From the NCBI GenBank assembly GCA_036924855.1, contig JBAGRP010000001.1:5878001-5942000 (forward strand): a stretch of 64,000 nucleotides of DNA. The letters are read 5' to 3'. Shown in pieces: positions 1 to 64,000 of the stretch. Made by a program: the position numbers and the translations under genes. The notes under the pieces were generated by a model, which was not told the origin of the DNA, did not search any database, and was given only the letters and a program-made list of their open reading frames with translations. The number at the start of each line of letters is the position of its first letter. Positions within the stretch are counted from its first letter, which is position 1. This DNA comes from Nitrobacteraceae bacterium AZCC 2146. Lineage in GTDB: Bacteria; Pseudomonadota; Alphaproteobacteria; Rhizobiales; Xanthobacteraceae.

Positions 1-1
1 G

Positions 2-100
2 GAAGCGGTTGGCTTTAAGGGCGAGCGCTATGCACCTTCGTATCGTTCCGTGACCCCCTTTGGATACCCGACGATTACCTACGTTCAATTGAGCCACTGA
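2..100 (+). CDS. 3' end of an unidentified gene (partial)
   Basis: An open frame enters from the left edge and stops with TGA at 98-100. The 32 visible residues end in TITYVQLSH and contain several aromatic residues. No family can be named from so short a tail. About 110 bases separate it from the next gene on the same strand. Confidence 0.4.
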   Translation, partial: EAVGFKGERYAPSYRSVTPFGYPTITYVQLSH

Positions 101-211
101 TCGCAATCGTCTTAGGCTGGATGCGTCGCAAAAGCGCACAGGCCCATGAAGTGCGACGGTAAAAAAAGGATGATCGACGAATAGCCACGATATTACCAAG
201 GGGAGGCTGCA

Positions 212-433
212 ATGCTGAACTGCTCCGAAAGTCCTAGATCTGGCAGAGTCGCGCGATGCGCAGTTTGCGATGGCAAGTTTGGTCTCGTCCGGCACTACTC
301 GTGGCGAACCCCGCTTTGTTCCAAGAAGTGCGTCGATCGCTTCAGAGCTCGCCGGGCAAGTGACCGCAATTGGTTGGCCTGGCTCCAAATCGCCTTTAAC
401 CGGGAGCCAGAAAACCGCGCGAGGGCTCTATGA
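212..433 (+). CDS. small cysteine-pair (zinc-ribbon-like) protein, hypothetical
   Basis: Encodes 73 residues with a CAVC pair near residues 16-19 and a second CSKKC pair near 36-40, a spacing typical of a small zinc-binding knuckle. The rest is basic (RFRARRASDR). An AAGGGGAGG ribosome-binding site lies just upstream of the ATG. Its stop overlaps the start of the next small gene (430), so the two are probably translationally coupled. A decayed copy of both genes lies at 63037-63382, which shows this is a recurrent gene pair rather than a chance frame. No function can be assigned; zinc binding is inferred from cysteines only. Confidence 0.6.
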   Translation: MLNCSESPRSGRVARCAVCDGKFGLVRHYSWRTPLCSKKCVDRFRARRASDRNWLAWLQIAFNREPENRARAL

Positions 434-651
434 CATTTCGGCAGATCTCACAACGAGGCAAACAATACTTAAAAGCAGCACAGACTATGCTCCACGCTGC
501 CCAAACCATGACCGACCGAGCGATTGCGGGTCAGCTTAAGGCCCTTGCCGACGACTGCCAGCGGCGAGCTGAGAAAGCTTCTCATGTTGATGCGGCCAAA
601 GCATCCGCTCGATCGGCTGCTAACGCTAGAGGCGAGTGGTACATCACCTGA
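430..651 (+). CDS. small Ala-rich helical protein, hypothetical
   Basis: Encodes 73 residues, rich in Ala, Gln, Lys and Arg and predicted helical (QYLKAAQTML...LKALADDCQRRAEKA). The ATG overlaps the last codon and stop of the upstream zinc-ribbon-like gene in the ATGA style, so they form a two-gene unit. The degenerate copy near 63250-63382 keeps the segment MTDRAIAGQLKALADD almost unchanged while its upstream part carries stops. Sequence conservation between the copies supports a real coding region. The function is unknown. Confidence 0.55.
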   Translation: MTFRQISQRGKQYLKAAQTMLHAAQTMTDRAIAGQLKALADDCQRRAEKASHVDAAKASARSAANARGEWYIT

Positions 652-835
652 TGGGCAGCTTCACAGCCCAACCTGCGGGTTAAATGCCTGTGACGTTGGG
701 ATGCCCGGCGCGCGGCCCAGTAACGAGCTTTTTATTCCTTCGTTACCGTCTGCAGAGCTTCAAGTTGGGGCTGATATCCTATCAGAATAAAATGATTTTC
801 GTTCTTGGATATCTGTTCTGACCGGACGTCGAACG

Positions 836-1355
836 TGGCTATGGGCGGGATTTCACGGGAGCCGGACAGTATCGACCAAGTTCAGACGGCATTGGTCACC
901 AGAACAAATTGCTGGCTGGCTCAAGCGCACATATCAAGGGGAACTGCAGAAGCAGGTGTCGCACGAGACGATCTATCGCAGCTTGTTCATTCAAGCGCGA
1001 GGCGTTCTGAAAAAAGAGCTGCTCGAGCACCTGAGAGCGAAACGCGCCATCCGCCGCTCCAGGCATGCCAGCCTTAAACGGAACGGGCTCGGGCAGATCA
1101 AGAACGCTGTGTCCATCAGCGAAAGGCCGGCATCCGCTGAAGGTCGCGCCGTGCCGGGCCATTGGGAGGGGGACCTGATCGGCGGGTTCCGGAACAGCTA
1201 GGTCGCAACGCTTGTCGAGCGTGGTTCGCGCTACGTGTGCTAGGCAAGGTTGCGAACAAAGATACTGAAAGCGTCGTCTCGGCGCTGATCAAACAATCGC
1301 AGAGATTGCCCACTGAACTTTACCGATCGCTAACATTGGGCAGAGGTAAAGAGCT
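836..1355 (+). pseudogene. IS30-family transposase, 5' part (broken)
   Basis: The frame around 881-1198 reads HWSPEQIAGWLKRTYQGEL, then VSHETIYRSLFIQARGVLKK and VPGHWEGDLIGG, all typical of IS30 transposases; GHWEGDLI carries the first catalytic Asp. A TAG at 1199-1201 interrupts it, and VATLVERGSRYV follows in frame. Later pieces (LPTELYRSLT, GRGKEL) are in shifted frames. The N-terminal helix-turn-helix part is missing. The gene is cut at 1355 by the IS5-like element and resumes at 2893. Confidence 0.8.
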
Positions 1356-2892
1356 GGTCGTCCGTGAAGTTTCCCGCAACGCGCTGGTTCAAGCGTATTG
1401 CGGCTGGCGGATGATGCACCGGAGCCTCTGCATCAGGGCCCGCAAAAGCCGTTCGAACCAGCGCAGCAGCAGGTGGAAGTTGAAGCCGGCGACGGCAAGG
1501 ACGGGGTTGATTCGGTCGCCGGCGCGGCCCTTGAGGTGGTTGCGGCCCTTGCGGTGTTCGGCCTTGAGGTGACCGATCACCGGCTCGACCGCGGCGCGGT
1601 GCTTCATCTCGCGGCGGATGGTCTTGGTGACGCGGCGGACCTGGCCGGAGATCCAGACCCTGAAGCGGTTTGGATAGCTGTGGCCGCGATAGCCTTTATC
1701 GACATGGATGCGCTGGACGTCGACGCCGGTCAGCTTCTGCAGATCGGTGATGACCGGCCCCAGCGTGTGGCCGTCATACGGATTGCCGTGCAGCGCCTTG
1801 GCGTGCAGCACGAACTGGCCACCTTTCGGCGCGGTGACCGGGGTGACCACGGAGACCTTGCAGCCGAACTCATAGGGTGCGCGCGCCTTGCCCTTGCCGA
1901 TGCATTCGACTTCCGGGGCGTGCAGCGAATAGACCTTTGGGCCGCGCTGACGGTGATCCTGTTGCCGCACGCGGCTGGCGAGAACGAGCAGCGGCGCGAA
2001 GCGATCCTCCAGCACGGCGTTGCCTTCGACCTTGCGGCGGATGTCGCGGATGATGCGGCCAAGCCGGGTGCGCAGGAATTTGAGCGCGCGGCGGGCGCGC
2101 TTGAACTGATGGGCATGGGTGTAACGCCCGACCATGATCGCCGCGTGCTTGGCGAGGCGCAGATAACTCTGACGCAGGCTGACGCCCTCGCGTTTGGCTA
2201 GATCGACCAGCTTCTCGATCGCACGATGGTTGAGCCGGGCGTCGGTGGGATGCGCAACCGCCTTCTCCTGCACGGTGGTGTCGACGACCACCCGTTCCAG
2301 ATCCCTGGTTTGCAGCGCGCCGCTGCGGTGCGCCACCGCAAGGCTCTCTTGCAGCAGCGCCGTAAGCTGCTCCTCGCCCAGCCGCTGGCGCCAGCGCGTC
2401 AGCGAGGAGCGGTCAAATGGCAGGTCGTGCCGAAACACCGCCTCGCCGCAGAAGAACTGGAAATACGGGTTCTCTACCCAGCGCGCGCACAGCGCCTCAT
2501 CGGACAGATTGTGCACGTGCTGAGGATCAAGAGCCCGGCGATCAGCCGCGTCGGCAATGGCGGCTGCCCGGGCCCGGGCCGATACACCGCGCCAAACCGC
2601 GTCGCCACAAACTCCCAATCGTGCTCCGCGGCCAGCCGGACCAGCGGGTGCCCGAGGTCGATGATCACATCCAGCGCCGGCCGGAACAACTCCACCTGAC
2701 GATCGTCGCGCAGCTTGCTCATCGATCCCCCCAACAGCCGAACACTATCCGAAGGAATCACGAAACGCTCAGATTGAGAATCCCAAAACGCAGGAAAACC
2801 GCGGCACGACCGCCGCTTTCTTGCAAAATTGAATACTTGGTCAAAGCAGATCAGGCCGGATTATCAACCGCTTCTGCATTTCACGGGCGACT
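1356..2892 (-). mobile_element. IS5-family-like insertion sequence inserted in an IS30 transposase gene
   Basis: This 1537-base insert splits the IS30 gene. The left end GGTCGTCCGTGAA and the reverse complement of the right end AGTCGCCCGTGAA form imperfect terminal inverted repeats. AGCT occurs on both sides (1352-1355 and 2893-2896), and joining the flanks restores GGTAAAGAGCTCGCCGATCATCAG-type IS30 coding sequence (GKELADHQ). AGCT is itself a palindrome, so the exact end is uncertain by a few bases. The transposase gene lies on the minus strand. Confidence 0.85.
1389..2722 (-). pseudogene. IS5-family transposase, frameshifted
   Basis: The ATG at 2720-2722 follows a G-rich ribosome-binding site and begins MSKLRDDRQVELFRPALD, the N-terminal DUF772-type domain. 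That frame runs to about 2520 (LIAGLLIL) and then leaves the family pattern. The family sequence continues in another frame from HVHNLSDEALCARW to the stop at 1389. One missing A after CTC in the gene (AAG read as AG) explains the switch. The C-terminal part keeps DDE landmarks: VVVDTTVQEK, HVDKGYRGH and the YREMK-like RREMKHRAAVEPVIGHLK block. It is probably inactive unless frameshifting restores it or the base is a sequence error. Confidence 0.85.
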
Positions 2893-3151
2893 AGCTCGCC
2901 GATCATCAGCGCCTGACATTGGCCACTGAGATGTCGATTTTTGTGACCCTCAGTTCCCCTGGCAGCGCAGCTCAAACGAAAACACCAACAGATTGCTGCG
3001 CCAATATGTTCCACGCGGCACTGATCTTTCCCTGCATAGCCAGACCAAGCTTAACGCGATAGCAAGGCAGCTAAACGAAAGGCCACGAAAGACCTTGCTC
3101 TATCAGATCCCAGCTGAGAAGTTCGCAGAGTGTGTTGCAGCGATCAGTTGA
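2893..3151 (+). pseudogene. IS30-family transposase, 3' part
   Basis: After the IS5-like insert the IS30 gene resumes with ADHQRLTLATE, then shifts frame by one base and continues VDFCDPQFPWQRSSNENTN, LLRQYVPRGTDLS and LNERPRKTL, ending at TGA 3149-3151. The FCDP...PWQRxSNENTNGLLRQY block contains the last catalytic Glu of the DDE triad. A 26-base stretch around its stop (3136-3161) recurs with 3 mismatches at 9516-9541. Confidence 0.85.
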
Positions 3152-3308
3152 ACCCGCCGCACTTTTCGGACGTCACAACTGGACTCAGGAATGTCTGCTG
3201 TTCGAGCAAGAGCGGAATTCCTGCTTGCGTGACCCGGTTTGCGAGCCTGACCCACAGCAGATCTCGCGGTCGGGTTGCTTGTCTTTAGGCCGGCTCACGA
3301 GTGCAGCA

Positions 3309-6300
3309 TCACGACGCAGTGTTTGCGATCGCCGGCAGGGCGAATTGAAAGCTGGCGCCGCGGGGCAGGTTCGCGCTCGCCCACAATCGTCCGTTATGCG
3401 CGTCGATGATCGACCGGCAGATCGACAGCCCAAACCCCAAACCGTCCGGTTTCGTGGTGTAGAAAGCCTCGAATACGCGGTTGAGATCCGCCGGCGCGAA
3501 GCCTGGACCCGAATCTCGCACCTCGACTGACGCGCCATCCGGTTCGTTACGGGTGCTGATGAGCAATTCCCGCTCCTCTTCGTCGACGTCGCGCATCGCT
3601 TCGATAGCATTGATGATCAAATTAACTAGTACCTGTTGCAGCTGGACCCGATCACCCTGGACACGCGGCAAGCCCTCCGCCAACTGCGTCCGCACCGAGA
3701 CGCTATTGTGTGCGGCTTCCGTACGGGTGAGAGCAATAACCTCGAGGATGGCATCGTTGATCTCTACGGCGTCTTTTCGTGCGGGCGCCTTCTTCATGAG
3801 TGCGCGGATTCGCCCAACGACCTCGCCTGCGCGAGTCCCCTCCTTGACAATAAGAGCGAGCGCGTCATCCACCTCGCGAAAATTCGGTGGCTTAGCGCTT
3901 AGCAAGCGCCGAGCGGCTAACGCGTACGTGACTGCCGCTGTGATCGGCTGGTTCACTTCATGCGTGATCGAGGCCGTCAATTGGCCCATCGTCGCGACGC
4001 GGTTTACGTGTGCGAGGTCCGCCTGCGCCTTGCGCAGTGCCTCTTCGGCGTGCTTACGCCCCGTCAGATCGAGCACGAAGGCGACACCCTCATTTTGGCG
4101 GTCGCCGAACGTCGTCGCGCCGAGCAGAACCGGTACGCGGCTGCCGTCCTTGTGAAAGTACTCTTTCTCACGCGGTTGGACGGTTCCAGCCGCCTTCAGC
4201 TCTGCGACGGTCTGGTCGTCGGCGTCGCGCCATTCGGCTGGCGTCAGCTCCGTCCATCGCAGCCTACCCGAGACGAGATCTTCCCGGGCGTACCCGAGAA
4301 TATCGAGAAAGGCTTCGTTGGCTTCGATGATCCGGCCCTGAAAATCCCAAATCATGATCCCGATGATGTTCGAGTCGACCAGGCGGCGAATCCTGGCCTC
4401 CCGTTCCTGGAGATCGTTGTACAGTCGGGCGTTCTCCAGCGAGATCGCCGCTTGCGACGCCAGCAGTTCCAGTACCGAGATCCGGCCGGGCGTAAACACG
4501 TGCGATGCCAGGTTGTTCTCGAGGTAGAGTGCCCCGATCAGCTTGGATTGTTTCACCAGGGGAAGGCAGAGAACCGACCGAGCGTGCTTATGGCAGATGT
4601 ACTGATCTGACGAGAACGGATTCTGCGCCAAGGCGTCATCAAGGATCACGCTTTCCCGCCTCCAGATCACGGTATGGAGCAGGGATTCGGGAAGCTCCGC
4701 CGCTGACACCGCTGTTTGGCGCAGCGCAACCTCAACCTGGCCGCGGCCGGTCGTCGCTTCCGCCGCGATCCGTGGCTCGTCGCCCTGGAGCAGGATCAGC
4801 AGGCCGCGCCCGGCGCCGGCATGCTCGACCGCGATCCGCAGCAGCGTCTTGATGAGCTCATCGACGACGATCTCGCCGGACAGCGCCTGCGCAGCCTTGA
4901 GCACCGTACCGACATCCAGCCGCTCGACGGGTGCGCCAATGGTAGCAGTGCGAGATGCACGGACTTGTGCGTCGCGCAGATGCGGATGGAGCTGTTCCAG
5001 TTGCCGCACCTTGCCGTCGGCTCCCCAACGCAGGTAGCCGTAGCGGGCGTTCCGCAGACACAACTGGGCAAATCGCTCTAGCCCCCGCGCCGCGTAGTAA
5101 CGCGAGGCAAGTTCATTGGCGAGCGCCTCATTGTGAATAAAACCGTTGGTGCGGGCCGAGCGGATGGCCTGTTCGTAGAGGCGCTCGGCATCGAGCTCCC
5201 GGCCTTCGAGACGAGCGATCTCCGCCCCGACCAGCGCCGCGCGGTTCGCGAAATTCTCGGGGCAGTTCTCCGCCCACACCTCGAGTTGCTTGTGATGGGC
5301 GGCCAGCGTCTCCAGATGGCGGGCCCGCTCGCCGGCTGGTGCCGCGTCGCACTGTGCTGCTCGCGCGAGTGCGGCAAAAAAATGGAATTCGGCCACCTCA
5401 AAGAATGAGGGCGACGTCCAGAGAAGCTGCTGCGCCTTCGATGCTGCCTCGATAGCGGAAGCACAGTCGTCTGCGTAGACGCGCGCTTGCAGCTTGCGGA
5501 TCCAATACCAGCATTCGGGAAGCGCCAAACGTGGATCACTCTGCAAATGAGATTCGAACTGGCTCTCGTTGAACCGTTCATCATTGAAGGAGCCGAATTC
5601 TGCCGTCAGGCCGCGCAGAGTCCGGATCAGCCCGAGCTGCGCGGTGATAATGTCGATAACGAGACCAAACCGCGCCTTCCGCGCGAAGTCGAGCCCATTT
5701 TCGGCTTCGCGTTGCGCGTCGCCGAGCGGATCTCCGGCTGCGATAAGATTCGTGTTCAGGTTGTTGCAGCTGTAAGCCGCAAAGGTGAGGTCGCCGATCT
5801 TATTTGCGGCGTCGAAGGCGCGACGCACCAAATCCCGGCCGGTTTGGATGTGCCTCGTCCAGGGCATAACAAGATTGCCGAAGGACATGTAGGCACGGGC
5901 TTGGTAGCGATGCAGTCCACGCTTCTCCACCAGATCGTAGCCAAGCCTGCCGAATCGGAATCCAGCCCGGTAATCGCCAAAGTGTGGTCCGAGAATCATA
6001 CCAAGCCAGACATAAGCGAAGCACGATCCATCGCTGTTACCGTGTTCGAGGCTGAGATTGACCATCCGGCAAATCACGAGTGAGAGGAGGTTCTCGTCGG
6101 TAAACAATGCCGGTGTCACCACCTCGGTCAGAACATCGAGAGTCGCGCGGACCCCTGGATTGCTCATCAACGGCAAGTCGACGAGTTCCTCTATGGAGCG
6201 GGTCCCGACCTGTTGCCATATCCGATCATATTCGTGCCGGACCTCGTCCGTCATGGGATGCGGTGACCAGCGAACACCACCCCTTTGGAGGTATTCAAGA

Positions 6301-8786
6301 CATACCTCCACGCCGCGGTCGCTCCGATCCAAGGTCGTGTACAGCGTCAGCCGCAAGCACGCCACGGCGGCGATGTCGACGAGGTTTCCGGCGCGGCGCG
6401 AAAGCATGGTGAGGCGTTCTTCCGCCGCCGCCAGATCGGCGGTCAGCAGCTCGCACTCGGCCTGGTGGTACTCGATCGAAAAGGTGAGCTCGTATTGTTG
6501 CTCCCAACTGTCCTCCGTCAGCAGTGCGCGGCCGGCTGCGAGATAGCTCAGCGCCGAGGCATAGGCCGTAGAAGTCTTTGCGCGCTTGCCTGCAATAAGA
6601 TTGAGTTCGGCGACCCGGTCGCGCTCGTCCCGCGAATGGATCAGCGTGGCAGCACGGTCGAGCTGGTTCACAATCTCGAAGATCTTCTCCTCTAGCTCCT
6701 CGGACGGTGTTTGCGATGCAAGCACTCGGCCAATCTGAAGATGTGCTGCCGCCCGCTCGTCTTCAGGGATGAGCGCATAGGCCGACTCCTGAACGCGGTC
6801 GTGGAGGAACGCGTAGGAACTATCTAGGCGGAGGACCAACCCCGTACTGGCAGCCTCCCAGAGCGTCATGTGGATCTCCTCTTCCGATACCCCGCGAACC
6901 AGGGTCAAGGTGGCGACCTCGGCCACGTTCCCCAGACAGGCGAGTTGCTTGAGTGCTTGCTGCGTCGTCTCGGACAACCGCTTCAGCTTCGCGACCATGA
7001 AATCCACCACGTTGTCGCTGTAGCCTTTGGCGCGGATGCGCGCTAAGTCCGAGATCCAGGCCGCCGCGTCCGCGTCGAACGCGAGGAGCCCTTCCTCGGC
7101 CAGTCCCGTGAGAAATTGGATTACGAAGAACGGATTGCCGCCAGTTTTCTCGTGCACCAGCTGCGCCAGAGGACGCGCGGAATCCCGATTGCAGTGTAGA
7201 GAATCGACCACGAGTCGGCCGACATCGTCGAGCTCGAGGGGTGCCAGCACAATCTCATGCGTCCTCGTTCCCGCCTTGCGGATCGCCTCCAGCGTCCGCA
7301 TGAGCGGGTGATATGGACTGACCTCGTTGTCGCGATAGGCGCCGACCAGCAGGATGTGCCGCACATCAGGATCGGCGACCAGGTGCTCCAGCAGTTCGAG
7401 AGTTGCCGCGTCCAGCCATTGCAAATCGTCGAGGAACAACGCGAGGGGGTGTTCCGGCCGCGCGAACACGCCGAGGAACCGTCGGAGTACCATCTGGAAG
7501 CGATTCTGCGCATCTTGCGGCGAAAGGTCCGGGACGGGCGGCTGTTTCCCGATGACGAACTCGACCTCGGGGATGAGGTTGACGATAAGCTGGCCGTTCG
7601 GGCCTACCGCGTCCTGCAGCGCCCCCCGCCACTGGCCCACCTCCGCTTCGCTCTTGGCGAGGATCTGACGGACGAGGGTCTGGAAGGCTTGTGCCAAGGT
7701 CGTGTACGGGATGTCGCGCTTGTACTGATCGAACTTGCCGGACGCGAACAGGCCGCGCGGCGGAACCAGCGCCTTGTGCAGCTCGTTCACCACGGAAGAT
7801 TTGCCGACGCCGGAATAACCGGATACGAGCACGAGTTCTGGTGTGCCATGGGCTACGACGCGGTCGAAGGCTGCGAGCAGGGCATCGATCTCGCGTTCCC
7901 GCCCATACAGTTTCTCCGGGATCAGCAACCTGTCCGAAGGGTTGTGCGTGCCCAGCGGGAACGGATCGATACGGCCATGCGATTTCCATTCCCCCAAGCA
8001 CCGTCGAAGATCGACTTCGAGGCCGGAGGCGGTCTGGTAGCGCTCCTCGGCGGTCTTGGCGAGGAGCTTCATCACAATAGCCGAGAGCGGCCCCGGCACG
8101 GCCGCGACCCGCTCGTTGGGCGGCACCGGTTGCCACGCGATATGGCAGTGCACCCACTCCATCGGATCGGCGGCGGTGAAGGGAAGTTGCCCCGTCAACA
8201 TCTCGTAGAAAGTGACACCCAGAGCATAGAGGTCGCTACGGGAGTCCACCGAACGATTCATCCGTCCGGTTTGTTCCGGCGCCATGTAGGCGAGCGTGCC
8301 CGCGATCACCTCTGGCGGGGCGAGGGCTTGGCGCTCGCGCGGCAGACGCGAAGCGATGCCGAACCCCGTCAGCCACACGCCGCTGCTTGCCGATTCCACC
8401 AGAATATTTGCCGGCTTGATGTCCTTATGGATGAGGCCACGCTCATGCACATGGCGGAGCGCGCCCGCGAGCGGGATCGCGATGCCCAGGAAATGCGATA
8501 CGTCCAGTGGCCGGCCAAGCAGTCGATCGAGCGGCGTACCGCCGGGATCCTCAAGCACCAGCGTCATACGGCCGTTATCGTACGTAAGCGCGACGGGTCG
8601 CGCCGCCCAGTCGGCGTCAAGTTCGGACTTAAGCGCATATTCGTGTTCAAGTCGCTCGACGCAACCGGGCGAGGTTTCTTCTGCGGCAACCAGCAGGATC
8701 GGCGTCAAGCCGTTGCCAGAGCCCCGGTATAGAGCGATGTCGCCCTCCCGCAGCGACGAAAATACGTAGCCTGAGAGCTCGTTCAT
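3309..8786 (-). CDS. kinase-like/AAA-type ATPase/GAF/PAS hybrid sensor histidine kinase
   Basis: Encodes 1825 residues, with AGGAGG a few bases before the ATG. Domain order: protein-kinase-like domain (about 1-265), STAND/AAA NTPase (about 290-600; Walker A GYSGVGKSS at 323-331, Walker B LFLDDLQWLD near 450), a long helical TPR-like stretch (600-1280), GAF (about 1290-1465), PAS (1467-1577) and HisKA/HATPase (H-box THEVNQP with His near 1609, N-box NLIINAIEAM, G boxes DSGPGF and GLGFGLS). This architecture belongs to the trifunctional kinase/ATPase/histidine kinase family. The kinase-like domain keeps HKDIKPAN and MAPEQ but has TGFG in place of DFG and no clear VAIK lysine, so Ser/Thr kinase activity is doubtful. 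No response regulator lies nearby; the partner is unknown. It is probably cytoplasmic, since no membrane segment is seen. Confidence 0.93.
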   Translation of the reverse strand: MNELSGYVFSSLREGDIALYRGSGNGLTPILLVAAEETSPGCVERLEHEYALKSELDADWAARPVALTYDNGRMTLVLEDPGGTPLDRLLGRPLDVSHFLGIAIPLAGALRHVHERGLIHKDIKPANILVESASSGVWLTGFGIASRLPRERQALAPPEVIAGTLAYMAPEQTGRMNRSVDSRSDLYALGVTFYEMLTGQLPFTAADPMEWVHCHIAWQPVPPNERVAAVPGPLSAIVMKLLAKTAEERYQTASGLEVDLRRCLGEWKSHGRIDPFPLGTHNPSDRLLIPEKLYGREREIDALLAAFDRVVAHGTPELVLVSGYSGVGKSSVVNELHKALVPPRGLFASGKFDQYKRDIPYTTLAQAFQTLVRQILAKSEAEVGQWRGALQDAVGPNGQLIVNLIPEVEFVIGKQPPVPDLSPQDAQNRFQMVLRRFLGVFARPEHPLALFLDDLQWLDAATLELLEHLVADPDVRHILLVGAYRDNEVSPYHPLMRTLEAIRKAGTRTHEIVLAPLELDDVGRLVVDSLHCNRDSARPLAQLVHEKTGGNPFFVIQFLTGLAEEGLLAFDADAAAWISDLARIRAKGYSDNVVDFMVAKLKRLSETTQQALKQLACLGNVAEVATLTLVRGVSEEEIHMTLWEAASTGLVLRLDSSYAFLHDRVQESAYALIPEDERAAAHLQIGRVLASQTPSEELEEKIFEIVNQLDRAATLIHSRDERDRVAELNLIAGKRAKTSTAYASALSYLAAGRALLTEDSWEQQYELTFSIEYHQAECELLTADLAAAEERLTMLSRRAGNLVDIAAVACLRLTLYTTLDRSDRGVEVCLEYLQRGGVRWSPHPMTDEVRHEYDRIWQQVGTRSIEELVDLPLMSNPGVRATLDVLTEVVTPALFTDENLLSLVICRMVNLSLEHGNSDGSCFAYVWLGMILGPHFGDYRAGFRFGRLGYDLVEKRGLHRYQARAYMSFGNLVMPWTRHIQTGRDLVRRAFDAANKIGDLTFAAYSCNNLNTNLIAAGDPLGDAQREAENGLDFARKARFGLVIDIITAQLGLIRTLRGLTAEFGSFNDERFNESQFESHLQSDPRLALPECWYWIRKLQARVYADDCASAIEAASKAQQLLWTSPSFFEVAEFHFFAALARAAQCDAAPAGERARHLETLAAHHKQLEVWAENCPENFANRAALVGAEIARLEGRELDAERLYEQAIRSARTNGFIHNEALANELASRYYAARGLERFAQLCLRNARYGYLRWGADGKVRQLEQLHPHLRDAQVRASRTATIGAPVERLDVGTVLKAAQALSGEIVVDELIKTLLRIAVEHAGAGRGLLILLQGDEPRIAAEATTGRGQVEVALRQTAVSAAELPESLLHTVIWRRESVILDDALAQNPFSSDQYICHKHARSVLCLPLVKQSKLIGALYLENNLASHVFTPGRISVLELLASQAAISLENARLYNDLQEREARIRRLVDSNIIGIMIWDFQGRIIEANEAFLDILGYAREDLVSGRLRWTELTPAEWRDADDQTVAELKAAGTVQPREKEYFHKDGSRVPVLLGATTFGDRQNEGVAFVLDLTGRKHAEEALRKAQADLAHVNRVATMGQLTASITHEVNQPITAAVTYALAARRLLSAKPPNFREVDDALALIVKEGTRAGEVVGRIRALMKKAPARKDAVEINDAILEVIALTRTEAAHNSVSVRTQLAEGLPRVQGDRVQLQQVLVNLIINAIEAMRDVDEEERELLISTRNEPDGASVEVRDSGPGFAPADLNRVFEAFYTTKPDGLGFGLSICRSIIDAHNGRLWASANLPRGASFQFALPAIANTAS

Positions 8787-8896
8787 GAAGGCCTCCTGGT
8801 AGGAGGACTAGTCCAGCACATTGATTAGGTTACGATTGCTCTTGCTCGTCAACCCAAAAACAGGCACCCAAAAATGCGATCGGTGCCATATTGTGC

Positions 8897-9007
8897 AAGC
8901 CGCGCATGCTGGTAACCGTCGCGCTCGCCAACAAGATGGCGCGGATCATCTGGGCGCTCCTTGTCAAGCAGGAAAGCTACAGAGCTCCGGTCGCAGCCAA
9001 GGCGTGA
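8897..9007 (+). pseudogene. IS110-family transposase, C-terminal remnant
   Basis: The frame reads KPRMLVTVALANKMARIIW and ALLVKQESYRAP, ending at TGA 9005-9007. This is the C-terminal end of IS110-type transposases, which usually close with VALANKMARIxWA. Everything upstream has been lost. The following 150 bases (MAQQSARRGRKNQMNP in another frame) may be the rest of the same element. Confidence 0.65.
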
Positions 9008-9347
9008 GCCTGGCAGACCTGAGGTCGTCGCAGATGTAGTCGGTCGAAGGAGGGTATGGCGCAACAGTCGGCGAGACGGGGTCGGAAGAACCAGATGAAC
9101 CCATCGTGCCTGGAGCACGCATTTATGATTTGGTTCCGGTCCGCGAACTCCCATACGGGCCCGCAGCTCCATCGCTGCACAATCAGAGGCCGGACAGATG
9201 GCAGCATCCGACTACGTGCCGATATTCTTCAAAAACCGCTTGCATCTCGCGGGGCGTCCACAGATGGGTTAACGCCCTTAGGCCACTCACCTCGCGTCTA
9301 AGCCCTCCGCATCGTCAGCAACGAACAGCGCGACCGGGCGATGCAAT
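9008..9347. other. intergenic debris, no confident gene
   Basis: The stretch lies between the IS110 remnant and the carboxypeptidase fragment. Short frames exist on both strands, but none shows a ribosome-binding site, domain motif or conserved pattern. The first 100 bases are likely IS110 tail sequence. Confidence 0.4.
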
Positions 9348-9535
9348 TTAATCACTCTGCGTGATAGCCGAAGCACCGTTTGCGTAAAACGCTTTGGCAT
9401 CTTCACTAAAGGCGATGCCAGAGGATCGCTTGGTGTAAAGCATGTGGCCTCCACGATAGAGTTTGAGTGAGACTCGATCACGGATGGCCTCGGCCAGATG
9501 GTCGACCACATATTTGCCGCGATCGGTTGAACCCG
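9348..9535 (-). pseudogene. serine carboxypeptidase (peptidase S10) C-terminal fragment
   Basis: The minus-strand frame reads YVVDHLAEAIRDRVSLKLY, then RGGHMLYTKRSS and DAKAFYANGA before the stop at 9348. The GGHMxY block carries the catalytic His of S10 carboxypeptidases, and the Asp/His-containing end is typical of the family. Upstream the similarity stops where a 26-base copy of the IS30 gene end begins (9516-9541), which suggests an insertion followed by deletion removed the rest. It is only about 60 residues of a protein normally near 500. Confidence 0.6.
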
Positions 9536-9541
9536 CCGCGC
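9516..9541 (+). repeat. 26-base copy of the IS30 gene end
   Basis: The stretch matches 3136-3161, spanning the stop codon of the IS30 transposase, with 3 mismatches (GCGATCRGTTGAACCCGCCGC core). It sits exactly where the carboxypeptidase homology ends and is probably an IS30 insertion scar. Confidence 0.45.
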
Positions 9542-9653
9542 AAAGTCGCGATATTGCGGCGATGAAAGGCGTTCCCGCCCAAATGGTCGAAGTGCCAAAT
9601 TGTATTAAGCCCAAAGCGACGTTTAAAATTGCGCAAAGGCTTGAGAGCTGTCG

Positions 9654-10625
9654 CTAGTTCTCGATCCAAACAGTCATGCCCGGCTCAAGGCCTGCCGGCT
9701 CTAGCTGCGGGTCGAGGCGCAAGCGCAGCGTGTTGCGGTCATGATCCCCAATTACCCGCTCGGCTTGCCAGGTGGCGAACGTTCCGAGCGGCCGCAGTTC
9801 GGTGATGACGGCTTTGCTTGCGCCATCGGTGCCGTGCCGCGTCACGCTTGCCGTTGCTCCCATCGCAAGACGATTGAGATGATCTTCGCGCACATTGAAC
9901 GAGAGCCATTGCCTGCCCGCCGCCTCGACCATCAGGATCGGTTGGCCCGCGCGAACGTTCTCGCCGACCTCTGCGGCGATGACGCTGACAACACCGTCAG
10001 CCGGAGCCCGCAAAACCATCTTGTCAAGGCGGCGCTCGAGCACGGTGACCGCGGCGGCCGCGGACTGCACCTGCGCGTCGGCGATCGCGCGTTCCTCCCG
10101 GGTCGGGCCCGCCACGGCCGCATCGTAATTCGCCTGGGCTTCCGCAACGTCGGCACGTGCGCTTGCAACGTCGCTTTCGGCCTGGTCAAGCGACTGTTGT
10201 GACTCGAAGCTCTGACGTGCCAGCGTGCTGGTTCTTGTGAGCTGGGCCTGCACGTAGTCGAGGCGGGCACCCGCCTTGGCGATTGCAGCCTTCAGAGAAT
10301 CGATCTGTTCACGACGCACGCCGGCATAGACGTTGTTGCGGCTCGCAGTTGCCGATGCCAGCGCGGCACGCGCCTGGTCCGCTTGTGCCGTCAGCTCCAC
10401 CGCGGAAAGCCGCGCCAGGACATCGCCTGTGTGCACGTAGGCGCCTTTCACGACCGCGATCGACATGAGTTGGCCGTTCACCTCCGGCTCCACCCTGACT
10501 TGGGTCGCCCGCACCACACCAACGATTGCGACCGCCGATCCGGAGCGACGCGCGGAATAGATCAGGACACCCGCGACGAGCACCAGCGGGATCGCAATCA
10601 TAACGGCACGCTTAGCTTTGCGCAT
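9654..10625 (-). CDS. HlyD-family membrane fusion protein (export adaptor)
   Basis: Encodes about 323 residues if started at MRKAKRAVMIAIP (10625), which has AGAGGA upstream; an in-frame ATG at 10649 would add 8 residues. One N-terminal membrane anchor (residues about 7-25) is followed by a lipoyl half-motif (VRVEPEVNGQLMSIAVVKG), an Ala/Gln-rich coiled coil (about 90-200), the second lipoyl half (LRAPADGVVSVIAAEVGENV) and a beta-barrel. It would bridge an inner-membrane transporter and an outer-membrane channel in the periplasm. It overlaps the end of the permease gene by 14 bases, so it is the last gene of a three-gene operon. Substrate unknown; drug or lipophilic compound export is likely by family. 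Confidence 0.88.
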   Translation of the reverse strand: MRKAKRAVMIAIPLVLVAGVLIYSARRSGSAVAIVGVVRATQVRVEPEVNGQLMSIAVVKGAYVHTGDVLARLSAVELTAQADQARAALASATASRNNVYAGVRREQIDSLKAAIAKAGARLDYVQAQLTRTSTLARQSFESQQSLDQAESDVASARADVAEAQANYDAAVAGPTREERAIADAQVQSAAAAVTVLERRLDKMVLRAPADGVVSVIAAEVGENVRAGQPILMVEAAGRQWLSFNVREDHLNRLAMGATASVTRHGTDGASKAVITELRPLGTFATWQAERVIGDHDRNTLRLRLDPQLEPAGLEPGMTVWIEN

Positions 10626-12942
10626 CTCGCTGTCCTCTCTTGACGGCAAATGCCGAAATCACCGCGAGCGCGAAATAGCCCAGCGCCAGACACCACAGTC
10701 CGAGCCAGTCATGCGCGACCTCCCAGATGCTGGCACCTAGCTGATTGATGCGCACGAGGCCATCAATCGCGAAGTCAGCGGGGAACATCCGGCCCAGCGC
10801 GATGGCCGCGTCGGGGATTGCTTCGCGCGGCCATGCGAAGCCGGCGGTGAAAAACTGAGGCAGGCTGGTTGCAAGCAGGAGGAGGGTTGCGTTTTCCGGC
10901 CGTGTGAACCAGGCCCCGATGGCCTGTCCCATGAAGCTCGTCGCCAGCAAAAAGACGGTCGCGAGCGCGAAGATTTGGGGGAGATGCCCGAGCGTCGAAA
11001 AGCCGTAGATGCGCGGCAGCACGACGAGATAAAGCGCAAGCGCCGGAAAGTAGATGGTCAGATGGGCGATGCCGCGGCCGAGCACGCCGGCGAACGCTCC
11101 GCCGCCGCTCGCCAGCGCAGTGCCGGTCAACATCGCAGCACCGATCAGGAGTGTTTGCTGCAGGATCAGCACAAACGCCGCCGGGACGATGTAGCTCGCA
11201 TAGCCGCCGACCGGGTTGAAGATCGGCTGCAGCAAGACGTCGGCCGGGCTCGTGCTCGCCAATTTCGCCTTGACGAGGCTTCCGTCCGAGCGCGCGCCTC
11301 GCGAAACGAGTTCGGACGTCAATGCTCCGACGGCCGTGGCGACCCCGCTTGCGGTCGACCTGAATACGAACAAATAGGTGCCATCCGCGTAGACCGGGAT
11401 GTGAGCGGTGATGCCCTTGAGCACGTCGCGCTCGGTGCCTGCGGGGATTTCGACGGCGGCAAAGGCCTTGCCACGATCGATCGCGGTGCGCGCCTCGGCA
11501 AGTGTGCGGACGCGAACCGCAACGCTCAATGCGCCACTCGCATCCAGCGTCTCGACGATCTGGCGGCTGAGATCGCTGAGATCATTGTCGACGACCGCGA
11601 TGGGAAGCTTGCGAAGGATCTGGTTCAGATAGGGTTGCGGATAATAAATGCCGTAAACCAGGGGAGCCAGGAACAGCACGCTGAAGGCGCTGCGCGCTCT
11701 GAGCACGCGCCGCCACTCCGCCACGAAGGCGCCGCCGATACCTCGCGGCGTGCGGGCGATTTCTGGTTGCTCGGCTGGCCGTGCCGTCTCAAACCGGCCC
11801 TTGCGCTTGAGGCTCGCCATGCGCAGCAACGCGAGACCGGCAAAGAGTACCGCCAGACCAGCGAGCGCCGCGAAAGGAACGGCGGATTCCGGGACCGGCA
11901 ATCCCCGCGCCGCTTGTCCCAGCAGGACGGCCATGTACCAGCGCAGCGGCAAGATCGTACTCCAGACCTGCGCAAAGGCATTCATGCCGACCGTGGGAAA
12001 GCCGACGCCTGCGTAGCCGAATGCAGGAGAGGCAAAGAGGCCCGCAAGTCCGAGCCCGGTCGGCAAGTCGCCAACCAGCAGCTGCAGCAAGGCGCCTACC
12101 GACAAATAGGCAATGATCAGAAGGGAGCCGGCGGCGACCATCAACGGCAGGTCTCCCCTGAAGGGGATTTGCAGCACGCCCTCCAGGAAAAGCGGCTCGG
12201 CCAGCATGATCAGGAAGAAGATGCCGAACAGCGGCGCGAGCTTGCCGGCCAGCGCGACGACCGGATCGCCTCCGGCGCTTTCGAGCCAGGCCCGCGCGTC
12301 GCGACGGCGGAATTCAGAGCCGACGGAATAGCCCGCGGCGAGCGTGATCACCACATGGATGATCGTCGGCAGCAACGCACGGAGCAGGAACTGCGCATAG
12401 TTCTTTTGCGGGTTGACAAGCGCGATGGTCTCCGCGGCGAGCGCTCCCATGGAAGCCGGTGCGGGGGCGGCGCGCTTGGCGGGGGCGGCCACGGACGCCG
12501 CCGCCGACAGCGCATCGCTCAGTCCCGAGGACGCAATGCCGGCCGCTGTCAGGAACTGCTGGTTATAGAACCCGACGACCTGAGGACGGCGTTCGGCCTT
12601 CAGGTCGCGCTCGAAATCCGGCGGGATATGGATTGCCGATATCGCCTTGCCCGACCTTATGTCCTGCACGGCCGTCGACAGCGTACCGGAGCGGTCGACG
12701 ATTTTCAGGCTCGGCGAGGCCGCGACGTATTCCACCAGGGCACGCGAGGCGTCCGACCTGTCTTCGTCGACGACCGTGACCCCGAGCCCGCGTATGACCG
12801 GATGGCTGAAGACGGTCGTCAGAACCACGAACGCAAACAGCGGCACGCCGAAGATCAGAAGCAGCGCCACGCGATCGTGAAACAGCCAGTGGCACTCGCG
12901 CCGCGCGACCCGCCAAAATCCCGGCTTCGGCGCCGGCTTCAT
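10612..12942 (-). CDS. double ABC-2-type permease (two fused membrane domains)
   Basis: Encodes 776 residues. Two similar halves each start with a basic N-terminus and a hydrophobic helix (FHDRVALLLIFGVPLFAFVV near 21-40; LRARSAFSVLFLAPLVYGIY near 420), then a large soluble loop (VVDEDRSDASRALVEYV...; VVDNDLSDLSRQIVETL...) and five or so C-terminal membrane helices. This is the ABC-2 permease pattern (YhhJ/YbhR type), duplicated and fused. The start overlaps the upstream HlyD stop (ATGA) and the end overlaps the downstream HlyD gene. Such permeases need an ATPase, but no Walker protein is encoded in this cluster. It may use an ATPase encoded elsewhere. Confidence 0.88.
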   Translation of the reverse strand: MKPAPKPGFWRVARRECHWLFHDRVALLLIFGVPLFAFVVLTTVFSHPVIRGLGVTVVDEDRSDASRALVEYVAASPSLKIVDRSGTLSTAVQDIRSGKAISAIHIPPDFERDLKAERRPQVVGFYNQQFLTAAGIASSGLSDALSAAASVAAPAKRAAPAPASMGALAAETIALVNPQKNYAQFLLRALLPTIIHVVITLAAGYSVGSEFRRRDARAWLESAGGDPVVALAGKLAPLFGIFFLIMLAEPLFLEGVLQIPFRGDLPLMVAAGSLLIIAYLSVGALLQLLVGDLPTGLGLAGLFASPAFGYAGVGFPTVGMNAFAQVWSTILPLRWYMAVLLGQAARGLPVPESAVPFAALAGLAVLFAGLALLRMASLKRKGRFETARPAEQPEIARTPRGIGGAFVAEWRRVLRARSAFSVLFLAPLVYGIYYPQPYLNQILRKLPIAVVDNDLSDLSRQIVETLDASGALSVAVRVRTLAEARTAIDRGKAFAAVEIPAGTERDVLKGITAHIPVYADGTYLFVFRSTASGVATAVGALTSELVSRGARSDGSLVKAKLASTSPADVLLQPIFNPVGGYASYIVPAAFVLILQQTLLIGAAMLTGTALASGGGAFAGVLGRGIAHLTIYFPALALYLVVLPRIYGFSTLGHLPQIFALATVFLLATSFMGQAIGAWFTRPENATLLLLATSLPQFFTAGFAWPREAIPDAAIALGRMFPADFAIDGLVRINQLGASIWEVAHDWLGLWCLALGYFALAVISAFAVKRGQRDAQS

Positions 12943-14012
12943 TGCCGTGTCCGCCAGTCGAGATAGGCGCTCATTCCCGGTCGCAGCTCGGGCACCGGCT
13001 GGACCGGATAGGCGCGGATCGAAAACGTCCGCAAGTCGAAATCGCCGGAAGCACGCGTGGCCCGCCAGCTCGCATATTCGCCCTTGGTCGCAATAAGCTT
13101 GACCTCGACCGTGACACCGCGGTCAGCGAGGGCCGGAATATGGACGTCGAATCGATCGCCGACCTTCAATCCCTTGACCAGATCCTCGCGAAGATCGAAG
13201 TGGATCCAGAGGTCGGTCAGATCGATCAAGGTAACGAGCGGTACGCCCGGCGACACATACTCGCCCGGCTCCACGTTGCGCTGATAGACCTGCGAGGCAA
13301 CGGGAGCGTAGACCCGGAGCTGATCGATGATCGATTGAACGCTCTGGATATCGGCATTGGCCTTTTCGACGCTGGTCCTGGCAATAGCCCGCTCTTCCTG
13401 TGTGTAGCCGTTGACGGCCTGGTCGTAGGCCGATTTGGCCTGATCGACCGCGCGTTGGCTTTCATGCAGCACATCCGTCACCTGGTCCAGACGGGCTTGC
13501 GGCGCGTTGCCTTGCTCGGTCAATGTATGAGTGCGATCAAAAGTCTTCTGCGCCAGTACCAGCGCCGCCTGCGCGCGCTCCAATTCCGCTTTCCGTGCAG
13601 CAATGGCTTCCGCCCGTGTCCCGGCGAGTACGTTGGCAAGCTGGGCCTCCGCAATAGCCTTTGCCGCACTCATTTGCTCGCGTTTGGCCAGAGTTTCGGG
13701 ATTGTCGATCTGTACGAGCACCGCGCCCGCAGCAACGTTCTGGCCGCGGTTGACGGGGATTTCCTTGACCCGTCCGTCGACGCGCGCGGCTATGTCCAGC
13801 CGTGTTGCATCGACCTCACCCTGTACGAGCAGTGGTTCCGGTCGCAAGAGATAGAAGACGGATAACGCCACAACGGCAGCTGCAACGATAGCAACGATAA
13901 TGGAAGGAGCACGCGTCGCCGTGCGCGTGTTCTTGTCATGTCTGTCACTTGGTGCGTCGGACGTACCTTGAACACCCTCACCAGAGGTCGGCATGTCCAT
14001 GTCTGACTCCAC
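12939..14012 (-). CDS. HlyD/EmrA-family membrane fusion protein
   Basis: Encodes 357 residues. A soluble N-terminus of about 36 residues is followed by one membrane helix (SIIVAIVAAAVVALSVFYLL), lipoyl segments (DIAARVDGRVKEIPVNRGQN; VYAPVASQVYQRNVEPGEYV), a coiled coil with many Ala/Lys/Gln, and a beta-barrel end. The stop overlaps the permease start by four bases, making this the first gene of the export operon. Two different HlyD adaptors flanking one permease is uncommon; they could form a mixed adaptor ring. An alternative start at MDMPTSGEG (14000) is also possible. Confidence 0.88.
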   Translation of the reverse strand: MESDMDMPTSGEGVQGTSDAPSDRHDKNTRTATRAPSIIVAIVAAAVVALSVFYLLRPEPLLVQGEVDATRLDIAARVDGRVKEIPVNRGQNVAAGAVLVQIDNPETLAKREQMSAAKAIAEAQLANVLAGTRAEAIAARKAELERAQAALVLAQKTFDRTHTLTEQGNAPQARLDQVTDVLHESQRAVDQAKSAYDQAVNGYTQEERAIARTSVEKANADIQSVQSIIDQLRVYAPVASQVYQRNVEPGEYVSPGVPLVTLIDLTDLWIHFDLREDLVKGLKVGDRFDVHIPALADRGVTVEVKLIATKGEYASWRATRASGDFDLRTFSIRAYPVQPVPELRPGMSAYLDWRTRQ

Positions 14013-14449
14013 TTAGTTCATGATCGTCTTGGTTGTTAAGCCTCGCCGGACCTCCATGCGCCCTGTCTGACTTGGCGGCACCGTAACTTAGCCGGCGCGC
14101 GGATTCACCGCTTGTCTGGACGCGCTCCGATTTGCATGTTCGTGCGGTCAATTTCGCGCCAGCAAATAAGCGTTTTGGAAGACACTGCGGGAGCGAGTCG
14201 AGCGGGGCTCGCGTGGTCCGCAGTCGCAAAGCCCCTCTGTGAACCGGTCATAGACCGGTGCCAACAAATATCCTTCGCGTGCGAAATGTGTAAGCGCGCG
14301 GCAAGGGATGAGCCGTACCGTACCACAGCGATGAAGAAGCACAACCATTCCAGCGGCGATCGTCCCATTCAATATCGTGGCAAGTATTCGCGGCACAGTC
14401 GCGGTCAAGCGCTGACCGAGTTCGCGTCAGATCGCCATACGGGTGCCAC
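14013..14449. other. divergent intergenic region between export operon and acyl-CoA cluster
   Basis: The two operons diverge from these 437 bases, so it should carry both promoters. Apart from the palindrome at 14243-14259 no clear -35/-10 pair could be picked. Small frames present here look fortuitous. Confidence 0.5.
14243..14259. promoter_or_regulatory. perfect 17-base palindrome, candidate operator
   Basis: ACCGGTC-ATA-GACCGGT is a perfect 7-base inverted repeat with a 3-base spacer, about midway between the divergent export operon and the acyl-CoA cluster. The size and symmetry suit a TetR- or GntR-type dimer. No regulator gene lies beside it; assignment is inference. Confidence 0.35.
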
Positions 14450-15379
14450 ATGTCTGAAGCCGTCAAGAAGAACAATCGAAGCGATGTCGCCAGCGCCGTC
14501 GCTCCTCGTCTCTTTGTCCTTGAGCTGAACGCCGGTCGCATTCACTCCATGAATACGGACGGTTCCGACCGCAAGACCATCGTGTCGGATTGCCACTTGC
14601 CGGACGGCATCGTGGTCGATGCCGAGGCTGGCCATATCTATTGGACCAACATGGGCATCCCAAACCTGGATGACGGGTCCATCGAGCGCGCCGACGTCGA
14701 CGGCAAGAACCGCAAAACAATCGTCCCACAGGGAAGCACCCACACTCCGAAGCAGATCATCCTCGATAAGAAAGGCGGCAAGCTCTATTGGTGCGACCGC
14801 GAGGGCATGCGCGTCATGCGCTGCAATCTCGACGGCTCGCAGCTGGAGACGCTCATCGAGGCCGGCCACGGCGATGCCGATAGCCGGGATCAGACGCGAT
14901 GGTGCGTTGGGCTGACGATCGACCCGAAATTCGGACGCATCTACTGGACGCAAAAAGGCCCAGACAATGCCGGGCTCGGCCGCATCTTCCGTGCCAATGT
15001 CGAGATTCCCGCCGGCCAAGCTGCAGCCACCAGGTCCGACATCGAGATGTTCTTCGACGGTCTGCCGGAACCCATTGATCTCGAGCTCGACCACACGAAC
15101 CGCGTTCTCTACTGGACCGACCGCGGCGACCCTCCGCGCGGCAACACAGTGAACCGGGCCTCGATCGACAACAGGCCTGTCGAGCCGGAGATCGTGGTGA
15201 CCCATCTCATGGAGGGGATCGGTATCGCGCTCGACGTTCCAAACGATCGCATGTTCGTGACCGATTTCGCCGGCTCGGTTTACTCCGCACGGCTCGATGG
15301 ATCCGGTGAACGAAATTTCCTCTACGCACAGGGCAACCTCACCGGCATCGCGTACGCCGAAATCCTGCAGGAGAACTGA
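14450..15379 (+). CDS. YWTD-repeat beta-propeller protein
   Basis: Encodes 309 residues with repeated LDL-receptor class B-type motifs: HIYWTN, KLYWCD, RIYWTQ, VLYWTD and RMFVTD, about 45-60 residues apart. These form a six-bladed propeller. There is no signal peptide, so it is probably cytoplasmic. It precedes the hydroxyacyl-CoA dehydrogenase gene by one base and appears to be the first gene of the catabolic cluster. Related bacterial propellers include lactonases of the SMP-30 type, so hydrolysis of a lactone or a binding role is possible, but no metal-ligand set was verified. Role in the pathway is unknown. Confidence 0.8.
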   Translation: MSEAVKKNNRSDVASAVAPRLFVLELNAGRIHSMNTDGSDRKTIVSDCHLPDGIVVDAEAGHIYWTNMGIPNLDDGSIERADVDGKNRKTIVPQGSTHTPKQIILDKKGGKLYWCDREGMRVMRCNLDGSQLETLIEAGHGDADSRDQTRWCVGLTIDPKFGRIYWTQKGPDNAGLGRIFRANVEIPAGQAAATRSDIEMFFDGLPEPIDLELDHTNRVLYWTDRGDPPRGNTVNRASIDNRPVEPEIVVTHLMEGIGIALDVPNDRMFVTDFAGSVYSARLDGSGERNFLYAQGNLTGIAYAEILQEN

Positions 15380-15380
15380 C

Positions 15381-16358
15381 ATGTTACAAAACAAACCCAT
15401 TCGCCGAGTTACCATTATTGGCACGGGCGTCATCGGCGCAAGCTGGGCCACACTGTTCCTTGCCAACGGCCTTGACGTGGTGGCGACAGACGTCGCACCG
15501 GGTGCGGAAGCTGCACTGAAGCGCTTTGTTGCAGCGGCCTGGCCCGCGATGCAACGACTGGGGCTCGCTTCCGGTGCTTCCCAGAGCAGGCTGTCATTCA
15601 CCGCGACCCTGACGGACGCCGTCAAGGACGCCGATCTGATCCAGGAGAACGGACCTGAGAAGATCGAGTTCAAGAAGACGCTCTATCGCCAACTGGACGA
15701 GCTGTTACATCCCAGCGTCATCATCGCCTCAAGCTCGTCGGGCTTGACCATGAGCGAAATCCAGTCGGCGTGCGAAATGCATCCCGAACGCTGCGTGATC
15801 GGCCACCCCTTCAATCCACCCCACTTGATCCCGCTGGTCGAGATCGTCGGCGGGGCAAAGACCTCGGAAGCGACAATTCAGCGCGCAGCGGAATTTTACA
15901 CGTCGATCGGGCAGCGGACGGTGCGCCTCAATAAGGAAATGCCGGGCCACGTTGCCAACCGCCTGCAGGCCGCGTTGGCGCGTGAGGTCTATTACCTCGT
16001 TGCCGAGGGCGTCGTGAGCGCCGCCGATGTAGACACCGCCCTGTGCTGGGGGCCGGGCCTGCGCTGGGGCATTATGGGCAACATGATGCTCAATCACCTT
16101 GGCGGCGGCCCGGGCGGCATCGAGCACTTCTTCCAGCAGTTCGCCGGCCCGATGACGGCCTGGTGGAAGACCCTCGGCTCGCCGGTGCTAACTCCGGAAG
16201 TGCAAAAGAAGCTCATCGACAGTGTTCATGCCGAGGCCGGATCGCGCTCGATCGACGAACTCGCGGCGGAGCGCGACGAAGTCCTGCTCGGTCTGCTTGA
16301 GCTGCGCAACAAGATTGCCAAGGCGAGCCAAACGAAATCGACGGAGTCGGTCGCCTGA
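15381..16358 (+). CDS. 3-hydroxyacyl-CoA dehydrogenase family protein
   Basis: Encodes 325 residues starting at MLQNKPIRRV, with GCAGGAGAA just upstream. The N-terminal Rossmann fold shows GTGVIGASWA (residues about 13-22), then SSSSGLTMSEIQ and the GHPFNPPHLIPLVEIVGG block that carries the catalytic His of the family, followed by the helical C-terminal domain (HVANRLQAALAREVYYLVAEG). It oxidises a 3-hydroxyacyl-CoA, or a similar beta-hydroxy acid, with NAD. The single-domain size and GHPFNP pattern also fit L-carnitine dehydrogenase and lambda-crystallin types. Neighbouring acyl-CoA genes favour a beta-oxidation role. Confidence 0.88.
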   Translation: MLQNKPIRRVTIIGTGVIGASWATLFLANGLDVVATDVAPGAEAALKRFVAAAWPAMQRLGLASGASQSRLSFTATLTDAVKDADLIQENGPEKIEFKKTLYRQLDELLHPSVIIASSSSGLTMSEIQSACEMHPERCVIGHPFNPPHLIPLVEIVGGAKTSEATIQRAAEFYTSIGQRTVRLNKEMPGHVANRLQAALAREVYYLVAEGVVSAADVDTALCWGPGLRWGIMGNMMLNHLGGGPGGIEHFFQQFAGPMTAWWKTLGSPVLTPEVQKKLIDSVHAEAGSRSIDELAAERDEVLLGLLELRNKIAKASQTKSTESVA

Positions 16359-16446
16359 GACCAAGCGCCGCCGGCGCGATCGATCATACATCCTACACAT
16401 CCTGCAATCTTTTCCGGCGTTAAAGCCGCAGCCAAAGGAGTCTCAA

Positions 16447-17667
16447 ATGCCCACAGCAACCGCAGCAAGCAAGACCGCAGCGCCGAAGCCGGTCCCTGTA
16501 CCTAACGGCGACTTCTATCAATTGGTCGACCATCTCAGCCCCGAGGAGAAAGCGGTCGTCAAAAAGGTGCGGACATATATGGAGACCAAGGTCCAGCCGA
16601 TCATCAACAAGTATTGGGCCGATGATGCGTTTCCGTTCGAGCTGCTGCCTTCGTTCAGGGAAATCGGCATCGGCGGGCTCGGCTATGAGGGCTACGGCTG
16701 CGCCGGCGGCAGCCAGAAGCTGTACGGCTTCGTCACGATGGAGATCGCGCGCGTCGACGCGTCGATCTGCACGTTCTGGGGCGTCCACAGCGGCCTGGCG
16801 ATGGGCTCGATCTATCTCGATGGATCCGAGGAGCAGAAGCAGAAATGGCTGCCGCAAATGGCGCGTTTCGAAAAGATCGGGTGTTTCGGGTTGACCGAGC
16901 CGCTGGTCGGTTCGGGAGCGAGCGGCGGGTTGACCACGACCGCCAAGCGCGAGGGCGACACCTGGATTCTCAATGGCCAGAAGCGGTGGATCGGCAACTC
17001 GACGTGGTGCGACCTCTCCATCATCTGGGCACGCGATCTCGCGGACAACCAGGTCAAGGGTTTCATCGTCGAGAACAAGTCGACGCCGGGATTCAGCGTC
17101 GAGAAGATCGAGCACAAGATAGCGCTCAAGGTGGTCCAGAACGGCCAGATCACCCTCAAGGACGTACGTGTGCCCGAAGCGAACCGCCTGCAGGGCGGCA
17201 ATTCGTTCCGCGATACCGCGCGCGTGCTGCGGATGACGCGATACATGGTGGGTTGGGCGTCAACCGGCATCCAGATGGGTGCATTCGAAGCTACCCTTAA
17301 ATACGCCCAGGGACGCCAGCAATTCGGCAAGCCGATCGCTTCGTTCCAGCTGATTCAGGATCTATTGGCCAAGATGCTTGGCAATCTGACCGCGTGCCAG
17401 TGCCTGATGCTCCGTCTGGCGCAGCTTGATGACGAAGGCAAGCTTGACGACCATCATGCGGCGCTGGCGAAGGCGTTCTGTACGGCGAAATCGCGCGAGA
17501 CGGTCGCATGGGGCCGCGAGATCCTGGGCGGCAACGGCATTGTCGCCGACTACAACCTCGCGCGCTTCTTCGCCGATGCCGAAGCGCTGTATTCCTACGA
17601 AGGTACCTATCAGATGCAAAATCTGATCGTCGGCAAAGCCATCACTGGTCACGGCGCCTTCATTTGA
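16447..17667 (+). CDS. acyl-CoA dehydrogenase, glutaryl-CoA dehydrogenase-like
   Basis: Encodes 406 residues; the ATG at 16447 follows AAAGGAG. It shows the flavin-binding FGLTEPLVGSGASGG and WILNGQKRWIGNS blocks, RQQFGKPIASFQLIQDLLA in the C-terminal helical domain, and EILGGNGIVADYNLARFFAD. The base Glu sits in ALYSYEGTYQMQN, the position used by glutaryl-CoA and similar dehydrogenases. It oxidises an acyl-CoA to the enoyl-CoA with FAD and passes electrons to ETF. It lies between the dehydrogenase and hydratase genes, so it would supply the first oxidation step. A decarboxylating activity is not established. Confidence 0.9.
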   Translation: MPTATAASKTAAPKPVPVPNGDFYQLVDHLSPEEKAVVKKVRTYMETKVQPIINKYWADDAFPFELLPSFREIGIGGLGYEGYGCAGGSQKLYGFVTMEIARVDASICTFWGVHSGLAMGSIYLDGSEEQKQKWLPQMARFEKIGCFGLTEPLVGSGASGGLTTTAKREGDTWILNGQKRWIGNSTWCDLSIIWARDLADNQVKGFIVENKSTPGFSVEKIEHKIALKVVQNGQITLKDVRVPEANRLQGGNSFRDTARVLRMTRYMVGWASTGIQMGAFEATLKYAQGRQQFGKPIASFQLIQDLLAKMLGNLTACQCLMLRLAQLDDEGKLDDHHAALAKAFCTAKSRETVAWGREILGGNGIVADYNLARFFADAEALYSYEGTYQMQNLIVGKAITGHGAFI

Positions 17668-17715
17668 CTTCTCAGCGGCTGGCGCTCGGAGGCCAGCCGC
17701 CCCCATCCAGGAGAT

Positions 17716-18573
17716 ATGACTATGGTTTTGCAAGCTGCACCGTTCACCTCTTCGCCTGCAACAGTACCCAACTCCTTGCCCAGAGCGGCGTTGGCGCTTG
17801 CGAACGTCCAGTACGAGAAAAAGGGTTCGATCGCCTACGTGACGGTCAACCGGCCCAAGGTGCTCAACGCGCTCAATACGCCGACCTGGACCGATTTGCA
17901 GACCGCATTCGAGGATGCAAAGGCCGACGTTTCCGTGCACGGCGTGATCCTCACCGGCGCGGGCGACAAGGCTTTCATCGCCGGCGCCGACATCAGTGAA
18001 CTCGCGCACGTCGACGCCTATGAAGCGGAAGAGTCCAGCCGGTTCGGGCAGAGCGTGCTGGACCGCATCGAAAATCTCGGCAAGCCGGTGATCGCGGCGG
18101 TTAATGGTTTTGCGCTCGGCGGCGGCTGCGAGACGGCGATGGCATGCACGATGAGGATCGCGGCGGAGCATGCCAAGTTCGGGCAGCCCGAAGTGAAGCT
18201 GGGCCTGCTGCCCGGTGGTGGCGGAACGCAGCGTTTGCCGCGCCTGGTGGGAAAGGGGCGTGCGTTGCAGCTGATCCTCACGGGCGAGACGATTTCTGCG
18301 CAGGAAGCCTATCGCATCGGCCTCGTCAACGAAGTCGTTCCTGCAGCCAGCCTGATTGACCGTGCCGAGACGATTCTGAAGCAGATCGCGGCCAACGCGC
18401 CGATCGCTGTGAAGTTCTCACTGGAGGCGGCGAACAAGGGGCTGGACACCAGCCAGGCCGAGGGGTTTGCGCTCGAAGCGTCCTATTTCGGAATCTGTGC
18501 GGCAACGGAAGACAAGAAGGAAGGCACCTCCGCCTTCCTCGAAAAACGCGTGCCGCAGTTTCGCGGTCGGTGA
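17716..18573 (+). CDS. enoyl-CoA hydratase (crotonase family)
   Basis: Encodes 285 residues. AGGAG sits 2 bases before ATG 17716 and 8 bases before ATG 17722, so the second start (MVLQAAPF) may be the real one. Oxyanion-hole segments are AGDKAFIAGADISEL and FALGGGCETAM. Both hydratase glutamates are present: the one in GGGCE and the one in FGQPEVKLGLLPGGGGTQRLPR. It hydrates a trans-2-enoyl-CoA to the 3-hydroxyacyl-CoA, the substrate of the upstream dehydrogenase. An N-terminal extension of about 30 residues has no clear role. Confidence 0.9.
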   Translation: MTMVLQAAPFTSSPATVPNSLPRAALALANVQYEKKGSIAYVTVNRPKVLNALNTPTWTDLQTAFEDAKADVSVHGVILTGAGDKAFIAGADISELAHVDAYEAEESSRFGQSVLDRIENLGKPVIAAVNGFALGGGCETAMACTMRIAAEHAKFGQPEVKLGLLPGGGGTQRLPRLVGKGRALQLILTGETISAQEAYRIGLVNEVVPAASLIDRAETILKQIAANAPIAVKFSLEAANKGLDTSQAEGFALEASYFGICAATEDKKEGTSAFLEKRVPQFRGR

Positions 18574-18605
18574 ATTTCGAGCGCGAGCGAGACCGGACAT
18601 TTGCT

Positions 18606-19541
18606 ATGGCAACGCCTTCTCCCAACCCAGTTCCGACAAAGCGATTCCTACTGACCAGCTCCGACGGGCTGTGCATCGCGTGCGCCCGCTGGGACAGTCG
18701 CGGCCCGGCCCGCGCCATTGTTCAGATCGCCCACGGGATGGGCGAACATATGGGGCGCTACGCCGACACCGTTGATGCGCTCGTTGCGGCAGGTCTCACC
18801 GTCTACGCCAACGATCATCGCGGGCATGGCCTCTCGGCTCACTCGCAATTGGGAGAATTGGGCGGGGGCGGCTTTGAACTTCTCGTCCAAGACATGGTCC
18901 GCCTGAGCGAGATCGCCAGAGAGAAAAATCCCGACCTGCCGCTGCTCCTCTTGGGGCACGACATGGGATCCTTTGCCGCGCAGAGATACGTCATCGACCA
19001 CAGCCACGAGATTGATGGTTTGATCCTCTCGGGATCGGGAGCGCTTGAAGGCTTTGCCCGGGCCGCGCTTCCGGAGACCGCGGGCAGCAACCTCCTCAAC
19101 GCCGCATTCGAGCCGGCGCGCACGCCCTTCGACTGGCTGTGCCGCGATCAGGCGATCGTCGATGCGTTCATGGCTGATCCCCTCTGCTTTGAAGATCTTC
19201 ATCCCGACTCCCTTGTTTCCTTCCTCGACACCGCGCCGCGGTTATACGATCCGCTCGCACTCCGCAAGATCCGCGGCGATCTGCCGATCTATTTGTTCTC
19301 CGGAAGCGAAGACCCCGTCGGCCAGCACTTGCGCGGACTCCACACACTGATTGGCCGCTACCGCGATGCCGGGCTGCTCGACATCGCCTTCGATTTTTAT
19401 CCGGGCGGTCGACACGAGATGCTGAACGAGATCAACCGACGCCAGGTCCAAACCCGCCTGCTCGGCTGGATTTCCCAGACACTGGAAAAACTGAACGACG
19501 ATGACCGCCGCGTTTCAATCGCGCCCGAACTTCAACACTAA
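18606..19541 (+). CDS. alpha/beta hydrolase, monoacylglycerol-lipase-like, with Asp at the nucleophile site
   Basis: Encodes about 311 residues from MATPSPNP; a GTG at 18570 overlapping the upstream stop (GTGA) is an alternative. The fold markers are IAHGMGEHMGRY (oxyanion region), YANDHRGHGLS, the elbow LLLLGHDMGSFAAQ, the acid in FSGSEDPVG and the His in PGGRHEMLNE. Monoglyceride-lipase-like relatives normally have GHSMG; here the nucleophile position is Asp (GAC). Asp is the nucleophile in epoxide hydrolases and haloalkane dehalogenases, so this enzyme may not be an esterase. It sits inside the acyl-CoA cluster, 11 bases before the CoA-transferase gene. Confidence 0.85.
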   Translation: MATPSPNPVPTKRFLLTSSDGLCIACARWDSRGPARAIVQIAHGMGEHMGRYADTVDALVAAGLTVYANDHRGHGLSAHSQLGELGGGGFELLVQDMVRLSEIAREKNPDLPLLLLGHDMGSFAAQRYVIDHSHEIDGLILSGSGALEGFARAALPETAGSNLLNAAFEPARTPFDWLCRDQAIVDAFMADPLCFEDLHPDSLVSFLDTAPRLYDPLALRKIRGDLPIYLFSGSEDPVGQHLRGLHTLIGRYRDAGLLDIAFDFYPGGRHEMLNEINRRQVQTRLLGWISQTLEKLNDDDRRVSIAPELQH

Positions 19542-19551
19542 GGAGACAAAC

Positions 19552-20778
19552 ATGCCGAACGACAACATCTTTTCTGGACTCAAGGTGGTGGATCTCGCGA
19601 GCTTTATCGCAGGCCCGAGCGCTGCCGTGATTCTGTCCGATTTCGGTGCCGACGTCATCAAGGTGGAGCCGCCGAACGGTGACATATGGCGAATCGCGAA
19701 CCACCTGCCACCGCAGCCGGTCGCCGAGGACGCTTACCCCTGGCATCTCGCCAATCGCAACAAGCGGGGTATGGCACTTGATCTGAAGTCACCGAGCGCC
19801 CATCAAGTTCTCGAAAAGCTCGTCAAATGGGCCGACGTTCTCATCGTCAACACGCCGCATCCGGCGCGTGCGCGGCTGAAGCTCAATTACGAGGATGTGG
19901 TGCAATGGAACCCACGATTGATCTATGCGGACATCTCGGGGTTCGGGGACAAGGGACCGGACGCGGATCTCCCCGGCTTTGACATCACGTCGTATTGGGC
20001 ACGCAGCGGATTGCTGTCGATGACGCGCGATGCTGGTGCGCCGCCAACCTGGCCGGTCGCCGGTAGCGGTGACAATGCGACCGCCGTCGGACTTTACTCG
20101 GCGATCGTCACCGCCCTCTATCGTCGCGAGCGCACCGGCGAGGGGGCGCATGTCACGACCTCGCTGCTTGCCGAAGGTGTGTGGTCCGCCAGCGTCTCGA
20201 TCCAGGCTGCGTTGTGCGAGGCGAAATTCTTCGGACTGCACGATCGCAAGCATCCTGCCAATGCGGCAATGAACGTCTATCGCGCCAAGGATGATACATG
20301 GTTCGTTCTCATCATCACGCCCGACAAGCTGGAGGCCGTGGTGAAGGCGATCGGCCGGCCCGATCTCCTGACGAATCCGCGATTCTCCGACCCGGCGAAG
20401 CTGATGGCGAACATGACGGAGCTTACGGCGATCCTCGACGAGACCTTCTGTGCCGAGCCGATGGCGCATTGGTATAACGTGTTCAACGGCGTTCACGTGA
20501 CGTTCGGAGCGGTGCGTGGGCCGCAAGAGGTGATCAACGATCCCCAGCTCCGGGCGAACGATATCATAGTTCCGCTCGACGGTGCCGGCGGCAAGCTGAC
20601 GTCCACCATCAGCAGCCCGCTTCAGGTTCATGGCGTCGCCAAGGTGTCCGCGAAGCGCGCCCCAAAGATTGGAGAACACAACGAGGAGGTTCTCCGGCAG
20701 CTCGGATTCAGCGCGGCCGAAATCGATGGTTTGCGCGCGAGCGGCGCTATTCCGAAAACAAAGGAACATGCGGCCTAG
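19552..20778 (+). CDS. CaiB/BaiF-type (family III) CoA-transferase
   Basis: Encodes 408 residues from MPNDNIFSGL, after AAGGAGACAAAC. Family III marks: LKVVDLASFIAGPSAAVIL at the N-terminus, GADVIKVEPPNGD, NRNKRGMALDLKSP, and GFGDKGPDADLPGFDITSYW, in which the PGFD Asp is the expected acyl carrier. The fold is an interlocked dimer and moves CoA between acyl groups. In this cluster it probably activates the starting acid, or transfers CoA from the end product. The neighbours (acyl-CoA dehydrogenase, crotonase, dehydrogenase) resemble carnitine-type and cyclic-acid pathways alike, so the substrate remains open. Confidence 0.9.
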   Translation: MPNDNIFSGLKVVDLASFIAGPSAAVILSDFGADVIKVEPPNGDIWRIANHLPPQPVAEDAYPWHLANRNKRGMALDLKSPSAHQVLEKLVKWADVLIVNTPHPARARLKLNYEDVVQWNPRLIYADISGFGDKGPDADLPGFDITSYWARSGLLSMTRDAGAPPTWPVAGSGDNATAVGLYSAIVTALYRRERTGEGAHVTTSLLAEGVWSASVSIQAALCEAKFFGLHDRKHPANAAMNVYRAKDDTWFVLIITPDKLEAVVKAIGRPDLLTNPRFSDPAKLMANMTELTAILDETFCAEPMAHWYNVFNGVHVTFGAVRGPQEVINDPQLRANDIIVPLDGAGGKLTSTISSPLQVHGVAKVSAKRAPKIGEHNEEVLRQLGFSAAEIDGLRASGAIPKTKEHAA

Positions 20779-20860
20779 CGCGACGATACTGTCGGGACGG
20801 CGGGAGCCGCCCCGAACCTCCACGTGCAGTGAAATTCACCAAGGGACCAGGACTTCGACA

Positions 20861-21646
20861 ATGGATGATATTGTTACCGAACACACAGGAAGCGTCCTGC
20901 GCGTGCAGCTGAACCGCCCGACAAAACGGAATGCGATGACGTCAGCCATGTACGTGGCTCTCGCAGGCATCTTCAACGAGGCGGCGAATGACGAGAACAC
21001 GCGTGTCGTCCTCTGGCACGGCGCGGGAGACTCGTTCTGCGCGGGCAACGATATCGAGGATTTTCTCAAGAATCCTCCAGGGTCGGGAGAATCTCCGCAG
21101 GCCCGACTGATGGAGGCGTTGGTCAACTTCGACAAGCCGCTCGTCGCGGCGGTCCACGGCGCCGCGATCGGCGGCGGAACCACCATGCTGACGCACTGTG
21201 ACTTCGTCTACGCGGGCGAGAGCACGCATTTCCAGATGCCATTCATCAATCTTGCTGTTGTGCCGGAATTCGGATCGAGTTACTCCGTGCCGGCGCGGGC
21301 CGGTCACGTCCGTGCGGCGGAACTCATTTTGTTGGGAGTTCCGTTCGATGCCAGGCGCGCCGCGGAGTTGGGTCTGGTTACCCAGGTCATATCTGACAAG
21401 GACGTCCTGGCGAGAGCGACCGAAACGGCTGGGAAATTAGCCACGAAGCCGGCCAAAGCGCTACAAGCCAGTAAGAGGCTGATGAAGCAGCCATTTCGCG
21501 AGCAGATCAAGGCTGCGATGAAGGCTGAGAACGAAGAGTTCAGTGCGCAAGTCCGCTCTGAAGACGCAAAAGAGGCGTTCACGGCTTTCTTGGAAAAGCG
21601 CAAGCCCGACTTCATGAGGACCATCAAATCTCCGGCGACCGCATAG
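20861..21646 (+). CDS. crotonase-family protein, likely enoyl-CoA delta-isomerase
   Basis: Encodes 261 residues from MDDIVTEHTG, downstream of CCAGGACTTCGACA. The oxyanion segments are GDSFCAGNDIEDF and AAIGGGTTMLTH. Both hydratase glutamates are absent (Thr after GGG and Asn in FINLAVV). The VPEFGSSYSVP segment matches the PEGxSSY pattern of delta3,delta2-enoyl-CoA isomerases, whose Glu is catalytic. It would shift a double bond so that unsaturated acyl-CoAs can enter the hydratase step. It ends the acyl-CoA cluster. Confidence 0.83.
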   Translation: MDDIVTEHTGSVLRVQLNRPTKRNAMTSAMYVALAGIFNEAANDENTRVVLWHGAGDSFCAGNDIEDFLKNPPGSGESPQARLMEALVNFDKPLVAAVHGAAIGGGTTMLTHCDFVYAGESTHFQMPFINLAVVPEFGSSYSVPARAGHVRAAELILLGVPFDARRAAELGLVTQVISDKDVLARATETAGKLATKPAKALQASKRLMKQPFREQIKAAMKAENEEFSAQVRSEDAKEAFTAFLEKRKPDFMRTIKSPATA

Positions 21647-21728
21647 GGACGAACATACGGCCCAGCCGACGCGCGATCGCCGCGATTGAAGATTTTCGGC
21701 GAGCCCGCAGCGTCCTTGGCAGAGCTTC

Positions 21729-22073
21729 GTGCCCCGCGCCGACGGAGGACGGAGGTGGCCTGATCGCAGCGTGAGTGCGGCGGCAGTGCTCACCGTATTC
21801 TGGAGCAACACCAGACATCTCCTACATCTCGGCATCGCTGGTGCGATCGTCTGCGGTTCGCCGACCGCGATCGGGGCCTTCGGCGCCAATCATTATCTGA
21901 GGCAGTCGCTCGTGCTTCTGAACGTGCCGACCATGCAGCAGCCTGAAGCCTATGTCGGCCATGCAGACAAGCTATTCGAGGAAGGTGGCAAGCTCGTTAG
22001 CGACGGCACCCGCAAATTCCTGCAGGATTTCATGCAGGCGCTCGCGAAATGGGTCGAGACGATCCGATCTTGA
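21729..22073 (+). pseudogene. NAD(P)H-dependent FMN reductase, C-terminal fragment
   Basis: The segment from about 21831 reads GAIVCGSPTAIGAFGANHYL, then RQSLVLLNVPTMQQPEAYVG and FLQDFMQALAKWVE, the typical end of flavodoxin-fold FMN reductases. The nucleotide-binding N-terminal half (GSLRxxSxN) is missing. Codons before 21831 do not fit the family. It is most likely a relic rather than a short active protein. Confidence 0.6.
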
Positions 22074-22177
22074 GGCCAGCACGTCTGACGCCTTGCGGCA
22101 AGCTCTGGCGAACGCGGTATCCGACTAGAGGCGACTGCGAATGCTGAAAGAAACGGATGAAAACCGCAGGGTGAATC

Positions 22178-22642
22178 TCAAAATTGTACCGGCCGCATTT
22201 CTTCGAATTCGTCGCGGCACGCGTGGCTGAAGCCACGCAACAGATCGATCGTGCCGTCGATGGCCATTTCGCGCAGTTCGACGAAGCTCTTGTCCGGCTC
22301 CAGATAGGTGTCCAGGATTTTTCGGGCGACGTCTTCGGCATGATGGACCACCAGCTTTGAAGACACCGCCCGCATCGCGCTCAGCTTGGCGTAAAGACTG
22401 ACCAGGCCGGCAATGTCGGCTTTATCGTGCTGGAGCGCATCAATGTAACATTTGGCGGCGTCTTCGATGAAATCCCTGTAAAGGATCTGCCGGCGGGTCT
22501 CCTCGTGAAGAATCCACTGGGCGCGGACCTGGCTTCGTTGGTTCCGCCAATTCGCAATTCCGCTCGTCAAGCCACCGACGGCTGCCCCGGTGAGGGCGGC
22601 GAGCGCGGAGATGATGGAGGCGTCCACAGGTGCAGTCCTCAA
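22178..22642 (-). CDS. small membrane-anchored hypothetical protein
   Basis: Encodes 154 residues. An N-terminal hydrophobic segment with small residues (IISALAALTGAAVGGLTSGI) is followed by a basic turn (WRNQRSQVR) and a long amphipathic helical region. The layout resembles small proteins with one membrane anchor and a cytoplasmic coiled domain. No catalytic motif is visible. It is convergent with the flavin reductase fragment and stands alone upstream. Function unknown. Confidence 0.65.
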   Translation of the reverse strand: MRTAPVDASIISALAALTGAAVGGLTSGIANWRNQRSQVRAQWILHEETRRQILYRDFIEDAAKCYIDALQHDKADIAGLVSLYAKLSAMRAVSSKLVVHHAEDVARKILDTYLEPDKSFVELREMAIDGTIDLLRGFSHACRDEFEEMRPVQF

Positions 22643-22682
22643 CCAATTGCCGGAAATGATGACTTACCGAGCCGGACGACGA

Positions 22683-24014
22683 CTATGACGCGGACGACCG
22701 CGGCCCTTCGGAAATCAGCCGTGAGCTCCGTTGCCCCGACAGGTACGACCAGAACCATTGTGTTTGGACGCGGAACCGGTTCTGGAGCTGTGGCAGCGCG
22801 AGCACGTGCAGCGCGGCCCAAACCAGCCAGGTCACAAAGCCACTGCTGCGCAAATGACCAGACTCGAGGATGGCGAAGTTCTTGCCGACTACCGCCATGT
22901 TGCCCTTGTTGCGGTACCGAAACGGTCGACCATCCTTGCGTCCTCTGACCCGGTTGGCGATGACATGCCCGACGAATCGGCCCTGTTGAATGGCTGCCTG
23001 CGCCACTCCGGGGACGGGGTGGCCATCCTGGGTCATCGTGGCTGCATCTCCCACTACAAAGACGTCGGGCGCCTCGGGGATGTCCATGAAAGCGCCAACG
23101 AATGCGCGCCCGGCGCGGTCCGTCGTCGTCCCGAGCATTTTTACGACGGGCGAGGCGCTAACGCCCGCTGTCCAAAGCACGGTGGCGCTGGGAATTCGGA
23201 CGCCAGCCGCGATGACGCCAAGATCGTCAACCTTCTCGACCTTTACGCCCGTCGAAACTTCAACGCCGAGCTTGATTAGTCGCTTGGCCGCCTTTCGCGA
23301 CAGCGATTCCGCAAACGTTGGAAGAACACGAGCGCCGCCGTCCAGTAACACAATTCGGCTCTTGGCAGGGTCGATCTTGCGGAAATTCTTGCGCAGGGTA
23401 ACCGTGGCCAGTTGAGCTATCGAAGCGGCAAGCTCGACGCCGGTCGGGCCAGCGCCCACTAAAACGAAGGTCATTTGGCGGGCGCGTTCTTTCTCGTCGT
23501 CGGTCGATTCAGCTAGTTCAAATGCACCCAGGATCTTGGTTCGGATCGTCTCAGCGTCGTTGAGGCTCTTGAGGCCTGGCGCAAAGCGCGCGAACTCGTC
23601 ATGACCGAAATAGCTCGGGCGCATTCCGGTCGCGATCACCAGGACGTCGTACTCGAGTTTTCGACTGCCAATCCCGGGGCAAACAGCCTCGACGGTGCGA
23701 GCGCCCAGGTTGATGCCCTTAATCTCGGCCAGCAACACGCTGAGGTTCTTCTGTTTCGCCTCGAGCTGCCTGATCGGCGCCGCTATCTCGGAGGGCGCCA
23801 AAACAGCGGTGGCGACCTGATACAGGAGCGGCTGAAAAATATGGTGGTTACGCCGGTCGACCAGCGTTATTTCGACATTGGCGCGCTTGAGCGCCCGCGC
23901 TGCCGCGATGCCGGCGAAACCGCCGCCGACGATCAAGACGCGTTTCTTGCCCGGGACCGCCTTTGTTACAGGTGGCTTCTCTTGCGGAAACGATTTGGTC
24001 AGAACTGTGGTCAT
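22683..24014 (-). CDS. type II NADH dehydrogenase-like FAD oxidoreductase
   Basis: Encodes 443 residues from MTTVLTKSFPQEK (24014); a start 42 bases upstream is possible. The FAD-binding motif VLIVGGGFAGIAAARAL is near residue 27-43, the NAD(H) motif FVLVGAGPTGVELAASIAQL near 165-185, and VFVVGDAATM near 300. HHIFQPLLYQVATAVLAPSEIAAPIR is typical of NDH-2. A hydrophobic C-terminal stretch (FVTWLVWAALHVLAL) gives membrane attachment. It would oxidise NADH and reduce quinone without pumping protons. That fits the nearby quinol oxidase operon, although the genes lie on opposite strands 2 kb apart. Confidence 0.9.
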   Translation of the reverse strand: MTTVLTKSFPQEKPPVTKAVPGKKRVLIVGGGFAGIAAARALKRANVEITLVDRRNHHIFQPLLYQVATAVLAPSEIAAPIRQLEAKQKNLSVLLAEIKGINLGARTVEAVCPGIGSRKLEYDVLVIATGMRPSYFGHDEFARFAPGLKSLNDAETIRTKILGAFELAESTDDEKERARQMTFVLVGAGPTGVELAASIAQLATVTLRKNFRKIDPAKSRIVLLDGGARVLPTFAESLSRKAAKRLIKLGVEVSTGVKVEKVDDLGVIAAGVRIPSATVLWTAGVSASPVVKMLGTTTDRAGRAFVGAFMDIPEAPDVFVVGDAATMTQDGHPVPGVAQAAIQQGRFVGHVIANRVRGRKDGRPFRYRNKGNMAVVGKNFAILESGHLRSSGFVTWLVWAALHVLALPQLQNRFRVQTQWFWSYLSGQRSSRLISEGPRSSAS

Positions 24015-24123
24015 GGATGTACCGACGGTCTCTAGGGCCAGTCGCCCGATTAGCAACGGATACAGCGGAACTTCGGGCTAATCTTGAACGGCGGTGCGGT
24101 GCATAGAACGTCCATGCGGCTTT

Positions 24124-25427
24124 TCATGCTGGCGCGGGCAATACGCGCTCGGACAGCATGCGCGGGAGGATCAGCCCGAAGGTCATGGCCATGATGATCA
24201 GAAATGCCGTGGCGCCGCTCGTGACGATGCTTATCAGCAGAGCCGCCGGTGCGCTCGGCCCGATCGAAACCAATTCGACAAGGCCCGTTGCGGCGTTGAA
24301 CAGGAAAAAGCCCGGCATCAATGAGACAACGGCGGAGAAGGCGACCGCGGCGAAGGGCAGATGCAGGCGATCGACGACCGGAGTCGCGAGGACGCTGACG
24401 AGCATGCATGCGACGAGCGCCCCGGTTGGAGCAGTTCCGCCGGCGACAGAGATCAGCGCCCAGCGTGCGGCATGCGCGAGCATGCCGATCGCGATCGGGA
24501 ACGTTAGCAGACGCCACGGCATTGAGAAGAAAGTGCCGAACGAGGCGACGGCACATCCTGCCGCAATCACGTCGATGACCAGCGGCACCGGCGGAGATGA
24601 TCCGGCTATCGCGAGCTTTGCGCCGACCGCCGCGAACCCGAACAGGCCGCCGGCGCAGATCATGAGTACGATGACGCCGGCATAGGCCAGGCGCGCGATT
24701 CTCAGCGCGATGCGTGTACGAGCGAGGTCGATGGCACCGCTGAGGATATGCGGACCGGGGACCAGCACCATGCAGGGACAGAAAGCGACCAGCGCGGCTG
24801 CATGCGATAGCTGGAAACGGCTGGCAGCGGCGGCCACGACACCCGCGATAAACGCGGCGCAAAGCGGCTGGATCAGCGGATTATTGCTGAAGCCGGACAG
24901 CCAGCGGCGGACGAGCGCGCCGATGGCGGCGCTGACCGCGATCAGCAACAGGCTCGTTGCATCGAGCGTGCCGAAAATGACGCCAAGCGAAGCCGCGCCA
25001 ATGGCTGCGAACAAAGTGAAGCGTGGCGTGGAAGCTGGCGGCAGCCGGCCAGCCGACTCAAGCGCGGATTGCGCAGCCTCGGCCGACAACGTGCCGTGGC
25101 AGACCTGATCGATCACCGTCGTGACGACCAGTACCCGGCCATGTCGACACCGAGCGGCTTGGCGGGGACGATTTGTGAGATGGGCGCGCCTTCGAGTCCG
25201 ACGGTGAGCTCGCCCCAGTAAGGTAACACCTTAACCGTCACGCCGAGCGCGCGCCCAAGCCGCTCGGCCGCGGTAACCGTCCGTTCCGTGGTCTGCCCGT
25301 GGGCAAACAGGAGTGTGGCTGCCAGCGCAGTCGTCCTTAGTGCCGCCTCGCACGTCAGCAGCTCGGGAGCCGGTGGTTCCCTTTCCAAATTCGTCAATTG
25401 CGTTGCGCGGTCCAGTAGCCAGTGCAT
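24124..25427 (-). pseudogene. threonine/serine exporter (ThrE-type), single-base frameshift
   Basis: The gene starts at MHWLLDRATQL (25427), and its first frame covers the soluble N-terminal domain with FAHGQTTERTVTAAERLG and PISQIVPAKPLGVDMA. There the frame breaks; the expected VLVVTTVIDQVCHGTLSAEAA continues one frame over, from about 25130 to the stop at 24124. One missing C would explain it. The second frame has about ten hydrophobic helices in two five-helix bundles, as in ThrE (PF06738/PF12821). All of the protein is present apart from that base, so the break is recent or a sequence error. It overlaps the upstream small secreted-protein gene by 34 bases. Confidence 0.8.
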
Positions 25428-25753
25428 CGCGCGCTTCCCGCGCGGCCGCTCCATCTTCCGCGACCCGAGGTTTCGAAAAACCTGCCCGTACCGGAAGCGA
25501 ATTTGTCGTGAACTGTCACCGACGCATGAACGGAACCGGATTTCGCGACGTATCCCTTGAATTTTACAAGATTGGGATGAGTTACAATGCCATCGGAAAC
25601 ATTGACGGTGAAGTTGTAACTGGGATCGCATATGCCCTTTTGCGTCACGAAGGCGAGATCCCAGGAGCCATCATAAGCGGAACGCGCGTGTGCCACAGAT
25701 GACGGGGCGATAAAGCAGGCGGCTGCAATAATCCAGAGCGAAGGCGTCTTCAT
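25394..25753 (-). CDS. small secreted hypothetical protein
   Basis: Encodes 119 residues from MKTPSLWII. The signal peptide KTPSLWIIAAACFIAPSSVAHA probably ends at AHA near residue 23. The mature part begins with YDGSWDLAFVTQKGICDPSY, has two spaced cysteines (C near 39 and in ARCTGYW) that could pair, and ends in GRWSGRAGSARCTGYWTAQ. The pattern recalls a family of small periplasmic alphaproteobacterial proteins of unknown role. It overlaps the start of the exporter gene and probably shares its transcript. Confidence 0.7.
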   Translation of the reverse strand: MKTPSLWIIAAACFIAPSSVAHARSAYDGSWDLAFVTQKGICDPSYNFTVNVSDGIVTHPNLVKFKGYVAKSGSVHASVTVHDKFASGTGRFFETSGRGRWSGRAGSARCTGYWTAQRN

Positions 25754-26097
25754 TGATAGTTCTCCGTTAAGCGAAGCGGCCGCTTCCAAGAAAATGCAAC
25801 AGACCTCGTCGATATTCGAATTGGGCGGCGCGTTGCGGATATTCGAACAATGATCTGCCTTAGGAAAAATTTACTTAGAGCGCTTGTTGAAACGCGCTCA
25901 GATTGTCCTGAATCGTGCGATCGCGACGCGTGTGTTCAGGTCCGAACTCGTCAGCTCACAGTTTTGAGCATGATTGGCCCCAATCGAGCAGCCGCGTTCA
26001 ATCGCCGCCGAGGGTGAGGATGCATATTGAATGCACGCATACGGCTGTCCGAATCGAACACGACAGCTCTCATTTTGAAAGAACTCGGAGCAGCGAG
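25754..26097. other. divergent promoter region upstream of ctaB-cyo
   Basis: These 344 bases separate the minus-strand secreted-protein gene from ctaB. It should hold the promoter of the oxidase operon. It is more A+T rich near 25840-25880. No FNR- or ArcA-like box could be identified with confidence. Confidence 0.4.
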
Positions 26098-27162
26098 ATG
26101 AACGTCAAATCCATTGCTGGCCAGCTTGGGGAAAGACGAGCGCGCTTCGCAATATCGTCTCGTTCCACTCACCCGCTGGCTGGTCATTGGAGCCTGTCTG
26201 GTCTTGTCGCACTGACAAAGCCGCGTGTGATGATGCTTGCCGTCTTCACCGCGCTCGTCGGATTGAGCATCGCTCCAAGTCGACTTGATCCGCTAACCGC
26301 CTTTGCCGCGGTACTTGCCATCGCCGCGGGGGCTGGAGCCGCTGGCGCGCTTAATATGTGGTACGACGCCGATATCGATGCGGTCATGACGCGTACTGCG
26401 GCGCGGCCAATTCCCCGCGGCAAGGTCTCCCGGTTCGAGGCCCTTTTCTTTGGACTCGTGCTTAGCGGTTTCGCAGTAGTGGTCCTCGCTTTGGCGACGA
26501 ACCTCACGGCAGCCGCACTGTTGGCCTGCACGATCCTCTTCTATGTTGTTGTGTACACAGCGTGGTTGAAGCGGTCCACGCGACAGAACATCGTCATCGG
26601 CGGTATCGCGGGCGCGATGCCGCCGGTGATCGGATGGGCCGCAGCAACCGGAGACGTCGGGCTCGAGCCGCTTGCGCTGTTCCTCATTATCTTCCTTTGG
26701 ACGCCGCCCCATTTCTGGGCTCTCGCGCTCAATCGCACCGATGACTATGCCCGTGCCGGCGTTCCCATGCTGCCGGTGGTTGCGGGAAAGGCTGCAACGA
26801 CACGGCAGATCCAGATCTACAGCGGCCTGCTGGCTCTCGCCTCGGAGCTGCCCTGGATGCTCGGGTTTGCAGGGGCGATCTATGGCGTGATCGTCGCGAT
26901 CTGCGGGGCGCTCTTCCTTCTGCTTGCACGCCAGCTGAACAGAAGCATTGAGACCGATCGCCGCGCTGCCCACAGATTGTTCGTGTTCTCCATCTTCTAT
27001 TTGTTCGTGCTGTTTGCGGCCCTCCTGATCGACCATGGAAGTGGCTCATTCTCACCCACGCGGTCAACGCACGATGGCCGGACCGTCGGATCGGTGCATG
27101 CCGAGCTCCTGCCAGGCGCCGTCCGCAGCGCATGCTGCGCCGTCAACTTCAGCGAGGTCTAA
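26098..27162 (+). CDS. ctaB: protoheme IX farnesyltransferase (heme O synthase)
   Basis: Encodes 354 residues from [11 protein letters not shown], after a GGAGCAGCGAG. UbiA-family marks are present: [16 protein letters not shown], the first Asp-rich loop [23 protein letters not shown], and the second region [28 protein letters not shown]. Eight or nine membrane helices are predicted. It adds a farnesyl group to heme b to give heme O, needed for the oxidase encoded directly downstream. The C-terminal 30 residues are polar and unlike the family. Placement before cyoA supports the call. The name cyoE would be equivalent. Confidence 0.95.
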
Positions 27163-27163
27163 C

Positions 27164-28042
27164 ATGCGATATGCTTTACTTGCTGTCGTCCTGATCGGTG
27201 TCACGACACTCGGTGGCTGCACGGACGGCGTGTTCGATCCCAAAGGGCCGATTGCCGTCGCCGAGCGACAAATTCTGCTCAACGCGCTTGGCATCATGCT
27301 GGCGATCGTGATCCCAGTGATCCTTGCCACGCTGGGCGTTGCTTTCTGGTTTCGTGCATCGAATGAGCGAGCGCGGTATCGGCCAAATTTCAGGTATTCA
27401 GGCCGCCTCGAGATGCTCGTCTGGTCGATCCCCGCGATGACCGTGTTCCTGGTTGGCGGCGTGGCGTGGGTGGGCTCACATGATTTGAGCCCGCGCAAAC
27501 CGATCCTATCCACCGTGAAGCCGCTACGAGTCCAGGTCGCCTCGCTCGACTGGAAATGGCTCTTCATCTATCCCGATCAGGGCGTCGCAAGCGTCAATCG
27601 ACTGATCATTCCCGTCGGCGCGCCGGTCAGTCTGGAATTGACCTCCTCAGGCGTGATGAACAGCTTCTTTGTGCCGCAGCTTGGCAGCCAGATCTACACT
27701 ATGGCGGGAATGATCACCCGTCTTCACCTGCAAGCCGACCATTCTGGAACGTACCGCGGGTTTTCCGCTCAGTACAGCGGCGAGGGCTTTTCCGACATGC
27801 ATTTCGACGCCGATGCCGTGCCGGACGAAAAGTTCGCACAGTGGCTTAACGCAGCACGCAGTGCTGGTCCGGAGCTCGATGCGAAAACCTACGCGGAGCT
27901 GGTGAAGCCGAGTGCTGCGGTGGCGCCATTCACCTATCGTGCGGTCGCGCCCGGTCTGTTCGACAGCATCCTGGTCTCCGAAATGCAATCCGACGACGCG
28001 ATGTGCCGCAGAAATCCGACGTCAATGAGGGCGGAAAAATGA
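27164..28042 (+). CDS. cyoA: cytochrome bo3 quinol oxidase subunit II
   Basis: Encodes 292 residues. The signal sequence ends in a lipobox (TLGGC, Cys near 19), so it is a lipoprotein. Two membrane helices follow (about 40-62 and 85-105). The periplasmic cupredoxin domain includes [37 protein letters not shown] and [16 protein letters not shown], the quinol-oxidase version that lacks the CuA ligands of cytochrome c oxidases. It starts one base after the ctaB stop, and its stop overlaps cyoB by four bases. It is somewhat shorter than the enterobacterial subunit. Confidence 0.95.
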
Positions 28043-30024
28043 ATCTACTTGGCAAGCTGAATTGGAGTGCGATTCCCTTCGACCAGCCGATCATCATGGG
28101 TGCGTCGGGCGTCATGGTCCTGGTTATCGTGTCCATCCTTTCGTGGGTGACACTAAAGGGTTACGTGCCTTACCTGTGGCGAGAGTGGCTCACCTCTGTC
28201 GACCACAAGCGCATCGGCATCATGTACATCATACTGGCGCTGATCATGCTGCTGCGCGGCTTTGCCGACGCCATCATGATGCGGGCGCAGCAAGCGGTCG
28301 CAGCAGGCGGCGCACAGGGATACCTGCCGCCTGAGCACTTTGACCAGATCTTCTCGGCACATGGCACGATCATGATCTTCTTCATGGCGATGCCATTCGT
28401 GATCGGAATGATGAATTTCGTGGTGCCGCTGCAACTAGGCATCCGCGACATGGCGTTTCCGACCTTGAACTCGGTAGCCCTGGGGCTGACCGCGTCGGGT
28501 ATCCTCTTGACGAACATCTCGCTCGCGGTCGGCGAGTTCTCAAAAGCCGGCTGGGTCGCCTATCCGCCGCTGAGCGAGCTGCAATTCTCGCCCGGCGTCG
28601 GCGTCGACTACTATCTCTGGGCGCTGCAAATCTCCGGCGTCGGCACGTTGATGACCGGCATAAACTTCGTCGCGACCATTCTGAAAACGCGGGCGCCGGG
28701 GATGGGTTATATGCGCATGCCCGTCTTCTGCTGGACGTCGCTCGCCGCGAATCTTCTCATCGTCGCGGCGTTCCCGGTTCTGACTGCGACCTTGTCAATG
28801 CTGCTGCTCGATCGTTACCTCGGTTTTCATTTCTTCACGATCGATGGTCAGGGCAACGCGATGATGTACGTCAACCTGTTCTGGGTCTGGGGTCACCCGG
28901 AGGTCTACATCCTGGTATTGCCAGCGTTCGGCATCTTTTCCGAGGTTGTGTCGACCTTCTCCGGTAAGCCGCTGTTTGGCTATCGCTCCATGGTCGCGGC
29001 GACGATGGCGATTTGCGTGCTGTCATTCGTCGTCTGGCTGCACCACTTCTTCACCATGGGAGCCAGCGCGAACGTCAACGGCTTCTTCGGGGTCATGACC
29101 ATGATCATCGCGGTGCCGACGGGCGTCAAAGTCTTCAACTGGCTATTCACGATGTACGGCGGCCGCATCCGGTTCACCGTTCCGATCCTGTGGTCGATCG
29201 GCTTCATGGTGACGTTCGTGATCGGCGGCATGACCGGCGTGTTGATGGCCGTGCCTCCCGCCGACTTTCAGCTGCACAACAGCCTATTTCTGATCGCGCA
29301 TTTCCATAATGTCATCATCGGTGGCACGGTGTTCGGCCTAATGGCGGGTTACAACTACTGGTTCCCGAAAGCATTCGGCTTCAGGCTCGACGAACGCTGG
29401 GGCAGAGCTTCGTTCTGGTGCTGGCTGATCGGCTTCTATATCGCTTTCATGCCGCTTTACGCGCTGGGTCTCATGGGCATGACCCGCCGCATGCAGCATT
29501 ACGACGTTGTCAGTTGGCAACCGTGGTTGATGGTCGCGGCGATCGGCGTCGTCGTCATTCTCGCGGGGATTGTCTGCCAGGTCATCCAGCTTGTGGTCTC
29601 GATCCGCGACCGCGAACAACTGAAGGTGACCGCGGACCCGTGGAACGGCCGCACGCTTGAATGGGCGACCGCTTCGCCGCCGCCGGCCTGGAATTTCACC
29701 GTGCTTCCGCAGGTCACAGACCTCGACGCTCTTTGGAACAAGAAGCAGCGTGAACGCACGCAACAAGCCCAGCCACTGAAAGAGCGCAAATTCGAGCCGA
29801 TCGAGATGCCGAAAAACAGCGCGACCGGTTTCATTACGGCATTTTTTGCAGTCGTTACCGGCTTTGCACTGATCTGGCACATCTGGTGGATGGCCGGTGC
29901 GGGGGCGATCGGAATCTTTCTGACCATGCTTGCCTTCGCGTTTCGCAACGAAGAGGAAATCGACATCCCGGCCGATCAGATTGCGCGATTCGAGCAGGCG
30001 AACCAGGCGGAGATTGCAGTATGA
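28039..30024 (+). CDS. cyoB: cytochrome bo3 quinol oxidase subunit I
   Basis: Encodes 661 residues. Heme-copper oxidase ligands are visible: His in FSAHGTIM (low-spin heme), His and the cross-linked Tyr in [17 protein letters not shown], the HH pair in WLHHFFTMG, and two His in [15 protein letters not shown]. About 15 membrane helices. It contains heme b, heme o3 and CuB, reduces oxygen to water and pumps protons. The start overlaps the cyoA stop (ATGA), and its stop overlaps the cyoC start by four bases. The length matches the family. Confidence 0.97.
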
Positions 30025-30656
30025 ACATCGCTGTTGCAGTTGCTGACGAGATCCGGCACGAGGCGCGGCCGAGTGCAAGCGAGGCCGGTCCCGCCACAAA
30101 GCGGGTCGTGGTTGGCTACGGCTTCTGGATATTCCTCTTGAGCGACATCGTGATGTTTGCTGCGATCTTTGCCGCTTACGCGGTGCTCGCGCACGCGACG
30201 GCTGGTGGTCCAAGTGGCATCCAGCTGTTCAACCAACGCAGCGTTGCCATCGAAACCGGCTGCCTTCTCGCGTCGAGTTTCACCTGCGGATTGATGTCTC
30301 TGGCGATTAGTTCGCGGCGGTATGCCGTCACTTATCTGGCTGCGCTCATCACCTTCGTGCTGGGAGCCTCGTTCCTGGTGATGGAGGTGCGCGAATTCGC
30401 CGGCATGATCGCGATCGGGGCTGGTCCGCAACGTAGCGCCTTCCTCTCTGCCTTTTTTACCCTGGTCGGCTGCCACGGGCTGCATGTCACCGCGGGCCTG
30501 ATCTGGCTGGTGGTGATGATGGCTCAGGTCGCAATCAAAGGCTTTCGCGCGACCGTCGAACGGCGTCTGCTCTGCTTTTCACTGTTCTGGCATGCGCTCG
30601 ACATTGTCTGGGTATGGCTATTCACGGTGGTCTATCTGATGGGAGCCCTCTCATGA
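30021..30656 (+). CDS. cyoC: cytochrome bo3 quinol oxidase subunit III
   Basis: Encodes 211 residues from [11 protein letters not shown]. Five membrane helices; recognisable segments are [55 protein letters not shown] and [20 protein letters not shown], all typical of heme-copper oxidase subunit III. It stabilises the catalytic subunit. ATGA overlaps on both sides show tight coupling within the operon. Confidence 0.95.
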
Positions 30657-31048
30657 CCGATACACAGTATGATCGCGCGCCCGGCGACGCATCAGCACTT
30701 CCGGACGTGGAACAGGGGACATCGTCCGGCGTGCTTGTCTACACGATCGGGTTAGCTCTCGCGGTGGTCCTCACGGCCATGTCGTTCTGGGTCGCCAACA
30801 CGTCGCTGCTCTGGGCCGGCGGTGTCTCTCTCGGCCTGACTGTCCTCGCGATCGCGCAAATGGGCATCCACCTGGTGTTTTTCCTGCACGTCACCACGGG
30901 CCCGGACAACACCAACAACGTGATGGCGCTGGCGTTTGGCGTGCTGATCGTCGCCCTGGTCGTCGTCGGATCGCTTTTGATCATGGCAGATCTGAACGAC
31001 AACATGATGCCTGCGGCAGAGCTGATGAATCTGCAAATGCAGCACTGA
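30653..31048 (+). CDS. cyoD: cytochrome bo3 quinol oxidase subunit IV
   Basis: Encodes 131 residues with three membrane helices and the family segment IAQMGIHLVFFLHVTTGPDN. It is the small assembly subunit of the oxidase. It ends the ctaB-cyoABCD operon; no clear hairpin-plus-T terminator follows. No SURF1-like gene follows, although many rhizobial cyo operons are accompanied by one. Confidence 0.93.
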   Translation: MTDTQYDRAPGDASALPDVEQGTSSGVLVYTIGLALAVVLTAMSFWVANTSLLWAGGVSLGLTVLAIAQMGIHLVFFLHVTTGPDNTNNVMALAFGVLIVALVVVGSLLIMADLNDNMMPAAELMNLQMQH

Positions 31049-31419
31049 AGCGCGTCGCGGGGATACTGGCTGCTAATCAAGCATGCCTTCCCAGCGCAGT
31101 GCGTTTTCGAGAATCTTGGTGGCTTGGTCGATCAGGAGGAGGGCGATCGGCGCACTTGACGCCGATCTCCGCGGTGACCCATAGCCGGGTGCGGTCGCCG
31201 TGCATGTCGATAAACGCTGCCGCGTCGCAAAGGTCGACGATAATGGCGGGGCGGGCGCAAACGTGAGCTACCAATTGCCTCGCAAGCCTCCGATTGTTCT
31301 TTACCTGGTACATACCTGTCACTTAGTCCTGCTAAAGTTGGAACTAGCGCCGTCGACGTCGCTCTGTGGTGCGACGGCCGTTCAGATCAGGACAGAGTCA
31401 GATGGATGCGTCTCAAGCA
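31049..31419. other. gap after the oxidase operon, no confident gene
   Basis: A minus-strand frame at 31077-31322 (containing IVDLCDAAAFIDMHGDRTRL and LWVTAEIGVKC) could be a small gene or a relic, but there is no supporting ribosome-binding site or neighbour. Nothing else is seen. Confidence 0.35.
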
Positions 31420-31707
31420 TCAGCCGCGATGGTCGCCCCACGCGCTGTCGAACAGCGCTGACGCGACGTCAACGGTCAGCTTCGGCCAAGCGATAGCCAG
31501 TTCGAATGGATTCGTTGTGGCGACCGATCCGATGAATCCACCCACCACCATCCATCGGGGGTAGCACTCGATTCCGCAATAGCGCCTCGAGGTGGAAAGA
31601 TCATGCAAGTAGCCCTGTTCCAGCGGCCGCGAACATGCCGTGCAGATTGAGGTCCTGCGCGGTGCCATGTCGTTCACCAGCACAAATTTCATTTTGTGAA
31701 CTGACAT
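31420..31707 (-). CDS. small conserved cysteine-rich hypothetical protein
   Basis: Encodes 95 residues from MSVHKMKFV, or 90 from the internal MKFVLVND. A CTAC pair near residues 23-26 and a later RRYCGIEC pair near 42-49 form a likely zinc ribbon. The rest is ordered (WMVVGGFIGSVATTNPFELA) and ends acidic. I recall similar 90-residue proteins repeated in Bradyrhizobium genomes, but no function is known. It is the downstream member of a minus-strand pair, 14 bases after the next gene. Confidence 0.65.
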   Translation of the reverse strand: MSVHKMKFVLVNDMAPRRTSICTACSRPLEQGYLHDLSTSRRYCGIECYPRWMVVGGFIGSVATTNPFELAIAWPKLTVDVASALFDSAWGDHRG

Positions 31708-31720
31708 CTCACCAATCCCT

Positions 31721-32044
31721 TTATTTTGTGGTGCGTTTGCGAGTTTCAGTGCTATCGCCCGCGTTGGGCGGTTGCTTCATCCCCGCCTCGAACGCCGTCC
31801 TGCAAGGATCGCTGAGCTCGGCGTTCTTTTCTTTGAGGCAAATCGTTATCTCATCTGCACTGGGGATGAATGCACTGCAAAGTCTGAACACGTCTGGCGT
31901 GCACGCCAAGCGTTGTTCCGCTGTTCCTTGTGCGAAGGAGGGAGCGGGCGCGGCCGTCGCGGACAGCAAGGCCAGCGCCACGCGCCACTGTGTCAAAGGC
32001 GTCAGCCGAGGCAGCATCCATTTATTCCGGCTTTCTACGTTCAT
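31721..32044 (-). CDS. small secreted cysteine-patterned protein
   Basis: Encodes 107 residues from MNVESRNKWML, preceded by GCAGGT. An N-terminal signal peptide (WRVALALLSATAAPAPSFAQ) is followed by a region with four cysteines: LACTPDVFRLCSAFIPS, ITICLKEK and SDPCRTAF. That spacing resembles the cysteine-rich repeats of bacterial Golgi-apparatus-type proteins and implies two disulfides in the periplasm. A longer frame extends upstream to 32302, but that part lacks features. Function unknown. Confidence 0.65.
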   Translation of the reverse strand: MNVESRNKWMLPRLTPLTQWRVALALLSATAAPAPSFAQGTAEQRLACTPDVFRLCSAFIPSADEITICLKEKNAELSDPCRTAFEAGMKQPPNAGDSTETRKRTTK

Positions 32045-32334
32045 CAGATGACCTGCTATCCGCAATCGAAGTCGATACTCATCAGAGCGGATACTGATAA
32101 ACTCTTGCCGGAGCCCGTGCTTGTAGCGAAACGTCAGCATTTGTAGCTTTCGACCCCGCTGAAGTCCTTCCGCTTCCCGAAGGGGGGGCGGTTCTGTCCG
32201 GTCGAGTTCAGCATTGTGGCGCATACACCAACAAATCATCGCAGATTTATCCAAGCGTTGGGAGAAGAACCAACCTAACGTTTCGTGTTGAAATAAATGC
32301 ACGGCTGATACGCCAGTGGCGGTGGGACGAGGAA

Positions 32335-33147
32335 ATGCTCAAAGGATTCACTGCCCCCCGGTCCCCCCTCGGCGTTGCTGCGCTGGTCTCGTCGCCACCC
32401 TGGCATTTCGCAGGTGACGTTCTGGCGGTGGAATTTTGGAATGATCCCGATGTATCAGTCCATACCCTTCCGACGGGCGTCGAGCCTGATAAGAAATGTC
32501 CAGGCCACTCTGTTGCACTCTTCACAGACTATCAGTTCACCGCACAGAACGACGAGTATCTCGATCCTGCCAGATATCAGTGTCACGGGTTCAGCGTTCT
32601 CCTCGACGCGATGTGGAAGGGATCACGAATAGCGTGGTGTCCATATTGCTATACCGATAACGACGCTGCCTTGATGAGAGGCTGGATCCAGGGTTATCCG
32701 AGAAAATTCGGTGCTGTACACCAGACCCGCACCTTTGCCACGGCGAGCGCGGCTTCGGCGCCACTCGCGCACGATAGCCGGTTCTCTGCCAGCATGTCCG
32801 CTCATGGTCGGTTGCTGGTGCAAGCCCGTATCACCTTGCGCGAAAAAGCGGAGCGTCTTGTCGGTTTGCTCGATCGCCGGATTGTGGGACGACGATATTT
32901 TCCGCGGCTCTCCGCGGGCTTGCACGACAAGCCTGCCGTGGATGAACTCGTTCGATGCGTCTCGGACCATCTTCTGATTACAAATATCTGGACCGGCGAG
33001 GGGGAGCTCAGTTTTCCTGAGGCTTATGGCGAAGAGTTGGAAGTGCTGGGGCCCCTGAAGGTGGGACGCGGATATCGCTTCTCGTTTTCCTATTCCGTCA
33101 CCGATATCGAGATTCTGGCAGACCTTACCGCCTGCAATCGCGGCTGA
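32335..33147 (+). CDS. acetoacetate decarboxylase-like protein, copy 1
   Basis: Encodes 270 residues from MLKGFTAPRSP. Family blocks: PPWHFAGDVLAVEFW, a central MWKGSRIAWCPYCYTDNDAALMRGWIQGYPRKFG (shown here as two parts: WCPYCYTDNDAALMRGW and QGYPRKFG) and a beta-rich C-terminus. The Lys in YPRK corresponds to the Schiff-base lysine region of acetoacetate decarboxylase, although the neighbouring Lys is Arg here. The pair of genes with copy 2 arose by tandem duplication. The family also includes oxo-acid decarboxylases and lactonase-like enzymes, so the substrate is open. Confidence 0.8.
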   Translation: MLKGFTAPRSPLGVAALVSSPPWHFAGDVLAVEFWNDPDVSVHTLPTGVEPDKKCPGHSVALFTDYQFTAQNDEYLDPARYQCHGFSVLLDAMWKGSRIAWCPYCYTDNDAALMRGWIQGYPRKFGAVHQTRTFATASAASAPLAHDSRFSASMSAHGRLLVQARITLREKAERLVGLLDRRIVGRRYFPRLSAGLHDKPAVDELVRCVSDHLLITNIWTGEGELSFPEAYGEELEVLGPLKVGRGYRFSFSYSVTDIEILADLTACNRG

Positions 33148-33265
33148 TCCCAATAAGCGCGTTCTGGTTTGCGGCAGGAATAAGCAAGTCGGCGCACTTC
33201 AATCAAATCAATTGTGGCTGGTTTCGGTAGCCTCTTTGCCGAAAGTGATACATCAGGACACGGCA

Positions 33266-34066
33266 ATGCTGAAGGGCTTTACAGTTCCGAAATCGCCATT
33301 TGGTCAGGCCGCACTAACTCCGCCACCACCCTGGCACTATGCCGGCGACGTTGTTGGAGTCGAGTTCTGGACGGACGCTGACGCGACGGCGGCGACATTG
33401 CCGAATGGTCTTTCCCCAGATCCGAACTCAAACGGTCACGCCGTCATGATGTTTCTGGATTGGCAATTCACCGCCCAGGACGACGAACATCTTGAGCCGG
33501 CTCGTTATCAATATCGCGAGGCGTTTATTTTGGTCGACGCAATGTATCGCGACGTGCCGGTCATGTGGTGTCCGTACATTTATGTCGACAATGACGCTGC
33601 GCTGGCGCGCGGTTGGACGCAGGGGTTTCCAAAGAAAATGGGTAGCATTTTTCAGACGCGCTCCTTTGCGGCCGCAGGCCCCGCCGCGGCGCCGGTCGGG
33701 TCCGGCAGCCGGTTTGGCGCCAGCCTCTCCGCGCATGGCCAACGTCTTGCGGAAGCCTGCGTCACCTTGGACAAGCCGGTCGAAAACGGACTGTCTCTCC
33801 TCAGTCGACCCACTGTCTTGATGCGATACTTTCCGAGACTGGCGGCCAACTATCAGGACAAGCCTGCGGTCAACGAGCTGGCGATGTCGATCACCGACAA
33901 ACTCACCGTTGCCGGCGCATGGATCGGGAAGGGCGAGCTCAATTTTCCGGAAACGAAAGGCGAAGAACTCCACGCGCTCGCGCCGAGCCGGATCGAGTCG
34001 GGGTTCCGTTACTCGCTTTCGTACTCAGTTAGCGATCTGAAGATACTCGAGGACCATGGCTCGTAA
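33266..34066 (+). CDS. acetoacetate decarboxylase-like protein, copy 2
   Basis: Encodes 266 residues from MLKGFTVPKSPFG. It is collinear with copy 1 throughout (MLKGFT, PPPWHYAGDVVGVEFW, WCPYIYVDNDAALARGW, YSVSDLKILED) but clearly diverged. The active-site region is FPKKMG at residues 121-126, with both lysines of the acetoacetate decarboxylase Lys pair. Copy 1 has only one of them, so the copies may differ in activity. It lies 350 bases before the AraC-type regulator gene and may be its target. Confidence 0.82.
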   Translation: MLKGFTVPKSPFGQAALTPPPPWHYAGDVVGVEFWTDADATAATLPNGLSPDPNSNGHAVMMFLDWQFTAQDDEHLEPARYQYREAFILVDAMYRDVPVMWCPYIYVDNDAALARGWTQGFPKKMGSIFQTRSFAAAGPAAAPVGSGSRFGASLSAHGQRLAEACVTLDKPVENGLSLLSRPTVLMRYFPRLAANYQDKPAVNELAMSITDKLTVAGAWIGKGELNFPETKGEELHALAPSRIESGFRYSLSYSVSDLKILEDHGS

Positions 34067-34416
34067 TTGACTGAAAATACTCCCGCCGTAACGGCGAAGC
34101 GCCAAGTCCCTCGCTCCGCCGAGAGGGTCTCCCCGTACCCGTCCCGCGGAGACCCTCGGGCGGGGAGATGTTCGTGCGATAGGTAAGGAAATTGTCCTTG
34201 CGCCTCTCACAGCATTTCGGATCTGAACGACTGCCGGGGCGTTCTGAATTGTTGCGAACTCAGGTTCGACAAGATGTAACATATTGATCTTTAACACTAA
34301 ATTCGTTCCGTGGGGCTGAGCAACATTAACCTTCCATAACGCTGATTAACGAGCCAAAAGGGGCCTCTTGCTGCACTCTCTCGCTGATCCGAAGCCTCGG
34401 ATCGCTCGTCGAGGGA
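34067..34416. other. gap between decarboxylase and regulator genes
   Basis: Apart from the hairpin at 34123-34157, an A+T-rich stretch at about 34270-34340 (ATCTTTAACACTAAATTC) could hold the promoter of the regulator operon. No gene is seen. Confidence 0.4.
34123..34157. terminator. hairpin after the second decarboxylase gene
   Basis: GAGGGTCTCC (34123-34132) and GGAGACCCTC (34148-34157) form a perfect 10-base stem with a 15-base loop, 57 bases past the stop. No T run follows, so it may be a transcript stabiliser or a remnant repeat rather than an intrinsic terminator. Confidence 0.4.
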
Positions 34417-35010
34417 ATGATTATGGATGGACTTCAAACTACCGCACCAGAATCTTCCTTTGCAGCTGACCAACAGTTCCACCTGGTTGCAAACAGCCTG
34501 GCCAAACTGCTTGAAACTGCAAGGCGAGAGCTGGAGCGTGACCGGGAGGTGGCCAAGGCGTCGCTGGTCACAGCATCGCACATCCTGCAAGCGGAGATCG
34601 AACGTTGTTCGGGCGCTAACGGCTCCACGAGCGGCGGTCTGGCGGCTTGGCAGGTCGTTCGCGTGCGAGCTTACATTGACAGCAATTTACACCGCACCAT
34701 TCACATCCGGGATCTCAGTGCGGTCGCGCGTCGAAGCAAGGCGCACTTCTCTCGGAAATTCAAACTAGCTGTTGGCGAACCGCCACATGCCTACGTGGTG
34801 AGAAGGCGCCTGGAGAGAGCCAGCCACCTGATGATGACCAGTGCGGCATCGCTGAGTGAAATAGCCTTGAGCGTAGGCTTTTCGGATCAAGCACATCTAT
34901 GCAGGCTCTTCAGACAGGCCTTTGGTCAAAGTCCGGCCAACTGGCGACGCGAGCGCGGAATCCTTGGCGAGGTCACCTCAAGAACCGGCATGGATGAGAA
35001 TATTCCATGA
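34417..35010 (+). CDS. AraC-family transcriptional regulator (short)
   Basis: Encodes 197 residues. A helical N-terminal part (1-85) with no recognisable sensor domain precedes the two AraC helix-turn-helix units: IHIRDLSAVARRSKAHFSRKF and ASLSEIALSVGFSDQAHLCRL, then FRQAFGQSPANWRRER. It binds DNA as an activator or repressor. Its last codons overlap the start of the next regulator gene (ATGA at 35007), so both are translated together. Targets are probably nearby, perhaps the decarboxylase genes or the STAND regulators. Confidence 0.88.
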   Translation: MIMDGLQTTAPESSFAADQQFHLVANSLAKLLETARRELERDREVAKASLVTASHILQAEIERCSGANGSTSGGLAAWQVVRVRAYIDSNLHRTIHIRDLSAVARRSKAHFSRKFKLAVGEPPHAYVVRRRLERASHLMMTSAASLSEIALSVGFSDQAHLCRLFRQAFGQSPANWRRERGILGEVTSRTGMDENIP

Positions 35011-37847
35011 GCGATCAGCGCGGCAAGGTCTTGAGTTTCGGACCTTTCGAACTGTCAATCGGAAGCAGACTTCTGACAAATGGTGCAAAGGTCGTACCGC
35101 TCGGCGCGCGCGCCATGGATCTCCTCATCGTCCTGGTGGAGCAAGCAAACAAGGTCGTTGGCCAGAAAGCCCTGATCGAGCGCGTTTGGCCCAAAGGAGG
35201 AGCTGAACAGGTTAGCCTGCGCGTCCACATCTCGGCGCTACGCAAGGCTCTCGATCAGAGTGACCCTGGCAGGCGATATATCGCGAACGTGCCCGGGCGT
35301 GGGTACAGCTTCGTCGTACCGGTTTCCTCGCCAATGTCCGGGGATCTCAATCCATCTTCGAGGTCCCGACTGCCTGTGCGCTTGATGCGGATGCTCGGAC
35401 GAAGAAACGTGCTGGCCGAGATCCAGATGAAGCTGGCCGACCAGAAGTTCGTGACGATTGTCGGGCCTGGCGGAATCGGCAAGACCACTGTAGCGGTCGC
35501 AGTTGCCCATGAAATGAGCACGGTCTTCAACGGTCAGGTTCATTTCGTCGACTTGGATGCTCTCCGCGACGCGTCGCTGGTCGCGCCAGCCGTGGCCACC
35601 GCACTCGGTGTATCGGTACAGACAAACAATGTCGTACCAGCCTTGATCGATCGTTTGCGGGAAAGGCCAACGCTCATCATTCTCGATTGTTGCGAACATG
35701 TTATTGACGGAGCGTCGGCCGTCGCTGAAGAACTGATTTGCCGCGTCCCGACATTGCATTTGCTCGCGACCAGCCGGGAGGCAATGCGTGTTGAGGGCGA
35801 ACATGTCTATGAACTTTGCGCGCTTACATGTCCTCCGGAAGGTAGCAGCTTGTCGGCACACGACGCCCTGCAATATCCCGCTGTTCAACTGCTGGTCGAC
35901 CGCGCGCGGGCCGTGCGAGGTGACTTCGAACTCGTCGATGCGGATGCGCCGATTGCCGCGCGAATCTGCCGGCGGCTTGACGGAATTCCATTGGCAATCG
36001 AACTCGCAGCGGGCAGGGTTGACATATTTGGCCTCAGCAAGACCGCAAGCTTGCTCGACGACCGACTAAACCTTTCATGGGAAGGGCGAAGAACCGCCCA
36101 GCCGAGGCACCAGACCTTAAACGCCACGCTGGCATGGAGCTATGACTTGCTCGGTGACGCGGAGAAGGTCGTATTGAACCGGCTTAGTGTTTTTTCCGGC
36201 GGATTTACGTTCGAAGCGGCGGTCTCGATTGTTGCTGACGAAACGGTAGTTGAAGCAAACGTCTCGGATTGCGTTTGGGAGCTTCGTTCGAAATCGATGA
36301 TTGCGGCTCAGGGACAGGGGGCACGGCTGCGCTTACTCGACACCACTCTTTCCTTTGCTTCACGACGACTTGCCAAGAGCGTTGAAGAGAACCACTGTCG
36401 CCGGCGCCACGCCCTCTACTTCTGCGACTTATTCAAACAAGGCGCTTCAATGGATATGCCTGAAAGGCTTAGGGCGCTTGGGCGCGAGGTCGACAATCTC
36501 AGAGCCGCTCTGCACTGGGCTTTCTCGGTCGAGGGTGATGCGAAGATTGGCGCTGAACTTGCTGCCGCCTCGGCAAGCACCTGGATGGCAATGGCCCTTC
36601 TTACCGAATGCCGGGAGTGGATGACGAAAGCCATCAGTCGACTCGACGATGCGAGTGCCGGCTCACGGCAAGAAATGATAATTCAGTCCGCACTCGCCAG
36701 TTGCATGATGTTCACGGATGGTATGACTGAAGAGTCGTACGCGAGCTGGACGAAAGCGCGCCTTCTTGCCGAGTGCCTCAACGACACCGAATGCCAGCTC
36801 GATTCTCTGCTTGTTCTCTGGGCTCACCAGATACGGCTTCCAAGTTATGCCGAGTCGACAGAATTGGCAGATCGATGCGGCGATGTCGCTGATGGGAGCG
36901 GCAATCGCGGCGCGATCGCAACGGCCAATTACATGCGCGGCGTAACATGCCACCACGTTGGGCGAATATTGCAGGCCGAAGCTCATTTCGAATTGTCCCT
37001 GCATCGCGATGATGAAGCGTCCCGACAATCTCTCATCAGGCGGTTTGGCTACGATCGGAAAGTCGACGCCCTAGCTGTATTGGCCAACCTGGCCTGGCTC
37101 CGGGGCTGTCCTGACCAGGCGCGGCGCCTCAACCTGATGTCGATCGCTGAGGCACGCCAACTAGATCACGCGGTACCGCTCTGCGTGGCGCTCGCCTGGG
37201 CAAGCTTCAACACGTACCTGACAAGTCCGGACGATCTCGAGACTGAAGCGCTCGCCAACGAGCTCGTCGACCACGCCGCAAAATACGCTGTGGAAAGCTA
37301 TCACGGCTTCGGCCTCAGCATGCAGGCTCTCTGCAGAGTCAGGCGGGGCGAGGGCGATGCGGCTTCGGCAACGCTCTACCGCGGTTTGGAGAAGTTGTCG
37401 GCGGCGCGATACGGGGTCTTCAATTGGATCCTGCAAGCAGAGTTTGCAAGATGTACGACCGTCGCCGGTCGGCCCCGGCAAGGACTTGCTGTGTTCGAAC
37501 GGGCGAAGATCAGTCTTGACGAGACCCAATGGTACGCTCCGGAACTGCATCGTATCAGGGGCGAACTGGCCCTGGGCAACGATGAGGGGCTTGCAGTTGC
37601 CAGGCAGTATTTTCTGTCTGCGCTCGAACTATCGGCCAGGCAAGCCAGCTTGTCGTGGGAGCTCAGGGCCGCGACCAGCCTTGCTATTGCCGAAAACTCG
37701 CTCGGGCGAAAGGAGGCAGCGTGGCGGACCCTGCAAGCCACTCACGCGAAATTTCGGGAAGGCGGCGAGACCTCCGATCTACGGTTGGCCAGGCAGGTGT
37801 TAGACGGCTCATACCGGCAGGACAGCGTGATCAATTCTATACACTGA
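35007..37847 (+). CDS. winged-helix/STAND NTPase/TPR regulator 1
   Basis: Encodes 946 residues. OmpR/CadC-type winged helix at 8-105 (LSFGPFELSIGSRLL... LRVHISALRKAL... NVPGRGYSF). NTPase: Walker A GPGGIGKTT at 153-161, Walker B TLIILDCCEH at 222-231, ATSREAM at 254-260 and GIPLAIELAAGR at 326-337, the GLPLA-like block of NB-ARC/STAND proteins. A helical TPR-type C-terminal half (about 450-940) follows. Proteins of this design are ligand- or partner-triggered transcription regulators. It overlaps the upstream AraC-type gene and is followed by two paralogues in the same direction. No cysteine-rich or membrane segment. Confidence 0.9.
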   Translation: MSDQRGKVLSFGPFELSIGSRLLTNGAKVVPLGARAMDLLIVLVEQANKVVGQKALIERVWPKGGAEQVSLRVHISALRKALDQSDPGRRYIANVPGRGYSFVVPVSSPMSGDLNPSSRSRLPVRLMRMLGRRNVLAEIQMKLADQKFVTIVGPGGIGKTTVAVAVAHEMSTVFNGQVHFVDLDALRDASLVAPAVATALGVSVQTNNVVPALIDRLRERPTLIILDCCEHVIDGASAVAEELICRVPTLHLLATSREAMRVEGEHVYELCALTCPPEGSSLSAHDALQYPAVQLLVDRARAVRGDFELVDADAPIAARICRRLDGIPLAIELAAGRVDIFGLSKTASLLDDRLNLSWEGRRTAQPRHQTLNATLAWSYDLLGDAEKVVLNRLSVFSGGFTFEAAVSIVADETVVEANVSDCVWELRSKSMIAAQGQGARLRLLDTTLSFASRRLAKSVEENHCRRRHALYFCDLFKQGASMDMPERLRALGREVDNLRAALHWAFSVEGDAKIGAELAAASASTWMAMALLTECREWMTKAISRLDDASAGSRQEMIIQSALASCMMFTDGMTEESYASWTKARLLAECLNDTECQLDSLLVLWAHQIRLPSYAESTELADRCGDVADGSGNRGAIATANYMRGVTCHHVGRILQAEAHFELSLHRDDEASRQSLIRRFGYDRKVDALAVLANLAWLRGCPDQARRLNLMSIAEARQLDHAVPLCVALAWASFNTYLTSPDDLETEALANELVDHAAKYAVESYHGFGLSMQALCRVRRGEGDAASATLYRGLEKLSAARYGVFNWILQAEFARCTTVAGRPRQGLAVFERAKISLDETQWYAPELHRIRGELALGNDEGLAVARQYFLSALELSARQASLSWELRAATSLAIAENSLGRKEAAWRTLQATHAKFREGGETSDLRLARQVLDGSYRQDSVINSIH

Positions 37848-37964
37848 CAGCTTGTTGCTGGAGGAGGTTTCGGTTAACACTCGATGGGCTGGGGGTGCAT
37901 TTGCACAAGACCGACGACGAACGGCGCAACGATCGAATCGTCGAGGGTCTTGGCGGAATAGCTC

Positions 37965-39593
37965 ATGTCGATTCAACAAATTGGCTCACCGAGTGCAATC
38001 CGGCTTCGGTTTGGCCCATTCGAGCTCAATGTCGCCGAGCGCTCTTTGAAGAAGGCGAACCAGGTCATTCCACTTGGTGGCAGGTCTTACGACATCCTGA
38101 TCGCTCTTATCGAAAACGCCGGCGAGGTTGTCGCGAAGGCCGAACTGATCGCGAAGGCGTGGCCTGACGTAACGGTCGAGGAAGGCAGTCTGCGCGTCCA
38201 TCTATCGGCGCTGCGCAAGGCACTGGGCGACGGTCAGTTCGGTAACAAGTACGTCGCGAATGTACAGGGCCACGGTTATAGCTTCATCGCGCCGGTCACG
38301 CGCTTCTCCGCGGACCGCGGGAGGAGTAACGCAACTGAGGGGCTGTCCAACCTGCCGCCCGCACTGGGCCGCATGGTCGGCCGCGAGAATATTGTTCGTG
38401 AGATTCAAGGTTGGCTCCGGGCGGAACAGCGCCTGATCACAATTCTGGGCGCTGGCGGTATAGGCAAGACGACGGTTGCACTGGCAGTCGGACACGAGGC
38501 ATTGGCGGACTTCGCTGGCGCGGCATTCTTTGTCGATCTTTCAACCGTAAGCGACAAGGAATATGTCATCGGCGCGATCGCTTCCGAGCTCGGGCTTGGC
38601 CCGCAGTTAGTCGATTCAAAGGAAGCGTTGCTCAATTTTCTGTGCTCTCGCAGGGTGCTTATCATTCTTGATAGTTGTGAGCATCTCATCGAGAAAACCG
38701 CGGAGATCGCCGACTATATTTTTCAAAGTACCCCCGACATCTACATACTTGCGACCAGCAGGGAGGCATTGCACGTCCGTGGCGAACGCGTACTTCGTCT
38801 TTGCCCACTGGATTGCCCGCCAGAGCAGCCGGGGTTGACTGCGTCTGAGGTGCTTGCCTATCCGGCCGCACGGTTGTTCGCCGAGCGTGTCAGTGTTCGC
38901 CGCGGCGACTTTTCGCTCGGTGACGACGAAGCTCCCATGGTTGCCGAGATTTGCCGCAAGCTTGACGGCATTGCGCTCGCCATCGAGCTCGCCGCCGGAA
39001 GGGCCGCTATCTTTGGTGTCAGGAACACGGTGGCAAGACTGGGGTCGCACCTTGAGCTCCTGAAGTTCGGTCGTCGAACTGCGAATCCGCGGCACCAGAC
39101 GCTCAAAGCGACGCTGGATTGGAGCCATGATCACCTTTCCAAGGTCGAACGAGTTGTGCTGCGGCGCGTCGCGATCTTCAGTGGACACGTTTCATTGGAG
39201 GCGGCATTTGCGGTTGCGGAGCAAGCAGGAATTTGCCGGTCTGAAATCGAGGGCGCGGTAGAAAATCTTGTCAAAAAATCGCTCGTAGTAGCGTGGCCCA
39301 GCCACCGGGGGATGCTTTACCGATTGCTCGACACGACGCGCTCCTATGCCTTGGAGAAACTCGCCGCGAGCGGTGAACATAATTCCATAGCGGCGCGCCA
39401 CGCGAGTCATTTGAGCCAATCGTTGGAAAACAACCGGGGGAATCCTTTCGATCTGGAGCCCGGACGATCACCGGCAGACGCCATACAGCACTATCTTGGA
39501 GATATCCGTGCCCGTTCCATATCCTCCCCCCATTCGGGGGATGCAAGCAATGGCGAAAGCGTACGATCTCTGTTAGCGGGAGGGAAGCGCTAG
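37965..39593 (+). CDS. winged-helix/STAND NTPase regulator 2, C-terminally truncated
   Basis: Encodes 542 residues. It aligns with the neighbours over the winged helix (LRFGPFELNVAERSLKK... LRVHLSALRKALGDGQFGNKY) and NTPase (Walker A GAGGIGKTT near 162-170, LIILDSCEH, ATSREALHV, GIALAIELAAGR). The match to the paralogues ends at QHYLGDIRA near residue 510; then an unrelated tail RSISSPHSGDASNG... stops at 39593. The whole TPR half is missing. It could be a dominant-negative or constitutive form, or a decayed gene. The 117 bases upstream carry no other gene. Confidence 0.8.
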   Translation: MSIQQIGSPSAIRLRFGPFELNVAERSLKKANQVIPLGGRSYDILIALIENAGEVVAKAELIAKAWPDVTVEEGSLRVHLSALRKALGDGQFGNKYVANVQGHGYSFIAPVTRFSADRGRSNATEGLSNLPPALGRMVGRENIVREIQGWLRAEQRLITILGAGGIGKTTVALAVGHEALADFAGAAFFVDLSTVSDKEYVIGAIASELGLGPQLVDSKEALLNFLCSRRVLIILDSCEHLIEKTAEIADYIFQSTPDIYILATSREALHVRGERVLRLCPLDCPPEQPGLTASEVLAYPAARLFAERVSVRRGDFSLGDDEAPMVAEICRKLDGIALAIELAAGRAAIFGVRNTVARLGSHLELLKFGRRTANPRHQTLKATLDWSHDHLSKVERVVLRRVAIFSGHVSLEAAFAVAEQAGICRSEIEGAVENLVKKSLVVAWPSHRGMLYRLLDTTRSYALEKLAASGEHNSIAARHASHLSQSLENNRGNPFDLEPGRSPADAIQHYLGDIRARSISSPHSGDASNGESVRSLLAGGKR

Positions 39594-39759
39594 GGATCGT
39601 CGGTTATAAGCATCCCGCATGCCGTTCGCCGCGTCCCGATCGCTTTGAGCACGGCTGCACGGAGAGCCGAAGCAAGCAAACGTCGAACAGGGACGCGCTT
39701 GGGTTTTGCGTTGATGCTTGCGCAACCCGGAAAGGCGCACCAAGTCTGTGCTGAGAGCC

Positions 39760-42717
39760 ATGTCTGACGGGGTTGATAGAAATCTGCAGTTTGGCCCGTT
39801 TGAGCTTTCAAGCAGGGAGAGAGTGCTGCGGCGCGAAGGTGTGGTGTTGCCCCTTGGTGGCAGGGCCCTGGACCTCCTGATCTACCTTGCCGAGCGTCCC
39901 GGTGAGGTGATCGCAAAGCAGGAACTGATCGATCACGTCTGGTCCGACGTAACGGTCGAGGAGGGTAGCATCCGGGTCCACGTGGCCGCGATCCGCAAGG
40001 CACTTGCTGACGGCCAATTTGGCAACCGATACATCGCAAACGTCAAGGGACGGGGCTACTCGTTCGTCGGCACCGTTGTCTCCCTCGGTGATGGCACGGA
40101 AAGCAGGATCGCTAAGTTCCGGCGCCAGGGCAGGTTCCCCGTGCGACCGATCATGATGATTGGGCGCGAAACGGTCGTCAGCGAGGTTAGCGACAAGCTT
40201 CGAGATGAGCGGTTCGTAACACTGCTCGGCCCCGGCGGCATTGGCAAGACGACCATTGCCTTGGCTATCTGCCGCGCCGTGGCCGAAGAGTTTGGCGGGA
40301 AAGTCCATTTTGTAGACTTGGAAAGCATTACTAATCCGCGGCATGTTGCGGGGGCTGTGGCGACATCCCTGGGACTGGCATTCAAATCGAAAGATCCCGG
40401 CCTGGAACTGCTCGACTTCGTTCGCTCGCAGAAACTTCTTATCATTCTCGATAGCTGTGAGCATGTGATCGAGGCGGTCGCCTCGCTTGCCGAGCAACTC
40501 TACCAGCAAACGGAAGAGATACATGTTCTGACCACGAGTCGAGAATTGCTGAAAGTAGAGGGTGAGCACTGTTACCGGGTCCTTCCCCTTGATTATCCAC
40601 CAGACGGCTCAGAGCAGACGGCAAATGCCGTGCTTCGATATCCGGCGGCGCAGTTGTTTGTACGACGCGTGGCAGCGAGAGCGGGAAGCTTTGCTCTCAC
40701 TGACGAGGAGGCGCCGTTTGTCGCGGAGATGTGCCGAATGCTGGATGGCATACCGTTGGGAATAGAGTTGGCGGCGGGTCAGGTGGCCGCACTCGGCATC
40801 AAGAACACGGTTGCCCGCCTGGTGTCTCGGCTGGAACTGCTGAGATTAAGCCATCGGACGGCCGTTCCCAGACACCGGACCCTTAAGGCGACATTGGATT
40901 GGAGCTACGATCTGCTGTCTGGCGGAGAGAGGATTGTTCTTCGACGCATTGCTCCTTTCGTGGGCCATTTCACCCTTGAGGGCGCGGGGTATGTCGCAGG
41001 CGAACTCGGTGTAGGCACCGGAGAAATTTTTGACGCAATCGCCGGCCTGGTCGAGAAATCATTGATAGGAACTCGAATCGACGAAACGCCGGCACTGTAT
41101 CGGTTGCTGGACACGACGCGGGCATATGCGCTCGAAAAATTGGAGGAGCATGCCGAAGTCGACGTAGTCGTCCGCCGGCATGCGGAATATGTCGCCAGCT
41201 ACCTCGAATCACAAAGAGTTGCGCTGTTGGCTCTGGCAAAGGCTGAAAGAGCCGCAGCCAATCCCAATCCATCGGGAAACATTCGCCCAGAGTGGAGCTT
41301 TGGGCCGCGCGACAATAACCAGGTCGCGATGGGACTCTCGGCCATGTCAACGCATTCCAGCCAACTCGGTAACATTCGCGTGGCGCTGGAATGGAGCTTT
41401 GGGCCGAATGGTGACGATGAGATCGCGACGAGGCTCGCGGCCGCTTCAACGCAGCGGTTTCTCGAATTGTCCCTGTTGATCGAATGCCGAGTCTGGGCGG
41501 AGCGAGCGATCGCTCGTTTCGGAGATCAGCACAAAAACTCTCGTCGGGAGATGGAGATCTATGCGTCATTGTCCTTGGCCGTGATGCACTCCGAAGGGAG
41601 CAGCGAGCGGGTTCGCGAGGCTTTTTCCCGGGCGCTAGACGTAGCGGCCATACAAGGAGACTCTGCCTATGAGTTGCGGCTCCTGAGCGGGCTCTTTATG
41701 TATTACCGTTGGAACATCGACATCAATGCTGCGCTCGATATCTCCTCTCGAAGCAAAGAGGTGGCCTTAAAAACCCAGGATCACGATGACATAGCGCTCG
41801 CTGAATCGATGTTGGGCGCCACCCATCATTTGGCCGGAAATCACCTCGTCGCACTAAAGCATTTCGAATCCGGCCTCAGCCACTCGGCGTCCGGCTTGCG
41901 CTTCCGCGCGGGGCAACACTTGTTTCATCACAGCAGTCTTTTACTCGTCGGAATGGCTCGTTGTTTGTTGTACAGAGGGCAGCTGGACCGGTCACTTGAC
42001 TACGCGAAGCGCGCCATAGAGGAAGGAGAAAATTCCAATCATCCAGCCACACTGTGTCGATCTCTGAGCTTGGTTCTTCCGGTCTATTTGGCCCTAGCGG
42101 ACTCTCGCCGGTCAGAGCAATACATTGCGCAGTTGACCGAACTCGCTACGGCCTACTCCTTGAAGCCCTACCGTGCCGTAGCGACTGGCCTGCGAGGTCA
42201 GTGGCTGCTCCTTCAAAATGATCTCCGCGAGGGGATTCCGCTGCTGAAGGGGGCTTTGGAAGAGCTTCACGCTCAACGTCACGAAATGCTCAGTATGGAC
42301 TTTCTCTGCGACCTGGGTGCGGGCCTCATTGCCATGGGCCAGCACCAGGAGGCGCTGACGCTGACTGTGAACGCCATTGATGTGCAGCATCGCGGCGGAA
42401 AACTTCTGTACATGTCCGCCTTGTTCAGGATGAAAGGACTTATCTTGGCGTCTCGGTCGGACCAAGATTATTTCGAAGCGGAGGGAAGCCTGCTGTCCGC
42501 AATCGACTGGGCGAAACGCCAGTCCGCTACCCTGTTTGAATTGAAGGCTGCGACGGAGCTCGCCGAGCTATTGCTGAGGCAGGGGCGCGCGCTAGAAGCC
42601 TACAAGCATCTCGGCGCGGCTCTTGATCGAATGCCAGCCGGAAGAGTATCTCCCGATCACGCGCGCGCCCTGCAAATCCTCAGCCGGTTGCAATCCGATA
42701 CCAAGGCCGTCGGCTAA
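39760..42717 (+). CDS. winged-helix/STAND NTPase/TPR regulator 3
   Basis: Encodes 985 residues from MSDGVDRNLQFGPFEL; an in-frame ATG at 39718 is possible. Winged helix (LQFGPFELSSRERVLRR... GRGYSFVG), Walker A GPGGIGKTT, LIILDSCEH, TTSRELLKV and GIPLGIELAAGQ. The junction to the TPR half contains a tandem duplication of about 31-34 residues (see repeat feature). The C-terminus is a full helical repeat region (LDYAKRAIEEGEN, ALEELHAQRHEM...). The family is the same as the two preceding genes. Signals and targets are unknown. Confidence 0.88.
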   Translation: MSDGVDRNLQFGPFELSSRERVLRREGVVLPLGGRALDLLIYLAERPGEVIAKQELIDHVWSDVTVEEGSIRVHVAAIRKALADGQFGNRYIANVKGRGYSFVGTVVSLGDGTESRIAKFRRQGRFPVRPIMMIGRETVVSEVSDKLRDERFVTLLGPGGIGKTTIALAICRAVAEEFGGKVHFVDLESITNPRHVAGAVATSLGLAFKSKDPGLELLDFVRSQKLLIILDSCEHVIEAVASLAEQLYQQTEEIHVLTTSRELLKVEGEHCYRVLPLDYPPDGSEQTANAVLRYPAAQLFVRRVAARAGSFALTDEEAPFVAEMCRMLDGIPLGIELAAGQVAALGIKNTVARLVSRLELLRLSHRTAVPRHRTLKATLDWSYDLLSGGERIVLRRIAPFVGHFTLEGAGYVAGELGVGTGEIFDAIAGLVEKSLIGTRIDETPALYRLLDTTRAYALEKLEEHAEVDVVVRRHAEYVASYLESQRVALLALAKAERAAANPNPSGNIRPEWSFGPRDNNQVAMGLSAMSTHSSQLGNIRVALEWSFGPNGDDEIATRLAAASTQRFLELSLLIECRVWAERAIARFGDQHKNSRREMEIYASLSLAVMHSEGSSERVREAFSRALDVAAIQGDSAYELRLLSGLFMYYRWNIDINAALDISSRSKEVALKTQDHDDIALAESMLGATHHLAGNHLVALKHFESGLSHSASGLRFRAGQHLFHHSSLLLVGMARCLLYRGQLDRSLDYAKRAIEEGENSNHPATLCRSLSLVLPVYLALADSRRSEQYIAQLTELATAYSLKPYRAVATGLRGQWLLLQNDLREGIPLLKGALEELHAQRHEMLSMDFLCDLGAGLIAMGQHQEALTLTVNAIDVQHRGGKLLYMSALFRMKGLILASRSDQDYFEAEGSLLSAIDWAKRQSATLFELKAATELAELLLRQGRALEAYKHLGAALDRMPAGRVSPDHARALQILSRLQSDTKAVG
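41275..41466 (+). repeat. imperfect tandem duplication inside regulator 3
   Basis: Unit 1 (41275-41367) encodes GNIRPEWSFGPRDNNQVAMG... and unit 2 (41368-41466) GNIRVALEWSFGPNGDDEIA.... They share EWSFGP and many later positions. The two STAND neighbours and the family consensus have one copy, so this is a local in-frame expansion at the NTPase-TPR junction. Confidence 0.7.
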
Positions 42718-42844
42718 GTGGATGCCTTCGACGACTGTGCGCTGTCTGCGCAGTCGGGTTCAAGTCCTCGCATTCCGATGCAAGCCCGAGCCTGCAGTTG
42801 GGTGCATGTTGTGGCAGGAATGGTCAAAGCAGGGTTTGAATGCA

Positions 42845-43285
42845 ATGGGCAAGCTGGTCGCGGACATCATTGTTGAAACCTTGCAGAATGCAGGCGTCAA
42901 GCATTGTTACGGCGTGGTGGGCGACACGCTTAATCTGATCGCCCGCTCGCTCAAAAAAAAGCGAAATCGAGTGGGTGTCGGTGAGACATGAAGAAGCAGG
43001 AGCGTTCGCCGCGCAGGCGGAAGCGCAGGTAGCAGATCGCTTGACGGCAGTCGCTGGGAGCTGCGGGCCCGGTAGTCTGCATTTCATCAACGGGATATTC
43101 GAGGCCAATCGCAACCGTGCGCCTGTTATCCTGATCGCAAGTCAAATCATTCGCGACGAATTCGGCTTCGATTTCATTCAGGAGGTCGACTTCAAGCAGG
43201 TCTACAGGGACTGCAGCGTCTTCTGCGACATGATCCATACGCCGGAGGCGACGCCTGGGAAATGGTGAAGGAGAATCTCCTCTAG
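42845..43285 (+). pseudogene. TPP-dependent (pyruvate oxidase-like) enzyme, frameshifted and internally deleted
   Basis: The start MGKLVADIIVETLQNAGVKH and GVVGDTLN is the PYR-domain N-terminus of pyruvate oxidase/PoxB-type enzymes. At an A8 run (42953-42960) the frame shifts; the family pattern continues as WVSVRHEEAGAFAAQAEAQ, SCGPGSLHFINGIFEANRN, and VYRDCSVFCDMIHTPE in the other frame. After about 43247 the sequence jumps to what looks like a protein C-terminus in a third frame (GGDAWEMVKENLL, stop 43283-43285). About 450 residues of the middle are missing. Confidence 0.75.
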
Positions 43286-43377
43286 TTGAGGCGTCGTCTT
43301 AATGGAGGAGCGATGCAGCGGCGTGCCTTCCTTTATCGATTTGCCGCGCAGCACGAGTGTGGTCAAGAGTCGTCATC

Positions 43378-43959
43378 ATGGGCCGACCGAGATTGCTCAA
43401 ATCGCGGGAGCTGTCGGCGGTGCCCATAGCCAGATATTTTGTGGTTGTCGGAAGCGTGCTTACGGTTCTTCTGTTGATAGCCGGCTGGTCTTTGCCGGAG
43501 CCCCCGCCGATTTTTCCTGATCGGCCGGAGATCATCGACAGGGCAACTATCCGGATCAGATCCGAGCGCAAATGGCCGGAAAAGGTCGTCCTGGATACCA
43601 GTCAGCCGACGATCACGCCACCGTCCACGGAGGTGTCGCCGGCCCAGCAGTTGGCCGAGAGTCAGCCTGATGGGCGGCCGGATCAAACGCGCGCTGACTC
43701 CCTGGCTAGGCCAAATCCTGATGCACAGCCGATCCATGCTGATCGCGCGCCGACACGAGCCAAGCATAAAACAAGGAGGCTTCCATCGACTCATGTGGCC
43801 AGAGTCCGTATTCGCAGCGAGCAAGTAACATTGGGAACGGGCGAGGAGTGTTGTCGGTTTGCCTGGGCGGACGGGCCGGCAATATCAAAAACTGCATCGC
43901 GCAAGCGTGTCGCGCGCCGGGACACATGGATAGGCTGGCATTTCCCGGAAGAAAATTGA
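43378..43959 (+). CDS. small membrane protein with proline-rich tail, hypothetical
   Basis: Encodes 193 residues from MGRPRLLKSREL. One membrane helix near 20-37 (FVVVGSVLTVLLLIAGWSL) is followed by PEPPP, then an extended periplasmic region rich in Pro, Asp and Arg (TITPPSTEVSPAQQ) and a basic segment. The transmembrane part resembles a Bradyrhizobium family of unknown function. The last 25 residues may come from another frame after mutation. It sits between two pseudogenes. Confidence 0.55.
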   Translation: MGRPRLLKSRELSAVPIARYFVVVGSVLTVLLLIAGWSLPEPPPIFPDRPEIIDRATIRIRSERKWPEKVVLDTSQPTITPPSTEVSPAQQLAESQPDGRPDQTRADSLARPNPDAQPIHADRAPTRAKHKTRRLPSTHVARVRIRSEQVTLGTGEECCRFAWADGPAISKTASRKRVARRDTWIGWHFPEEN

Positions 43960-44071
43960 AGGTCACGCCGCTTCTGTCGGCGTCATCATACTTCGTCGCT
44001 TGGTTTGCTGGGATCTCACGAAGACGCAGCGATTTGCCTCTCTTGAAGGTTGAGAGCAAGACCGCAGTTTT

Positions 44072-44404
44072 CACTACGGCGAGGTCGTACAGGGAGATGT
44101 TGGAAGCGAAAGGCGGCTCGAACTCACCTTGGTCGGGGACGCCGTGAATATCGCAAGCCGCGTTGAAGCCCATTGCCGAACTCTGGACACCTCGGTGCTG
44201 GTTACCGGTGAATTTATGGAGGCACTGTTAGCAGAGGGTAGTCTGGAACTTGCGAAAGCTTTTGTCGACGAAGGTTTCCACGTATTGCGCGGTTGCAAAG
44301 AGCCGATTCGTCTCTTTAGCGTGAGAAGAGAGCCAAAGTCTGCCCAGCGATCGGTCAACTGGCTGGTCTGCAGTCGTCCGGCGGATGAAGTTGGGTATGA
44401 ATAG
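44072..44404 (+). pseudogene. class III adenylate/guanylate cyclase, C-terminal fragment
   Basis: The frame reads [19 protein letters not shown], then [20 protein letters not shown], the cyclase block around the catalytic Asn and Arg, and ends with a short tail at 44404. The N-terminal cyclase part with metal-binding aspartates is missing and no start codon is available except a TTG. The relic is about 110 residues long. Confidence 0.75.
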
Positions 44405-44553
44405 GCGAACCAGGCACCTCTGTCCCAATCCTTTTTATGTGGTCCTTATACTAGCACTACTTTGGCAGATTTTTTGCGATTGATGGGCGAGACTGGATTC
44501 TCGAATCACGTTTTCAATGATTTATGGGTGGTCGGCTTTTTGGAGGGCTGACC

Positions 44554-45246
44554 ATGGTGGAGACGACGTCGAGGTGGGAAGATGAGCTTGGACGCTGGCT
44601 CAAGCCATTCCTGGATCGTTTAGGTCACAAGGCTCGGCGGCGGATGTGTCCACTGTATGTTTCGGGGCTGATTGGGCCGGGTGATCGCAAGAGCGTCCAG
44701 CCGATGGCGGCGCGGTTGGCGCCGGGCGACTATGACCAGTTGCACCATTTCATCGCTGATGGCGTCTGGGACGCGGCGCCGCTGGAAGCAGAATTGCTCG
44801 TTCAGGCCGACCGGCTCGTCGGCGGCAACGATGCAGTGCTGGTCATCGACGACACATCGATGCCGAAGAAGGGCGATCGCTCGGTTGGTGTCGCTCCGCA
44901 ATATGCATCAACTCTCGGCAAGACGGCCAATTGCCAAACGTTGGTGTCGCTGACGCTTGCGCGCGGTGAGGTGCCGGTAATGGTGGCGCTACGTCTCTTC
45001 ATTCCCGAGAGTTGGACGAGCGATCCGGTACGTCTGAAGCGTGCCGGCGTTCCAATCGAGCATCGCACGGCACGGTCCAAGCCAGAGATCGCGCTGGCTG
45101 AGATCGATCGCGTGATCGCCGCCGATGTTCGCTTCGGCTGTGTGCTGGCGGACGCGGGATACGGATCGAGCGCGCCGTTCCGTCATGCTCTGAGCGAACG
45201 TGGCCTCTTGTGGGCAGTTGGTATGTCGCGACGCCAGAAAGTCTAG
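44554..45246 (+). pseudogene. IS701-family transposase, truncated
   Basis: Encodes 230 residues from MVETTSRWEDEL. The pattern VLVIDDTSMPKKGDRSVGVA, then FGCVLADAGYGSS, shows the first two Asp of the DDE triad. The family protein continues past RQKVYPA, but here the frame stops at 45244-45246 exactly where IS110 sequence begins. The catalytic Glu half is lost. Confidence 0.85.
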
Positions 45247-45381
45247 CGGTAATGACGGCCAATGCTCGCAGCGCGCTCTGCGCTTTCTCAGCAGTACGCC
45301 GTCCTCCATAAAATGCTGCTTGAGGTCGTGCGAGTCGAACCTACCTGTCGGCGATTGATGACCGTTCCCGGCGTCGGCGCG
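45247..45381 (+). pseudogene. IS110-family transposase, middle part left of the recombinase element
   Basis: The frame reads QQYAVLHKMLLEVVRVEP and TCRRLMTVPGVGA up to 45381. MTVPGVG is the start of the IS110 C-terminal transposase domain (Tnp_20/IS116). The N-terminal RuvC-like domain is absent on this side, replaced by IS701. The rest of the gene continues at 47946. Confidence 0.8.
45376..45381. other. left attachment junction core (GGCGCG)
   Basis: GGCGCG occurs here and at 47946-47951. Joining the outer flanks through one copy restores GTC GGC GCG TTG ACT in the IS110 gene (VGALT). It is therefore the core common to attL and attR of the serine-recombinase element. Confidence 0.75.
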
Positions 45382-45406
45382 ACAACTTCATAATGCTCAC
45401 TATCAG

Positions 45407-45844
45407 TTGCGTGAGACGATTATCCGTTACCGATTTCATCCCCGTTACGGGCAAACGGTCATCGTGACCAGTCGCCATCGCCGTGGTAACGACGTCGCTG
45501 TGACCATCCGTCAGCCCGATGGCACACTGGCGCAGCTGCCGATCTGGATGACGGAGGATTCGGCGGAGGCGATGGTGGTGACGGAGATTCCACTTCTGCC
45601 GCTGGCGCATCTGCGTGAGCTCCGTCTCGAGCTCGATACCTGCCTAAGCTTGTTGCACGACGATTCCCGTCGTGAAGGAGACAAGCATGACGCGTCGGCA
45701 ACAATATCAACGCCAATCCGACCTCTTCGTGCCCAAGACGCCACTGGTACCGATGACAGCGTCCGAGCGGGCGAAGCTATTGCCACTGGTGAGCGCGCTT
45801 TTGTCGGAAATACTCAGTGTCGTCGCAGTGACGGAGGCAGGTGA
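45407..45844 (+). CDS. DUF5372-like protein of the recombinase element
   Basis: Encodes up to 145 residues from a TTG start (MRETIIRYRFHPRYG). The compact domain IIRYRFHPRYGQTVIVTSR through IPLLPLAHLRELRLELD resembles DUF5372, small proteins usually found beside serine recombinases. After about residue 90 the frame overlaps the next gene and its tail is probably not conserved. A role in recombination control or target recognition is possible but unproven. Confidence 0.7.
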   Translation: MRETIIRYRFHPRYGQTVIVTSRHRRGNDVAVTIRQPDGTLAQLPIWMTEDSAEAMVVTEIPLLPLAHLRELRLELDTCLSLLHDDSRREGDKHDASATISTPIRPLRAQDATGTDDSVRAGEAIATGERAFVGNTQCRRSDGGR

Positions 45845-45860
45845 TGAAGATCACGCCTGA
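45687..45860 (+). CDS. small protein of the recombinase element
   Basis: Encodes 57 residues from MTRRQQYQRQSDLF, with GAAGGAGACAAGC upstream. It is basic at the start, then has a hydrophobic helical segment (KLLPLVSALLSEILSVV). It overlaps the DUF5372-like gene and ends 17 bases inside the recombinase gene, so the three are translated as a unit. Similar small frames precede this recombinase type in other rhizobial sequences as I recall them. Function unknown. Confidence 0.6.
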   Translation: MTRRQQYQRQSDLFVPKTPLVPMTASERAKLLPLVSALLSEILSVVAVTEAGDEDHA

Positions 45861-47913
45861 TCATCTGGCGCGGGGCGCCTTCATCTACATTCGGCAATCC
45901 ACCGTCGACCAGCTTGCCAACAATCATGAGAGCCGACGGCGTCAATATGGCCTTGCTGATCGTGCTCGAGCTCTCGGCTGGACGGATGTGACAGTCATTG
46001 ATGACGATCTTGGTCGCTCGGGTTCGGGCGTCAGCCGTCCGGGATTCGAGAGGCTGCTTGCAGCGATCTGTGAAGGCCGCGTTGGTGCCGTGTTTTCGAT
46101 CGAGGCGTCGCGCCTGGCGCGCAACGGACGCGACTGGCACACTCTGATCGAATTTTGCGGCTTGGTCGGCACGGTGATCGTCGATGAGGATGGAACGTAT
46201 GAACCACGCCATCCGAACGACCGGCTATTGCTGGGCATGAAGGGGACGATGAGCGAGCTCGAACTGTCGCTCCTGCGGGCCCGTTCGATGGAAGCCCTGA
46301 AGCAGAAGGCACGACGGGGCGAGCTGTTCTTCTCGGTAGCCGTTGGCTATGTAAAAGTAGGCCGCGACAAAATCGAAATGGATCCCGACCTGCGCGTGCG
46401 TGAGGCGATTGGGCTGGTCTTCGCCCGGTTTGCCGAGATGCAAAGCATCCGCCAAGTGTTTTTGTCGCTTCGAGGTGACCAGATCGCGCTGCCGTATATC
46501 GACCCCAAAGTCTCGGGACAACATCAGGTGATGTGGAAGCTACCGGTCTACACGTCGGTGAGCAATCTTCTCACCAATCCTGTTTATGCTGGTGCTTACG
46601 CCTTTGGCCGAACCGGAAGTCGGATGACAATCGAAAATGGCCGCAAGCGAATCGTTCGCGGCCGCCGCAAAGATCGCTCAGATTGGGCGGTCTTGCTCGT
46701 CGAGCATCACGAGGGCTATTTGTCCTGGGCAGACTTTGAAAGGAATCAACGGCTGATCGCTGACAACGCCAATGGTAAGGGCATGATGGTGCGCGGACCG
46801 GTGCGCAAGGGGGAGGCTTTGCTCGCCGGCCTGCTGCGCTGTGGTCATTGCGGCCGCCGGCTGCTTGTTAGCTACAATGGCACCAAGGGCGATGTCGGCC
46901 GCTATAATTGTGACGCGACCCGGAGCAATCCCGGTGCTGGTCCCTGTATCTCATTCGGCGCTTTGCGGGTCGATGAGGCGGTGGGAGCCGAGATTGTGCG
47001 GTTGCTGCAGCCGCTCGGTGTTGAAGCAGCCATCCAAGCGATCACACAATGCGAGCACCAGTCTGGCGAAAAACAACGCCAGATCGAGTTGGCGCTCGAG
47101 CAGGCGCGATACGAGGCAACCAGGGCACGCCGACAGTATGATACGGTCGACCCTGATAATCGTCTGGTCGCTGGCGAACTCGAGCGGCGGTGGAATGCCG
47201 CCCTTGCGGCCGTACGCGCACTCGAGGAGGAAATGGAGGCGCTGCTTCGACAGCGGCCGGCGACCTTGAGTGCAGAGGAGCGCAAGCGTCTGCTGCAAAT
47301 GGGGGCTGACCTGGAGGCTGCTTGGCATCATCCGGCGGCCACTGCCGTCACGCGTAAGCGTATCATCCGAGTCGTGTTGCGTGAGGTGGTAGCCTGCGTC
47401 GAGGATGACCAGATTCATTTATTGTTGCATTGGCAGGGCGGCGATCATACCCGCCTGATGGTGAGAAAGAACCGGAGGGGACAAACACGGTGGGCCGTCG
47501 AGCCCGAGACGGTGGAATTGATCCGCGCCTGCGCGCGATTGATGCCTGACAAAGCCATTGCCGGCATGCTCAACCGGACAGGTAAGCGAACAGGCCGATT
47601 GAATGGATGGACACAGTCGCGTGTGCGGGGCTTCCGCAACACGCACGGCATCTCGGTCTACAGGGATGGCGAATGGGCCGAGCGCGGCGAAGTCACGTTG
47701 CCTGAAGCAGCCAGGATGCTCAATCTGAGCCCCCTGACGGTGCTACGCCAGATACGCGCCGGCGTCATTCCCGCCAAGCAATATTGTGCAGGCGCACCCT
47801 GGGTAATCAAACGACGGGATATCGAAGATCAGCATGTGATCGAGCGCGTCAGGGCGTGCTGCAAAAGCCCGTCATCATCAAATCCAAATCAAAAGACCTT
47901 TGTCTTTCAATAA
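45844..47913 (+). CDS. large serine recombinase (resolvase/recombinase/zinc-ribbon)
   Basis: Encodes 689 residues from ATG 45844; a GTG three bases earlier is possible. GGAGGCAG lies upstream. Resolvase domain: catalytic Ser in AFIYIRQSTVDQL (near 19), DDDLGRSGSGVSRPGF, and EASRLARNGRDWH. Recombinase domain (about 160-290), zinc ribbon LRCGHCGRRL...YNCDATRSN...PCISF (about 330-375), coiled coil rich in Glu/Arg (390-480), and a C-terminal MerR/HTH-like segment (LPEAARMLNLSPLTVLRQI near 625-650). It catalyses site-specific insertion and excision of the element. Its gene nearly reaches the right junction. Confidence 0.93.
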   Translation: MKITPDHLARGAFIYIRQSTVDQLANNHESRRRQYGLADRARALGWTDVTVIDDDLGRSGSGVSRPGFERLLAAICEGRVGAVFSIEASRLARNGRDWHTLIEFCGLVGTVIVDEDGTYEPRHPNDRLLLGMKGTMSELELSLLRARSMEALKQKARRGELFFSVAVGYVKVGRDKIEMDPDLRVREAIGLVFARFAEMQSIRQVFLSLRGDQIALPYIDPKVSGQHQVMWKLPVYTSVSNLLTNPVYAGAYAFGRTGSRMTIENGRKRIVRGRRKDRSDWAVLLVEHHEGYLSWADFERNQRLIADNANGKGMMVRGPVRKGEALLAGLLRCGHCGRRLLVSYNGTKGDVGRYNCDATRSNPGAGPCISFGALRVDEAVGAEIVRLLQPLGVEAAIQAITQCEHQSGEKQRQIELALEQARYEATRARRQYDTVDPDNRLVAGELERRWNAALAAVRALEEEMEALLRQRPATLSAEERKRLLQMGADLEAAWHHPAATAVTRKRIIRVVLREVVACVEDDQIHLLLHWQGGDHTRLMVRKNRRGQTRWAVEPETVELIRACARLMPDKAIAGMLNRTGKRTGRLNGWTQSRVRGFRNTHGISVYRDGEWAERGEVTLPEAARMLNLSPLTVLRQIRAGVIPAKQYCAGAPWVIKRRDIEDQHVIERVRACCKSPSSSNPNQKTFVFQ

Positions 47914-47945
47914 CGTAGTGAGATGGGCAATATGACGTGGGATCA

Positions 47946-48320
47946 GGCGCGTTGACTGCGGTCACCTATCTCACGACCATCGACGACCCCGCGCGCTTCC
48001 AGCGGTCGCGTGACGTCGGCGCTCACCTTGGTCTAACACCAAGAAAATATGCGTCCGGAGAGATTGACCGCAATGGTTCCATCTCGAAGTGCGGCGACAC
48101 GCTGCTCAGGACGACATTATACCAGGCGGCCCTCGCGTTACTGACGCGGACCCAGCGTTGGTCAACGTTGAAGGCATGGGGGATGGAGGTAGCTAAGCGA
48201 CGCGGACTACGTCGGGAAATTGTTGCGGTGGCGCGCAAGCTTGCGATCGTCATGCATCGCATCTGGACCGATGGCAGCGAGTTCCGCTGGTCACGCGAGG
48301 AAGCGATGGCAAAACCATAG
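47946..48320 (+). pseudogene. IS110-family transposase, C-terminal part right of the recombinase element
   Basis: Resumes in frame as GALTAVTYLTTIDDPARFQR, then GLTPRKYASGEID, ISKCGDTLLRTTLYQAALAL and VAVARKLAIVMHRIWTDG, ending at TAG 48318-48320. This is the complete IS116/IS110/IS902 domain. Joined to 45247-45381 it makes one continuous reading frame, so only the recombinase element and the IS701 junction break it. Confidence 0.85.
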
Positions 48321-48708
48321 GAGATATTTAGGGCTCCGCTAAACAGCGGAAACGACGTCCCGCTAGGACGAGGTCGACGTGACTGCGCTGCAATCTGTGG
48401 GCATCCAGCTCGCCGAAATAGATAGCAGCCGTCGATTTTCGAACCATGAATTGAGGCGACCAAGCGTCGACCTCGGAGACAAGAGCGAGCCTCGCGGCCG
48501 TTGATTTAAGGAGGCTGACCCATTGTGCTAACAACCGCAATCAGACAAAACGGGCAATCCTCCGCATCGCGGCATTGCTTCCGCTCTCCGCTCTTCGGCA
48601 AACCTCCGGTCGGGCCAGCAAAGCGTCACCGCAACCAAACGACGAGCTGGCACGATTGCTGGATCAGCAAAGCGGGCTGATTGCCCAACGGGATGCACTT
48701 GATCGAAA
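48321..48708. other. gap after IS110, mostly IS tail
   Basis: The first 200 bases are likely IS110 non-coding tail. A frame beginning near 48575 (ASPQPNDELARLLDQQSGL and IAQRDALDRKW) may be the 5' part of the following gene in another reading frame. No promoter is recognised. Confidence 0.35.
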
Positions 48709-49104
48709 GTGGCGGGAGTGTGGCGGCGACTGCCATCCTGGTGCACGCCGGGCCCGAAACATCTCACTACTGACGGCAAGGCCAGCGGTCCCAGAGTGGG
48801 ATGGCCGGAGGCGGCGCCGAGTGAGTTGATCGAGCTTGGCGACGGCCTCCTGCTCGCGCGACCCTCGCAGGCTGACCTCCGAGACCTGTTCGACGCAGAT
48901 CGATCGACCGGTTCACGTGACCTGGTCGAAACTCTCTATCGGAAGCGATCTCGACAGCTGTTGCTCAGGCTTCGTGCGAAACGAGCGTGCCTGCGGTCGC
49001 ATGGCTTGCCGAGATCGCGGGATTGGGTGCCGATCGATACCCAGATTGACGCTATCGAGCTAGCGATCGCCTCGCTTGGTGGGGCGCAATTCACTGCGGT
49101 GTGA
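48709..49104 (+). CDS. hypothetical protein, possibly frameshifted
   Basis: The conserved-looking part is ELIELGDGLLLARPSQADLR through DLVETLYRKRSRQLLLRLRAKR and ends IDAIELAIASLGG. The leading 30 residues look random. A second frame just upstream (DELARLLDQQSGLIAQRDAL, 48620-48720) has similar composition, and one base change near 48780 would join them into a protein of about 170 residues. No family is recognised. Charged helices suggest a soluble protein. Confidence 0.45.
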   Translation: MAGVWRRLPSWCTPGPKHLTTDGKASGPRVGWPEAAPSELIELGDGLLLARPSQADLRDLFDADRSTGSRDLVETLYRKRSRQLLLRLRAKRACLRSHGLPRSRDWVPIDTQIDAIELAIASLGGAQFTAV

Positions 49105-49270
49105 ATCGATATACGACCACTGATAACAGCGAGGATGCCGGCATCGGGTCGTGAGAGAGGTCGGTGTAATTTAAAATGATGTCCGCTTAACCCCAGATAC
49201 CGGTCTTCGGGGAGGAGAAGCGTCAGGTCAGCAAAGTGCCCAATAGGCGACATCGATCACGGATTGCGGC

Positions 49271-51781
49271 TCAGTCAGCGGGTATCGTAAACTGAAAGAG
49301 AGCCCCCCGCGGCTCGCACGGGATCGCCCACAGTTGTCCACGGTGGGCTTCGATGATCGAGCGGCAAATCGAGAGGCCCATCCCCATGCCGTCGGGCTTC
49401 GTCGTGTAGAAGGGTTCAAAGAGACGCGGTAGGCTCTCCGGGCGCAGCCCGTGGCCGGTATCCCGCACCGCGACGCGCACTCCCTCTCGCTCGATACTCA
49501 CGGTGCTGATGTGTAATTCGCGGTTGCCGTCCTCAACATTACTCATCGACTGGATGGCATTGACGATCAAGTTCAACATCACTTGTTGCAGTTGCACCCG
49601 GTCGCCTTGGACACGCGGTAAGCCCTCCGCTAGTTGCGTCCGCACTGAAACGCTATTATTTACGGCCTCCGTACGGCTGAGTGCAATAACCTCCAGGATG
49701 GCATCGTTGATCTCTACGGCGTCCTTTCGTGCCGGCACCTTCTTAACGAGCGCGCGGATTCGTCCGACGACCTCGCCTGCGCGGTTACCTTCCTTGACAA
49801 TAAGAGAGAGCGCTTCATCCACCTCGCGAAAATTCGGTGGCTCAGCGCTCAGCCAACGCCGAGCGGCTAACGCGTATGTGATTACCGCGGTGATCGGCTG
49901 ATTCACTTCATGGGCGATCGTGGTCGTCAACTGGCCCATCATCGCGACGCGGTTGGCGTGCGCGAGTTCCAGTTGCGCCTTGCGGAAGGCCTGTTCGGCG
50001 CGCTTACGCTCGATGAATTGACCGATCTGGCTGCCGATGGTAGCCAGCATGTTTAGCAGCTCCTGATCGGGCTGCCTGATCTCGCGACTGAAAAACTCGA
50101 TCACGCCTAGGACTTCGCCCCCGAGCAGGATGGGAAAGCCGAAGGCCGCGTGTAGTCCTTCGCGTTCCGCGATGGGTCCGCGCGGAAAGTTCTCATCAGG
50201 AACGACATCGGGAACGTACTCGGGCTCAAGGCTGGACCACACCCGGCCCGGTAGTCCCAAGCCCGGAACGAAAGTGAACTCCCGGCTGACTCTTTCAAAT
50301 TCCGGGACTTCTATCGACGCTTTATGCCAAAGCTCGACACAACGCAGCGCCTCGGCCTCCCGGTCCACGCGCCAGAGCGCGCCCACGTCCCATCCCAGAC
50401 ACTCGCCCATAGCCCACAGTATTCTCGGAGTGGCTTCTTCGATCGTGGCCGCTTCCGCCAAAATCTGCGCGACCGTGTGCTGCACGCGGAGGCGTTCCTC
50501 GGCGCGCTTGCGATCCTCGATGTCGTAGGCGGTCCCGTACCACTTAATGATCTTGCCGTTCTCGTCGCGCGCAGCGACACGATCGATGGCGAACCAGCGA
50601 TACTGTCCGTCGGCACGCCGGACGCGCTCCTCCGTATGCCACGGCTCGCCGGTGGCAACGGCGTCACGCCACATTTTCTCACCGATCGCGATGTGGTCGG
50701 GATGCGCCACGACGGCCCATTCCGTGCCGAGCGCAGCCTCGTCGGAAAGACCCGTGTATTGTTTCCAGGCGGCGTTGACGAAGTCGCGCCGGGCGTCTGC
50801 CGAATAGCTCGCCACCGGGATTGGGATGGTATCGATCATCTGCCGTAGCTCGCGCCGCGCCTCGGCGAGTTGAGCCTCTCTCTCGCGCAGCGCATCCTCG
50901 GCCCGCTTGCGCTCCGTCAGATCGAGCACGAATGCGACGCCCTGGTCTCGTTCTTCGCCGAACGCAGCCAAACCGATCAACACGGGCACGCGGCCCCCAT
51001 CTTTCCGATAGTACTCCTTCTCGAATGGTTGGACTGCCCCGATCATCCTCAGCTCTGCATCGGTCCGCGCGTCGCGCTCGCGCCATTCCGGCGGCGTCAG
51101 GTCCGTTCGGTTCAGGCGGCCCGAGATAAGATCCTCTCGATCATATCCCCCCATGCGGAGAAACGCGTCATTTGCCTCAAGAATGCGACCTTCGAGATTC
51201 CAGATGATGATCCCGATGATGTTGGCGTCGACCAGGCGCCGGATCATTGCTTCGTGCTGTTCGAGCTGGCCGTGCAATGTTGCGAATGACTTCAAGTCAG
51301 CCTGTAACATGTCGCGGAAGTGCAGCAGTAGCTTGAGATAAGCCCCGCTATATTCGTTCCTTTTATTGTCGCGAACGCAAATCGTCCCGTATAAGCGGCC
51401 ATCGGGCCAAGCGATCGGGACGCCCAGGTAAGAGATCATCCCCAGCCTGACATGCGGGTTCACTTTCCATGCTTCGTTCTCGAGAGCATCTGGGACGAGC
51501 AGCGGCTGACCGGTCTTCATGACGGTCTCACAATACGGTCCCGTATCGAGAGCGCCCGGTTCGCAAGGATTTCCTTTGGACGTGCTGGAGACGAAAACTT
51601 TGATGTGGGGGGGATCGACCCGCATTATCGAGGCAGAGGGCACGTGCATGATCTCGGCAAGGAGATTCACAAACTCTTGCCATTTTCGGACAATTTCAGG
51701 GGGCACTGCGATCGAATGTGCCACGCACGAGCTGCGATCTTGCGGCTCAGATGCGGTTTCTCCGTGGATACTCTCGTTCAT
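49271..51781 (-). CDS. GAF/PAS/PAS/GAF sensor histidine kinase
   Basis: Encodes 836 residues from MNESIHGETA, downstream of GAGGAACTGC. Domains: GAF (about 25-165; GMISYLGVPIAWPDGRLYGT), PAS 1 (about 180-295; ANIIGIIIWNLEGRILEAND), PAS 2 (about 315-430; FVNAAWKQYTGLSDEAALG), GAF 2 (about 440-590), HisKA/HATPase with H-box IAHEVNQPITA (His near 624), N-box NLIVNAIQSM, DTGHGL and GMGMGLS. No membrane segment, so cytoplasmic. PAS 1 and the last 220 residues are closely related to the giant kinase at 3309-8786, also at DNA level. No response regulator is adjacent. Confidence 0.92.
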   Translation of the reverse strand: MNESIHGETASEPQDRSSCVAHSIAVPPEIVRKWQEFVNLLAEIMHVPSASIMRVDPPHIKVFVSSTSKGNPCEPGALDTGPYCETVMKTGQPLLVPDALENEAWKVNPHVRLGMISYLGVPIAWPDGRLYGTICVRDNKRNEYSGAYLKLLLHFRDMLQADLKSFATLHGQLEQHEAMIRRLVDANIIGIIIWNLEGRILEANDAFLRMGGYDREDLISGRLNRTDLTPPEWRERDARTDAELRMIGAVQPFEKEYYRKDGGRVPVLIGLAAFGEERDQGVAFVLDLTERKRAEDALREREAQLAEARRELRQMIDTIPIPVASYSADARRDFVNAAWKQYTGLSDEAALGTEWAVVAHPDHIAIGEKMWRDAVATGEPWHTEERVRRADGQYRWFAIDRVAARDENGKIIKWYGTAYDIEDRKRAEERLRVQHTVAQILAEAATIEEATPRILWAMGECLGWDVGALWRVDREAEALRCVELWHKASIEVPEFERVSREFTFVPGLGLPGRVWSSLEPEYVPDVVPDENFPRGPIAEREGLHAAFGFPILLGGEVLGVIEFFSREIRQPDQELLNMLATIGSQIGQFIERKRAEQAFRKAQLELAHANRVAMMGQLTTTIAHEVNQPITAVITYALAARRWLSAEPPNFREVDEALSLIVKEGNRAGEVVGRIRALVKKVPARKDAVEINDAILEVIALSRTEAVNNSVSVRTQLAEGLPRVQGDRVQLQQVMLNLIVNAIQSMSNVEDGNRELHISTVSIEREGVRVAVRDTGHGLRPESLPRLFEPFYTTKPDGMGMGLSICRSIIEAHRGQLWAIPCEPRGALFQFTIPAD

Positions 51782-51972
51782 CGGAGCAGTTCCTCGGCTT
51801 AGACGGTGAGGGCAGTATAACGGCTCCAGCCGCAGTTCGCGATAGCTCTCACGCCCCTCCAAACCGAAGATGCGGCCAACATCCAGCATCCGGTAATGGG
51901 ATGGTCCGGCCGTGCTCCCGCCCCACCAGCAAGCGATGCTTGTGCGGGGGCACCAAAGACAAGGAGCACGCC

Positions 51973-52100
51973 ATGGCCGAAGCTCTCAACCGTTCAATCG
52001 CCTTCGCCGGTATCGACATTGGCAAGAACTCGTTCCACGTCGTGGGTCTCGATGAGCGCGGTGCCATCGTGCTGCGACAGAAGTGGGCGCGTGCCCGGAG
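51973..52100 (+). pseudogene. IS110-family transposase, N-terminal fragment
   Basis: The ATG at 51973 follows ACAAGGAGCACGCC and starts MAEALNRSIAFAGIDIGKNS, then FHVVGLDERGAIVLRQKWAR. GIDIGKNSFH holds the first Asp of the RuvC-like DEDD domain. Similarity stops near 52100, where unrelated sequence begins. It is a different fragment from those at 8.9 and 45-48 kb. Confidence 0.75.
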
Positions 52101-52416
52101 ACAAGATTGCTCCCATCACCAGAACCAGCAAATGGTCCCAACTGGGTGCAGTGAACCAGAAACGAAACGGCGACAGCGATTGGCGAAGGATGTGCGGAAC
52201 GGCATCGCCCGGTCCGACGCGATTATAATTGTGATCGGTCATCCATAGGTTCGAATCCGATCACACGAAAGAGGCAAGGCAGGCGACTGCGGCGAATTGA
52301 ATCACCCCGGTCAGATGATGGCAAATGAGAGCGCCGAACGCACTATTCTGGCCGGACGCGGCATATCTGCGCCATCAACAAATCCAAATTCCCGAGGAAT
52401 TTTGTACAAAGTCGAG
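52101..52416. other. gap with a hairpin, no confident gene
   Basis: Contains a 9-base perfect inverted repeat, TGTGATCGG (52230-52238) and CCGATCACA (52257-52265), whose loop includes GGTTCGAAT, similar to a tRNA T-arm. There is no complete tRNA. Nothing else is seen. Confidence 0.4.
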
Positions 52417-53075
52417 CTAAGAGACGAGCGGCGCGATGCCCTCCTCCCATTGCGACCGCAACCGTCTGGTCAGGAAGTCGAGCACGAGCCGGACCCTTGC
52501 AGCGGCAAGGCGCGAGTGGGGGAAAACAGCGTGAACCGGTGAGGCAGGCGGCCGCATTCCCGGAAGAACGATCTCCAGTCGGCCCTGGTGGATATCGTCA
52601 TACACGTCCCAGATCGACTTCAGGACGATGCCTGCACCTTCGAGCGCCCATGCGACAGCAGGTCTTCAAGCTCGCCTGGCCTGCCTCCGCGGTCGAGATA
52701 TGCCGGAGACGCGCACATCACATAAGCGTTCGGGGCCACAGTACGTGCGATCAGGCTTGAATCAGACGGTTCGCCGAAGCGGATCGCGATGTCGAGGCCT
52801 TCGTCCACCAGATTGACGATGCGGTCGCTGGCGTCGAGGTGAATCCGCAAGCCTGAGTGCTGTGACTCGAACTCATGGAGAAGAGGCGCCAGCTCGCGTC
52901 GCGCGAATGCGAAGGTCGAGCTCATACGTAAAAGGCCGACGGCGATCTCGCGCCCCTTAGTCACCTCGGCCTCAGCCTCCTCGATATCATTCAGGATGCG
53001 CGTGCAGCGCAGGTGGAAGGCAACCCCTTCATCGGTGAGGGAGAGCTGTCGGGTGGTGCGATTGACCAGCCGCAC
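52417..53075 (-). pseudogene. LysR-family regulator, C-terminal part with internal deletion
   Basis: From 53075 the frame reads VRLVNRTTRQLSLTDEGVAF, the end of a LysR helix-turn-helix domain, then LLRMSSTFAFARRELAPLL and IVNLVDEGLDIAIRFGEPSD of the effector domain. At about 52640 a deletion and frameshift remove roughly 60 residues; the end continues in another frame as WALEGAGIVLKSIWDVYDD, then GRLEIVLPGMRPP to the stop at 52417. The first 30 residues are missing because of fusion to the TIR fragment. Confidence 0.75.
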
Positions 53076-53780
53076 GCCAGCTATCGCGCCGATCCGCAAG
53101 TTGCGTTGCTTTCGTTTCTGTGCGAGTTCCCTTCGTGCTAAATCGTTAAATCCAACTTGCAGGATCCCGGCGATCACCTTCAGGAGTGCATTTGAACGAC
53201 CATCTTTGCCCGGACGTGCATCAGCCGCAATCGGATCGTTGCGGCGGTCGCTGACGCTTCCATCGGGGTTGATCTCGTACCGCAGCGCAGGCGCGAAGCA
53301 TTCAGGTAGCGATAATTCTGGATGATCGAAAGCGTTCGGCTCACCATCGACAATCACGGGGAATATCCGGTTGGCTTTTCCCAGTGATTTAAAGATGCGG
53401 ATTTCCTCATTTACCCATAGTGAAAGCGCTGAATACGGTGAGCAAATCACCACCAACGCCGACGACACATTTAGCGCATCGCGAATCTTGCTGTTGAGGC
53501 TACCCGCACTAGGTAGCTCCTTGCGATCGCGATAAATCGGAAACAGTCGCCGCGGGATCGTGAACTCACCCGAATTGCGGCCGACAAGCCCGCTCGGAAT
53601 GCGGTACGATTCGAGAGCCGTGTGAAGCCAGCGGCCCCAGCTCGCGTCATGGTGACTGTAGCTGATAAACGCCCAATAGCGACGAACCGCATTAGAGTTT
53701 GAGACTACCTCATCGTCCCGGGAGCCAGGACCTACAGGCTCTCTGATGGCGATTCCGAGCCCCTGTCCAATCCCTCTCAT
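52620..53780 (-). CDS. TIR-domain protein fused in frame to a LysR fragment (chimera)
   Basis: Encodes 386 residues. Residues about 30-230 form a bacterial TIR domain: YWAFISYSHHDASWGRWLH, RKELPSAGSLNSKIRDAL, VVICSPYSALSLWVNEEIRI with the Glu expected for NAD hydrolysis, and FPVIVDGEP. TIR relatives go on after RRELAQKRKQRNLRIGAIAG into a membrane helix and repeats; here residue 236 switches to LysR sequence (VRLVNRTTRQLSL) that runs to a stop at 52620. The joint is in frame. Whether the chimera is expressed is unknown; it is likely the product of a deletion. Confidence 0.65.
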   Translation of the reverse strand: MRGIGQGLGIAIREPVGPGSRDDEVVSNSNAVRRYWAFISYSHHDASWGRWLHTALESYRIPSGLVGRNSGEFTIPRRLFPIYRDRKELPSAGSLNSKIRDALNVSSALVVICSPYSALSLWVNEEIRIFKSLGKANRIFPVIVDGEPNAFDHPELSLPECFAPALRYEINPDGSVSDRRNDPIAADARPGKDGRSNALLKVIAGILQVGFNDLARRELAQKRKQRNLRIGAIAGVRLVNRTTRQLSLTDEGVAFHLRCTRILNDIEEAEAEVTKGREIAVGLLRMSSTFAFARRELAPLLHEFESQHSGLRIHLDASDRIVNLVDEGLDIAIRFGEPSDSSLIARTVAPNAYVMCASPAYLDRGGRPGELEDLLSHGRSKVQASS

Positions 53781-54619
53781 CGGGAAAAATGCGGGCCGTG
53801 CAAAAGTAACTTAGTATTCTGGGGAGCGCTGCGTGGTCCAGGATGGTGCTGCGGTAGCGAGCCAGTACGATAGTTGCCCCGCAAAAAGACGATCAACACG
53901 CCAGTCTCCCTCGCGCACCTATCAAAATAAGTAAGCCTCCGCTCGTCATGACGAAAAGAGGCGAAAGCAATCTTCAGCGGGCTCACCGCGTAGATCCTAT
54001 CCCAGAACCCCACGTTCGGTCCAACGCCAACCCGGCGTTTTTCGTTTCAGGCTTGAAAGAACAGGCCGAGCAATGCCGGCGTTTTTATCTTCCTAGCATC
54101 GATAGTTTGGACGTTATCGCCAGGTTAGACCTGAGAGTTTCCGATAAGCTGATTGCGAGTCGGAAATTTCGATCCAGTTTCGATCTCCTCCAGCTTTTCG
54201 ACCGCAGAGGATCGCTCGCTTGACGTGATGCCAAGGCGGTCTGCTGCCTCCTCAAGAGAACAGTCCCGCTGACTCTCGTGCCCAAACAAGAATATCGGGA
54301 CAGGACGTCTTGCGTTCAGATCGACTAAACGCCGTGGGACCTGCGTTCTGCAAATGGCCCGCCTGGTGGCCTTCGATGTGAAGGCCAAGACCGCCACGAA
54401 CGGACTCGTAGGTTCCTACTCGATCATTCGCGCCCTGCTTCAGGAAGTCTTCAAGGCAGCCTGCGCATCCGTTCGAGGTCGACGAGGCACCGCCGGATCA
54501 TTTCCTCCTCGCTCACGTCTTCCCTTTGCTTGCCGCAGTGGCAGGAGCAGGCCCCCACAGCCGGGTTGTGGATTGGAATCTGTGCTGGCGCGGAATTGTT
54601 GCGGACGTGACGGCATACA
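53781..54619. other. gap without a confident gene
   Basis: Two short minus-strand frames (53777-54013 with VSPLKIAFASFRHDERR; 54125-54397 with FLFGHESQRDCSLEEAADRLG) have protein-like composition but no start signals, and overlap plus-strand frames of equal quality. They may be relics of a TIR-related or HTH gene. No other structure is seen. Confidence 0.35.
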
Positions 54620-54720
54620 CAAAAAGAAAGGCCGCCTGCGTTGGCGCAAGCGGCCCAAGTCTAGGGAGGAAACGCCCAAGGAGGGCAGCGATAGCGCGAG
54701 GGGCGCTACCGCGCCCCTAG
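54620..54720 (-). ncRNA. suhB/MmgR-like small RNA
   Basis: Read on the minus strand this 100-base stretch has a 5' hairpin (GGGGCGC-GGTA-GCGCCCC), then a GCCC-TCCTT-GGGC hairpin, the unpaired decamer TTTCCTCCCT (54672 down to 54663), and a final strong hairpin followed by a T run. The decamer and the hairpin order match what is known of the alphaproteobacterial suhB (RF00519)/alpha-r8/MmgR RNAs, which act on mRNAs and bind Hfq. No protein frame of quality overlaps. Family membership is from memory and needs a covariance search. Confidence 0.65.
54621..54655 (-). terminator. intrinsic terminator of the small RNA
   Basis: On the minus strand GGCCGCTTGCG and CGCAGGCGGCC (54655 to 54630) pair with one wobble or mismatch around a CCAA loop, followed directly by TTTCTTTTT (54629-54621). 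It is a strong Rho-independent terminator in the minus direction. Confidence 0.8.
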
Positions 54721-55282
54721 CTAAGATCATAGCGACCGGCGGCTCAATTGGACGTAGGTAAACGTCGGGTATCTAAACGGGTTGCGGAACGATACGAAGG
54801 TTTATGGCGCTCGCCCTTAAAGCCGACCACTTCCACAAGGGGGGTCAAAAGCGCCGTTTTGGCGGTCTGTCGGCCACTCCGCCCAACCTCGATAAGCAGA
54901 CATAGTCCGAGTTCGCCGGCATGTCTCAATCGTGGCAGATGCCGACGAGGATGCCCAGCGTTGAGGAGGAGTCATCGTTCGACCCTGGATTGCTCCGCAG
55001 AGATTGATCTTTCATCACCGGCTAAGATTTTTTTTTGGAGCGCGATCAACGATAGGGACGTCGCCGGCTGAACGAGGTGCGCCGTTCCCATCACTCCTAT
55101 GGCCGCCTGGGCGGCCAGTCAAACTTAGGTATGTCCTCCTCTACAAAAGGCCAATATGGATAGACCTTTGTTCAGTGGTCCGGTCCACCTCTTACGATTA
55201 CGCTTGGTGAGGAACTTGGTAGTGGACGGCACGTGAGCCGCCTCGCGCTGCCATAAGGGAAATACCAAAAGGTGAGGACGAC
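54721..55282. other. gap between small RNA and amidase gene
   Basis: A T9 run at about 55027-55035 has no stem before it. Small frames on both strands are low quality. The promoter of the small RNA should lie at its left end, reading leftwards (CTATGAT at 54732-54726 on the minus strand is a possible -10). Confidence 0.35.
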
Positions 55283-56119
55283 ATGGGCTCGTTGTTCGAC
55301 AATGTCGGACGCTTGATGGCTCGGCTGCAGCAGCCAGCCAACTGTGAGCCGTTCGCTCCAAATGATATGACGGCGTTACGCGAGACCCTTCGACCTGGCG
55401 ATGTTTTGCTGGTCGAGGGCAAAGGCCGTATCTCCGGCAGTATCAAATACCTCACTCAGTCGGCTTGGTCGCATTCGGCGTTGTACGTCGGGCCGATGGT
55501 CGGCCCAGAAACCGAGGCCGAACCCCATGTCCTGATCGAAGCCAATGTCGAAGAAGGAGTCGTGTCGGCGCCGTTGTCGAAATATCTGCATTGTCGAACC
55601 CGCATCTGCCGGCCGGTCGGCCTCACTCAAGCGGACTGCGAGACGGTCTGCCGCTACGCTTCCGAACGCATTGGTCTCGGTTACGACTTCAAGAACGTCA
55701 TCGACCTGATGCGGTATCTATTTCCAGGTCCGGCGGCGCAGCGTCGGCGCCGCCGAATGATCACGCTCGGCTCCGGCGATGCCAGCCGCAGCATCTGTTC
55801 TTCGCTGATTGCGCAAGCTTTCGACGCCGTGCGTTATCCGATCCTGCCCGAGATCAAGCGCGTCGAGGGCCAGACAGGGCGGCGCGAAGTTGCCGAGGTC
55901 CGCCACTCATCTTTTTATGCGCCACGCGATTTCGATATTTCGCCCTACTTCATGGTCGTCAAGCCCACGCTCGCGCGCGGCTTTAATTACAAAGACATGC
56001 CTTGGGCCGATCTTGCCCAAAATCACACGGCGCAGGTTACGCTCGCTCCAGAGATCAAGGGCGATAGCGATGAGCATCCCGGTACGACGTTTTCGCAGTG
56101 CGCGATCCTCGCGGCATAG
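55283..56119 (+). CDS. permuted papain-fold (YiiX/NlpC-P60-like) amidase
   Basis: Encodes 278 residues from MGSLFDNVGRL. LRPGDVLLVEGKGRISGSIK and the SAWSHSALYVGP block supply the catalytic His; LIEANVEEGVVSAPLSKYL follows. The nucleophile is the Cys in ASRSICSSLIAQAF near residue 173. His before Cys is the circularly permuted order seen in YiiX/YaeF-type (C92) peptidases and lecithin retinol acyltransferase-like proteins. No signal peptide is seen. Substrate unknown: peptidoglycan, lipid amide or another peptide. It stands alone. Confidence 0.8.
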   Translation: MGSLFDNVGRLMARLQQPANCEPFAPNDMTALRETLRPGDVLLVEGKGRISGSIKYLTQSAWSHSALYVGPMVGPETEAEPHVLIEANVEEGVVSAPLSKYLHCRTRICRPVGLTQADCETVCRYASERIGLGYDFKNVIDLMRYLFPGPAAQRRRRRMITLGSGDASRSICSSLIAQAFDAVRYPILPEIKRVEGQTGRREVAEVRHSSFYAPRDFDISPYFMVVKPTLARGFNYKDMPWADLAQNHTAQVTLAPEIKGDSDEHPGTTFSQCAILAA

Positions 56120-56332
56120 GACATTAAAGCTCCTCACCTGTCTGCAGTATTCGCTACCATGCTCGGACATAAGTTGAAAGGCGCCTCGATGAGTACAAAT
56201 CGTTCGAACGCCAGGCGTGCACAAATCCTTTCCACTGTAATTCCCGCACTGCCGCCGCTCGTAAGCGTCCCGGACGCCGCCGCAGTTTGAGCGGTGCAAA
56301 GAAGGAGTTGAGATCTGATTAATCCAACAAGC

Positions 56333-56515
56333 ATGGTGGACGGTTACGAGCAACTAGTGAACTGGGCACGGATTGTTGTTCTTGTCGCAGTTGCGCTGGC
56401 GGTTCTTGGCTTTCTGTTGGAGAGGAGATCAGGTGCCAGCCGTCGCATCCCATTAACGATAGGAGAGCGTGTCCTCGGCCAGCCGGCAATCGCGAAAGGC
56501 AGGCTGGGGCGTTGA
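56333..56515 (+). CDS. small single-helix membrane protein, hypothetical
   Basis: Encodes 60 residues with one clear membrane helix ([20 protein letters not shown]) between [10 protein letters not shown] and a basic [10 protein letters not shown] end. Its last part overlaps the antisense polymerase fragment. No good ribosome-binding site is present, so translation is uncertain. Confidence 0.35.
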
Positions 56516-56703
56516 ACCGGGCGGCGGTGGCCGGGCCGATGCCGTGGAATCTGCCGACGGGCAGGGTCTCCACGACGCGGGTCCTGTCTCCGGAGGGATG
56601 ACGTATTGGCCATTGGGCTTGCGGTGGTCGGACGCGAGCTTGGCCAGGAACTTGTTGTAGGAGATGCCTGCGGAGGCGTGTCGACGTGGATGATCTTGCG
56701 CTG
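56510..56703 (-). pseudogene. DNA polymerase IV (DinB) fragment
   Basis: Read on the minus strand, RKIIHVD (the start of Y-family polymerases) is joined to [20 protein letters not shown], then [11 protein letters not shown] and, one frame on, [20 protein letters not shown]. These are the palm end and thumb HhH region of DinB. The catalytic SxD(E) centre between them is deleted. Confidence 0.65.
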
Positions 56704-57769
56704 CCGCTGCGAGGGCGCAAACGTCGCCAAGCTCGTCACTCGCGATCTGATCGCGCGCTCCGCTGCCGGCGACAAGATCTTCGGGATGTTCGCGTTCAAG
56801 GAGAAGGTTACTCGCTGAGCGGCGACGTCTTCGAGGTCCATGCCATCGGCAATGAGATGGCGGTCCCGCACATGCCGCCGGTGCTCGACGAAATCATCGG
56901 CCCGGTGGTGAGTCGGATCACCGCGCCGAACGCAAGTCCGGCGGACGTCCTGCGGGCTGCGGAGGGCTGTCGCGTCACGCGCGAAATAATATCGGCATCG
57001 CGACAAGTTCGATGCGACCAAGGTCGCCGACGCATTTCACAACACAGTATCCATCGACCTGGTATCAGGCGTGCGACGACGCGGATTGCGGGACCGCTCG
57101 AAACGTGGCCAGCCATCTGCAGGTTGACGCCCTGACTGATGAAATTGCCGCCGGCGTTCTCGGTGTCGGGATCGATGGCGCCCCGCCTTGTCCGGATCAA
57201 CCTGGGCGCCGTTGGCGTTGACGCAGACCGAACCGAAGTGGAGTGTCACGAATGCGCATGATCTCGTCAACGCCATCGGAGCGGCGATCGACGTTTTGCG
57301 GGATATGCACAGCGAGTGGGACGCCGTTGCCCGCAGATATGGGGGAGGAATTCCGGCCACCTTCAAACAGGACCGACCCCGGCACTGGATCGTGACCTTT
57401 GCGGACCGCGAATCCTATCTGAAAAGTCAGGATCTGACGACGCGGCAACAGCTGGCGAAAGCAGGCGCCCTTGGCGCAGATTCTCAACGAGGTGCTGAGA
57501 TGACGGCGCCGGGACATCCTCCGAAGTGCGCCGAGCCGCTCCGTTGCAACGGCATGGTGGCCGTCGTTCAAGTTCGTACCCCCGTCCGGCGGAGGCGGAC
57601 TCCTGTGAGGGGCGGCGGGAAAGGTTCGCATCTCAGGGGCGCTACGCGGCCGACCAGCTCTGCAAATGCTGGACTTCCCAACCAGAACGATTCAAACTCA
57701 ATCCGCTCCAGAAAATGCCGGGACTAAACACCTAGAAATATGACGATATCCCACAGTGGGAGGCGTCCA
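56704..57769. other. gap of about 1 kb without a confident gene
   Basis: Plus-strand pieces with protein-like composition occur: [40 protein letters not shown] and NAHDLVNAIGAAIDVLRDMH with RHWIVTFADRESYLKS, all in different frames. They may be one or two decayed genes that I do not recognise. No start signals or known domains. Confidence 0.35.
57749..57761. promoter_or_regulatory. palindrome overlapping the ribosome-binding site of the sugar operon
   Basis: TCCCAC-A-GTGGGA is a perfect 6-base inverted repeat that includes the GGGAG(G) Shine-Dalgarno of the binding-protein gene (ATG 57770). It could be a repressor site or a small structure that masks the ribosome-binding site. Confidence 0.35.
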
Positions 57770-58849
57770 ATGTTCAAATGGCTTAGCGTAACTTCCGTTA
57801 GACGGAAGCTTCTATCCCTAACGACGGTAGCGGCCGGTGTCCTTGTAACGGTGACGCTCGGTTTGGCGGCAGGCAAGCCGCCGATCATTGTGTTCATGCC
57901 GCCTGGCACTGACAACTATCTCGCCCAGTGGCAGGTAGGTGCTCGCACCAAGGCGAAGGCGCTAGGTTACGACATTAGGATTATCGAGAGCAGCCGCGAT
58001 CAGGCTGAACAAGACAGTCAGGTTCGGCAGCAGCTCGCTTCCGACGAAGACGTCTCAGGCTACATTTGGTGGCCTTATGTGAATGCCGCAGGAATCGGCT
58101 CTCTTCGCGCGTTGTCGAAAACGGGAAAGCCGGTGATCTTCACCAACCAATATCCCATCGAAGGCACGGACGCGTTTTGGACGGCGTATGCGGGGGTGGA
58201 CGACTTCCTTAACGGCCGTGTCGCTGCGCAAATGCTGCTCGATGCTTGCGCTAAGGCGACGAGCGTTAAATGCGGTAAGGGTATGATCATCACCTTCCCG
58301 GCCGGCTATTCGGCGGGTGCGGACCGAGCCAAGTCCTTCCGAGACACTGTTGCTGGAAAGCTGGAAGTTATCCAGGAAGAGCCGGCAGGCTTCATGTCAC
58401 AAGAAGGCTATAGGATCGGTTCGCAGATTATTCCGCCGAAGAAGAATGACATAACTTGGGTTTATACGGAGAATGACAGCCTCGCGAGCGGCGTGGTTCA
58501 GGCTTTGAAGGAAACCGGGAAAACGCCGGGCAGGGACGTGCTTGTTGTCGGTGGCACTTGCCACGGCGATGAGAGCGACCTTCTGAACAAAAACATTGTC
58601 GGTACTGGCGTGCAGGCGGCGTTCCTCGAGGGATGGCAATCGGTCCAAACTCTGCACAAATACCTTGAGACGAAGCAAGTGAAGGAAGGCAAGCTCTATC
58701 TGACAGCCGATCCGGATAAACAGCCATCTGACGAAGGGGCGCCCTCCCGCTACAACTTCATCCCGAATCCGGCCTTGGCCAATGACAAGGCCGCGATCGA
58801 TACGTTCAAGCTTTGGGGTTGGAGTTTTAAAGAACTCTGCAACTACTGA
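57770..58849 (+). CDS. sugar-type ABC importer, periplasmic binding protein
   Basis: Encodes 359 residues from MFKWLSVTSVRRK, with GGGAGG upstream. The signal peptide (KLLSLTTVAAGVLVTVTLGLAAG) is followed by a periplasmic binding fold of the ribose/xylose type: PPIIVFMPPGTDNYLAQWQV, SRDQAEQDSQVRQQLASDED, VIFTNQYPIEGTDAF and ITWVYTENDSLASGVVQAL. It would capture a sugar or related small polar solute in the periplasm and deliver it to the permeases encoded downstream. Ligand not predictable. It is 56 bases before the ATPase gene. Confidence 0.9.
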   Translation: MFKWLSVTSVRRKLLSLTTVAAGVLVTVTLGLAAGKPPIIVFMPPGTDNYLAQWQVGARTKAKALGYDIRIIESSRDQAEQDSQVRQQLASDEDVSGYIWWPYVNAAGIGSLRALSKTGKPVIFTNQYPIEGTDAFWTAYAGVDDFLNGRVAAQMLLDACAKATSVKCGKGMIITFPAGYSAGADRAKSFRDTVAGKLEVIQEEPAGFMSQEGYRIGSQIIPPKKNDITWVYTENDSLASGVVQALKETGKTPGRDVLVVGGTCHGDESDLLNKNIVGTGVQAAFLEGWQSVQTLHKYLETKQVKEGKLYLTADPDKQPSDEGAPSRYNFIPNPALANDKAAIDTFKLWGWSFKELCNY

Positions 58850-58905
58850 GCGATGCCCCCGGTCGGCCGCCCGGCTGGGTTGGATTCGCCGTCTTTGGAA
58901 CCAAA

Positions 58906-60423
58906 ATGAGCAACGGGAATACGATCCTTTCGATGGTAGGCATCGAAAAACGCTATGGCTCGGTGACCGCGCTTCAAAGGGTCGACTTTTCGCTTAGAAA
59001 GGGCGAGGTCATGGCGCTGGTGGGCGAAAACGGCGCCGGCAAGAGCACGCTCGTCAAGCTACTTGCCGGTTTGGAAAGACCGGATAGCGGAACGGTTTCG
59101 ATCGACGGCCAACCGGTACGGTTTCGTTCGCCACTTCAATCGTTGCATGCGGGAATCGCCTATGTAACCCAGGAACTAAGCACCATTGGCGCTTTGTCCG
59201 TCGCCGAAAACATTTGTCTCGGGGGCGATAGCAAGTCGCCGATATGGACGACCAGAAAGCTGCGCGACCGAGTGAAGCCTTACCTGGAGGCGGTCGGCCT
59301 GAGTGACATTGATTCGACAACGCCGGTTGACCAGCTGTCCATCGCGCAACGGCAGCTGGTCGAAATCGCAAGGCTCCTATCTCGTAATGCCCGAATCTTG
59401 ATACTCGATGAGCCGACCGCCGCGCTTTCCGACGTTGAGAGCGAGAAGGTCAAGGCCGTCGTCAAAGCTCTGGCACGCGAGGGGCGGTCAATCATCTATG
59501 TTACGCACCGGCTGGGCGAAGTCTTCGAGCTCGCGGATCGCGTGACTATCTTCCGCAACGGACAAAGTTTCGAGCCAGTCGATGTTCAGCATCTAGACAT
59601 CGATGTTCTCATCGAGCGCTTGCTGGGCCGTCGCCTCGAGCAGATGTTCCCGACGCGCGGCGCTTCGCCAAGCGAAGTTGTGCTCGAGATTGAGAATCTC
59701 CTGGCGCCCGGACTGACGACACCGATTTCGCTCAAGCTTCGTAAAGGCGAAATCCTTGGCCTCGCTGGCCATTGGGGGAGCGGGGCCAATGCGGTCGTCC
59801 GCGCGGTCGCTGGCGCTGCGCCGCAATATAGCGGCACGATCCATCTAAGCGGTGATGCTTTCTCCCCCCGCAGCCTGCGTGACGCGATGAACAAGGGTAT
59901 CGCTTATTGTTCCGATGATCGCAAGCGCGATGGAATTTTCGCGGTACGGCGCATCGCTGAAAATCTCAGCGCGCCGGCTATCGACCGTGTCACCGTCGGC
60001 GGCCTCATCAGTGCACGGCGCGAGACCGAACTGGCGGGACGATTGGCAGCATTCTTCGAAATCGATAGGGGACGTCTCGGTAGCCAGGCAGGCCAGCTGT
60101 CGGGCGGCAACCAGCAGAAAGTGGCGCTCGGCAAATGGTTGGGCATCGAGCCGTGCATCCTGCTGGTGGAGGAGCCGACGCGTGGCGTGGACGTCGGCGC
60201 CCGCGCCGAAATTTATCGACATTTGCGCACATTGGCCAACCAGGGGTTAGCCATCGTGTTTGCCTCGTTCGACAACCAAGAGATTCTAGGCCTTTCTGAC
60301 ACGATCGCAACGTTCTTCCGCGGCCGCCTCGTGCGCGTGGCGCCGGCTGACAGCATCAAGCCCGAAACCCTGTTGCGGGATATTACGCACCCAGAAACCT
60401 CGTCTGTCGGGGAAGCGGCATGA
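58906..60423 (+). CDS. sugar ABC importer ATPase (two NBDs)
   Basis: Encodes 505 residues. NBD 1: Walker A LVGENGAGKSTLVKLLAG near 38-55, signature QLSIAQRQLVEIAR (the usual LSxGQ has become LSIAQ, common in the first NBD of this family), Walker B ILILDEPTAAL. NBD 2: degenerate Walker A GHWGSGANAVVRAVAGA, with GKST replaced, signature QLSGGNQQKVALGKWL and VEEPTRGVDVGARAEIY. This matches RbsA/MglA/XylG. It powers import with the two permeases; its stop overlaps the first permease start by four bases. Confidence 0.93.
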   Translation: MSNGNTILSMVGIEKRYGSVTALQRVDFSLRKGEVMALVGENGAGKSTLVKLLAGLERPDSGTVSIDGQPVRFRSPLQSLHAGIAYVTQELSTIGALSVAENICLGGDSKSPIWTTRKLRDRVKPYLEAVGLSDIDSTTPVDQLSIAQRQLVEIARLLSRNARILILDEPTAALSDVESEKVKAVVKALAREGRSIIYVTHRLGEVFELADRVTIFRNGQSFEPVDVQHLDIDVLIERLLGRRLEQMFPTRGASPSEVVLEIENLLAPGLTTPISLKLRKGEILGLAGHWGSGANAVVRAVAGAAPQYSGTIHLSGDAFSPRSLRDAMNKGIAYCSDDRKRDGIFAVRRIAENLSAPAIDRVTVGGLISARRETELAGRLAAFFEIDRGRLGSQAGQLSGGNQQKVALGKWLGIEPCILLVEEPTRGVDVGARAEIYRHLRTLANQGLAIVFASFDNQEILGLSDTIATFFRGRLVRVAPADSIKPETLLRDITHPETSSVGEAA

Positions 60424-61406
60424 TGTCGAAGACCATCATGGCGAGTCTTCCGCAGATATACCGGGGTTTTTCTGCAGGCAAGCGGCGCCGCACCATTATT
60501 CTGGGCACAGCCGCTATCGGGCTTCTGGTTTTGATTGGAGGCGCAACGACACCCGGTTTTCTGACATTGGACAACCTTCTTATCGTTATCCGCGCCGCCT
60601 CGATCACCGGAATTGTCGCGCTCGGCATGTCTTATATCACGATTTCCGGCAATCTATTCGCCCTCTCGGCGGAAGAACTGGCGGTCCTCTCAGCTTGTGT
60701 ATTTGCCTGGCTCATGCGGGCGCATTACGACCTCGCCGCTGGCTTGGTTCTAACATTAGTGTTTGCAGGCTCTGCGGGCGGCATTCAAGGCGCGATCATC
60801 GCTAGAGGGGCCGATCCGATTATCACGACTCTGGCTTTCGGTGCGTTGTTCCGGGGGATGGCGTCGCTCGTCAGCAACAACAAGAACATTCTCTTGGAAA
60901 CTGATACTGCCCAATGGTTGGGTACTGGACGGCCGCTCGGTATTCCGACGCAAAGTTGGGTTTTTGTAATCCTGACGATTGTGGCCTGGTTTGTTTTGCA
61001 ACGGACCCGGTTCGGGCGCCAGCTTCTGCTCATAGGAGCCAATCGGGAGGCGGCGATGGCGACAGGGTTTCAGGTTGGCCAGGCGTCGCTCGTAGCGCTG
61101 ACCCTGTTCGGATTGTGTTGTGGCATGGCAGGGATTTCAGCAGCGTCGCAGTTCGGCCTTGCGGTCGCGAATCTCTTTGACGGCCTCAACGTTGACGTGA
61201 TTGCTGCCGTGCTGGTCGGCGGCATTTCACTGCGCGGCGGGCAGGGCACTCCACTGCAGGCGGCCCTCGGTGCGATCTTTATCGCTCTTCTTCAGAATTA
61301 CATGTTGTTGCACAGCTTCACCAGCGGTCAGCGGATGCTTGTGGTTGGTTGCCTCGTCGCCGCAGCTACCCTGGGTTTTCATATCATCCAGCGGAGGCGC
61401 GTGTGA
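60420..61406 (+). CDS. sugar ABC importer permease 1
   Basis: Encodes 328 residues from MMSKTIMASLP. Eight to ten membrane helices; ALGMSYITISGNLFALSAEE and VLVGGISLRGGQGTPLQAALGA are typical of RbsC-type permeases (the latter with the GGxSxxGGxG coupling pattern). It forms half of the transmembrane pore. ATGA-type overlap with the ATPase gene, and the next permease starts at a GTG overlapping its stop. Confidence 0.92.
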   Translation: MMSKTIMASLPQIYRGFSAGKRRRTIILGTAAIGLLVLIGGATTPGFLTLDNLLIVIRAASITGIVALGMSYITISGNLFALSAEELAVLSACVFAWLMRAHYDLAAGLVLTLVFAGSAGGIQGAIIARGADPIITTLAFGALFRGMASLVSNNKNILLETDTAQWLGTGRPLGIPTQSWVFVILTIVAWFVLQRTRFGRQLLLIGANREAAMATGFQVGQASLVALTLFGLCCGMAGISAASQFGLAVANLFDGLNVDVIAAVLVGGISLRGGQGTPLQAALGAIFIALLQNYMLLHSFTSGQRMLVVGCLVAAATLGFHIIQRRRV

Positions 61407-62386
61407 ACCGGTGCGACATCGTAACCGATCTTGGGATGCGCATTGCCTTTATGGCGGCGGTGTATGGGGTCTTCGCGATCATGTTACCATCCTATAGCAC
61501 AGTCAGCGGGGTCGCCGCACTGCTGGATGGCGCGGTGCTCATCGGTGTCGTGGCTGTCGGCGTGGGGATCACGATGTTGGCCGGCGAGTTTGATCTCTCC
61601 GTCGGGTCACTGGCGGCGGTGGTCGGGGTTCTCACGGTTAACATGATTATTGCGGGCATGAACGTTGTGCCGGCGGTATTGATCGCCATCCTCGCGGCGG
61701 CAATCTTCGGAGGCCTTCAGGGTCTGGTGATCGCCGTGACCGGTATCAACTCACTGGCCTTCACCATCGGAACTCTTATTTGCTTGCGTGGCTTCGCGCT
61801 GATCATTAGTAACCAAAACAGCGTTATTATTCCTGTTCCGAGACTCGGCGAGACCGACTTTTTGGCCGCGCGCATCCTCCGCGTGCTTTCGCCGATGAGC
61901 GTTACAATGTTCTCGATCTTTGCTCTGGGCTTTCTGTTTCTGAACTATACTGTTTGGGGCCGCGAGATCTATGCAATCGGTGGCGGAAGAGCAGAAGCGA
62001 GAGCAGCGGGCGTGTCCACTATCAAACCGTTGGTCATCGCCTTCGCCGTCTCGGGCGCTCTGGCCGGGCTCGGCGGCGCCCTGTCGTCCGTTCACCTCGG
62101 CAGTGCGACACCTCTGGGATTTGACACTTTGCTTCTGTCAGTCGTTACTGCCTGTCTGATGGGGGGTGTCGCGCTCGAAGGCGGCCGCGGCAGCGTTTTC
62201 GGCATTTTCATTGGCCTTCTCACGTTACGCTTTCTGGTGGGAGGAGCGGCGAGCCTGGGAGCTCCGTACTGGCTGCAGAGCTTGGCCATAGGCGCATTGC
62301 TGATCCTCGCAATTGTGATGCAGATGCTCATCAATATCATACGGCGCCACTCGTCGGATACGCGAGCGCGCCCGCAACCTGCGTAG
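61403..62386 (+). CDS. sugar ABC importer permease 2
   Basis: Encodes 327 residues if started at GTG 61403 (VNRCDIVTDLG), which overlaps the previous stop; an internal ATG lies at 61436. Membrane helices throughout; GVVAVGVGITMLAGEFDLSVGSLAAVV and LMGGVALEGGRGSVFGIFIG fit the RbsC family. With permease 1 it gives a heterodimeric channel, unlike the homodimer of ribose systems. It ends the operon. Confidence 0.92.
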   Translation: MNRCDIVTDLGMRIAFMAAVYGVFAIMLPSYSTVSGVAALLDGAVLIGVVAVGVGITMLAGEFDLSVGSLAAVVGVLTVNMIIAGMNVVPAVLIAILAAAIFGGLQGLVIAVTGINSLAFTIGTLICLRGFALIISNQNSVIIPVPRLGETDFLAARILRVLSPMSVTMFSIFALGFLFLNYTVWGREIYAIGGGRAEARAAGVSTIKPLVIAFAVSGALAGLGGALSSVHLGSATPLGFDTLLLSVVTACLMGGVALEGGRGSVFGIFIGLLTLRFLVGGAASLGAPYWLQSLAIGALLILAIVMQMLINIIRRHSSDTRARPQPA

Positions 62387-62438
62387 CGAGTCGGAACCGC
62401 ACTTAAGCAATCGATGACTATTCCAGCGGCGTGGAAAA

Positions 62439-62657
62439 GTGCTTGGCGGTACATGCTCGATCAACAGCATGGTTTACATGCGCGGGCAGCCGCAGGACTT
62501 CGATGGCTGGCAATGCAGCGGCTGGGGTTGGAAGGGAATCCTTCCTAACTTCACTTGCGAGAATTTGGAGCGCGGCGCTGACGAACACCATGGTGTGGGA
62601 GGCCCCGTTTCCATTTCGGAACTTCCGGGCCCGCATGCGCTAGGCGAGGCCTTCTAG
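62439..62657 (+). pseudogene. GMC oxidoreductase fragment
   Basis: The frame reads LGGTCSINSMVYMRGQPQDF, then DGWQCSGWGWKGILPNF and EHHGVGGPVSISELPGPHAL. This is the FAD-binding GGxSSINxMxYxRG block of choline/glucose dehydrogenase-like GMC enzymes. Only about 70 residues remain, without the N-terminal Rossmann motif or the C-terminal catalytic His. Confidence 0.75.
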
Positions 62658-63036
62658 GGCTGAAAGCCTGAGAGTAACACGAAATCGCGATTTCGGAAAA
62701 CGTCAATCGGCACAGGTTATGTGAAGAAACACGACGCGGCGCGGCCGGCGGTCCGGTCGGCATAAGCAGAATGGGTATTGGAGCAGCCTGTCGTCGATCC
62801 ACGCCTGCTCGCCTAGGGTGTGCAAGATGACGCTCGGTGTCTCCGTGTTCGGCTCGGGCCGGCTCCGGAGCTATGTCGATCTTTTTCGACCTCGCGGCTT
62901 GTTTTGGATCGCTTTCACGCAACCTCAAACTCGAATCTCGAGGACGGAAATTACGCAAATTTTGCAAATCGTGGTTGGTTTCGACAATTCGTCCCAACAC
63001 GTCGCATGCGACTGTTGATCGAGGGGCAGAATATCC
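62658..63036. other. gap without a confident gene
   Basis: A long minus-strand frame (62551-63000) crosses this region but overlaps the GMC fragment and has no domain or start signal. The right end approaches the decayed small-gene copy. Nothing else is recognised. Confidence 0.4.
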
Positions 63037-63382
63037 GGTGCTACTCGTGGCGAACTTCCCTTTGCTCGAAGAAGTGCGTTGATCGCTTCAAAACTCGCCG
63101 GGAAAGTGACCCCAATTAGCTGGGCTAGCTCCAAATTACCTTCGACCAGCTGCCCAACAGCCGCATGAGGGTTTTATGACATTCTAGATCGCGCGACGAG
63201 GCAAGGAATATTTAGAAACAGCACAGACTTTGCCCCGTGCCGTACGACCCATGACCGACCGAGCGATTGCGGGTCAGCTTAAGGCCCTTGCCGACGACTA
63301 CCAGCCGCGAGCGGAGCAAGCGTCGCATGTTGATGCGGCCAAAGCATTGGCTCGCTCGGCGGCTTACGCTGAAAGTGAGTAG
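63037..63382 (+). pseudogene. decayed copy of the small gene pair at 212-651
   Basis: This stretch aligns with 290-646 in the same direction. Matching pieces include YSWRT.LCSKKCVDRF (here with frame damage after GTGCGTTGATCGC) and MTDRAIAGQLKALADD near 63251-63300. Stops and small indels break both reading frames. About four fifths of the bases agree, by eye. It is a degenerate paralogue pair. Confidence 0.75.
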
Positions 63383-63704
63383 CCTACATGATCTGATGAG
63401 CAAGTTACATGCCTGTCCGTAGCGCCGGCTTGGCGCGGCAGTCTCAAGATCAGTTGCACATATTAAGCAGGTGCCGCTTTCATCAACATCGAAGCGATCT
63501 CGAGTGATGGCGCAGCCGTCGGCGACCGAGGCCGAACGCATCGTTTTCAAAAGGAATCTACTCCCGAATGCAATAATGTTTATTTTGCGCGCAAATGTGA
63601 CACCAAGTCCGGCCGCCCTGAGCATCTGCGTACGCATCTGCAGCCGTCAGTTGGCGTGATCGCGATGTGCTGGATTGGCGGATATCCATCGCCGCGCAGG
63701 GATT
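63383..63704. other. gap between the small-gene copy and the kinase
   Basis: Matches in part the bases after 651 (TTACATGCCTGT, GGCGCGGC). No gene is seen. It is the counterpart of the region that received the IS30 and IS5 elements at the other end. Confidence 0.4.
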
Positions 63705-64000
63705 CTAGGCCACGCTAACGACGATTGGTTGGTCGGCAACGTCTGGGCGGCTGGGAAGGCTGAACTCAAAAATCGCGCCGCGAGGCACATTGGCCTTTGC
63801 AGACAATCGCCCCCCATGCGTTTCGATGATCGAGCGACAAATCGACAGTCCCAGCCCTAGACCGCCGGGCTTCGTTGTGTAGAAGGCGTCAAAAAGCTGA
63901 TCGAGAGTCGCTGGCGTCAGTCCTGGTCCCGAATCGCGCACCGCGACGAGAACGACGTCAGGCTCGGTTTTGCGGGTGCTGATGAGCAACTCTCTCGCGC
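63705..64000 (-). CDS. sensor histidine kinase, C-terminus (partial at window edge)
   Basis: The visible 98 residues are the end of a HATPase domain: ELLISTRKTEPDVVLVAVRD, DSGPGLTPATLDQLFDAFYT, TKPGGLGLGLSICRSIIETH and a short tail to the stop at 63705. It is very close to the matching part of the kinases at 3309-8786 and 49271-51781. The gene enters from the right edge on the minus strand, so its sensor part is not visible. Confidence 0.88.
   Translation of the reverse strand, partial: ARELLISTRKTEPDVVLVAVRDSGPGLTPATLDQLFDAFYTTKPGGLGLGLSICRSIIETHGGRLSAKANVPRGAIFEFSLPSRPDVADQPIVVSVA

Follow-up and report, generated by a model that had tools for sequence, protein, structure and literature searches.

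A three-gene element inside an IS110 gene

We analyzed a 64,000-nucleotide stretch of the genome of Nitrobacteraceae bacterium AZCC 2146 (the window). An initial annotation described a three-gene insert that splits the PGVGALT codons of an IS110 gene, and we agree: a unit of 2,570 bp, measured core to core, lies between the two parts of an IS110 gene and contains three overlapping open reading frames (from the window sequence and the ORF list). The unit holds these three ORFs only, with no phage structural or conjugation genes between its ends. The features are:

45256..45377, +: 5' fragment of the interrupted IS110 gene, 40 codons through PGV; the N-terminal half is missing and the joined frame is 164 aa
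45376..45377, +: left core dinucleotide GG, the first two bases of the second Gly codon in PGVG (seven-copy comparison and frame-blind end call)
45378..45396, +: left half-site, 11 nt and then CATAATGC (sequence; common to relatives)
45407..45844, +: DUF5372-like gene, 145 aa, TTG start (Pfam below cut-off; homologue alignment; structure model)
45687..45860, +: gene for a 57-aa protein, overlapping both neighbours (alignment of 16 homologues; structure model)
45844..47913, +: large serine recombinase, 689 aa (Resolvase, Recombinase, Zn ribbon, C-terminal HTH_17); GTG at 45841 is an alternative start
47927..47945, +: right half-site, GCAATATG and then 11 nt (sequence; frame-blind end call)
47946..47947, +: right core dinucleotide GG (seven-copy comparison)
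47946..48320, +: 3' fragment of the interrupted IS110 gene, with the Transposase_20 domain (PF02371, E=5.8e-17; NF033542, 98.6 bits)

The 5' part of the IS110 gene matches residues 183-226 of an IS110 protein in our panel. The NF033542 score of the 3' part is below the cut-off of 140 bits, and the protein is partial. Immediately upstream of the truncated IS110 gene there is a remnant of IS701.

The recombinase has the Pfam domains Resolvase, Recombinase, and Zn_ribbon_recom, as well as a C-terminal HTH_17. PF00239, PF07508, and PF13408 were above cut-off in this protein and in all 10 of the relatives that we scanned. Large serine recombinases (LSRs) have a Y-x-R-x-S motif around the catalytic serine, and we read this motif in the sequence as Y15-I-R17-Q-S19. 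For Bxb1, PMC12884075 names R8 and S10.

The DUF5372-like protein scores 19.7 bits in Pfam, which is below the cut-off of 25, and DUF5372 was detected (E≤0.1) in 20 of its 21 aligned homologues. In this alignment, residues 1-94 or so are conserved. The structure model (pLDDT 94-96 over residues 1-50) looks like a small beta structure with a helix. A Foldseek search with this model gave zero matches at E≤0.001, so we do not claim a function for this protein. The 57-aa protein has a conserved LF motif and a helix in the alignment, and its model is a single helix.

Seven copies in different IS110 genes

The 2,570-bp unit occurs seven times in the host genome (7.64 Mb); one copy carries 4 differences and the other six are identical. 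In every case an IS110-family gene is interrupted within PGVG, at the codon of its second glycine, and the target genes differ. This upholds the earlier suggestion that the MTVPGVG region of IS110 genes is the target of the recombinase.

The initial annotation also held that removing the insert rebuilds the IS110 frame. In the window this does give a single ORF, but a short one of 164 aa in which the junction follows residue 40, and the N-terminal half of the gene is missing. For four of the six sister copies (L001-L004), the joined stop-to-stop frames are 355-385 aa. L006 has a joined frame of 330 aa, but this is a chimera of halves of two different IS110 genes, and the joined frame of L007 is 197 aa.

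Since all seven copies are in IS110 genes, the element might have inserted once into an ancestral IS110 gene, with the interrupted IS110 then spreading as a unit. However, the IS110 left halves of L001-L004 are only 36-48% identical at the amino-acid level, while the elements inside them are identical. This unequal divergence refutes spread as a unit for L001-L004 and implies that these insertions are younger than the split of their IS110 genes. Other pairs are closer (79% for the left halves of L003 and L006; 90% for the right halves of L004 and L006). Overall, we consider a single ancestral insertion to be exceedingly improbable.

Ends, core, and orientation

GGCGCG had been noted at both junctions. 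This is true of the window copy, but GGCGCG is not the core: the window copy and the six sister copies share only GG, so by this comparison, GGCGCG at both ends is an accident of the window's IS110 allele. Across the seven copies, the base preceding GG varies with the target only at the left end, and the base following GG varies with the target only at the right end; at the opposite ends these bases are constant. The overlap is therefore exactly 2 bp. On each side, 11 nt separate the half-site from the core, and this end architecture is common to the relatives.

All of our end calls are frame-blind. They replace a regular-expression caller, which missed many loci (including seven own-genome copies), and a mismatch-tolerant caller, which gave a bonus to frame 0. 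An inverted-repeat score without fixed half-sites was also dropped, as its end pairs were mostly due to chance.

Out of 146 loci with a recombinase match, frame-blind calling gave a unique end pair (score ≤1) in 60 after deduplication. In 54 of the 60, a target motif runs across the junction, always with the core at codon positions 1-2; this is a consistency check and not an independent test, because the half-site and motif lists came from the same loci and because several copies per genome are included (7 from the host genome and 5 from G868). Among the six other loci, L027 lacks the 5' part of the recombinase and is rearranged on its left side; L049 and L069 are at contig ends; L084 is in IstB and escaped the pattern; L129 is on the IS66 side and has lost the motif; and the sixth is L091. 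L075, which had appeared to target IS110, was a spurious motif match (offset 1), and its flank is Y2_Tnp (IS91-like). It was left out of the core and orientation count and is outside the score limit for the 60 loci.

A promiscuous element in an IS-rich genome could hit IS genes by chance. The host genome does have 16 matches to PF02371, and low-specificity, multi-targeting LSRs exist (PMC10083194). Random joins, however, gave a target motif in 162 of 12,000 cases, and relatives of the element sit at homologous codons in unrelated hosts. The codon shared by 7/7 copies refutes random insertion, and we give it practically no credence. Instead, as judged by sequence comparison, insertion is precise, in one orientation, and at the 2-bp GG in the PGVG of IS110 transposase genes.

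The core was identical at both ends in 50 of the 54 motif-bearing loci; it differed in L030, L048, L093, and L130. With the non-palindromic cores GG (in IS110, 9/9) and CT (in tyrosine recombinases, 9/9), every insertion was in the sense orientation. With the palindromic core GC in IS66-RPIA, both orientations occur: among loci that have GC at each end, 2 are sense and 5 are antisense, and there are 3 further antisense loci with GT/GC or CC. The palindromic core TA in IS3/IS481 is found in one orientation only (12/12). This and the four loci with differing cores count against our explanation.

Relatives in other mobile-element genes

Elsewhere, 12 loci have recombinases with at least 80% identity (best segment), and 10 of these are in IS110 genes. 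IS110 sequence is on both sides of L025, L040, L081, and L082, and next to one end only of L026, L027, L050, L054, L055, and L057. The remaining two, which also count against our explanation, are short recombinase fragments of 83-84% identity: L056 (157 residues) is in a tyrosine recombinase gene, and a target search for L059 (49 residues) gave no result.

Other relatives have this end architecture too and are located precisely at conserved codons in mobile-element genes of other kinds: the Walker A motif of IstB, the LLGH motif of tyrosine recombinases, two sites in IS66 TnpC, and OrfB of IS3/IS481. Our left-flank matches to IS66 residues 491-553 are to a C-terminal piece that we added to the panel ourselves, and we do not rely on them; the IS66 assignment is based on right-flank matches, Pfam, and uninterrupted IS66 genes in public records. 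The earlier idea that IS110 genes are safe landing sites was thus right about IS110 as a target but too narrow: because relatives target other transposase families, IS110 is one case of a wider strategy.

More distant relatives, whose ends are not fixed (including L008, L075, L098-L103, L107-L118, L136-L138, L156, and L158), are in other transposase genes or in group II intron reverse transcriptase (RT) genes. These targets rest on reading the flanking ORFs and partly on Pfam. Across relatives, Pfam confirmed flanks as rve (L067, L100, L158), IS66 (L095), Phage_integrase (L041), IstB (L028), RVT_1 (L136, L156), TnpB_IS66 (L117, L089), Y2_Tnp (L075), and DDE_Tnp_1/DUF4096 (L101). By reading or record annotation, we assigned RT to L137, IS4 to L102, ISNCY to L099, IstA to L100, and TnpB to L103; in Pfam, the flanks of L137 and L102 had no match and that of L099 matched HTH domains only. 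Matches to the recombinase at E≤1e-50 are found at 903 places in 453 plasmid records, of which we examined 24.

The joined flanks of two relatives match uninterrupted alleles over 302/302 bp (istB, 99.7%; IS66, 100%). For L001 and L004 from the host genome, the joined flanks matched only diverged IS110 genes (74.6-83.5%), as single pieces across the join. The expectation that joined flanks would match intact relatives is borne out, at these levels of identity.

In a tree of 82 recombinases (two short rows, L034 and L052, were left out), the IS110 group requires one change (SH-aLRT 100), and the 20 label groups need 20 changes, versus a mean of 59.2 with shuffled labels. By this analysis, target choice follows the recombinase tree.

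The recombinase could instead read a GC-rich DNA motif that is present in many genes, with transposase genes being merely the commonest carriers. Walker A motifs occur in host genes too, and L110 adjoins a fragment of a non-mobile gene (a nucleoside-hydrolase-like ORF). But the target is a mobile-element gene in 72 of the 82 tree rows (by our assignment, and with several rows being copies from the same genome; 9 rows have no assigned target), and different lineages use different transposases. We consider the GC-rich motif to be a very unlikely explanation.

Proposed mechanism

LSRs integrate by recombining attB with attP without other proteins, and excision needs a recombination directionality factor. 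We propose that a circular form of the element carries an attP of the form half-site, 11 nt, GG, 11 nt, half-site, with a predicted junction of ...GGGATCA-GG-CGCGACAAC... The recombinase would pair this attP with an attB supplied by the conserved codons that surround PGVG, cut at GG with a 2-nt stagger, and then join the ends. Insertion would break the IS110 gene, and excision could restore it exactly. Directionality may be set by the DUF5372-like protein, the 57-aa protein, or the excisionase-like HTH_17 tail of the recombinase; the roles of the two small proteins are putative. We propose that IS110 genes, being numerous and dispensable, each serve as a landing site. The element would then multiply as a parasite of other transposons, and related lineages would have changed targets by switching to another conserved motif.

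Precise insertion is in principle fully reversible, and the recombinase has that excisionase-like HTH, so insertion and regulated excision might switch IS110 activity off and on, as a case of regulated gene integrity, to the benefit of the host or the IS. However, in the window copy and in L007 the IS110 gene is so damaged that excision could not restore it, and parasitism fits the multi-copy spread better, so we think that such a switch is unlikely. Our explanation as a whole, that this is a cargo-free LSR element of about 2.57 kb that inserts precisely at the PGVG codon and is a parasite of other transposons, is very probably correct.

Comparison with known systems

Large serine integrases of phages and ICEs (phiC31, Bxb1) resemble this system in their Resolvase-Recombinase-Zn-ribbon architecture, their 2-bp core, and their precise insertion into a conserved coding target. 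LSR integration itself is already known. An LSR survey (PMC10083194) names magnesium chelatase, prolyl isomerase, and competence genes among the targets, and its supplement may hold mobile-element targets as well. Unlike the phage and ICE systems, our element lacks cargo as well as genes for phage or conjugation functions, is present in multiple copies in one genome, and targets mobile-element genes.

TnpX/TndX-type transposases (Tn4451, Tn5397) are serine recombinases that transpose to multiple sites, and their elements carry cargo. The window recombinase has a weak sequence match to the catalytic domain of TnpX in PDB (2mhc, E=0.00041). In the multi-targeting clade that includes TndX-like enzymes, DUF4368 is common but not universal, according to PMC10083194. 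Unlike that clade, the window recombinase and 10 relatives have no DUF4368 among their Pfam matches.

IS607-type elements are minimal, with a small serine recombinase and a TnpB partner. Our element is also minimal with a serine recombinase, but this is a 689-aa LSR and the small proteins are different. Helper-embedded PICIs use tyrosine integrases. According to PMC10111431, their integrases form a clade in which each subclade has its own conserved target gene in another mobile element, much as we see here; they differ in being cargo-carrying phage satellites located in the late genes of prophages, while our element is in an IS110 gene. In the open-access literature that we searched, we did not find a minimal-LSR family that is specialized on conserved codons of transposon enzymes.

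Significance

The relatives' pattern suggests a family of parasites of jumping genes. In a broader form of this proposal, a large radiation of cargo-free hyperparasites devoted one lineage to each enzyme motif, with motif switching; the lineages that target IS110, tyrosine recombinases, and one IS66 site would have arisen within an IstB-targeting stock; and by saturating transposase genes, these elements would act as natural brakes on IS activity, which precise excision may reverse. We see about an even chance that all of this holds together.

If our explanation is true, then there would be an extra layer of parasitism within the mobilome, and a natural mechanism that inactivates IS110, IS21, IS66, and IS3 elements. 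It would also provide related recombinases whose att sites differ sharply, so that the evolution of LSR target specificity would be directly testable. Many rhizobial plasmid genes for a "recombinase family protein" may be explained by this family.

A serine recombinase element in IS110 transposase genes

The IS110 gene that is interrupted in the window has a 3' part that matches PF02371; its score for NF033542 (98.6 bits) is below the cut-off of 140. The inserted element has three overlapping ORFs:

45376-47947, element unit (2,570 bp)
45407-45844, DUF5372-like ORF
45687-45860, 57-amino-acid ORF
45844-47913, large serine recombinase (LSR) ORF

Removing the insert was originally proposed to rebuild an open IS110 frame. 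It does give one joined frame, but the gene is truncated (164 amino acids, with 40 residues before the junction). Directly upstream of this remnant lies a truncated IS701-family transposase (44554-45246; NF033540, 262.6 bits).

The host genome is a single contig of 7.64 Mb with seven copies of the recombinase (100% amino acid identity after rounding). At the DNA level, six of the elements are identical, and the seventh (L007) has 4 differences across the 2,564 positions compared. All seven lie in sense orientation at PGV[G] of IS110 genes, where the bracketed residue is the codon that carries the core dinucleotide. The initial annotation's suggestion that these codons are the target also finds support outside this genome: of twelve loci with at least 80% best-segment recombinase identity, ten are in IS110 genes, which are visible on both sides (L025, L040, L081, L082) or at one end only (L026, L027, L050, L054, L055, L057). 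The other two are short fragments: L056 is in a tyrosine recombinase gene, and no target was found for L059.

Among four sister copies (L001-L004), the left halves of the IS110 genes are just 36-48% identical to each other (amino acids), so simple copying of one interrupted IS110 is ruled out. The host genome has 16 matches to PF02371, which are the seven 3' halves beside elements and nine other IS110 genes that have no element; by reading, only two of these nine (L015 and L016) resemble the occupied type. Across 18 genomes of the genus, matches at E ≤ 1e-60 were found in the host genome only.

At sister copy L006 (genome 6331372-6336438), the flanking IS110 halves derive from two different IS110 genes. 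The left half is 79% identical to L003's left half and 36% to L004's, while the right half is 90% identical to L004's right half and 57% to L003's. Recombination between element copies probably produced this hybrid and rearranged the genome. The host genome also contains a second, distant serine recombinase element (L008, genome 1293895-1298904; 38% identity), which interrupts istB of an IS21 element close to a different conserved motif, FG[D/E]A..TALLDR.

The core and the ends

At the left junction, the base before GG varies among copies (T, C, or G) and the base after it is always C; at the right junction, the base before GG is always A and the base after it varies (T, C, G, or A). The overlap is therefore exactly GG. 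GGCGCG had been taken as the shared core, and it is present in the window because that IS110 allele happens to continue with CGCG. On the right, the element ends in a GCATTATG-like 8-mer and 11 nt, followed by the 2-bp core; on the left, 11 nt and a CATAATGC-like 8-mer follow the core. The same spacing was found again in relatives. The arms of the predicted attP match at 14 of 30 positions, and a circular form would carry a roughly symmetrical attP.

We also picked ends from half-sites and core equality while ignoring the reading frame. The 146 loci with a recombinase match, a count that includes duplicates, comprise 103 of nearly full length. Half-site pairs were found in 101, and after deduplication there were 60 loci in which the pair was unique and scored at most 1. 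For 54 of these 60, the joined flanks give an open frame with a target motif across the junction. This is a consistency check, as the half-site and motif lists were drawn from the tested loci and some genomes contribute several loci. The core is at codon positions 1-2 in all 54, and its letters are equal at both ends in 50. For random joins within the same regions with equal dinucleotides, 162 of 12,000 had a target motif in this arrangement. The elements range from 2,439 to 2,685 bp.

Targets of related elements

We collected relatives from GTDB contigs (35 loci), plasmid matches (453 records and 903 places, from which 24 regions were taken for analysis), 16 of 397 genomes in the order, and 11 of 385 in the class. 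An IS3-type query added 14 of 198 genomes in the family, and an IS66-type query added 11 of 398 in the phylum.

Targets of relatives (for deep relatives, targets are from flanks, and exact ends are not fixed)
IS21 IstB: Walker A motif, antisense
Tyrosine recombinase gene: IQxL[L]GH, sense
IS66 TnpC, first site: RPI[A]L.RK, both orientations
IS66 TnpC, second site: AGS[D]GG, antisense
IS3/IS481-like OrfB: [Y]N..R[PT]H, antisense
Deep, IstB second site: L008, L109, L098 (L098's flanks are two different istB genes)
Deep, IS91-like TnpA: L075
Deep, rve transposase, read as IstA: L100
Deep, another rve transposase: L158
Deep, IS4/5-family transposase: L101 (a Streptomyces)
Deep, IS66 TnpB: L089, L103, L117
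Deep, group II intron reverse transcriptase (RT): L136, L156, L137 (L137 by reading)
Deep, IS4: L102 (a cyanobacterium; by reading)
Deep, ISNCY: L099 (by reading)

A low-scoring end call and a reading of its flank suggest that L107 uses a second IS110 site. L136, L156, and L137 appear to interrupt RT genes; by reading, L136 and L156 do so in the same D[LI][RK][SG].FD region. One genome has five copies of an IS3/IS481-targeting element at the same Tyr codon: L133, L143, L146, and L148 each differ from L119 by 0-1 bases, and flanks are similar in L119, L133, and L148. L110 is a possible exception to the targeting of mobile genes: a nucleoside-hydrolase-like ORF (3550-4140; PF01156, E = 1.6e-9) adjoins the element, and we saw no clear mobile gene.

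In a quick IQ-TREE tree of 82 recombinases (SH-aLRT support only; copies within one genome account for some rows), the IS110 (7 rows), tyrosine recombinase (10), IS66-RPIA (11), IS66-AGSD (3), and IstB second-site (3) targets each need one change, with support of 99-100. For the IS3 group the count is two, as L108, which has no assigned target, is nested within it. IstB Walker A targeting needs four changes, and as its rows surround the IS110, tyrosine recombinase, and IS66-AGSD groups, we infer that this state is the older one. Together, the 20 target labels need 20 changes, versus a mean of 59.2 when shuffled. By our labels, the target is a mobile-element gene in 72 of the 82 rows; 9 rows have no assigned target, and one (L110) has the nucleoside-hydrolase-like flank.

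Uninterrupted target sites

When the istB flanks of L083 (a Sinorhizobium meliloti plasmid) are joined, they match uninterrupted DNA in one piece over 302/302 bp at 99.7% identity in each of the 20 records listed (of 86), and this DNA is mostly annotated as istB. For L095, the joined IS66 flanks match uninterrupted DNA, mostly annotated as IS66 transposase, along 302/302 bp; among the 20 records listed (of 75), identity is 100% in 17 and 99.7% in three. For IS110 copies from the host genome, we found only diverged uninterrupted relatives: L001 has single pieces that cover 91-100% of the query at 74.6-82.7% identity (10 listed of 54 records), and L004 has join-crossing pieces at 80.1-83.5% that cover 57-58% (20 listed), with none of 80 records covering 80% of the query.

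The proteins and a proposed mechanism

The window's recombinase has Resolvase, Recombinase, Zn-ribbon, and C-terminal HTH_17 domains. In PHROGs it matches an integrase and, weakly, excisionases, and sequence matches in the PDB are weak (best 3guv, E = 2.9e-6). The excisionase-like HTH_17 is fused to the end of the LSR (residues 617-662); this tail was found at E ≤ 0.01 in 6 of 10 relatives, two of which exceed Pfam's cut-off.

DUF5372 is detectable in 20 of 21 aligned copies of the DUF5372-like protein, whose N-terminal part is conserved; its structure model is a small beta structure with a helix and has no significant fold match. The 57-amino-acid protein is conserved across 16 aligned copies (M1, L13, F14, and D55 are invariant) and is modeled as a single helix. 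Both small proteins recur without cargo, which suggests that they take part in mobility, perhaps as directionality factors.

At the level of sequence comparison, our results show precise insertion with a 2-bp core at a fixed codon, multi-copy spread, lineage-specific targets, and a single orientation for GG and CT cores. Among the papers listed in our searches of an open-access library, none describes such elements in its title or abstract opening; tables from LSR surveys may contain members of this family. We propose that the element moves via a circular intermediate by serine integrase chemistry through Ser19, with the small proteins presumably taking part, and that excision would restore the interrupted gene. 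The element would benefit from transposase genes being plentiful and expendable.
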